Shown: piece after piece, positions 1-32,428 of the stretch
How the letters are laid out: every line of letters begins with the position of its first letter
How positions within the stretch are numbered: the stretch's first letter is position 1
From: Ignavibacteria bacterium
GTDB taxonomy: Bacteria > Bacteroidota > Ignavibacteria > Kapaibacteriales > UBA2268
Assembly (NCBI GenBank): GCA_012518115.1
Contig: JAAYTD010000086.1
Location: 1 to 32,428, forward strand
Direction: 5' to 3'
Length of the DNA stretch: 32,428 nucleotides
Position numbers and translations under genes: made by a program
Notes under the pieces: generated by a model
What the model was told of the DNA's origin: nothing
The model's input: the letters and a program-made list of their open reading frames with translations, nothing else
Database searches by the model: none

Positions 1-48
1 CATAGCACATTGAGAGCGTGGCGAGGTCGCGCTGTGAACCTTTTATTC
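1..48 (+). ncRNA. possible 3' end of a fifth copy of the tandem small RNA
   Basis: The sequence CTGTGAACCTTTT near positions 32-44 differs by one base from the 3' closing arm and U-tract of the first complete copy (CTATGAACCTTTT at 214-226). It is preceded by a GC-rich stretch that could be the remainder of the RNA body. The 5' arm would lie outside the window, so pairing cannot be tested. The segment from 49 to 118 differs from the spacers between the complete copies and holds a small hairpin at 87-99 (ATGGC/GCCAT). Confidence 0.35.
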
Positions 49-118
49 TTTTTAGACGTGGCGTAATACCTTCTGAGTCATTTTATATGGCAAAGCCATC
101 TTTCAATTTAGCTTTAAA

Positions 119-229
119 AATAGGTTTATGGTGGACTGAGCAGCCCACACTCGCAAGAGTGAGTTTTCCTATAAGGATCCTAGAAAAGGAAAACGCAGGG
201 CACGTGTGAAACACTATGAACCTTTTTTT
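119..229 (+). ncRNA. tandem structured small RNA, copy 1
   Basis: The closing stem pairs 122-133 with 212-223 (12 bp, two G-U pairs) and runs into seven T's at 223-229, so the stem probably also works as the intrinsic terminator. Inside lie an internal loop and a GCCC/GGGC helix (143-146 with 198-201). That helix opens into two hairpins: CACTC-GCAA-GAGTG at 148-161, with a GNRA tetraloop, and a longer variable hairpin (163-169 with 188-194). A -7-like TAGCTTTA sits at 109-116, but no good -33 element is visible. Function unknown; I do not recognise the family. Confidence 0.75.
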
Positions 230-249
230 ATTTGTATTTCAAAAATAAT

Positions 250-281
250 TTTGTTTTTCTAAAAAAAATGTGGTATATTTG
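250..281 (+). promoter_or_regulatory. promoter of small RNA copy 2
   Basis: TTTG (250-253), a 20-nt spacer and TATATTTG (274-281) fit the Bacteroidota primary-sigma form TTTG...TAnnTTTG. The RNA's closing stem begins 4 nt downstream, where a start site would be expected. The A-rich block TTTCAAAAATAAT just upstream (237-249) recurs exactly before the promoters of copies 3 and 4. Confidence 0.8.
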
Positions 282-284
282 TGT

Positions 285-384
285 ATAGGTTTATAGTCTA
301 AGCAGTACGCCCCCGCTCGCAAGAGCGAGTTTCTTTTTAGAAATCGTAGGGCAATATACACACTTACTATAAACCTATTTTTTT
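285..384 (+). ncRNA. tandem structured small RNA, copy 2
   Basis: This is the cleanest copy. The closing stem pairs 285-297 with 366-378, 13 bp without mismatch, and ends in T's at 378-384. The inner helix is GCCC/GGGC (309-312 with 349-352). The first hairpin is CGCTC-GCAA-GAGCG (314-327), so the A-T pair of copy 1 has become G-C, a compensatory change. The second hairpin is short (330-334 with 339-343, loop TTTT). Total length is about 100 nt. It has its own promoter. No open reading frame worth calling lies inside it. Confidence 0.8.
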
Positions 385-409
385 ATTTTCAATTGTTTTC
401 AAAAATAAT

Positions 410-441
410 TTTGTTTTTCTCAAAAAATTGTTGTATGTTTG
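410..441 (+). promoter_or_regulatory. promoter of small RNA copy 3
   Basis: TTTG (410-413), a 20-nt spacer and TATGTTTG (434-441) match the Bacteroidota promoter form. The upstream A-rich block TTTTCAAAAATAAT (396-409) is shared with the other copies. Confidence 0.8.
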
Positions 442-450
442 TAATTAGAA

Positions 451-583
451 AATAGACTTACAGTGGACTGAGCAAGCCCCCGCTCGCAAGAGTGAGTTTC
501 TCGAAAAAGTGTCAAAAAACGAGCTCCACTTTTTCTTGTAGGAACAAAGGGGCACCGTGCAAAACACTATAGGTCTATTTTTT
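451..583 (+). ncRNA. tandem structured small RNA, copy 3
   Basis: The closing stem pairs 451-465 with 565-579 (one mismatch, one G-U) and ends in T's at 578-583. Its sequence differs from the other copies (AGACT in place of AGGTT), and the opposite arm has changed to match (GTCT in place of ACCT). The inner helix is GCCCC/GGGGC (476-480 with 549-553). The GCAA hairpin lies at 481-494 and includes one G-U pair. The second hairpin is the longest of the four (503-511 with 527-535, 9 bp, plus a 15-nt loop) and accounts for the 133-nt length. Confidence 0.8.
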
Positions 584-602
584 ATTTGTATTTCAAAAAT
601 AA

Positions 603-633
603 TTGGTTGTTTCAAAAAAATGTGGTATACTTG
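603..633 (+). promoter_or_regulatory. promoter of small RNA copy 4
   Basis: TTG (603-605), a 20-nt spacer and TATACTTG (626-633) form a slightly weakened version of the promoters of copies 2 and 3. The block TTTCAAAAATAAT (591-603) lies just upstream. The 21 bases around the -7 box and start (621-641) differ from those of copy 2 at a single position. Confidence 0.7.
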
Positions 634-635
634 TG

Positions 636-738
636 TATAGGTTTATAGCGGAACCAACGCGCTCCCGCTCGCAAGAGTGAATTTCTTTTTAGAAACGATA
701 GGAGCACTGCGTGAAACGATATAAACCTATTTTTTTTT
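636..738 (+). ncRNA. tandem structured small RNA, copy 4
   Basis: The closing stem pairs 637-650 with 717-730 (one mismatch) and ends in nine T's (730-738). The inner helix is GCTCC/GGAGC (661-665 with 701-705). Relative to copy 3, a C-G pair has become T-A on both sides, a double compensatory change. It may extend through ACGC/GCGT (657-660 with 709-712) past a 3-nt bulge. The GCAA hairpin (666-679) and a short second hairpin (682-686 with 691-695, loop TTTT) complete the fold. Confidence 0.8.
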
Positions 739-750
739 GCAAAGTAAATT

Positions 751-784
751 CAGATAGAATAACAATTATTCTATCTGTTTTTTT
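751..784 (+). terminator. strong intrinsic terminator after the small RNA array
   Basis: A perfect 12-bp stem (751-762 with 766-777, 3-nt loop) is followed by TTTTTTT on the plus strand. It lies after copy 4's own U-tract and before the 3' end of the convergent rodA gene, so it would stop read-through antisense to rodA. On the minus strand the tail is only moderately T-rich, so it is a weaker terminator for rodA. Confidence 0.75.
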
Positions 785-812
785 ATTATTGCCATCTGGT
801 GGAACTCACTAA

Positions 813-2054
813 CTAGCTTTTAGAATGTCGGGCAGCGTTCATTACCAAACCAATAAGACATAAATTTACAATTAATGAAGAACCGCCTTGACTTATAAAT
901 GGAAGGGGAATACCCATAACAGGAACTAAGCCTATTACCATTCCAATATTGATAAAAATATGGAAAAGTAACATTATTGCAGTTGAAAATGCAATTAAAG
1001 AGAAGAATTTATCTTTCGCTATGCTAGATATTGTCGTAATGCGATATACAAGAGCTAGTAAGAGAGCTATAAGAATAATGCTACCGACTAAGCCAAATTC
1101 TTCAGCAGGAACAGAAAAGATAAAGTCAGTCCATTGCATAGGAATATATCTCAACTGCGTTAGTGTTCCTTCTAAATATCCTTTTCCTGTAATTCCGCCA
1201 CTTCCAACAGCTAACATTGATTGCAGAACGTTATAGCCAGCTCCTTGTGGATCGAGACCGGGATTTAAGAAAACATTAATTCTTGATTGTTGATGCAATT
1301 CAAGTGAATTATAAAGCAAAGGACTAGCAAAACCAGACGCAAAAAGTATAAGAACGCCAAGTATATATATGTATATTTTTTTACGAAAAAAAAGTATGAG
1401 AACGGAAAAGAAAGATGCAACAATTAAGAATAAATTAAACTCTTTCAAAGCAACAATAGCAGTAATAGCACTTGCAATTACTAAAAACAAATAAAAAGCA
1501 TCAAATCCCGCCCAAAATAATACTCCTATGAAAATAACAAAAAGAACTATTGAGGAACCGAAATCAGGTTGAAGATTAATTAAAGCAAAAGGTAGTAGGA
1601 AAAAAAATAGAATTATTGAAAAATCCCATAAACTATTGATGTTAGAACCACGCTTAGATAAATGATATGCTGATATTAAAATCAATGCAATTTTAGAAAA
1701 TTCAGCAGGTTGAAAAGAAAATGAACCTAAATATAACCAGCCTTTTGTTCCATAATTTTCAACACCAATAAATAAAACTAATATAAGTAACAATATACTA
1801 GCTACATAAGAAACAATTGCAGCTAATTTCAAAATATTTGTAGGTAAAAAAGTTATGATTAACATTCCTGCTAATCCTACCAAAGTAGCAATTATTTGCT
1901 TGTTCAACAAATTTAATTTAGCGTCAAAAACATACGTTCCGCTATAAATGAACATTAAGCCGACAACAATTAAAACAAGTGTTAAAATTAATAATTTTAT
2001 ATCAATGAATTTATCTATTTTAGAATAGTAAGTTTTCTTTTCTTTAATAAGCAT
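813..2054 (-). CDS. rodA: peptidoglycan glycosyltransferase RodA (SEDS family)
   Basis: This integral inner-membrane enzyme polymerises lipid II into glycan strands for cell elongation, working with a class B penicillin-binding protein. The 413-residue length and about ten hydrophobic segments fit the SEDS family. Visible signatures are GWLYLGSFSFQPAEFSK (105-121), QPDFGSS (162-168), the loop GLDPQGAGYN (266-275) with its conserved Asp268, WTDFIFSVPAEEFG (308-321) and PLPFISQGGSS (383-393). The TDFIFxVxAEEFG form favours RodA over FtsW. It is the last gene of the minus-strand run, 17 bp after thiE. No mreC, mreD or PBP2 gene is nearby, so the elongasome genes are split in this genome. Confidence 0.85.
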   Translation of the reverse strand: MLIKEKKTYYSKIDKFIDIKLLILTLVLIVVGLMFIYSGTYVFDAKLNLLNKQIIATLVGLAGMLIITFLPTNILKLAAIVSYVASILLLILVLFIGVENYGTKGWLYLGSFSFQPAEFSKIALILISAYHLSKRGSNINSLWDFSIILFFFLLPFALINLQPDFGSSIVLFVIFIGVLFWAGFDAFYLFLVIASAITAIVALKEFNLFLIVASFFSVLILFFRKKIYIYILGVLILFASGFASPLLYNSLELHQQSRINVFLNPGLDPQGAGYNVLQSMLAVGSGGITGKGYLEGTLTQLRYIPMQWTDFIFSVPAEEFGLVGSIILIALLLALVYRITTISSIAKDKFFSLIAFSTAIMLLFHIFINIGMVIGLVPVMGIPLPFISQGGSSLIVNLCLIGLVMNAARHSKS

Positions 2055-2071
2055 TTTTTTATATATTAAAA

Positions 2072-2725
2072 TTATTTTTTTAGCTTTTGAACGATTTTTT
2101 TTGTAGTTTCTGTTGGATCTGTAGAATGAATTATCTCACCAGATATAGCTATTCCATCTACGCCTATATTCATTATCTCTTCAATATCTTCATACTTAAT
2201 TCCGCCTATAGCTACAATAGGTATATTTATTTCAGAGATATTTTTCTTGCTAATTAAATTTTTATATCCCGCAAGTCCTAAAATTTGAGCTAAGTTCTCC
2301 TTCGTATTTGTAAACCTAAATGGACCTAAACCAATATAATCAGCACCTTGCATATATATATGTTTCATATCTTCAAAAGTATTTGCCGTGCCACCTATAA
2401 TAAAGTTTTTGCTTAATATTTTGCGTGCTTCTATTATCGGCATATCATTTTTTCCAAGATGAACACCACTAGCGCCAACTTCTTGACAAATATCAACATA
2501 ATCATCAATTATAAAAATAGCATCGTAATCTTCACAAATTGCTTTTAGTTGCCTTGCAGTATTAATGATATTTTCTCTATCTTTTAGAATATCTTTAGAT
2601 TTTACACGGAGTTGTATCCATTTACAGCCACCTTTTAAAGCAAGAATTGCACTTTCTAAATGTGAAAATTTTTCCGTTTGATTGGTGATAAATTGCAATT
2701 TAAAATTTGATTTGAAGTCTATCAT
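2072..2725 (-). CDS. thiE: thiamine-phosphate synthase ThiE
   Basis: This cytosolic enzyme joins HMP pyrophosphate and thiazole phosphate to make thiamine phosphate. The 217-residue TIM-barrel protein shows the family landmarks in order: QLRVKSK, the segment IDDYVDICQEVGASGVHLGK, IGGTANT, the phosphate loop DYIGLGPFRFTNTKEN and IVAIGGI near the C-terminus. It lies 5 bp after the ThiE-like gene, and thiS is just upstream. thiC, thiD, thiF, thiG and thiH are absent from the window. Of the two ThiE-like genes this one keeps the TxTK-type loop, so it is the better candidate for the catalytic enzyme. Confidence 0.88.
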   Translation of the reverse strand: MIDFKSNFKLQFITNQTEKFSHLESAILALKGGCKWIQLRVKSKDILKDRENIINTARQLKAICEDYDAIFIIDDYVDICQEVGASGVHLGKNDMPIIEARKILSKNFIIGGTANTFEDMKHIYMQGADYIGLGPFRFTNTKENLAQILGLAGYKNLISKKNISEINIPIVAIGGIKYEDIEEIMNIGVDGIAISGEIIHSTDPTETTKKIVQKLKK

Positions 2726-2730
2726 AAGTA

Positions 2731-3327
2731 TTACTCTTCATTACATTTTTCTTTAATTTCAATGAAGTTTTTTATCAGTTTGTCAATATTTTTGTCGTGT
2801 TCAAAGTTTTTCCATAGAGCGCCAAGTACAGCTATACCTTTAACTCCTAACAGCTTTAATTCATCAATCTTATCTACTGAAATTCCGCCTAAAGCATAAA
2901 TTTGTTTTGTTAAAACACCAGCTATTAAAGCATTTTCCAAATCATAAATAGAGAATTTAGACTTATAATTTTCTTTTGAAATACTGTCGTATATAGGACC
3001 AAGAAACATATAGTCAAATTTCATTTTATTTATTTCTGTTTCTGCAAAACTATGGCAAGAACAAGAAAGTGTTTTTCCGGGTATGCGTTGCAAATTTGCA
3101 CCGTGTATTCCTTTTATATTAAAGCGATTAGCAAGTTTGGAGTATTTATGAACAACAACTCTATTTGTATATTCTTCAGGAATTAATTTAATATATTTTG
3201 CAATTTCTGCTGATGTCAGATTAGGTTTTCTTAAATGAAAAGTTTGCATACCTGCCTCAAATAGCAAGGTAACAGCTTCTAACTCAGCTTTTAATTGATT
3301 TGGAGAAGAAATAACAATAAGGTTCAT
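2731..3327 (-). CDS. ThiE/TenI-like thiamine-family protein
   Basis: This is a second TIM-barrel protein of the ThiE/TenI superfamily, 198 residues from the preferred start. That start opens MNLIVISSPNQL and lies 8 bp after the thiS stop. An upstream ATG at 3351 would add eight residues and overlap thiS by 17 bp. Visible features are TFHLRKP, VVVHKYSKLA, IHGANLQ, SCSCHSFAE, YMFLGPIYDS and ALGGIS. The canonical phosphate loop is replaced by YDSISKENYKSKF, so ordinary thiamine-phosphate synthase activity is uncertain. TenI-type proteins can be thiazole tautomerases, which would suit a gene between thiS and thiE. That role is inference. Confidence 0.7.
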   Translation of the reverse strand: MNLIVISSPNQLKAELEAVTLLFEAGMQTFHLRKPNLTSAEIAKYIKLIPEEYTNRVVVHKYSKLANRFNIKGIHGANLQRIPGKTLSCSCHSFAETEINKMKFDYMFLGPIYDSISKENYKSKFSIYDLENALIAGVLTKQIYALGGISVDKIDELKLLGVKGIAVLGALWKNFEHDKNIDKLIKNFIEIKEKCNEE

Positions 3328-3334
3328 GTGTTTT

Positions 3335-3535
3335 TTATCCACCACAAACAAGTTCTACAACAACAATTCTATCGCCATTTTTACAAACAGTATTTTCCCA
3401 TTTATTTTTAGCAATAATTGCATTATTTAACGCTAGCGCTATCTGTTTCGGTAAATTATCCATACTTGAAATAATATCGTTAAGAGTGGAATTTTCTTCA
3501 AATTCCATAGGTAAGTCATTTATGTAAATTATCAT
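3335..3535 (-). CDS. thiS: sulfur-carrier protein ThiS
   Basis: This small ubiquitin-fold carrier is adenylated and then thiocarboxylated at its C-terminal glycine, and it delivers sulfur for thiazole synthesis. The 66-residue length, the opening MIIYINDLPMEFEENSTL, the segment NGDRIVVVELVCGG and above all the terminal Gly-Gly identify it. It starts 2 bp after the stop of the upstream lipoprotein gene, which suggests translational coupling. Its adenylating partner ThiF and the thiazole synthase ThiG are not in the window. Confidence 0.9.
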   Translation of the reverse strand: MIIYINDLPMEFEENSTLNDIISSMDNLPKQIALALNNAIIAKNKWENTVCKNGDRIVVVELVCGG

Positions 3536-3537
3536 AA

Positions 3538-5532
3538 TTAGTACTCTTGCAGTATTAAAACATTATATCCGTTTTGTTCCGTACCGTAAAAAATTACAGA
3601 ATAATTTTTTCTTAAAGTCATCATCAAATCAGGAACTTTAGCAACCATTTTTCCTGTTTGTTGATTTTCAAAAAATAGAGCTATTTTCTTTTCTCTAGTT
3701 ATAGTTTCAATTTCAGAAGCAGTTTTATAGTGAATATTTTCTTGAAGTATTGCCTCAATAGCATCGGTAGAATCCGATTTTACACGTAGCGTTGGAACGT
3801 CAGTTGCAGCATTAACATAACGGCGTTTATAGTTTGTGCTATCAGCTCCAAGATATGGCGATTGAATAGCAAAAACATCTGTTTGAGTGCTATTGCCTGT
3901 AGCTACAATCAAAATTCTGTCTGTTTTTGATGCTGTTAAATTATAATTAAATCCATTGATCGTAACAGTATTATTGCCTTCTTCAACAAAAGTTGCTAAA
4001 GAATTAGCAGGATCCAACTTAGCAGCATTTAAAATTTTTGGCAATTCTATGTTAATCTGTTTGTTATCAGAAGTTGCATTTACGATTTGCATAAAAGCTG
4101 CTTGTTTTGTAAACATTACAGGAATAGTTTCTTCTGCCTCTTCTATAACGGTAAGTTTTCCGTCATTATTACCTTCAGAAAAATCCACTGCTATAATATA
4201 ATTTTTATTAGCTTCAAAAACAACGTTTGTACTAAATAAATAGCGTGCTGGCTCAGTAGAAGTAAATACTGATAGAGGAATAATTCCAGGATTAATAGCT
4301 ACCACTTTAGATAACTCACCAGCGGACAAGGCATTAGCTAGTACATCTCCTGACACATAATTATGAGAATTTGAATTATCGTAACGTGCACCAGCAGATA
4401 TATTTATACCACTTTCTTTGAAATTACAATTAATTACTCTGACAAGTGCTTTATTTCCAACGTTATAAGGTAGTTGTTTTATTGGTGGCACTATCATTAA
4501 ATTCTCTGCCTTGTTTTCTTTTGAATTAAGGACAATAGCAGTAAATTTTTTAAATATCTCAAAAGATATTAAAGCAGAATCTCTAACTTCTTCATTGCAT
4601 AAGAGTTTTAGTTTATCTTTCAATAAATTATCACAAGAATTGATTTTATGGTATTTATCAATAAAATTTGGATTTAAATTAGATACAATTTCGCTTTCTT
4701 CATTATTTATCGTTACATTTTCAGAAGATAAATTTATTATGCGGATATAAGCTTCACGTTCTGTAACTAGCTTCGGAGTAGTTAGAATATTATTGTCATC
4801 TGAGAGCTCGTCAACAAAAAATACTTCTTCATTTCTGTTAATTATAATAGCGTATTGACCTTGCGGTAAGAGCTCTAACTCATAAACTCCTAACAGCTTA
4901 GTATTTTGTGTTGTATCTATATCATTCTTTGTTGTTTTAGTAATAGAAAAAACGCGAGTTCCTTTATGTATATTAGCAATTCCACTTGATTTTTTATAGG
5001 ATAAATTTCGAAAGATAACACTGTCATTTGGACAACCTAATCGCAATGTATAGTTAACAGTTGTATCATTATTTGCATTGAACATTTTTATGTAACAATC
5101 ATTTGTATCTCGCGGTGGAACAGAAGTTGTTTGTATTCTAACAATTGTATCAACAGCTTTATAATTACTAGCTCCAATGGGGGAGGGAAGTGTCATAATA
5201 ATATAGCGCGTTTTTCTTGCAAATTTTTGTTTGAGATCACCTGTTGTAAACTCTATATTTCCATCTTTAAAAACTTCAATTTGAACGGAATCAAAAGGTG
5301 GGGGAAGAGGCGAAGAGATTGTATTATAAACTATATTTTCATATTTAGATATTTTCTCTAAAACCATTGTACGCGGTTGTTCATCTCCTGCGAAATTGAG
5401 GAAACGTACTCGCACTGTTTCAAAGATAGTTGGCGGATTGACTAAAGCATCATTTTCTCGTGCACACGATGCAATGAAAATGAGCATAGTAAAATATAAA
5501 AATATAGTATTGAATTTTCTGTACTTGTTCAT
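3538..5532 (-). CDS. large lipoprotein with six repeated beta-type modules (DUF4397-like)
   Basis: The N-terminus has a lipoprotein signal (hydrophobic 8-20, lipobox ending at Cys23), so the 664-residue product should be anchored on the periplasmic or outer side of the envelope. A short motif of the form [V/I]R[V/F/I][L/V/I]N recurs six times: VRFLNFAGD (42), YIKMFNAN (147), YIRIINLSS (262), LVRVINCNF (363), MQIVNATSD (481) and RRYVNAATD (571). Similar openings mark DUF4397/Ig-like domains of secreted Bacteroidota proteins. The family name is tentative and the function unknown. It is first in the run leading to thiS, thiE and rodA and has a clear promoter upstream. Confidence 0.7.
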   Translation of the reverse strand: MNKYRKFNTIFLYFTMLIFIASCARENDALVNPPTIFETVRVRFLNFAGDEQPRTMVLEKISKYENIVYNTISSPLPPPFDSVQIEVFKDGNIEFTTGDLKQKFARKTRYIIMTLPSPIGASNYKAVDTIVRIQTTSVPPRDTNDCYIKMFNANNDTTVNYTLRLGCPNDSVIFRNLSYKKSSGIANIHKGTRVFSITKTTKNDIDTTQNTKLLGVYELELLPQGQYAIIINRNEEVFFVDELSDDNNILTTPKLVTEREAYIRIINLSSENVTINNEESEIVSNLNPNFIDKYHKINSCDNLLKDKLKLLCNEEVRDSALISFEIFKKFTAIVLNSKENKAENLMIVPPIKQLPYNVGNKALVRVINCNFKESGINISAGARYDNSNSHNYVSGDVLANALSAGELSKVVAINPGIIPLSVFTSTEPARYLFSTNVVFEANKNYIIAVDFSEGNNDGKLTVIEEAEETIPVMFTKQAAFMQIVNATSDNKQINIELPKILNAAKLDPANSLATFVEEGNNTVTINGFNYNLTASKTDRILIVATGNSTQTDVFAIQSPYLGADSTNYKRRYVNAATDVPTLRVKSDSTDAIEAILQENIHYKTASEIETITREKKIALFFENQQTGKMVAKVPDLMMTLRKNYSVIFYGTEQNGYNVLILQEY

Positions 5533-5559
5533 ATCTTGTAAAAGATGTAGTTAATTATG

Positions 5560-5591
5560 CAAATTTAACTATTTTTTATAAAATAATCAAA
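5560..5591 (-). promoter_or_regulatory. promoter of the lipoprotein-thi-rodA run
   Basis: On the minus strand TTTG (5588-5591), exactly 20 nt of spacer and TAAATTTG (5560-5567) give a perfect Bacteroidota promoter, ending 27 bp before the lipoprotein start codon at 5532. Confidence 0.8.
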
Positions 5592-5726
5592 GAAAAATAA
5601 AAGATAGATAGTAGCTAGTCTAAATTTATTCCATATTTCAAAACTAAAAATTAAAATAATAAAGTTTTATTTCTATGTATTTTAATTTAATTAATTTCGT
5701 ATGCTAATTATATTAAAAATATTTCG

Positions 5727-5734
5727 TAACTTTG
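5727..5734 (+). promoter_or_regulatory. -7 element of the lptC-tpiA operon
   Basis: TAACTTTG matches TAnnTTTG exactly and lies 67 bp before the lptC start. No good TTTG is found 19-21 nt upstream, so the -33 element is weak or a regulator assists. The 269-bp gap between the lipoprotein gene and lptC is a divergent promoter region. Confidence 0.5.
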
Positions 5735-5801
5735 CAATATGTTAAAATATTATAATTATGTTATAGTATTAAAATAAACATATAGCTAAATATTACATTT
5801 T

Positions 5802-6341
5802 ATGAAAAACAAGTTTCTTTATTTACTATTGTTTTTTCTTTTAATTTCTTGCAATAAATCTAAAGTAAATACAAGCTCTGGAATAGTAGCTATTGAAGAT
5901 ACAGCAGATTTGCCTGACCAAATTAGCCATTATTTAGAAATGAGTTTTGTAGATTCGTCATTCACAAAAGCTATAATTGAAGCTAAGCGAGGACGAGTTT
6001 ATGCGAGCAAGAATTGTTCTATTTTAGACAGCGGTATTAAAGTAACTTTTTTTTCAGAGACAGGTCGCAAAAATGCAGTTTTGACAGCTACAGAATTAGA
6101 AGTTGATGATATAACAAAGAATATGGTAGCGAAAGGGAATGTTGTTGTCATTTCCGATAGCACAAATACAAAATTAGAAACAGAAGTTTTAGAATGGGAT
6201 AATGAAAGACGTAAAATCCATTCACAAGTTTTTGTTACAGTTACCTCGCCACGAGAAATAATTAATGGGTGGGGATTTGAATCAGATGAAAATTTAAATA
6301 AATATCAATTTTTTAAAGTTAATGGAGTTATAAGTAAATGA
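5802..6341 (+). CDS. lptC: LPS export protein LptC
   Basis: LptC passes lipopolysaccharide from the inner-membrane LptBFG transporter to the periplasmic LptA bridge. The protein has 179 residues. It begins with a hydrophobic stretch ending in a lipobox (FLLISC, Cys17), so it is lipid-anchored here rather than held by a transmembrane helix. The rest reads as the family's beta-jellyroll: MVAKGNVVV, LETEVLEWD, KIHSQVFVTV and NGWGFESDENLNKYQF are typical. Its stop overlaps the tpiA start (ATGA). It is the first gene of a seven-gene run. LptA and LptB are not in the window. Confidence 0.85.
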   Translation: MKNKFLYLLLFFLLISCNKSKVNTSSGIVAIEDTADLPDQISHYLEMSFVDSSFTKAIIEAKRGRVYASKNCSILDSGIKVTFFSETGRKNAVLTATELEVDDITKNMVAKGNVVVISDSTNTKLETEVLEWDNERRKIHSQVFVTVTSPREIINGWGFESDENLNKYQFFKVNGVISK

Positions 6342-7114
6342 ATAATTTTGTCATAGCCGGAAATTGGAAAATGAATACTAATATTGAAACAACTATTAGT
6401 ATTATAAAAAATGTTGCCGAGCAAGTAGATCAATTAAATGAAGTTAAATCTACTATTGTTATTTGTCCGCCTTTTACTAATATTTATGTTGCGGCACAAG
6501 AAGCAAAAAAATCTAAACATAATATACAAGTAGGAGCTCAGAATTGTCATTTTGAAGAAAGTGGCGCCTTTACCGGTGAAATTTCATTAGATATGATAAA
6601 ATCACTAAATTGTGATTATGTTATTGTTGGGCATTCAGAACGTCGTGCTTATTTTAACGAAACTAATGCTGATATAAATAAGAAACTTAAAGCCGTACTA
6701 AAGAATAATTTAAAAGTTATATTATGCATAGGCGAAACATTAGAAGACAGACAATCACATAAAACTTTTGATGTTTTAGAAACTCAATTAAATGGTTGTT
6801 TGCAAGATATTGTTGAAAATGATATGAAAAACATAATTATAGCTTATGAACCAGTTTGGGCAATAGGAACAGGTGTTTCTGCAAAAACTGAAGAAATAGA
6901 AGAAGCACATAATTGGTTGCGTAATTATTGTGAAAAGAAATATGCTAATGCAGGAAAAACAGTTGCTTTACTATATGGAGGTAGCTTAAACGATAAAAAT
7001 GCACCTGAAATTCTTAATGTAAGTAATGTAAATGGTGGACTTATAGGTGGAGCTTCTTTAGTACCTGAAAAATTTGTATCAATTATAAAAACAGCGGAAA
7101 GTCTATCAAAATAA
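6338..7114 (+). CDS. tpiA: triosephosphate isomerase
   Basis: This glycolytic and gluconeogenic enzyme interconverts dihydroxyacetone phosphate and glyceraldehyde 3-phosphate. All catalytic landmarks are present: Asn9 and Lys11 in GNWKMN, His99 in VGHSERR, Glu171 in YEPVWAIGTG (which includes the mobile loop) and the phosphate-binding LYGGSL near the C-terminus. Length (258 residues) is normal. The start overlaps the lptC stop by 4 bp and the end overlaps the next gene by 1 bp, so translation is coupled on both sides. Confidence 0.97.
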   Translation: MNNFVIAGNWKMNTNIETTISIIKNVAEQVDQLNEVKSTIVICPPFTNIYVAAQEAKKSKHNIQVGAQNCHFEESGAFTGEISLDMIKSLNCDYVIVGHSERRAYFNETNADINKKLKAVLKNNLKVILCIGETLEDRQSHKTFDVLETQLNGCLQDIVENDMKNIIIAYEPVWAIGTGVSAKTEEIEEAHNWLRNYCEKKYANAGKTVALLYGGSLNDKNAPEILNVSNVNGGLIGGASLVPEKFVSIIKTAESLSK

Positions 7115-8535
7115 TGAAATATAATTCCTTTCTTTTTGCAAAAATTATATTCTGTTTTATCTTAATATTATCTACTGCTAATATTGCGTATGGAAATGAA
7201 GATTCTTTTGTAGTAGGGAATATATTTGACTTAAACGGAAAAGCTTTTGACGAGACTGTAAAAGTTTTAACTGTTGTAAACGAAAAAGGTGTTATCACAA
7301 TTACCGAACATGAAGTTACAAAAGAAGGTAAATATATTTTAAAAGTACCTAAAGACAGATTTGTCAGTTTGATTGTTTCGATTGATAGCGTGCAAAAATT
7401 AACTATTCCTTTTTTTGCAACAAAAGCATCAAATTACGATTTAGACATGTTTTTGCCCAAAACAATAGTCCCGTATATTGATTTTGATGAAGTTAAATTT
7501 GTTTCAAAAAATACAAATTTAATAAAATTCTTAAAAAATATGAACACGGCTATTTGGGAGCAAAACTCTGCCGATGTTGCTTTTCGTGGATTTCAATATC
7601 AAAATGATACTGCAAAATTTGTTTCAGAAATAATTACTAAAATAGAAAATATAGAAAAACTTATTGAGCAAAATTCACATTTAAAATTTAATAATTTCAT
7701 CTTAGAAGCAGTTTACTTAAATATTGCAAATTATTACATATTAGCTAATAAAGCAGAGTTGATAGATACGAGTATTGTAAAGAAATTTGTGGAAAAATTT
7801 CCTTCAAACGCTATTTATTTACATACTTTTCCTATAAAGTTTAATGCAGTAGCTAAGTTAATTCCTGATAACTTTCAAAATAAGTATTTTCAAAATTTGT
7901 TATCAAGCAAAAAAGTTGATGATTTCTTAAAATGTGAAGTACTTTGTCAAGCTATGTTGTTTTATTTTAATATAATTAAAGATGAAAACAAAGCTTATTA
8001 TTTTTATGAAGAATTACAAGTTAAATATGCAGACAAGCCACAAGCATTGTTAGCTAAAGATGAATTTGCTCCGGACAAAAGGATAAGAATAGGGAAGCAA
8101 CTCCCTGATTTTTTTATACCTTCAATCGATAATCCAAACCTTAATTATACAAAAAATTTGTTTATAGGAAAATACTTATTAATTCATTTCTGGAAATTAG
8201 AAGATGATAAGAATATAAATCAATTACGCTATATTTCAGAAAGTTATGATATGTTTTATGAAGAACCATTTGAAATTTTGAGTATTTGTTTGGAAAATGA
8301 TGTTGAAAAAGTTCAAAATTTTAGAAAAACATCTTGGCAAATGTCATGGCAAAATGGAGTTGAAACTATGCTTATGAACGGTAAGATATCTAAATTGTTT
8401 GAACTTAAACAAACACCTTTTTGTATATTAGTTGCACCAGATGGCACTATTATAGAAACTGGAGATGTTCTTTACGAAAGATTATTGTTATCTACATTGA
8501 AAAAACATTTTAAATCGCACTCTAAGAATAGATAA
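7114..8535 (+). CDS. secreted TlpA/thioredoxin-fold protein without redox cysteines
   Basis: The 473-residue product has a signal peptide (1-27). A helical middle region follows, and then a C-terminal domain from about 325 that reads like the AhpC/TlpA thioredoxin fold: IGKQLPDFFIPSID, YLLIHFWKLEDDK, FEILSICLEND, SWQ, the cis-proline segment QTPFCILVAPDGTI. The place of the WCxxC active site is taken by KLEDDK, so disulfide chemistry is unlikely. This resembles Bacteroidota periplasmic proteins in which the fold has become structural or binding. It overlaps tpiA by 1 bp and precedes the small basic protein by 3 bp. Confidence 0.65.
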   Translation: MKYNSFLFAKIIFCFILILSTANIAYGNEDSFVVGNIFDLNGKAFDETVKVLTVVNEKGVITITEHEVTKEGKYILKVPKDRFVSLIVSIDSVQKLTIPFFATKASNYDLDMFLPKTIVPYIDFDEVKFVSKNTNLIKFLKNMNTAIWEQNSADVAFRGFQYQNDTAKFVSEIITKIENIEKLIEQNSHLKFNNFILEAVYLNIANYYILANKAELIDTSIVKKFVEKFPSNAIYLHTFPIKFNAVAKLIPDNFQNKYFQNLLSSKKVDDFLKCEVLCQAMLFYFNIIKDENKAYYFYEELQVKYADKPQALLAKDEFAPDKRIRIGKQLPDFFIPSIDNPNLNYTKNLFIGKYLLIHFWKLEDDKNINQLRYISESYDMFYEEPFEILSICLENDVEKVQNFRKTSWQMSWQNGVETMLMNGKISKLFELKQTPFCILVAPDGTIIETGDVLYERLLLSTLKKHFKSHSKNR

Positions 8536-8538
8536 AAG

Positions 8539-8790
8539 ATGGCAGTTAGATATATTCCTCAAAATAGACGTGAAATTCAACTCTATAGACGTGAGCGAAT
8601 TATAAAGGAAAAAAATAGAGATGAAATAACTCGTAATACTTTAGTTGAATTGCGTAAAGTGAATTTGCATCACAGAAAGGTCAAACAAGATTTTGATGAA
8701 TTAGCAAGAGCATTTACAATTTATATAAAAAAACAAAAACACAACAAAGTAGTTGATGTATTTAATTATTTTTTATCAGAGATAGAATAA
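8539..8790 (+). CDS. small basic protein of unknown function
   Basis: This 83-residue protein opens MAVRYIPQNRREIQLYRR. It is rich in Arg and Lys, has no signal peptide or membrane segment, and looks almost wholly alpha-helical. I do not recognise the family. It starts 3 bp after the TlpA-like gene and ends 32 bp before folB, on the same strand, so it is very likely translated. A nucleic-acid or ribosome contact is conceivable from the charge, but nothing in the sequence proves it. Confidence 0.6.
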   Translation: MAVRYIPQNRREIQLYRRERIIKEKNRDEITRNTLVELRKVNLHHRKVKQDFDELARAFTIYIKKQKHNKVVDVFNYFLSEIE

Positions 8791-8822
8791 TTTTATGATA
8801 TAATTTATTAGGAATTTCTTAT

Positions 8823-9209
8823 ATGTCTTTAAATTTAACTAAATTAACAATAAAAAGAGCGGTTTTTTATGCCTATCATGGTGTGAATAAATCGGAAAAA
8901 GAAATAGGTGGTAAATATGAAATTGATATCGATTTATATTATGATTCTACCCAAGCTATTTTAAGTGATGATGTTAAGTTTGCTATTAATTATGAAGAAG
9001 TAATGTATGTAGTTTCTGAAGTTTTACAAAACCATAGATGTAATCTTATAGAAACAGTAGCTAACAAAATAGTACGAGATATTATTTCTAAATTTGATAT
9101 TTTAGAGAAAGTAACTGTAAGATTGCGAAAATTAAATGTACCAATCCATAGATATATAGATTATATTGAGGTAGAACAAACAAAAGAACGTAATAGTGAA
9201 GAATATTAA
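8823..9209 (+). CDS. folB: dihydroneopterin aldolase FolB
   Basis: FolB cleaves 7,8-dihydroneopterin to 6-hydroxymethyl-dihydropterin in folate synthesis. The 128-residue length, the opening LTIKRAVFYAYHGVNKSEKEIGG, the segment INYEEVMYVVSEVL, the pterin-binding LIETVANKI and the C-terminal VRLRKLNVPI all fit. folK, the next enzyme in the pathway, follows after 9 bp, so the two steps are encoded together. Confidence 0.9.
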   Translation: MSLNLTKLTIKRAVFYAYHGVNKSEKEIGGKYEIDIDLYYDSTQAILSDDVKFAINYEEVMYVVSEVLQNHRCNLIETVANKIVRDIISKFDILEKVTVRLRKLNVPIHRYIDYIEVEQTKERNSEEY

Positions 9210-9218
9210 TTTTGTAAC

Positions 9219-9713
9219 ATGCAATTAGTTTTACTTTCATTAGGTTCTAGCATAGGGGACAGAAAGAAAAATATAGATAATGCCTTGTATTTATTAGAAC
9301 TTGTAGGTGTTAAACAACAACGACAATCTTCTTATTATGAAACGGAACCTGTAGGTGGTGTTGCAAATAATAAATTCTTAAATATTGCTTTTCTTGCTCA
9401 AACAAATTTTACACCCAAAGAATTGCTTTTTATTTGCAAATCAATTGAGTTTTCATTGGGTAGGCGAGTTGCAAAAACGTGGGCTGACCGTGAAATTGAC
9501 ATTGATATATTACTTTATGAAGATGAAATAATAGAAACGTCTTTTTTGCAAATACCGCATCCTTCTTTTCATAATAGAAGATTTGCGTTAGAACCTGCTG
9601 TTGAAATAGCATCAAATATGGTGCATCCTAAATTTAAAAAAAAACTTGATCATTTATTGAAAGAATGTCAAGACAAAAATGAAGTAAAAAAATTATTAAA
9701 TATAAAAATATAA
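9219..9713 (+). CDS. folK: HPPK, 2-amino-4-hydroxy-6-hydroxymethyldihydropteridine diphosphokinase
   Basis: FolK transfers pyrophosphate from ATP to 6-hydroxymethyl-dihydropterin, giving the substrate for dihydropteroate synthase. Visible signatures are LSLGSSIGDRKKNI at the N-terminus, SSYYETEPVGG, FLNIAF, EFSLGRR, the catalytic and metal-binding ADREIDIDIL and IPHPSFHNRRFALEP. Length (164 residues) is normal. It is paired with folB upstream; folP is not in the window. Confidence 0.95.
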   Translation: MQLVLLSLGSSIGDRKKNIDNALYLLELVGVKQQRQSSYYETEPVGGVANNKFLNIAFLAQTNFTPKELLFICKSIEFSLGRRVAKTWADREIDIDILLYEDEIIETSFLQIPHPSFHNRRFALEPAVEIASNMVHPKFKKKLDHLLKECQDKNEVKKLLNIKI

Positions 9714-9722
9714 AACAAAAAT

Positions 9723-10622
9723 ATGAAAAAAATTGTTATTCATGAAGTTGGAATGCGAGATGGGCTCCAACCAGAAAAAGAAATTGTACCGTTAGAAACA
9801 AAAATAAAATGGTGCGAAAAGCTTATTGAAGCGAATGTTGATATTATACAAATAGGTTCTTTTGTGCATCCCGTAAAAGTACCACAAATGGCAACAACAG
9901 ACGATATATTTCGTCATTTTCAAGAGAAAAAGCCCAAAAACACTATTCTTTCTTGTTTGGTTTTGAATGAAAAGGGAATGGAACGTGGGATGGCTGTAGG
10001 TGCTGATATGTATTGTATGGGAGTTTCAGCAAGTGAAACACATAGCAAAAAAAATACAGGAATGACTACCGATGAAGCTTTAACAAGAATAATTTCTATG
10101 GCAAAATTAGCAATGGAATCTTCTTTAGCTGTACAAGTTTCTGTTCAATCTGCATTTGGATGTGGATTTGAAGGAAAAATCCCTTACGAAAGAGTTTATT
10201 CTATAATTGATAAATACTTAAATGCAGGTATTAAGCAAATTAGCTTAGCTGATACCGCTGGACATGCTTATCCTGAACAAGTTACAGAAATGTTTTCTAA
10301 AATAAAGAAAATGGATCCTGATGTTGTACTTACTTGTCATTTCCATAATACTTATGGACTTGGAATGGCAAATATTTATGCTGCAATACAAGCAGGTGTA
10401 ACTAATTTTGAAACAGCATTTGGAGGAATGGGTGGATGTCCATTTACAAAAGTTGCTGCCGGAAATGTTAGTACCGAAGACTTTGTTTATTATTTACAAA
10501 AACAAAATCTTAGAGATGATATTAATATAAATTTACTTATAGAAACGGCAAATATGGCAAGCGAATTTTTTAAGCGACCTTTATCAGGATATGTTTATAA
10601 AATAAATAATCCTACGTCTTAG
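9723..10622 (+). CDS. mvaB: hydroxymethylglutaryl-CoA lyase family protein
   Basis: HMG-CoA lyase splits HMG-CoA to acetyl-CoA and acetoacetate, the last step of leucine breakdown and of ketone-body formation. The 299-residue TIM-barrel protein shows the metal-site opening HEVGMRDGLQPEK, GSFVHP, VSASETHSKKNTG, FGCGFEGKI, LADTAGHAYPEQ, CHFHNTYGLGMANI and the catalytic-cysteine loop GGMGGCPF. The relative order excludes 2-isopropylmalate or citramalate synthase, which are longer. Exact substrate is inferred from the family. It is last in the lptC run, ahead of a hairpin and a bidirectional terminator. Confidence 0.85.
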   Translation: MKKIVIHEVGMRDGLQPEKEIVPLETKIKWCEKLIEANVDIIQIGSFVHPVKVPQMATTDDIFRHFQEKKPKNTILSCLVLNEKGMERGMAVGADMYCMGVSASETHSKKNTGMTTDEALTRIISMAKLAMESSLAVQVSVQSAFGCGFEGKIPYERVYSIIDKYLNAGIKQISLADTAGHAYPEQVTEMFSKIKKMDPDVVLTCHFHNTYGLGMANIYAAIQAGVTNFETAFGGMGGCPFTKVAAGNVSTEDFVYYLQKQNLRDDININLLIETANMASEFFKRPLSGYVYKINNPTS

Positions 10623-10645
10623 TCTAATAATATATAGAAGCTATG

Positions 10646-10678
10646 TAAGAAAAGAAATATTTTTTGTTTCTTTTCTTA
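10646..10678 (+). other. 12-bp hairpin after mvaB
   Basis: TAAGAAAAGAAA (10646-10657) pairs perfectly with 10667-10678. The sequence after it is not a clean T-run, so it may protect the 3' end of the mRNA or assist the terminator 60 bp further on. Confidence 0.45.
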
Positions 10679-10732
10679 TATGGTATTTTTGCAATATAAT
10701 CTACATTATGTAAACTTGACTTATAAAAGCAT

Positions 10733-10770
10733 AAAAAAACTACTGTATCTCTTTAACAGTAGTTTTTTTT
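10733..10770. terminator. bidirectional terminator between mvaB and cheA
   Basis: An 8-bp stem ACTACTGT/ACAGTAGT (10739-10746 with 10756-10763) is flanked by A's on the left and T's on the right. It therefore ends in a U-run in either direction and suits the two converging operons. Confidence 0.85.
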
Positions 10771-10788
10771 ATATTATCTCTATATTAT

Positions 10789-12855
10789 TTATGCAGAAAT
10801 ATTTTGTGCTTCTAATGGTTTGCTTAAGTCTTTTTTCGTAATTTTGTGAGTTTCATATACTCTTTGAACGAGCTCTGCAACATCAACTATCATAATTACA
10901 CTTCCATCTCCCATTATAGTTGAACCTGATATTGCTTTTATAGTACCTAGATATTCCCCTAGTGATTTAATAACTACTTCTTGTTGACCAAGTAAACCAT
11001 CAACAACAATTCCTATTTGTTGCGAACCTACTCCCACTATTACGACATAGCTATTTCTTCCCTTTCCCTCTACATCGGGAACTTCTAAAGCCTCATCTAA
11101 TCTTAACAATGGTATAACATCTTCACGAATACGAATAACTTCAACTTGGTTTAATGTATATATGCTATGTGAAGCTACCGAAACCACGTTTAGGACAGAG
11201 CTTAACGGTATAGCAAAACGTTCTTTACCAGAAACGACTATTAAACCTTGAATGATAGCTAATGTTAATGGTAACTTGATAAAGAAAGTGGTACCTTTGC
11301 CAATTTCTGTTTCTATATCAACATATCCTTTCAAATCTGCTATATTCGTTCTTACCACGTCCATTCCTACACCACGTCCAGATACTGAAGTGACTTTAGC
11401 AGCAGTACTAAATCCTGGAGCAAATATTAATTGCAAAGCATCTCTTTTTGACATATTTGCTGCTTGTTCAGATGTTATAACTCCTCTTTCTACAGCACGT
11501 TTCTTTAAAAATTCTTCATCCATACCTTTGCCGTCGTCAGTAATCTTTAAGACAATACTGTTTCCTTCTTGTTCAGCATCTAAAATTATTGTTCCTACTT
11601 CAGGTTTTCCTGCTGCTATTCTATCTTCTGGTGATTCTATTCCATGGTCACAAGAATTACGGATCATATGAGTTAATGGATCAGTTAGTTCTTCAATAAT
11701 TCCACGATCAATTTCTGTTTCTTCACCTTTAACAATTAAATTTATCTTCTTGTTTGATTCCCTACTTAAATCTCTGACTATTCTGGGTGCTTTTTGATAC
11801 AACCTTCCTACTGGCACCATTCTCATTTTCATAGCTGCACCTTGAATTTCAGAAGTAATGGCATCAATACTTGTAGCTGTTTCTAATAGATCTTTGACAG
11901 AAGTTTTAAATACTTCAAGTGGTATGTCTGAGGCTAGATATTCAGAAAGTTGTAACAATCTATTTCTGTTTAATACAAGTTCACCTGACAAGTCCATAAT
12001 AGCTTCAACTCTAGCTACATCTACACGTATTGTGGTGTCAGCAGTAGTCTTTCCTGGTACTTTAGGAAGAGTTGGTGCTTTTGGAACAGATGTTGTTGTA
12101 CTTTCTTTTGCCGGTGTTTTTTGCTCTGGTGCTTTTTCAGTAGTTACTGGAATAGTTACTTCGTCATCGTCATCATCTTCTACATCATTATATTCATCTT
12201 CTTTGTCAGTATTATCATCACTTTCTACAGTGTTTTGATTTTTTTGTTCTTCCCAAAAATCTGCATTTACATCAAGAAATGCTGCATCAATTAGTTTCAA
12301 TTCGTCATCTGTCCAGTTGTCTGCTCCTTCTCCAAGTTCAGGTCTAGCAAAGACTTCATCTACTGCTCTTTTTTCGCTTTCTTTATGTTTATCTATTTGT
12401 ATATTTTCTTCTGTATCTGAAATTTTTTCTTCATCATTAGCACTTTGAATCGGTTGAGTACCATTTCTTATAGCGTCTATTTTTGCTATAGTGCCTGAAT
12501 AATCTACAGGTGAGTCGTCATCAGATTGTACTTTATTTAACAAGAAAACAATCCAATCTTGCACTTCTAATAATACATCTATTATTCCTTGCGTTACTTC
12601 TAATTCTGATTTTCTTAATTTATTTAATATATCTTCAGCATGGTGTGTAATTCCGGAAATATCATTAAATCCCATAAAAGAAGCTGTTCCTTTTATAGTA
12701 TGAAAACTTCTAAAAAGTTTGTTTATAAGTTCTAAATCGTCAGGATTATTTTCAACTTCTACTATATCTATAGTGATATTTTCAAGTAATTCGTTAGTTT
12801 CTATTAAAAAACCTTCAAAAATTTCCTGCATTTCTGGATCATTAAAAGTAGCCAT
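10789..12855 (-). CDS. cheA: chemotaxis histidine kinase CheA
   Basis: CheA autophosphorylates in response to receptors and passes the phosphate to CheY. The 688-residue protein has an Hpt P1 domain with His52 in FHTIKGTASFMGF. A long acidic and Pro/Thr-rich linker (about 115-272) takes the place of a recognisable P2 CheY-docking domain. The dimerisation helices follow (about 275-345), then an HATPase domain with N-box HMIRNSCDHG (396-405), DDGKGM (440-445) and GRGVGMDV (493-500). A CheW-like P5 domain runs from about 537. It is the last gene of the che run, with the cheZ-like gene 40 bp upstream. Loss of P2 implies direct P1-to-CheY transfer. Confidence 0.93.
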   Translation of the reverse strand: MATFNDPEMQEIFEGFLIETNELLENITIDIVEVENNPDDLELINKLFRSFHTIKGTASFMGFNDISGITHHAEDILNKLRKSELEVTQGIIDVLLEVQDWIVFLLNKVQSDDDSPVDYSGTIAKIDAIRNGTQPIQSANDEEKISDTEENIQIDKHKESEKRAVDEVFARPELGEGADNWTDDELKLIDAAFLDVNADFWEEQKNQNTVESDDNTDKEDEYNDVEDDDDDEVTIPVTTEKAPEQKTPAKESTTTSVPKAPTLPKVPGKTTADTTIRVDVARVEAIMDLSGELVLNRNRLLQLSEYLASDIPLEVFKTSVKDLLETATSIDAITSEIQGAAMKMRMVPVGRLYQKAPRIVRDLSRESNKKINLIVKGEETEIDRGIIEELTDPLTHMIRNSCDHGIESPEDRIAAGKPEVGTIILDAEQEGNSIVLKITDDGKGMDEEFLKKRAVERGVITSEQAANMSKRDALQLIFAPGFSTAAKVTSVSGRGVGMDVVRTNIADLKGYVDIETEIGKGTTFFIKLPLTLAIIQGLIVVSGKERFAIPLSSVLNVVSVASHSIYTLNQVEVIRIREDVIPLLRLDEALEVPDVEGKGRNSYVVIVGVGSQQIGIVVDGLLGQQEVVIKSLGEYLGTIKAISGSTIMGDGSVIMIVDVAELVQRVYETHKITKKDLSKPLEAQNISA

Positions 12856-12895
12856 ATATAAATTTCCTAAAAAATTACAATAATAACAAAAAAAG

Positions 12896-13804
12896 TTATT
12901 TTACACCACCAAATAATGCGTCTATATCATCCTGAGTAAATTCTTCGGAACTATTTCCTTCAACAGAAGAAGAACTCTCAGTATCTTGTTCTTCTGTACT
13001 GTTATCTACTACAGCATTTCTTTTTAATATATCATCAACTGTATTTTGACGACTATGCTTATTGTCAATCGCGTCAATTGCATCAGGATCAAAAGCAATA
13101 TTTCTATGTAAATGTGATACTTTTATTTTTTCGTCATAATCATTAATATCTTTAGTTTTACCAGCATCTTTTCTTTTTCCATCCTCTTGATTGGTAAGAT
13201 TAGACATAATTATAGCGAGTCGCGATTGGATATGTTCAATTAAATTATTTACTGCTGCTAATTGTTGCGAGGTAATATCCTGTACCTGTAATGACATAAT
13301 AATAGTGTTTGCATCATCTACGATAGCTGACAACCGATTGGAAATATCATCAATTATTTCTGTATGCTCGTTTGTAACGGCATTTTCCATCCGGTCTATA
13401 AAATCATTAATTTCAGGTAAAAAAGATTTTAGTTCTTTTTCTTTACTTATAGTTTCCGATATAGTTTTTAATAAGTTAATAGGATTTACTATTCTATTTC
13501 TGTCAATTTCTTTTAACTTATCTAGTTCTGAAACTATAGAAATTAATTCATTTGTAAGTCTATCAACAGTATCCATTATTTCTGTTGTAGCCATTTCATT
13601 TGCTTCTGTAACTTTGGCTAATTGTTTAGAAGCATTAGGCATTTTAGAAAGATTGTCTTGAATTTCTTTATTTACATCTTCTAGTATTGGAGTAACTTCA
13701 CTTACAAATTTAAATAAATCTTCCATAAAAGGCAGAATACGTTGAGCAAGCACAAAAAGTGCTTTTACTTCTCCAATTCTATCGCCAACAAGTCGTATAT
13801 CCAT
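12896..13804 (-). CDS. cheZ: CheZ-like CheY-P phosphatase
   Basis: The 302-residue protein is almost wholly helical and hydrophilic. It contains MPNASKQLAKVTEANEMATT (55-74), a segment like the CheZ four-helix bundle. VQDITSQQ (174-181) resembles the conserved QDxTxQ stretch that carries the catalytic residues of CheZ. After a low-complexity linker the extreme C-terminus reads FTQDDIDALFGG. This matches the CheY-binding peptide type found at the C-terminus of CheZ and the N-terminus of FliM. Together with its place between cheY and cheA, this supports a phosphatase that resets CheY-P. I could not align the exact catalytic pair. Confidence 0.75.
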   Translation of the reverse strand: MDIRLVGDRIGEVKALFVLAQRILPFMEDLFKFVSEVTPILEDVNKEIQDNLSKMPNASKQLAKVTEANEMATTEIMDTVDRLTNELISIVSELDKLKEIDRNRIVNPINLLKTISETISKEKELKSFLPEINDFIDRMENAVTNEHTEIIDDISNRLSAIVDDANTIIMSLQVQDITSQQLAAVNNLIEHIQSRLAIIMSNLTNQEDGKRKDAGKTKDINDYDEKIKVSHLHRNIAFDPDAIDAIDNKHSRQNTVDDILKRNAVVDNSTEEQDTESSSSVEGNSSEEFTQDDIDALFGGVK

Positions 13805-13900
13805 AGTTTTTTTATAAATTTAAAGATTAAAAATAATGATATTTATAAGATATCGTAATACAAAACACTTATTGTAAATTAAATATTTTCAAAAGATTGT

Positions 13901-14275
13901 TTAAGAATTTTGTCCTAAAACAAGGTCTAACTTTTCTTTTAATACAGCAGGAGTAAATGGTTTTACTATATAATTATTTACCCTAGCTTTTAGAGCTTCG
14001 ATTATATCTTGCTTTAGACCGCGAGTAGTAACCATAATAATCGGCAGATGTTTAAAAGAGTCGTGGGAACGAATGGCACGAGTTAACTCAAGCCCGCTCA
14101 TATTTGGCATATTCCAATCTGTTATTACAAAATCAACTTCTTCACCAGACAATAGTTTTTCAAAGCCTTCTCTTCCATCTCCTGCTTCTACAACGTCAAG
14201 ATAGCCAAATGTTTTTAAAGCATTAATTACGATTCTACGCATAGTTGGTGAATCGTCAACTACTAAAAAACGCAT
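13901..14275 (-). CDS. cheY: single-domain response regulator CheY
   Basis: This is a 124-residue receiver domain alone, with no output domain. The acidic pair is Asp7-Asp8 (VVDDSPTMRR), the phosphoacceptor Asp53 (ITDWNMPNMSG), the switch Thr83 (MVTTRG) and the conserved Lys105 (YIVKPF). The DDSPTMRRI opening is typical of chemotaxis CheY. It lies 28 bp after the other receiver gene and 96 bp before cheZ, so CheA and CheZ are its probable kinase and phosphatase. The output target is unknown because no flagellar or pilus genes are in the window. Confidence 0.92.
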   Translation of the reverse strand: MRFLVVDDSPTMRRIVINALKTFGYLDVVEAGDGREGFEKLLSGEEVDFVITDWNMPNMSGLELTRAIRSHDSFKHLPIIMVTTRGLKQDIIEALKARVNNYIVKPFTPAVLKEKLDLVLGQNS

Positions 14276-14303
14276 TTTTTTTATTTCTCCAGATAATTAT
14301 TAT

Positions 14304-14669
14304 TCATGATAAGTATTTAGTTATTTCATACTGAATACGTTTTGTGTTAAACGGTTTTATTAAATATGAATTAGCTCCTGCTTCAAGTCCTGCTTTTATA
14401 TCATCTTCTGTTGACAAGGAAGATAATATAATTATAGGAAGCTCTTTATATTCAGGATCATTTCTAATAGCACGAATAAGACGTAATCCATCAATATTCG
14501 GCATATTTAAATCCGTGATTAACATATCTATTTTTGTTTTTGGTAATTTTTCCAAAGCGTCCATACCATCTTCAGCTGGAATAGGTTCATACCCCATTAA
14601 TTTGATTGAAAATGTAATAAATTTTCTTATAGAACTTGAATCTTCAGCAATTAGAATTTTTTTCGCCAT
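14304..14669 (-). CDS. second single-domain response regulator
   Basis: This is a 121-residue receiver domain with Glu9-Asp10 (IAEDSSSIRKF), phosphoacceptor Asp53 (ITDLNMPNIDG), Ser83 at the switch position (ILSSLSTE) and Lys105 (LIKPF). The switch residue is Ser rather than Thr, and the sequence is clearly diverged from the neighbouring CheY, so this is not a recent duplication. It may compete for phosphate from CheA as a sink, or drive a different output. The ATG at 14669 is the only sensible start. Confidence 0.9.
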   Translation of the reverse strand: MAKKILIAEDSSSIRKFITFSIKLMGYEPIPAEDGMDALEKLPKTKIDMLITDLNMPNIDGLRLIRAIRNDPEYKELPIIILSSLSTEDDIKAGLEAGANSYLIKPFNTKRIQYEITKYLS

Positions 14670-14731
14670 CTTTATTTTTCTTTATAAATATTCTGATAAA
14701 ATATGATTAAAAAGTGTTTTAGTTATTAAAT

Positions 14732-15727
14732 TTATACCTTTTTATAAGCCATTGCTTTAGGTAAATGAATTAAATGGAATGCCTTAGAAACTCCATGTAA
14801 TGATTCTGAATACCCTATAAATAAATAGCCGTTTTTATTCAAAGAATCGTATAAGTATGAAACAACTTGTTGTTTAGAAGTTGTATCGAAGTATATTAGA
14901 ACATTACAACAAAAAATAACATCCATTCCTCTTACAGCACGCATCTGTTGAGAATCATATAAATTGATATTAGAAAACTTCACCATTCTTTTAACTTCAT
15001 CTACTAAATGATAGCTTGTACCATCAAATCTGAAATACTTTTTAAGTAAATACGGCGGGACATTTCTAATTGCATATTCTTTATATACACCTTCTCTAGC
15101 TTGTTCAAGTACCGCATTATTTATATCGGATGCTAATATCTGAAACTGAACTTGTGGATAACGATTTTTTAATTTTTCTAATATTATAATTGCTATTGTA
15201 TATGCTTCCTCCCCTGTTGAAGAAGCAGCCACCCAAATTTTATATATAGGATTAAAAGTATTTCCTTTAGCTGAAATAGTTTCCGGAATTATAATTTTTT
15301 CTAATGCTTCAAACTGCTGATTTGCCCTAAAAAAGTATGTTTCATTAATAGTAATTGCTTCAAATAGCCCATTCATTTCTACTCTACCATTAGGTGATCG
15401 TAGGAGTTGTAAATACTCTTCAAAAGTATGTAACTTATTAACTGCAAGTCTTCTTGCAATTCTTCCTTCTAACAAGTATTTTTTAGCATCAGTAAAGTAT
15501 ATTCCAGAAGCTTTATAAATATACTGTCTATATTCATTAAATAATTCATCCGACATTTCTAATTTACTAGATATACTAGATATATTAGTTGTAATAGGTC
15601 TTTTGGCAGAAAACATTGTCGGAGTAGTAATTGGTTGAGCAGATTCCTTATTATCTACAGATTGTTGTTTTGATTCTGGTGATTTAGATCTTTGTTTTGA
15701 AAAATCAAATTTAAATAATTGTGTCAT
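14732..15727 (-). CDS. cheR: chemoreceptor methyltransferase CheR
   Basis: CheR methylates glutamates on chemoreceptors using S-adenosylmethionine, which sets adaptation. After a disordered, polar N-terminal extension (1-57), the 331-residue protein shows the all-alpha N-domain (YIYKASGIYF, EGRIARRL, EAITINETYFFR). The methyltransferase domain follows, with IWVAASSTGEEAYTIAI, LASDINNAVLEQAREG and DVIFCCNVLIYFD, and ends GYLFIGYSESL. A receptor substrate must exist, but no MCP gene or cheB methylesterase gene is in the window. Confidence 0.93.
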   Translation of the reverse strand: MTQLFKFDFSKQRSKSPESKQQSVDNKESAQPITTPTMFSAKRPITTNISSISSKLEMSDELFNEYRQYIYKASGIYFTDAKKYLLEGRIARRLAVNKLHTFEEYLQLLRSPNGRVEMNGLFEAITINETYFFRANQQFEALEKIIIPETISAKGNTFNPIYKIWVAASSTGEEAYTIAIIILEKLKNRYPQVQFQILASDINNAVLEQAREGVYKEYAIRNVPPYLLKKYFRFDGTSYHLVDEVKRMVKFSNINLYDSQQMRAVRGMDVIFCCNVLIYFDTTSKQQVVSYLYDSLNKNGYLFIGYSESLHGVSKAFHLIHLPKAMAYKKV

Positions 15728-15756
15728 TTTTTTTCTGTTTTTAAATTATAATAAAA

Positions 15757-17025
15757 CTACTCTGTTTTTAATAGTGGTTGTAATTTTTGTTTATTTTCTT
15801 CGGAAGTTTCTAATGTATATTGATGTAACTTATCATATACAAAACTATCTTTATATTGTGTGATTAATACATCAAAAGTATCGTAAATACTTTCTTCTTC
15901 TATTGTTTGTTCAAAAGAATTTAACAAATTATCTATAACTATCTCTTTATTTTCTTTAGGAGTATCCTTCCAAGCAAAAATAATATTTTCCAAGAAATTC
16001 ATATTGAGAAAACCGGACTCGAAAAGTTCCGTGATGTTTTGCAACAAATTAACTTCTGAATTTACAAGCAAATTATATGTGATTAGTTGATGCAATTCAG
16101 GTTCGTTTTGCCTCAACACTATAAACAAAGACTCGAGATCTTCTTCACGGTATTTTTCACCTAACGAAAGAACGCCAGCAGTTTTAATATTTATATCATT
16201 TTCTAATATAGCTTTATAAGCAACATAACGTAATTCATCAGGCATTATTAATGTATCTTCAAGTCTAAATGAGATTGCAAAAGCAGTCATTAGCATAAGC
16301 TTTTGGATTTCCGGATGAGCATCCTTCATTTTTCCTAGTAACTTGTATGAAATTTCAATATCTTTTGCATTAAACGCTAAAGCATCAATAATAGTTGCTT
16401 GTAAGAATTGATTACTTTCTTCATCTAATTTTTCTAACAAATAGCTTTCAGCATTTTCTCCGCCTATCTTTCCAATACTCTCAATTATAGTCGGTCTAAT
16501 CTCATCAAATGCTTCATAAAGCATTATTATTTGATCTAAAGCTTCTTCGGCTTTAATATTACCTAAAGTTTCAACCGCTGAAATTTGAACATTCCTATCT
16601 CTATCCTCTAAAAGAGGTATAATATAATTTGCAATTGATTTGTCTGCAATAAGTCCTAATATATCACAAGTAAAGCGACGTACATCTTGATCTTCATCTT
16701 TTAGATATGGTAATAATATATCTACCGCATCGTTACCTAATTTTATTAAAATATCTCCTGCTAAATTACGTACAACTATGTCTTGCATAGCTATATAAAC
16801 CGCAACTAAGCTAGCCGCTTTCTTACGCAAATTGTCAGGAACTTCTATTAAAGCTCTTTGGCAAATATCACGCACGCCAGCATCACTATCTAATAAACCT
16901 TTTGCAAATGCAGTGATACATATTTCATTATCCATATAATTTTCCATTAAATCATATGCTGCTTGTCGTCTATTTTCAGAAATGCTATCATTTTGGAAAC
17001 GATCAATTAATTCATTAAATTCCAT
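15757..17025 (-). CDS. HEAT-repeat protein heading the che operon
   Basis: The 422-residue soluble protein has no signal peptide. The N-terminal half is built of HEAT-type helical repeats. Examples are VRDICQRALIEV, VRNLAGDILIKLGNDAV, VRRFTCDILGLIADK and VQISAVETLGNIKAEEALD, each about 31 residues apart. The C-terminal half is helical but less regular. HEAT solenoids act as protein scaffolds. As the first gene of the operon, 29 bp before cheR, it may organise or tune this chemosensory system; that role is inference. Confidence 0.75.
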   Translation of the reverse strand: MEFNELIDRFQNDSISENRRQAAYDLMENYMDNEICITAFAKGLLDSDAGVRDICQRALIEVPDNLRKKAASLVAVYIAMQDIVVRNLAGDILIKLGNDAVDILLPYLKDEDQDVRRFTCDILGLIADKSIANYIIPLLEDRDRNVQISAVETLGNIKAEEALDQIIMLYEAFDEIRPTIIESIGKIGGENAESYLLEKLDEESNQFLQATIIDALAFNAKDIEISYKLLGKMKDAHPEIQKLMLMTAFAISFRLEDTLIMPDELRYVAYKAILENDINIKTAGVLSLGEKYREEDLESLFIVLRQNEPELHQLITYNLLVNSEVNLLQNITELFESGFLNMNFLENIIFAWKDTPKENKEIVIDNLLNSFEQTIEEESIYDTFDVLITQYKDSFVYDKLHQYTLETSEENKQKLQPLLKTE

Positions 17026-17068
17026 TTTTGTTATTATTGTATTATTATAATCAAATAGTAATCAAAAT

Positions 17069-17076
17069 CAAAGTTA
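17069..17076 (-). promoter_or_regulatory. -7 element of the che operon
   Basis: Read on the minus strand this is TAACTTTG, an exact TAnnTTTG, 43 bp before the HEAT-repeat gene. No TTTG is present at the usual distance upstream, so the match rests on one element. The rest of the 172-bp gap to smpB is A/T-rich without a recognised gene. Confidence 0.45.
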
Positions 17077-17197
17077 TTTTATGTTTTTTATATTAAATTG
17101 CAATATAAGATTTTTTTTTATTTTTTTCGATATGTTTTATATAAAAAAATAATTTTGTGTAAAAATAAAATAGATTATTTAGATATAATTATTGTTT

Positions 17198-17668
17198 TTA
17201 TCTTGATTTAAATTTTCTGTCTAATTCACGTTTAACTTCTCGTTCTTTTTGAGCCTCACGCTTGTCATATTTACGTTTAGATGTACAAAGAGCTAGTTCT
17301 ATTTTAACTAAGTGTCCTGAAAAATATATTGTTAATGGAATTAAAACTACCCCTTTTTCTAAAACCATATTTTTGATTTTTTTCAATTCTCTATAATTTA
17401 ACAATAATTTCCTAGGACGTTTTTCTTTGTGATTTTGGATATTACCATGCGAATAAGTATTAATATGTAAATTATAAACATAAAGTTCCAAACTGTTTTT
17501 ATCTAAAAACTTACAATGAGCATCTTGCAAACTGCAACGCCCCGTACGCAGCGATTTAACTTCTGTTCCCGTTAAAACTATACCGGCTTCATAAGTACTA
17601 ACAACGTTAAAATCATGTCTGGCACGACGATTACTTGCAATAATTTTTTGTTCTCTATCCGACTTCAT
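17198..17668 (-). CDS. smpB: tmRNA-binding protein SmpB
   Basis: SmpB brings tmRNA to stalled ribosomes for trans-translation. The 156-residue protein shows the OB-fold signatures NRRARHDFNV, EAGIVLTGTEVKSLRTGRCS, DAHCKF and PRKLLLNYRELKKI. A strongly basic C-terminal tail (KRKYDKREAQKEREVKREL) forms the helix that reads the empty mRNA channel. It starts 10 bp after purE and is last in its run. The tmRNA gene itself is not in the window. Confidence 0.96.
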   Translation of the reverse strand: MKSDREQKIIASNRRARHDFNVVSTYEAGIVLTGTEVKSLRTGRCSLQDAHCKFLDKNSLELYVYNLHINTYSHGNIQNHKEKRPRKLLLNYRELKKIKNMVLEKGVVLIPLTIYFSGHLVKIELALCTSKRKYDKREAQKEREVKRELDRKFKSR

Positions 17669-17677
17669 AAAGATAAA

Positions 17678-18160
17678 CTAATTGATTTTCACGTTCTTTT
17701 GACGTGATTCTTCAGCCATATTTTCTTTATATAAAAGCATCTTCTTTTGCAAATCAGTATCGTTTGTTGCTAAAATCTGAATAGCAAGCAAAGCAGCATT
17801 TTTAGCACCCCCTATAGCTACTGTCGCCACAGGTACGCCCGCCGGCATCTGAACAATAGAAAGTAAAGAATCTAATCCATTCAATGCACGAGATTGAATT
17901 GGAACACCTATAACAGGTAAAGGCGAATAAGATGCTGTCATTCCGGGCAGATGCGCCGCTCCACCAGCTCCAGCAATTATTACTTTAATTCCACGTTTAT
18001 GAGCATTTTTTCCATATTCTGCCATACAATCAGGAGTTCTGTGTGCAGAAACAATTTTGAGCTCATACGGAACGTCAAATTCTTTACACACATCTGCAGC
18101 CATTTGCATTGTAGGAAGATCCGAATCACTTCCCATAATTATCCCAATCTTAATATCCAT
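17678..18160 (-). CDS. purE: N5-carboxyaminoimidazole ribonucleotide mutase PurE
   Basis: PurE moves the carboxyl group of N5-CAIR to C4 in purine synthesis. Signatures are GSDSDLPT (10-17), SAHRTP (38-43) with the catalytic His40, [12 protein letters not shown] (63-74) and [20 protein letters not shown]. The 160-residue length is that of the class I bacterial enzyme. The partner purK is not in the window. It lies 45 bp after the short clpB gene and directly before smpB. Confidence 0.95.
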
Positions 18161-18204
18161 AAACTAAATAGATTAAAATTTTAATTGAAAATATATTTGT
18201 AAAC

Positions 18205-19548
18205 TTAAATTTTGATTAAATCTTTTTTATTGTTTTTGTCATTAGAAAACGTAAAATTATCATCTTCAGCGTCAATAGTAACAGTGTCCCCTGCTTGATA
18301 TTCATTTGCAATAATTTTTATAGAAAGTACATCTGATATATATTTTTGTATAACTCGCCTTAAAGGACGAGCTCCAAATTGTACATTGTACCCTAATTTT
18401 GCAATGAGCTCCATAGCGTTTTGAGTTACAGATAACTTTAAACCAATCTTATCAAGCTTTTTCTCTAATTTACTTATTTGTAAAGATGCTATTTGCAATA
18501 TCTCATTTTTAAACAAAGGTGTAAATAAAATAATTTCGTCAATTCTATTTAGAAATTCAGGACGCATTTTTTGCTTTAAAAGGTCCAAAATCATTTCTTT
18601 GATCTTTTCAGCTTCAAAATTATTATTATCGTTATTTAATAAATTTTCTTGAATTAATTCTGTCCCTAAATTTGAAGTCATAATGATTACTGTGTTCTTG
18701 AAATTGACTTCACGTCCTTTGCTATCTGTAAGTCTTCCATTGTCTAAAACTTGCAAAAGTATATTAAATACATCAGGATGAGCTTTTTCTATTTCATCAA
18801 ACAAAACAACTGAATAAGGTTTTCGTCTTACCATTTCAGTCAATTGACCACCTTCATCATAACCAACATATCCTGGAGGAGCTCCGATTAGTCGTGAAAC
18901 TGCAAATTTTTCCATATATTCACTCATATCAAGCCTTATAAGAGCATTTTCATCATCAAATAAAAATTCTGCAAGTGCTAAAGCTAGTTCAGTCTTCCCT
19001 ACTCCTGTCGTACCTAAAAAAATGAAAGATCCAATGGGACGATTAGCATCTTGTAATCCTGCTCGCGAACGTCTTATTGCGTTAGAAACTGCTTCAACTG
19101 CCCGATCTTGACTGATAATACGTTTTTTTAATCGTTCTTCCATAGAAAGTAATTTTAATCTCTCTGTTTCTAACAAACGACTTACTTGAATACCAGTTGC
19201 TTTTGATACAACCACTGCAATATCTTCTGCATCAACTTCCTCTTTAAGCATTTTATCTGTTTTTTGCAAATCTTCAAGTTGTAAATTTGCTTTATCTAGC
19301 TCTTGCTGTAAGTTATATAATTCACCATATCGCAGCTCAGCAACTTTTGCCAAATTTCCATCTCTTTCGAAATTATCAGCTAGCTGTTTTACATTTTCTA
19401 TTTTAGATTTCAAATTCCGAATTTTTGAAATATAATCTTTTTCTTTTTGCCATTTTTCTAAAAGATCAGAACGCAACTTAGAAAGTTCATTTATTTCTTT
19501 TTCTATTTCATTTAATTTTCTTTGTGTTAATTTTTTTTCTTGTTCCAT
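18205..19548 (-). CDS. clpB: N-terminally truncated ClpB: middle domain plus second AAA+ domain
   Basis: ClpB normally has about 860 residues: N-domain, first AAA+, coiled-coil middle domain, second AAA+. This intact 447-residue frame starts inside the middle domain (TQRKLNEIEKEINEL, then NLAKVAELRYGEL at 65-77). It then has a complete second AAA+ module with Walker A GTTGVGKT (179-186), pore loop GYVGYDEGG (226-234), Walker B VVLFDEIEKAHP (247-258), arginine finger FLNRID (332-337) and sensor-2 GARPLRR (392-398). The N-domain and first AAA+ are absent: plsY ends 10 bp upstream. It may be a deletion remnant, or a reduced unfoldase. The ATP-site residues all look intact. Confidence 0.85.
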   Translation of the reverse strand: MEQEKKLTQRKLNEIEKEINELSKLRSDLLEKWQKEKDYISKIRNLKSKIENVKQLADNFERDGNLAKVAELRYGELYNLQQELDKANLQLEDLQKTDKMLKEEVDAEDIAVVVSKATGIQVSRLLETERLKLLSMEERLKKRIISQDRAVEAVSNAIRRSRAGLQDANRPIGSFIFLGTTGVGKTELALALAEFLFDDENALIRLDMSEYMEKFAVSRLIGAPPGYVGYDEGGQLTEMVRRKPYSVVLFDEIEKAHPDVFNILLQVLDNGRLTDSKGREVNFKNTVIIMTSNLGTELIQENLLNNDNNNFEAEKIKEMILDLLKQKMRPEFLNRIDEIILFTPLFKNEILQIASLQISKLEKKLDKIGLKLSVTQNAMELIAKLGYNVQFGARPLRRVIQKYISDVLSIKIIANEYQAGDTVTIDAEDDNFTFSNDKNNKKDLIKI

Positions 19549-19557
19549 ATTTTTAGT

Positions 19558-20256
19558 TTATTTTTTAGCACAACATTTGAAATTAATTAAACGTATTTTT
19601 TCAAATCTGTTTTCCACCCCTTTGAATAAACGCACTATATTACTACGATGTGCGAAGAAAATTATTACAGATAAAGCGATTGCAAAATAAATTAAAGTAA
19701 AATATCCACTAATTTCTACATCAAATACATTGTAACGTAAAAAAAGTACAAGAGGTATTGTTAAAACTGCTGTCAAGGAGCTTAAGGAAACATACCCAGT
19801 TGACAAAATAGTAAGTAGAAATACACCTGCAGCTACCCCTACTTCCACTGGCATTACTACTATTAACATTCCTAAAGCGGTGTTAACTCCTTTTCCACCT
19901 TTAAAGCCAACAAAACAAGAAAAAATATGTCCTAATATAGCTGAAATTCCTATGATTATTTCTAAAATCGGCATAGTTAAAAAAGAAGATTCTTCGTACA
20001 TTCCCCATTTAGGCGCTATGATGTCAGCAAATAGCAAAACAGGAATTAGTCCTTTCAAAATATCACATATTTGAACTATAATACCCCATTTAACTCCTAA
20101 CACACGTATAGCATTAGTGCTTCCCATATTCCCACTGCCTTTTGTACGAATGTCAAATCCGAAAAATTTTTTACTTATCAAAACAGCGGAAGGAATAGCT
20201 CCTATGAAATACGCTAATACTATAAAAAGTATCATTTTAAGAATAATTTCAGTCAT
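19558..20256 (-). CDS. plsY: glycerol-3-phosphate acyltransferase PlsY
   Basis: PlsY is an inner-membrane enzyme that acylates glycerol-3-phosphate from acyl-phosphate, the first step of phospholipid synthesis. Signatures are AYFIGAIPSAVLI, the motif 1 segment IRTKGSGNMGSTNA, GHIFSCFVGFKGGKGVNTALG and the C-terminal HRSNIVRLFKGVENRF. Several hydrophobic helices agree with the multi-pass family. The 232-residue length is slightly above usual. It follows the methyltransferase gene by 3 bp. Its TAA stop lies in the same frame as the clpB fragment, four codons before that gene's ATG. Confidence 0.95.
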   Translation of the reverse strand: MTEIILKMILFIVLAYFIGAIPSAVLISKKFFGFDIRTKGSGNMGSTNAIRVLGVKWGIIVQICDILKGLIPVLLFADIIAPKWGMYEESSFLTMPILEIIIGISAILGHIFSCFVGFKGGKGVNTALGMLIVVMPVEVGVAAGVFLLTILSTGYVSLSSLTAVLTIPLVLFLRYNVFDVEISGYFTLIYFAIALSVIIFFAHRSNIVRLFKGVENRFEKIRLINFKCCAKK

Positions 20257-20259
20257 AAT

Positions 20260-21093
20260 TTATATTTGATATTTGTTAAACTTTTTGTTGTTATATTTAT
20301 TATTATACAAGTGAAAAAGAGAAATTCCTAATGCAACCCCTACATTTAATGATTCGGCTTCACCATTTCCTGGAATTTTAAATTTTTCCGTTATTTTTTT
20401 TTCTAAAGTACCTGAAATTCCACGGGATTCGTTACCTACAACTAATCCAAAAACTTCATTTTGATTTAGCTTCAAATCAGTTATCACCTTGTCAGCGTCT
20501 AAAAAAGCTCCTAACAGTCTTATATTCATTAGCTTGTCAGAATATAATTGATAAAATTCATCTTTTGAAAGTTCAATTATTTCCACTCTAAAAAAAGATC
20601 CCATAGTAGAACGAACAACTTTAGGAGAGTATTTCCCCGCACATTCTCCAAGTAAAATAACTTGTTTTATGCCGAACCAATCCGCTGTTCTAATAATTGT
20701 TCCTACATTGCCTGGATCAGAAATTTCATCTAAAACAATAAAAGATGCGGAAGGAGAAAAAAAAGATTTTTTTTGTTCAACTACCGCTAAAATTCCCTGA
20801 GGCGTAATAGCATGGCTTAGTTTTTTAAAAATACAATCGCTTACTTCGTAAATTTTTATTTTATCTTTTGAAAATTGTTCGCATAAATTGGTAATTTCAA
20901 GATCTATAATATCCTTGTTAATTACAATGTAAATTATATTATACGAACTTTTTTGTAATTCTTTACAATTTTTTTTCCCTTCAACTAAAAATAAATTGCT
21001 TTCACTTCGTTTAACCGAACGATGTAAAGATTGTGTAAGATTTATTAATTTTTTAGTAAACGAAATATCAGATAAACTCGAATAGCATTGCAT
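20260..21093 (-). CDS. SpoU/TrmH-family RNA 2'-O-methyltransferase
   Basis: The 277-residue protein has an N-terminal substrate-binding region (LFLVEGKKNCKELQKS). A SPOUT knot domain follows with the three family motifs: LDEISDPGNVGTIIRTADWFG, VVGNESRGISG and GEAESLNVGVALGISLFH. Such enzymes methylate ribose 2'-OH in rRNA or tRNA using S-adenosylmethionine. The N-domain resembles that of RlmB-type rRNA methyltransferases, but I cannot fix the target nucleotide. It heads the minus-strand run that continues with plsY after 3 bp. Confidence 0.88.
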   Translation of the reverse strand: MQCYSSLSDISFTKKLINLTQSLHRSVKRSESNLFLVEGKKNCKELQKSSYNIIYIVINKDIIDLEITNLCEQFSKDKIKIYEVSDCIFKKLSHAITPQGILAVVEQKKSFFSPSASFIVLDEISDPGNVGTIIRTADWFGIKQVILLGECAGKYSPKVVRSTMGSFFRVEIIELSKDEFYQLYSDKLMNIRLLGAFLDADKVITDLKLNQNEVFGLVVGNESRGISGTLEKKITEKFKIPGNGEAESLNVGVALGISLFHLYNNKYNNKKFNKYQI

Positions 21094-21327
21094 TATATAT
21101 AATAATCTACCTTCCCAAAAGGTTTTAATATATTGATTTTATTTGAAAAAAACAGCATTTTAATAAAAATATTCACAAAAACTATTAAAAAACAAGCAGT
21201 TGTATTTATATATAAAACTTTTTTTATTATTAGTGTCAAAAAATATGATAATTATGAAAAAAAATCTTGTTATTTTGTAATATCTTTTTAGTAATTTTTG
21301 ATAAAACAATTTAAGTATTTAAGAAAA

Positions 21328-22611
21328 ATGAAAAGAATAATTTTTATTCTATTTGTATTTCTAGGGATTACATCAAATCTTTATGCTCAAATAGAAGTAG
21401 AAAAGGAGAATTTTTATTTAGATGCTATTGTATTTAAGGGAGATAAAATTGATTCTGCAAGAATTGATCTATTTTGTGTTATACCTAACGATATATTGAC
21501 TTTTTTGAGATCTAATACGACTAACGATTACAGGTCTAAATATACTCTATTAATAACAATACTAGATGAAAATAATAGATCTATGGTAGCTAAAAAACAT
21601 GAAAAAACAATACAAGAAATAGATTTTAAAGCTACACAAGGTGGAAATGCAGAATTTTCAAAAATTCAAGAACAGTATTTTCTGCCTAAGGGTAATTATC
21701 AAATACATGCGGTTTTAACTGATATTTTTTCAAAAAATGAATATGAAAAAAAACGTAATATCTCGGTAATACCATTTAATGATTTTCCAATTTCTACGAG
21801 CGGAATTTTGTTTTTAAGTGAAATTGAAGAAAAAAACGGTAAGTTTTTAATAACTCCTCATCTCTCAGACAATATTGGAATAATTGAAAATGGTTTTTTC
21901 GCATTTTTTGAGCTTTATAACAATATGGAAGAAAAAACTATAACTGTTCTTTCGGAAGTTATAAACCAATCTTCTGACGATATTATTTATTCTGCCGAAA
22001 CTACAAAAGATATTACAAAAGGTACTAATCAAATTTTTATACGCTTTAATAAAAATATAAACTATAGTTCTAACAAAAATATATTGCGAATAACAATAAA
22101 AGATAATGAAAAAAAAATAGCTGCATCTCAACGTTCCATAAAAAATCAGTCTTACCTCTTTAATAAAATTACTAATAATTTAGATGATGCGATTAGACAG
22201 TTGCGTTATGTAGCAACAGCTTTAGAAATTAATCATATTAATGAGGCACAAAATGAAGAGGAACGATTAAAACGATTTGAACAATTTTGGTATAAACTGG
22301 ATCCTACACCACAAACAAAACGAAATGAAGCTTTAGAAGAGTACTATTATCGTGTTGCTTACGCTAATAAGAACTTTAAATCTTACACTGAAGGTTGGAT
22401 GACAGATAAAGGCAATGTATTTATTGTATACGGTCCTCCTAATGCTGTTGAGAGATCTAACAATTCTTATTCAAGTTCTAAGATATACGAAAAATGGACA
22501 TATTATTCTAACAACAGAATATTTTTATTTTATGATTCTACTGGATTTGGAGATTTTAGATTATCAAATCCAACACATGTTTCAGAAAAATATAAATATT
22601 CTGCACAATAA
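21328..22611 (+). CDS. secreted GWxTD-domain protein
   Basis: The chosen ATG gives 427 residues and a clean signal peptide (MKRIIFILFVFLGITSNLYA); a TTG 30 bp upstream would spoil it. The middle is beta-rich. The C-terminal third has the helical EEERLKRFEQFWYKLDPTP and then the signature GWMTDKGNVFIVYGPP (about 356-371), which defines the GWxTD domain. That domain is largely confined to Ignavibacteria, Chlorobi and related FCB bacteria and has no established biochemical function. It precedes cmk by 45 bp on the same strand. Confidence 0.85.
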   Translation: MKRIIFILFVFLGITSNLYAQIEVEKENFYLDAIVFKGDKIDSARIDLFCVIPNDILTFLRSNTTNDYRSKYTLLITILDENNRSMVAKKHEKTIQEIDFKATQGGNAEFSKIQEQYFLPKGNYQIHAVLTDIFSKNEYEKKRNISVIPFNDFPISTSGILFLSEIEEKNGKFLITPHLSDNIGIIENGFFAFFELYNNMEEKTITVLSEVINQSSDDIIYSAETTKDITKGTNQIFIRFNKNINYSSNKNILRITIKDNEKKIAASQRSIKNQSYLFNKITNNLDDAIRQLRYVATALEINHINEAQNEEERLKRFEQFWYKLDPTPQTKRNEALEEYYYRVAYANKNFKSYTEGWMTDKGNVFIVYGPPNAVERSNNSYSSSKIYEKWTYYSNNRIFLFYDSTGFGDFRLSNPTHVSEKYKYSAQ

Positions 22612-22656
22612 ATTAAATCAAAGAACACTAATTATAATTTTATAAATAATAACGAT

Positions 22657-23331
22657 ATGAAACAAATAATAATAGCAATTGACGGACCGGCAGGTTCAGG
22701 AAAAACTTCATCAGCAAAAATTGTTGCCGAAAAACTTAATTATATATATATTGATACAGGTGCTATGTATCGTGCTGTAACTCTTGCGTGGTTACGAGAA
22801 AAAGTACCGCTTACTGCCGAAAAACTAAAAGAAGTAATTGATACAATTAATATAACTTTAGAACCTTCTGCTAATGGACAAATTACAAAATTAAATGACG
22901 AAGATGTAAGCGAAGCAATTCGCTCTGAAGAAGTCAATAGATTTGTTAGTCAAATAAGTGCAGATAAATATGTACGTGAAGCTATGGTAAACTTACAAAG
23001 AAAGTTAGCAGAAGGCAAAGGCTGTGTTATGGATGGCAGAGATATAGGTACAACAGTTTTTCCTAATGCAGCATTAAAAATATATCTTACTGCTTCAATA
23101 GGAGCTAGAGCCAAACGAAGATTAAATGAATATGCAGAAAAAGGTATCACAGGATTGGGTTTTAATGAAATAGCGACACAAATTCTTGAACGAGATAGAT
23201 TTGACTCAAACCGAGAAGTATCTCCATTACGCAAGGCAAATGATGCTATAGAGATAGATACTTCAAACTTAACTTTACAAGAACAATCAGAAAAGATTTA
23301 TAAACTTGCCTTAGACATTATAAACAATTAA
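22657..23331 (+). CDS. cmk: cytidylate kinase
   Basis: Cmk phosphorylates CMP and dCMP with ATP in pyrimidine salvage and supply. The 224-residue protein has the P-loop AIDGPAGSGKTSSAK near the N-terminus, then YIDTGAMYRAVTLAWLR, the substrate segment GCVMDGRDIGTTVFPNA, the lid region SIGARAKRRLNEY and RDRFDSNREVSPL. All key residues of the family are present. lepB follows about 100 bp later behind its own promoter. Confidence 0.95.
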   Translation: MKQIIIAIDGPAGSGKTSSAKIVAEKLNYIYIDTGAMYRAVTLAWLREKVPLTAEKLKEVIDTINITLEPSANGQITKLNDEDVSEAIRSEEVNRFVSQISADKYVREAMVNLQRKLAEGKGCVMDGRDIGTTVFPNAALKIYLTASIGARAKRRLNEYAEKGITGLGFNEIATQILERDRFDSNREVSPLRKANDAIEIDTSNLTLQEQSEKIYKLALDIINN

Positions 23332-23365
23332 AAAATCAAAAAACTATAGTATTTTTATTGAAAAG

Positions 23366-23396
23366 TTTGTTTAAAGAAAAAAAAATAGTATTTTTG
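23366..23396 (+). promoter_or_regulatory. promoter of lepB
   Basis: TTTG (23366-23369), a 19-nt spacer and TATTTTTG (23389-23396) match the Bacteroidota promoter form. They lie 34 bp before the lepB start and could also drive nuoA and nuoB. Confidence 0.7.
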
Positions 23397-23430
23397 TTAT
23401 TTGATTTTTCAAAACAATAGATTTTAGAAC

Positions 23431-24393
23431 ATGAAGAAACAAGATAAAAAGAATTTTTTCGATACCTTGAGACTATTTTTGCGTAAACATAAAGAAAAAG
23501 CAAAAGAAAAAGAAGAAGCAAGGAAGAAACTATCAACAACCGAAACTATACTATCTTTTATAAAAACTGTGGTAGGAGCCTTAGTGTTGGTTATGTTTTT
23601 ACATAGTTTATTAATAGCTTCTTTTATTGTACCAACAGGTTCAATGGAAAATACTGTAATGGCTGGAGATTTCTTATTAGTCAATAAAATTTATGGTGCT
23701 TCTACGCCACAAATTATTCCTTTTTTGAATATACCGCTTCCTTACAAAATATTATTTTCAATTTCTGACCCTGAACGTGGTGATGTCATTGTTTTTGTTT
23801 TTCCTGGCAATAGAGATGAAGTTGAAGCAAGCGAATTTCAGTATTATCTAAAACGATGTGTAGCCTTACCTGGAGATACTGTACAGATAATAGACAACAA
23901 ATTATATGTGAACAACAAACTTCAACCAATTGCAAAAAATGCTATTTTTGATAATAGAGTTTCAACTGACAAAATGGAAGCTTTAGTCACTTTTCCTAAA
24001 GGATTGAACTTTCTTCATGATAACTATGGTCCTCTTCGTGTTCCTAAAAAAGGTGATACAATTTTTATCAATCCTTTAAATTACTATCAATGGGACATTT
24101 TTATTCAACGTGAAGGACACACTATTTCTTTAAGTGGCAATAGTATAAAAATAGATGACAAAATAACAACCCAATATATTGTAGAACAAGATTATTACTT
24201 TGGTATGGGTGATAATCGTGACCATAGCTCTGACAGTAGATACTGGGGATTTATCCCACGAGAAAATATACTTGGCTCCCCTATTATTTGTTGGTTTTCT
24301 TGGGAAATGCGAGATCATTATGGAAATGAATACTCTTTATTAGAAAAGTTTACAAAAATTCGTTGGGGAAGAATGTTTAGAACAATAGATTAA
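23431..24393 (+). CDS. lepB: signal peptidase I
   Basis: LepB removes signal peptides from exported proteins at the outer face of the inner membrane. The 320-residue protein has a charged cytoplasmic N-terminus (1-34), one transmembrane segment (about 42-67) and the catalytic Ser71 in PTGSMENT. The general-base Lys141 lies in YLKRCVALPGD. The C-terminal box is GMGDNRDHSSDSRYWGF. An insertion of about 60 residues between the Lys box and the DNRDHSSDS box makes it longer than many homologues. Many genes in this window carry type I signal peptides it would process. Confidence 0.95.
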   Translation: MKKQDKKNFFDTLRLFLRKHKEKAKEKEEARKKLSTTETILSFIKTVVGALVLVMFLHSLLIASFIVPTGSMENTVMAGDFLLVNKIYGASTPQIIPFLNIPLPYKILFSISDPERGDVIVFVFPGNRDEVEASEFQYYLKRCVALPGDTVQIIDNKLYVNNKLQPIAKNAIFDNRVSTDKMEALVTFPKGLNFLHDNYGPLRVPKKGDTIFINPLNYYQWDIFIQREGHTISLSGNSIKIDDKITTQYIVEQDYYFGMGDNRDHSSDSRYWGFIPRENILGSPIICWFSWEMRDHYGNEYSLLEKFTKIRWGRMFRTID

Positions 24394-24431
24394 TTTAATA
24401 TATATTTAGACATATTTAGAGGAAAATAAAG

Positions 24432-24839
24432 ATGCTTTCAAGTTTCGGTGTAATTTTAGTTTTTTTTATTTTTGCATTATTACTTGTCGCTGCAGCTATT
24501 ATTACAGCAGCTATAATTCGTCCAAGTCATCCAAATAAAACTAAGCTAATGAACTATGAATCTGGTATAGAACCGGTAGGAACTCCTTGGATTTTATTTA
24601 ACACAAGGTTTTATTTAATAGCTTTAGCCTATATTATTTTCGATGTTGAGTTAGTTTTACTCTTCCCTTGGGCTGTTTCATTTAGAGGATTAGGATGGTC
24701 TGCTTTTATTGCAATGTTAATATTTGTTTTTATACTTGTTCTTGGACTTTTTTATGATTGGGCAAAAGGTTATTTAGATTGGGATAAACCTAAACCTTAT
24801 ATCCCGGAATTAAAAGATTTTATTGATACAAAAGAATAA
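24432..24839 (+). CDS. nuoA: NADH-quinone oxidoreductase subunit A
   Basis: NuoA is a small membrane subunit at the joint between the quinone site and proton-pumping arm of complex I. The 135-residue protein has three hydrophobic helices and the signatures [10 protein letters not shown] and [20 protein letters not shown] with the conserved acidic residues. A purine-rich GAGGAAA lies about 10 bp before the start, one of the few Shine-Dalgarno-like sites here. It is followed by nuoB after 11 bp. Confidence 0.95.
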
Positions 24840-24850
24840 TAGGTGTTTTT

Positions 24851-25393
24851 ATGGGTTTATTAAATAAATTAGACAATCCTTATGACGGAGGAGGATTTGT
24901 TTTAGCTAGAGTTGAAGACGTTCTAAATTGGGGACGTGCAAAATCAAATTGGTATTTACAATTTGGATTAGCGTGCTGTGCGATTGAATTTATGGCATTA
25001 AATGCTTCTCATTATGATTTAATGCGTTTTGGTTGTATTCCACGTTCTAGTCCACGTCATGCGGATCTTATTGTTATATCAGGAACAGTTTCTTTAAAAA
25101 TGGCTGAAGTTATTAAAAATTTGTGGGAACAAATACCTGAACCTAAATATTGCCTATCAATGGGTTCTTGTGCTAATGCAGGCGGTCCTTTTTGGGAACA
25201 CGGTTACCATGTGTTAAAAGGCGTTGATAAAATCTTACCTGTTGATGTCTATATTCCGGGTTGTCCACCACGTCCTGAAGCATTTTTTGACGGAATGGTA
25301 AAATTACAAGCTAAAATTAGCAAACAAGCTATTTTTAATAAAAGAAAACGTATCGCAGAAGAAGATGCTAAATTAGGCTTACCTACATATTAA
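24851..25393 (+). CDS. nuoB: NADH-quinone oxidoreductase subunit B
   Basis: NuoB carries the terminal iron-sulfur cluster N2, which hands electrons to quinone. The four cluster ligands are in place: adjacent Cys42-Cys43 (GLACCAIEF), Cys107 (GSCANAGG) and Cys138 (IPGCPPRPE). The [15 protein letters not shown] segment and 180-residue length are typical. It is followed by a strong terminator rather than nuoC, so the remaining complex I genes must lie elsewhere. Confidence 0.97.
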
Positions 25394-25424
25394 AACAGCA
25401 ACATAATATGAAATAAAATTATAC

Positions 25425-25454
25425 AACCTCCTGTTAATTTATAGGAGGTTTTTT
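25425..25454 (+). terminator. intrinsic terminator after nuoB
   Basis: An 8-bp stem AACCTCCT/AGGAGGTT (25425-25432 with 25443-25450) with a 10-nt loop runs into TTTTTT. It closes the GWxTD-cmk-lepB-nuoAB run. Confidence 0.88.
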
Positions 25455-25456
25455 GT

Positions 25457-25487
25457 TTTGATTTTTAATAAAAAAATATTATCTTTG
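25457..25487 (+). promoter_or_regulatory. promoter of the J-domain protein operon
   Basis: TTTG (25457-25460), 19 nt and TATCTTTG (25480-25487) form a full promoter 22 bp before the start codon, directly after the nuoB terminator. Confidence 0.75.
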
Positions 25488-25509
25488 AAAATATAATTAT
25501 ACATAAATT

Positions 25510-25926
25510 ATGGGAATCTTAAATAGAATTATAAATTTAACGAGATCAAAAGTTGATTTTCGTCATAAAAAAAATGATACTTTTTATGATGATATTGATG
25601 ATCAAATACTGAAAGATATTATAGAAGAATTAAACTCAGATTATTTGAATACAAAAACCGATACTTCATCATATAAACAAAAGATGGACGAAAGTTCGCA
25701 AAACAAGCGTAAGATTCCGCAAGCAGTTATAGAAGCTTATAAAGTTTTAGAAGTATCTGAAAATGCTACTATTGAAAATATAAAATTGAACTTCAAGAAA
25801 AAAATCAAAGAATTTCATCCTGATGTTTTTGAAAATAGTAGCTTAAAAGAAAAAGAAATGGCAAAGAAAAAAACTTTAGAAATTCTAAATGCTTATAATA
25901 CTATAAAATTACATAGAAAATTTTAA
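25510..25926 (+). CDS. small J-domain (DnaJ-like) co-chaperone
   Basis: The 138-residue protein has a polar, probably disordered N-terminal half (1-70) and a C-terminal J-domain. The J-domain is marked by AYKVLEVSENATIENIK, FKKKIKEFHPD with the essential HPD at 103-105, and LEILNAYNTIK. J-domains stimulate DnaK ATPase. There is no Gly/Phe or zinc-finger region, so this is a specialised type III protein. It ends 1 bp before the rhodanese gene's ATG and is probably co-expressed with it and the activator. Which clients or partners it serves cannot be told. Confidence 0.85.
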   Translation: MGILNRIINLTRSKVDFRHKKNDTFYDDIDDQILKDIIEELNSDYLNTKTDTSSYKQKMDESSQNKRKIPQAVIEAYKVLEVSENATIENIKLNFKKKIKEFHPDVFENSSLKEKEMAKKKTLEILNAYNTIKLHRKF

Positions 25927-25927
25927 T

Positions 25928-26575
25928 ATGCAAATAAAAAAAAATATAAAAGATGCTCTGATTATAGTACTAATAGCTACTATCATTGCTATTATATATA
26001 ATTTATCTCGAAATGACAGCATACCTTTTGTGCAAATGAATAAAGAAGGTATTGTAGTTGATGATTCAGTGCTTTTTAATACAAAAAATAAAGATATAGA
26101 CTCTGTTATCCATACGAAAAATTTACCTATTGATACTACAAGTAAAATTGAAAATAATCAAGATTCTATAATCAAACAAGATACTATTATAAAAAAAACA
26201 GAACAAGAACTAGCTAGTAAAGATATAAAAAATAAAGACATAGATGAAAACAATGATTTTTTAAGTGTATCTTACGAACAGATGTTGAAAATTATAGAAT
26301 CTAATGATTTTACAATTATTGATGCACGTCATCCTGAACAGTTTAAAAAATCTCATATTAAAAAAGCTATAAACATCTATCCGTTAGATGAAGAAAATAT
26401 TGTGATTGAAAAAATCCTATCTCTTCCTTCTAATAAAACTTATATAATATATTGTGACGGTGCTAATTGTGATTTAAGCCATGAATTAGCAATTCTATTA
26501 AGAGATTTTGGATTTTCAAAACTTTTTCTTTATACAGGTGGTTGGAATGAATGGAGTAAAAAACGTAATTTATGA
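25928..26575 (+). CDS. membrane-anchored rhodanese-domain protein
   Basis: The 215-residue protein has one N-terminal membrane segment (about 9-25), a polar Lys/Asp-rich linker and a C-terminal rhodanese domain: VSYEQMLKIIE, TIIDARHPEQFKKSHI and YIIYCDGANCDLSHELA. Cys176 in CDGANC is in the position of the sulfur-accepting catalytic cysteine, and a second cysteine (Cys181) closes the loop. The domain ends LYTGGWNEW. Topology puts the domain in the periplasm. Its stop overlaps the start of the sigma-54 activator gene (ATGA). Confidence 0.85.
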   Translation: MQIKKNIKDALIIVLIATIIAIIYNLSRNDSIPFVQMNKEGIVVDDSVLFNTKNKDIDSVIHTKNLPIDTTSKIENNQDSIIKQDTIIKKTEQELASKDIKNKDIDENNDFLSVSYEQMLKIIESNDFTIIDARHPEQFKKSHIKKAINIYPLDEENIVIEKILSLPSNKTYIIYCDGANCDLSHELAILLRDFGFSKLFLYTGGWNEWSKKRNL

Positions 26576-27768
26576 ATTATATAAATAGAATTGATACGGA
26601 ATATAGACGAGCATTGCAGATGCGCTATGGAATTATTGGTGATTCTGTAGCTATTCAAGAAGCAATTAATATACTTGAAAAAGTTGCTCCTACTGATTTA
26701 CCAGTTTTAATAAATGGCGAAACTGGAACAGGAAAAGAAGTGTTTGCTAATGCTCTTCACAGCTTGAGTCTCAGAAGAAAACAACCATTTGTAAGTGTAA
26801 ATTGTGGAGCTATTCCCGAAACACTACTTGAAGCAGAACTTTTTGGACATGAAAAAGGAGCTTTTACAAGCGCAGTTGAGCAACGTGTAGGTTTCTTTGA
26901 ATCTGCTGATAATGGTACAATTTTTTTAGATGAAATAGGCGAAATGCCTATAATAACTCAAGTTAAATTGTTACGTATTTTAGAAAGTGGAGAATATTCC
27001 CGACTTGGTTCTTCTAAGGTAAACAAAGTTGATGTAAGAATAGTAGCAGCAACGAACAGAAATCTTGCAGAAGAAGTTCAAAAAAAGAATTTCAGACAAG
27101 ATTTATTTTACCGTCTTAATACCGTAAATATTATTCTGCCTCCGTTGCGTGACCATTTAGAAGATATTCCATTATATGTTAATTATTTTGGAAACAATAT
27201 TTGCGAAAAAAACGGAGATAAATTTTTAGGGTTTTCAGAAGAATCTATAGAATTATTAAAATCTATGCCTTGGCCGGGAAATATAAGAGAGCTTAAAAAT
27301 CTTGTCGAAAAAGTTGCAACTTTAGAAAAAGGTGAATTTGTTAATATACAAACGATTAAAAAATATTTACCACGAGTTGCGGGCGGATTTAATTTAGAAA
27401 GTTCAAACTTCACTACTGCTCTTGTACCTGCTTCAAAAACGCAAGAACTTGTTAATAGTGATACTCTGATTTTACGTACTCTATTGGAATTAAAACAGGA
27501 TACTACGGATATAAAACGCGCTTTAGGAAAGGTTGGAGCTGCTTTACATACAATTTCTGAAGATATAGAACTACTGAAAGATCATACTGTTGTAAACTAT
27601 ACTGAACATTTTAATCAAACTAAAAATATGACACTTGCAGAAATGGAAAAGAAAATGATCTTAGATGCTTTAGCGGAATACGATAACAACAAGCGACGTG
27701 CCGCCCAAGCTCTCGGAATATCAGAAAGGACTCTATTTCGTAAGTTAAAAGAATATGGCGAATCTTAA
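26572..27768 (+). CDS. sigma-54-type AAA+ transcriptional activator without receiver domain
   Basis: The 398-residue protein starts almost directly with the AAA+ domain: GETGTGKE Walker A (49-56), ELFGHEKGAFTSA (89-101), GTIFLDEIGEMP Walker B (115-126), ATNRNL, FYRLN and PWPGNIREL. A Fis-type helix-turn-helix lies at the C-terminus (NNKRRAAQALGISERTLFRK). The sigma-54 contact loop GAFTGA is changed to GAFTSA. There is no receiver, GAF or PAS domain, so activity must be set by level, by a partner, or by the linker (about 270-345). It overlaps the rhodanese gene by 4 bp. Confidence 0.9.
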   Translation: MNYINRIDTEYRRALQMRYGIIGDSVAIQEAINILEKVAPTDLPVLINGETGTGKEVFANALHSLSLRRKQPFVSVNCGAIPETLLEAELFGHEKGAFTSAVEQRVGFFESADNGTIFLDEIGEMPIITQVKLLRILESGEYSRLGSSKVNKVDVRIVAATNRNLAEEVQKKNFRQDLFYRLNTVNIILPPLRDHLEDIPLYVNYFGNNICEKNGDKFLGFSEESIELLKSMPWPGNIRELKNLVEKVATLEKGEFVNIQTIKKYLPRVAGGFNLESSNFTTALVPASKTQELVNSDTLILRTLLELKQDTTDIKRALGKVGAALHTISEDIELLKDHTVVNYTEHFNQTKNMTLAEMEKKMILDALAEYDNNKRRAAQALGISERTLFRKLKEYGES

Positions 27769-27870
27769 ATTATAAAATAAAATAAAATATATGTGTGTTT
27801 ATTTCGTCTAACCAAATTAGTTTATGAAAATTATAATTATAATATCACTAATATAATACAAAAATATAAC

Positions 27871-28521
27871 ATGAAAAAAAATATTTTCAGAGATATTTTT
27901 ATTGTTTTTTTGTTAACTATTATTTTTAGTAGTTGCATAAATATTAAATCTGAACTCCCTAAAATATCACTGTATAGATTAAAACAAGAAAGCACCCAGG
28001 GTACAAATGCAGCAGCAGTAATTATAGATAAAAGTATTTTTATTGAGAATTTTGCTTCGAATATGACTTTAGCTTCTGAAAAAATTGTTGTAATAGAGAA
28101 CGAAGTAAATCTAAAGAAATACGATTATCATCAATGGACTATCCCGTTAGATGAAATGATGACAGATTTTACTATAGATAGAATTAATAGATATAAATCT
28201 TTTAAAAAAGGTGTTGTCAATTCTGTTTCTATGCTGCCAGATTTAATATTAGAAGCAAGAATTGTTTCGTGCAACATCAATAATTCTAATAACAAAAAAT
28301 CACCTAATACAGTAGAACTTGTTATTTCTGCAAATATTTCTTCTTCACAGAAGACAAAACCCGGATTTACACCGATATTTTCAGAAGTTTATACTAAAAC
28401 CATTGCAAGACCTGATAATACGTTAAATTCGGCAGTTACAGCTTTAAGTAAGAGTTTGTCAGATATAGTTGATAACATACTTGTAGATATTGATAAAAAA
28501 TTAAAAGAAAATGTTAAATAA
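27871..28521 (+). CDS. ABC-transport auxiliary lipoprotein (PqiC-like)
   Basis: From the ATG at 27871 the product is 216 residues with a lipoprotein signal (LLTIIFSSC, Cys22). An in-frame ATG 78 bp upstream would put a hydrophilic stretch before the signal and is rejected. The order YRLK, IFIENFASNMTLASEKIVV, YHQWTIPLDEMMTDFTIDRI and LEARIVSCNI follows the plan of the PqiC/YmbA family, outer-membrane lipoproteins of MCE (Mla/Pqi) lipid transporters. The MCE protein and its permease are not in the window. Identity is moderately sure; substrate unknown. Confidence 0.65.
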   Translation: MKKNIFRDIFIVFLLTIIFSSCINIKSELPKISLYRLKQESTQGTNAAAVIIDKSIFIENFASNMTLASEKIVVIENEVNLKKYDYHQWTIPLDEMMTDFTIDRINRYKSFKKGVVNSVSMLPDLILEARIVSCNINNSNNKKSPNTVELVISANISSSQKTKPGFTPIFSEVYTKTIARPDNTLNSAVTALSKSLSDIVDNILVDIDKKLKENVK

Positions 28522-28522
28522 A

Positions 28523-28554
28523 TTTGTTTATTAAACCGTTTTTTCTTATTTTTA
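28523..28554 (+). promoter_or_regulatory. promoter of rnpB
   Basis: TTTG (28523-28526), exactly 20 nt, and TATTTTTA (28547-28554, one base off TAnnTTTG) place a start site at the first bases of RNase P helix P1. The TTTG begins 2 bp after the stop of the PqiC-like gene. Confidence 0.65.
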
Positions 28555-28555
28555 A

Positions 28556-28965
28556 AAAATGTAAAAAAGGCAATCGCTTTTATTTTTATAAAAGAGGAAA
28601 GTCCGAACTCCAAAGAACAGTATGCTTCGTAACGCGAAGGCAATGAATTGTAATGATTTATTGACTGATAGTGCAACAGAAAATATACCGCCTATTTTTA
28701 TAGGTAAGGGTGAAAAGGCAGTGTAAGAGACTACCGTACAGTTGGTAACAACTGTAGCAAGGTAAACCACATATTGGAGCAAAGTCAAATAGTAAAATAT
28801 AATTCCTTTAGGAATCTTAAGTTGTTCGCTTAGGTAATTACAAATAAAAGTAATTTATATTTTTGGGTAGACTGCAAGATAATAATGGCGACATTATTAC
28901 GAGATAAATGATTGCCTCTCAATTTTTATTGAAAGACAGAATTCGGCTTATTTTTTATATTTTAA
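28556..28965 (+). ncRNA. rnpB: RNase P RNA
   Basis: This is the catalytic RNA that trims tRNA 5' leaders. Conserved blocks occur in the right order: GAGGAAAGTCCG (5' strand of P4 region, 28594-28605), GCAACAGA, ACCGCC, GGTAAGGGTGAAA, GTAAGAGACTACCG, GGTAAACC, GGAGCAAAGTCAAATAG, GGGTAGACTGC, and ACAGAATTCGGCTTA near the 3' end. P2 pairs GGCAATC (28569-28575) with GATTGCC (28910-28916). P1 is almost all A-T (28556-28568 with 28951-28963). The size, about 410 nt, is that of a bacterial A-type RNA. Short ORFs on the other strand here are chance. Confidence 0.95.
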
Positions 28966-29005
28966 TTTAATTACTATATTCTAAATAATTATTAAAAATC
29001 AACTT

Positions 29006-29304
29006 ATGAAACAGTTACCAACAGATCCATTAATTTTAGAATTACTTCCTGAGTTTGTTGATACTTGGATAGCAGATATAAATGAACAATTTACACCTTT
29101 GTGTGAAGCTAAAGATAAAGACAACTTCTATCGTCTTGCTCATACTCTAAAAGGTTCAGGTTTCCAATTTGGAATAGATGAAATATGGGACTTGAAATGA
29201 TGAGATTAACTAAGGAAGAAAAATGGGAAGAAATTCCTAAATTTAAAGAATTACTGTTGAAAGAATTTGAAGAAACTAAAGAGTTGTTAAATAACTCAAA
29301 TTAA
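29006..29304 (+). pseudogene. histidine-phosphotransfer (Hpt) protein gene with a frameshift
   Basis: The first frame (29006-29200) encodes 64 residues with the Hpt signature YRLAHTLKGSGFQFG, where His46 would carry phosphate, and stops early after GIDEIWDLK. From 29188 the neighbouring frame continues GLEMMRLTKEEKWEEI and runs to TAA at 29302-29304. This is a natural helical Hpt ending of the expected total size (about 99 residues). One lost base near 29186-29188 explains both. It could be a real mutation or a sequencing error. A phosphotransfer protein would suit the nearby CheY-like genes, but no link is shown. Confidence 0.75.
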
Positions 29305-29330
29305 ATATTTTTTATAAAAGGGATGGTATT

Positions 29331-29819
29331 ATGAGATATATTATATGCTTATTTATTTGTTCTTTGCTTTTATCTATTGATTTGTTTTCACAAACCAATA
29401 TTGTAATTTTACCTTTCAGTAATTTGGATGGTGAGTATTCTCATAATCAATGGTGCTATGAATTGCAAGATTCTTTAGAAAAAGAATTAAAAGCTCTTGA
29501 TCCGGAAGAAAAATATTACAAAATTATGCCAGTTGAAGAAATAAATGAAATTCTCAGTGACTTGAATATCGATGCTAATAATCCTTTATTTGATGCGGAA
29601 AAGTGGCAAGCAATAAAAGAATTAGAAGTAGATAGAGTAATATCGGGCAACTTTCGTATTATTGCTAAAAGATATTTAATAAACGGCTATATATATTATC
29701 CGGAAACGCAATTATTAGATCCTGATTTTCAAGCTAAAGATATTTTTAAAAGAGAAGATAAAATTTTAGAAGCCCCTAAAGCTATAGCTAAAAGGTTATC
29801 ACAAGCATTTATTAAATAA
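29331..29819 (+). CDS. secreted CsgG/TolB-N-like protein
   Basis: The 162-residue product has a signal peptide (1-20, ending DLFS) and then a domain opening NIVILPFSNLDGEYS. Next come LQDSLEKELKAL, YKIMPVEEINEIL, WQAIKELEVDRVISGNFRI and INGYIYY. This alternation matches the alpha/beta domain shared by CsgG, FlgO and the TolB N-terminal domain in periplasmic or outer-membrane proteins. No lipobox is present. It may be an outer-membrane assembly or secretion accessory, but the target is unknown. Confidence 0.6.
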   Translation: MRYIICLFICSLLLSIDLFSQTNIVILPFSNLDGEYSHNQWCYELQDSLEKELKALDPEEKYYKIMPVEEINEILSDLNIDANNPLFDAEKWQAIKELEVDRVISGNFRIIAKRYLINGYIYYPETQLLDPDFQAKDIFKREDKILEAPKAIAKRLSQAFIK

Positions 29820-29854
29820 AAAAATATGTAATAAAAATAGATAGGAGTATAATT

Positions 29855-30094
29855 ATGACTATTCAACAATCGCGGGAACAAATGTATACTGCTGAAACAA
29901 TACAACCAAGAATGAATATTCAGCAAGAAATACAAAAAGGTTTACAGGAAAATGATAAAAAAGTTGGAGAAGCTATAGCTGGTGCTACAGCTAACAAACA
30001 AATACTAGCTGGTTCCAATATCAAACCTGAACAAACTTTACAGCAAACAGCTGCTGCACAAGTATCAAAAGGATATCTTGATATTAAAGTATAA
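29855..30094 (+). CDS. small Gln-rich protein of unknown function
   Basis: This 79-residue hydrophilic protein opens MTIQQSREQMYTAET. It has no signal peptide, no cysteine and many Gln, Ala and Lys residues; a helix is likely in the middle (EIQKGLQENDKKVGEAI). I do not recognise it. An AGGAG-like sequence 9-13 bp before the ATG, the 35-bp gap after the CsgG-like gene and a strong terminator after the stop support a real gene. Confidence 0.55.
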   Translation: MTIQQSREQMYTAETIQPRMNIQQEIQKGLQENDKKVGEAIAGATANKQILAGSNIKPEQTLQQTAAAQVSKGYLDIKV

Positions 30095-30120
30095 AAATCT
30101 ATGTATAGTTTGTAAAACTT

Positions 30121-30151
30121 AAAAGTCCGAAGTAAATTTCGGACTTTTTTT
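30121..30151 (+). terminator. intrinsic terminator after the small Gln-rich gene
   Basis: An 11-bp stem AAAAGTCCGAA/TTCGGACTTTT (30121-30131 with 30138-30148) runs into T's. The A-rich left flank could also make it work in reverse. Confidence 0.88.
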
Positions 30152-30479
30152 CTATCAAAAAAATACATTTTTAGGCTATTTTTTTTGGCTATTATTAGAT
30201 ACATTTATTTTTTTGGCTACTATTAGATATATTTGTTGTAAAATATTTATATGTTCTTCTCGCAATTAAAAGCTTCTAATTAGCTTATAATTCAAAAAAT
30301 AATGCAATAACAGATTTTATTTTGTTATATAATATCTAAATTTGGCAAATCATTTGTGAGAGCTAAGTTTTTCAGAAAAAAAGACGATAATAAGCTATAT
30401 TGTTATTGTTGTTTTTTATTTTTAGATTACAACTTAAATATAAAGATTTATACTTATAATTTTCGGGAAAATAAATTCT
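30152..30479 (+). promoter_or_regulatory. 330-bp regulatory region before the LamG protein gene
   Basis: No gene is seen here. Besides the direct repeats, TAAATTTG (30337-30344) matches the -7 element exactly. Overlapping it, TGGCAAATCATTTGT (30343-30357) resembles a sigma-54 promoter, with GG and TTG correctly spaced, but the conserved C at -12 is T. The start codon of the next gene is 120 bp further on. The sequence is A/T-rich throughout, so these are candidates only. Confidence 0.35.
30181..30234 (+). repeat. two-copy 26-bp direct repeat in an intergenic region
   Basis: TTTTTTGGCTATTATTAGAT (start of copy 1, 30181) and TTTTTTGGCTACTATTAGAT (start of copy 2, 30209) recur with a 28-bp period; the full 26-bp copies differ at two positions. 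The second copy runs into TATATTTG (30228-30235), a match to the -7 box, though without a TTTG at the right distance. The repeats may be operator sites. Confidence 0.55.
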
Positions 30480-32428
30480 ATGAATGTATTGCATAATTGT
30501 ATTAAAAAAATAATAGATAGTAGATATTATTTATACTTATTTTCTTTGTTTTTTGCTTCTTCTTTTCTTTTTGCTCAAGATTATGATTATGAATTTACCA
30601 TAAAGCCACGTCGTGCTTTTGATCAAATAATTTTAGAGTTTTGGGCAAAATCGTTGAAAGCAAATACAGCTCCATTAGGTAACGCTTCTTTGGTTTTGCA
30701 ATATAACACTTCTTTTTTTGCTCCTGCACAATCTCAAAGTTTAATTGCGACGGATTCTATTGCAAAATTTGATGCAAATTCACCTAACCCTGTGATAACT
30801 ATTCACTCTAACTTTGATAATGCTAATGGATATTCACCACTAGCTGCTACTTCATATTCAAACGGTTTTTTCTCATTAGAAATAACACATAACATATTAG
30901 GTAGCTTAGGCTTAGCGCCTGATACTGCTGGACGTGGCAGTTTTCTTGGAAAAATAGCGCTTACTATCATAGGCAATCCGACTGAAACAGATTTAGCAAA
31001 TATAAAATGGAGTACGAGCTCTTTTCCCGGTGAACTTAGAGTATTTGATAGAGATGGCAACGATATAAAAAGTTTGATTAATTTTATAGATCCCGACCCA
31101 AATTTTACCGTTATAGGCGTATCATTTTTATCTCCGAATTTTGAAAAAATGGTTGTAGATATAGATGAAAACTATTTGTTTTTAACAGGTGATTATGCTC
31201 AAGGTGGTTATCCTATTTATTTTGAAAGAAGTGTAAATCCAAACTCTTATTCTGCGCCAACAGGTAAGCCATTATTTGTTGACGAAAATTTAGCCTATCT
31301 TTTTGAATATTCTTTAGATAACGGTGAAACTTGGCTTGAACTCGGTCGAGCAACTGAAACGGAAAAAAATGCTTCTACAATCACAAAACCAAGTGTTGTA
31401 GCCAACTATAAATCAGGTAGATTGTTTGAACCGAAAGGTAATAACTACGTGATTTCTTCATTAAATGGTGAACAAATAAATACTGAAACTTATCGTAAAC
31501 CGTTACGAGTTATTTTAGAGAAAAACAAATATTTTAATTATCGTTCAGAAGAATCTCGCTTAAAAATTTCTATTTTAGAAGGCACTTCAACTACTCCAAT
31601 AGTAAATCGCTTACCTAGTGATATTTATGATATTAATGCTAGCAAATTAGTGTTAGGTAGATTGTTTTTCTTGCAGTTAAATGGAACAACTAACTATTTA
31701 AAAACAGTTGATAATTTTAGTAACTCAACTCAACTTACTGTTGCGGCTTGGATTAATTTAAATGCCGTTACAGGCGTTGTTGGTGCGGAACCAGCTATTG
31801 TTGCTTCAAGTGGTGGTCCTGATGCTACATCTACTTTTGGCTCAAATGAAGGAGCTTGGATGTTATATCTAAAAGACGGAAATATCCCTGCATTTAGAGC
31901 TCGTGAAATTTTAAATCGTGGCGATGCTGGCACTGAAAACTACATAGGAATTTGTGAAGCTTATTCTAACGATGTTTTAACACCTGTATCTGCTGCTGAA
32001 CCATTAAGTAAGGAACATTCAAAAAATTGGGTACATATTGCAGCGACAGTAAAAAATAATGTCATTTCACTTTTTGTAAACGGTGAGCTAGTTTCACAAG
32101 TTACAAATGATAATGCAAACGATATTAGAATGTTAGTTACTGAGCATCCGATTTGGATAGGTGTCAATCCTAATGGAACTGTTACTGCCGATCGCTTTTT
32201 GGCAGCAGGAATAAAAGGTGTACAAGTATGGCGTACTGCTCTTACTCAATCTGAAATCCGTGCTTTTGCACCGGGTATTCCCTATCCTGATTCTATCGCT
32301 AGTTATTCAGATATAAAGAAAGGTTTGGAGCTCTACTATTCATTTGAAGGAAAAGCTATAGATCTAGCTTCAAACAAGATCTACCAAAATGGCGTAAATG
32401 ATATTATATTTTATCAAGATAATTTATC
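30480..32428 (+). CDS. secreted LamG-domain protein, cut off by the window edge
   Basis: An open frame runs from the ATG at 30480 through the right edge, 649 codons with no stop. The N-terminus is a signal peptide (hydrophobic 16-32, ending SFLFAQ). Residues 34-390 are beta-rich without a family I can name. From about 395 a laminin-G/concanavalin-like domain follows: FLQLNGTTNYLK, LTVAAWINL, EGAWMLYLKDG, NWVHIAATVKNNVISLFVNG and GIKGVQVWRTALTQSEIRAF. A second unit may begin at LELYYSFEGKAIDLA. Such proteins are cell-surface adhesins or glycan binders, often with a C-terminal sorting domain, which here would lie outside the window. Confidence 0.85.
   Translation, partial: MNVLHNCIKKIIDSRYYLYLFSLFFASSFLFAQDYDYEFTIKPRRAFDQIILEFWAKSLKANTAPLGNASLVLQYNTSFFAPAQSQSLIATDSIAKFDANSPNPVITIHSNFDNANGYSPLAATSYSNGFFSLEITHNILGSLGLAPDTAGRGSFLGKIALTIIGNPTETDLANIKWSTSSFPGELRVFDRDGNDIKSLINFIDPDPNFTVIGVSFLSPNFEKMVVDIDENYLFLTGDYAQGGYPIYFERSVNPNSYSAPTGKPLFVDENLAYLFEYSLDNGETWLELGRATETEKNASTITKPSVVANYKSGRLFEPKGNNYVISSLNGEQINTETYRKPLRVILEKNKYFNYRSEESRLKISILEGTSTTPIVNRLPSDIYDINASKLVLGRLFFLQLNGTTNYLKTVDNFSNSTQLTVAAWINLNAVTGVVGAEPAIVASSGGPDATSTFGSNEGAWMLYLKDGNIPAFRAREILNRGDAGTENYIGICEAYSNDVLTPVSAAEPLSKEHSKNWVHIAATVKNNVISLFVNGELVSQVTNDNANDIRMLVTEHPIWIGVNPNGTVTADRFLAAGIKGVQVWRTALTQSEIRAFAPGIPYPDSIASYSDIKKGLELYYSFEGKAIDLASNKIYQNGVNDIIFYQDNL

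Follow-up and report, generated by a model that had tools for sequence, protein, structure and literature searches.

Structured RNA units at the start of the window

The window, i.e. the whole 32,428-nucleotide stretch analysed here (contig JAAYTD010000086.1 of an Ignavibacteria bacterium), opens with the 3' part of an RNA-like element, h1, followed on the same strand by four units, u1–u4, that can be aligned with one another over their length. The fold common to the units consists of a long closing stem (P1), an internal loop, and a stem P2 that opens into two hairpins, P3 and P4. The features are the following (R1 is the covariance model described below; z compares the fold with those of dinucleotide shuffles):

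1–118, + strand: 3' part of h1 (RNA-like, about 153 nt), which occupies 10553–10705 of contig C35, where its 5' part and promoter lie
120–224, + strand: structured RNA u1, internal loop of type I (GACUGA/GAAA), without a promoter of its own; R1 61.6 bits, E 4.7e-13; z −4.77
223–229, + strand: U-tract of u1, seven T directly 3' of the P1 3' arm
251–281, + strand: promoter of u2, TTG at 251–253, 20 nt spacer, TATATTTG at 274–281
285–377, + strand: structured RNA u2, loop of type II (AAGCAGUA/UAUACACACUU); R1 74.9 bits, E 1.8e-16; z −5.37
285–297 and 366–378, + strand: P1 arms of u2
378–384, + strand: U-tract of u2
411–441, + strand: promoter of u3, TTG at 411–413, 20 nt spacer, TATGTTTG at 434–441
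452–577, + strand: structured RNA u3, loop of type I, long P4 arm; R1 60.3 bits, E 1e-12; z −4.27
578–583, + strand: U-tract of u3
603–633, + strand: promoter of u4, TTG at 603–605, 20 nt spacer, TATACTTG at 626–633 (5 of 6 consensus letters)
637–729, + strand: structured RNA u4, variant loop of type I (GAACCAA/GAAA); R1 102.5 bits, E 1.4e-23 (circular, as for all seed copies, u4 being one of the four R1 seed sequences); z −4.82
730–738, + strand: U-tract of u4

The first-pass annotation had described four structured RNAs of one shared fold at positions 119–738, each with a U-tract placed directly on the closing stem. This description stands: all four units fold far better than dinucleotide shuffles (z −4.3 to −5.4), none of the 200 shuffles of each unit folding as well as the unit itself; all four match R1, with E-values ranging from 1.4e-23 (that of the seed copy u4) to 1e-12; and 6–9 T directly follow P1 in every case.

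Twenty-two elements in three arrays

Contig C35 ends in the same 118 bases with which the window begins, and the full stretch occurs in no other contig. C35 and the window are therefore most likely neighbours, a join that is deduced from this overlap and is not present in the assembly. With the model R1, which was built from the four copies u4, k1, k4 and s3, 14 copies are detected at E<1e-5 across the window and three more contigs of this genome, in addition to a pair of weak matches (E about 5e-4 and 2e-3). Altogether, 22 elements are distributed over three arrays, the window stretch being the 3' end of the largest one. Outside the window, they are arranged as follows:

C35 8858–10707: units a, b, c, d, e, f and g and element h1 (eight elements)
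C48 4212–5067: k1, h2, k2, k3, h3, k4 and g2 (seven elements)
C48 (L010) 4360–4488 and 4718–4844: h2 and h3, relatives of h1 at 84%
C72 33973–34353: s1, s2 and s3 (three elements)

The tandem array noticed in the window thus exists, with its four units in place, but its extent had been set too small, since it starts about 1.85 kb upstream on C35, and the picture of a single array of four gives way to the one above. The copies are confined to the three arrays: no solitary copy was found elsewhere in the genome.

Promoters and transcript ends

The sigma-A box of Bacteroidota, which spans positions −12 to −5, is of the TAnnTTTG type (PMC9723704). Three of the four window units (u2, u3 and u4) carry a promoter of the form TTG-N20-TAnnTTTG, with the TTG exactly 20 nt upstream of the box. 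No −7/−33 promoter was found for u1, which has h1 directly upstream (window 1–118), so that the earlier proposal of a promoter on every unit applies to u2–u4 and not to u1. The transcription starts suggested near 121, 285, 451 and 637 have to be revised in the same way: the predicted ones lie at about 286, 446 and 638, and none lies near 121.

Over the three arrays, a full promoter located at most 14 nt from the element precedes 17 of the 22 elements (16 with a spacing of exactly 20 nt), compared with 0.68 expected when these upstream regions are shuffled with a first-order Markov model. Of the remaining five, u1, k2 and k4 each follow an h element directly, k3 comes immediately after k2, and h3 has a −7 box and lacks the −33 box. 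Thus, contrary to what had been assumed, the units are not all autonomous. Runs of 4–9 T lie behind all 19 hairpin units. The predicted starts coincide with the first bases of P1, or lie about 6 bases ahead of it where the spacer is longer, implying that the 5' end of the transcripts would be paired or nearly so.

Covariation and strand

The fold was examined in an alignment of 14 copies (A7). Since A7 was aligned to fit the model structure and the copies are related paralogues of one genome, possibly exchanging sequence by recombination, the following figures lean towards the model: 96.7% of the cells hold standard base pairs, compared with 89.8% in shuffles; changes on both sides are seen in 12 of the 29 pairs, compared with 5.5 in shuffles, every helix containing at least one such pair; and covariation scores 0.342, compared with 0.200 after shuffling of the columns and no more than 0.107 after sliding of the partners. 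The gap between the true and the slid scores is nevertheless wide. The non-Watson–Crick cells comprise 31 G-U and 3 A-C, an imbalance which indicates that the + strand works as RNA and which is unexpected for a DNA palindrome or for an RNA made from the opposite strand. No reading frame is common to the copies, whose longest ORFs do not exceed 28 codons. Judging from these sequence features, the arrays very probably hold genuine structured RNA genes, and the covariation and the G-U count agree with the + strand proposed at first sight.

Constant and variable modules

The modules of the fold differ in their conservation. P1 (11–14 bp, adjoining the U-run) shows a mean pairwise identity of 81% and P2–P3 of 69%, as against 41% for the internal loop and 39% for P4. 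The P3 loop has 4 nt, mostly GCAA, UCAA or GAAA, and P3 reads CNCUC-NNAA-GAGYG in most copies, whereas P4 is a variable hairpin of very different lengths between copies. The internal loops fall into three types: type I (GACUGA or GACCAA with GAAA) in u1, u3, u4, k1, k2, k4, s1 and s2; type II (AAGCAGUA with UAUACACACUU) in u2 and a, and by eye in k3; and type III (GGAAAUA with UAUAUGACU), assigned by eye to b and f, the aligned loops of which are only 25% identical. The predicted folds pair most of the bases and bury the 5' end. In g, g2 and k3, a single hairpin is predicted in place of P3–P4, suggesting that several apical architectures are mounted on the same kind of closing stem.

Unit a looks like a product of recombination between copies: its internal loop is 81% identical to that of u2, whereas its P4 is 70% identical to that of u3 and 26% to that of u2. 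The internal loop and P4 thus look as if they had been reshuffled between copies, a mosaic pattern from which one could learn how genes for non-coding RNAs diversify.

The h elements are about 130–153 nt long and have a promoter-like box and a conserved core, ATTGAGAGCGTGGCGAGGT. In all three cases, h stands directly upstream of a promoterless unit (u1, k2 or k4) and runs on into it with no T-run between the two, which is why we read h-u1, h-k2 and h-k4 as composite transcripts; h1 would be the upstream domain of h1-u1. Taken alone, h folds no better than its shuffles (z −0.73). One helix with a compensatory change can be recognized by eye (AGGUUC/GAACCU and AGGCUC/GAGCCU), which is too little for a model, and CUCUC could form a pseudoknot with GAGAG inside another helix. 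A 16-mer of h matches 38 IMG/VR contigs, which is about what chance would give for 16 bases by a rough estimate.

Distribution and comparison with known RNAs

A covariance-model search of related genomes, as recommended in the first-pass annotation, found copies in the own genome only. More specifically, R1 detected no homologue outside the own genome in 100 relatives, model R2, run with laxer filters, detected none in 40 genomes, and no relative was found in 53 other genomes of the family or in 394 other genomes of the phylum sample; these searches scored only the top-ranked candidates of each genome, a few dozen at most and about nine in the phylum sample. The own genome served as the positive control in the 100-relative, family and phylum searches. 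An exact-pattern scan of the GTDB species genomes returned a single match, which falls within an ABC-transporter-like gene from a Chloroflexota MAG, has no model match and was judged to be due to chance. Pattern scans of IMG/VR and blastn searches of phage and plasmid records yielded no relative. The array is absent downstream of rodA in G003 (L041) and downstream of the permease-like gene in G001 (L082), in which rodA ends 6 bases before the end of its contig. The absence of close sequence relatives from the collections searched is thus well supported, that of distant relatives less so, and the family is known from one genome, which is probably metagenome-assembled.

The units had been said to belong to no known Rfam family, and a search of the window and the array contigs with Rfam 15 agrees: no family reached its gathering score besides RNase P and a tRNA, and at a relaxed E-value only weak matches appeared, far below the gathering scores. 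The RNase P RNA is a bacterial one of class A (window 28557–28966, 239.9 bits).

Three other kinds of element were considered and set aside. Y RNAs are roughly 100 nt long, are closed by the pairing of their ends and bear a U-tail; a partnership with Ro60/Rsr was rejected since the genome, which is 97% complete, gave no TROVE (PF05731) match at E 0.01, in a search whose positive control found a match in Deinobacterium. The attC sites of integrons have an R''/R' arm order opposite to that of the array arms, which begin with GGTTTA and end with TAAACC, and the array units have promoters and T-runs. Finally, the type I loops read CUGA...GAAA, reminiscent of a hammerhead ribozyme, but they have only part of the CUGANGA core and do not form a three-way junction.

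Judged by sequence, the elements appear to form an orphan, modular, multicopy family of structured RNAs with an sRNA-like gene layout and no match to a known family. If expressed, these paralogous structured RNAs would make up a large set for a single bacterial genome, and this in a lineage where few sRNAs have been studied; they would differ from seed-type sRNAs by their near end-to-end folding. The copies of this one genome already give enough covariation to support a structure, so that probing and pull-down of the RNAs could begin at once.

Surroundings of the arrays

The genes seen beside the arrays are ordinary ones. The array of the window adjoins rodA. On C35, the neighbour has no known function and lies behind a putative sigma/anti-sigma pair, the anti-sigma candidate having only a weak zinc-finger match; on C48, it is a permease-like gene; and on C72, dehydrogenase-like and receptor-like genes are found (the pair and the genes on C48 and C72 being named from their translations). 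The neighbours seen thus differ at the three arrays and do not imply a single encoded partner. No integrase or transposase was noticed among the neighbour genes read.

Inside the C35 part of the array, the minus strand carries two small ORFs encoding J-domains (9318–9590 and 9969–10163). Their J-domain matches have E-values of 3e-6, just under the Pfam cut-off, and 6.5e-8, and neither ORF has a match in the 39 other genomes searched or in phage records. Upstream of the first one, and on the strand of this ORF, there is a TATTTTTG box at position about 9642.

A possible role in protein binding

We tentatively propose, with a probability of about 0.4, that the arrays encode constitutively transcribed RNAs that bind a protein, with many copies and variable contacts, rather than seed-type antisense sRNAs. 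Most units would be transcribed singly by the sigma-A RNA polymerase from a start at P1 or a few bases from it, with their 5' end paired, and P1 together with the U-run would end transcription, giving a stable RNA of compact shape; h-u1, h-k2 and h-k4 would each be a composite RNA made from one promoter. A common partner, most likely a protein, would dock on the conserved core formed by P1 and P2–P3; the internal loops and P4 arms, being exchangeable, would give the copies different contacts, and the many copies would raise the dose. The RNAs would then act by sequestering or scaffolding the protein and not by presenting a single-stranded antisense seed. Two features make protein binding, in our judgement, likelier than seed antisense, namely the pairing of most bases and the tetraloop stems that form the best-conserved parts; the argument comes mainly from the absence of an open seed, and the internal loops could still pair with mRNAs. 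The multiple copies may serve dosage or target diversification.

The best-placed alternative, in itself rather unlikely, is that the units are trans-acting antisense sRNAs whose variable internal or P4 loops pair with different mRNAs. The many copies, their distinct variable segments and their separate promoters would suit such a role, and well-studied multicopy sRNAs act in this manner, including FopS in Bacteroides (PMC11697453). FopS is an RbpB-associated, paralogous sRNA family of 14 members, the consensus of which has a single-stranded seed region at the 5' end and, behind it, a terminator hairpin (PMC11697453). It resembles the array family in being from Bacteroidota, in its similar size, in its sigma-A-type promoters and in its intrinsic terminators. 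However, in the predicted folds the 5' end of the array units is paired in P1, no unit has an open single-stranded seed and the units are mostly folded, a structural description that sets them apart from FopS; besides, most of the variable loops are short, conservation is highest in a stem-loop and not in a seed, and FopS is conserved across Bacteroidaceae whereas the array family was found in one genome only. LhrC1–5 of Listeria and other sibling sRNAs are likewise related, partly clustered sRNA genes with promoters of their own, and LhrC acts on mRNAs through exposed unpaired motifs. No exposed motif is apparent in the array units, which are also more numerous and have several architectures. 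By sequence, the arrays do share with multicopy sibling sRNAs the possession of several paralogous genes organized as putative expression units (14 copies at E<1e-5, 17 of 22 elements with promoters). Brt1–9 of Bartonella are similar to the array units in being a genus-specific multicopy sRNA family ending in a stable stem-loop. The array units have no gene directly downstream, however, whereas every brt is followed, after about 15 nt, by a gene for a trp regulator, and Brt1 is an attenuator (PMC8070961).

Somewhat less probable still is that the units are selfish or hitch-hiking RNA genes, for instance remnants of mobile elements or defence islands multiplied by unequal crossing-over, with no function for the host. 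The lack of a match in any other genome searched, the two J-domain mini-genes inside the array, which are equally matchless in the other genomes searched, and the signs of reshuffling are what one might expect of such genes. Conversely, the compensatory changes and the intact promoters of most copies point to selection on the RNA, no integrase or transposase stands out among the neighbours read, and searches of phage, plasmid and viral collections gave no match.

A more elaborate scheme, which we regard as improbable, is a modular repertoire in which a constant scaffold (P1 and P2–P3) would be combined with loops and a hairpin arm swapped between tandem copies by recombination, equipping one bacterium with a varied set of RNAs that bind proteins or nucleic acids, some of them fused to a possibly pseudoknotted h under one promoter.

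It is very unlikely that the units are many diverged copies of a 6S-like RNA that mimics an open promoter and binds RNA polymerase. They do share with 6S (RF00013) and 6S-Flavo (RF01685) the overall plan of a closing stem, an internal bubble and an apical arm. Nevertheless, they are multicopy, their bubbles differ completely between types and share no promoter-like sequence, no Rfam 6S model matches in the array contigs, and the best match of RF01685 in the genome (E 1.68) is not above chance and lies outside the arrays. Note that a typical 6S RNA is longer than the array units.

Lastly, a DNA repeat of the MITE or palindrome type, whose terminal inverted repeats would fold by chance, is largely refuted, since, although P1 is an inverted repeat of 11–14 bp and the most conserved part of clustered copies, a repeat of this kind should keep its termini while losing promoters and inner helices, whereas here the inner helices covary, G-U outnumber A-C cells by 31 to 3, promoters with fixed spacing lie outside the repeat in 17 of 22 cases, and no solitary copy turned up in the rest of the genome.

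Other features of the window

The genome encodes FlhA (L011 10835–12958, above the NCBIfam cut-off) and a CheA-type kinase (window 10789–12855), so that the bacterium probably is or was motile. Between positions 29006 and 29305 of the window, an apparent small Hpt-type gene is broken, by eye, by a frame change, a 64-aa ORF being followed by a second short frame. Finally, a 28-base unit is present twice, head to tail and 89% alike, in an AT-rich intergenic gap at window 30180–30235.
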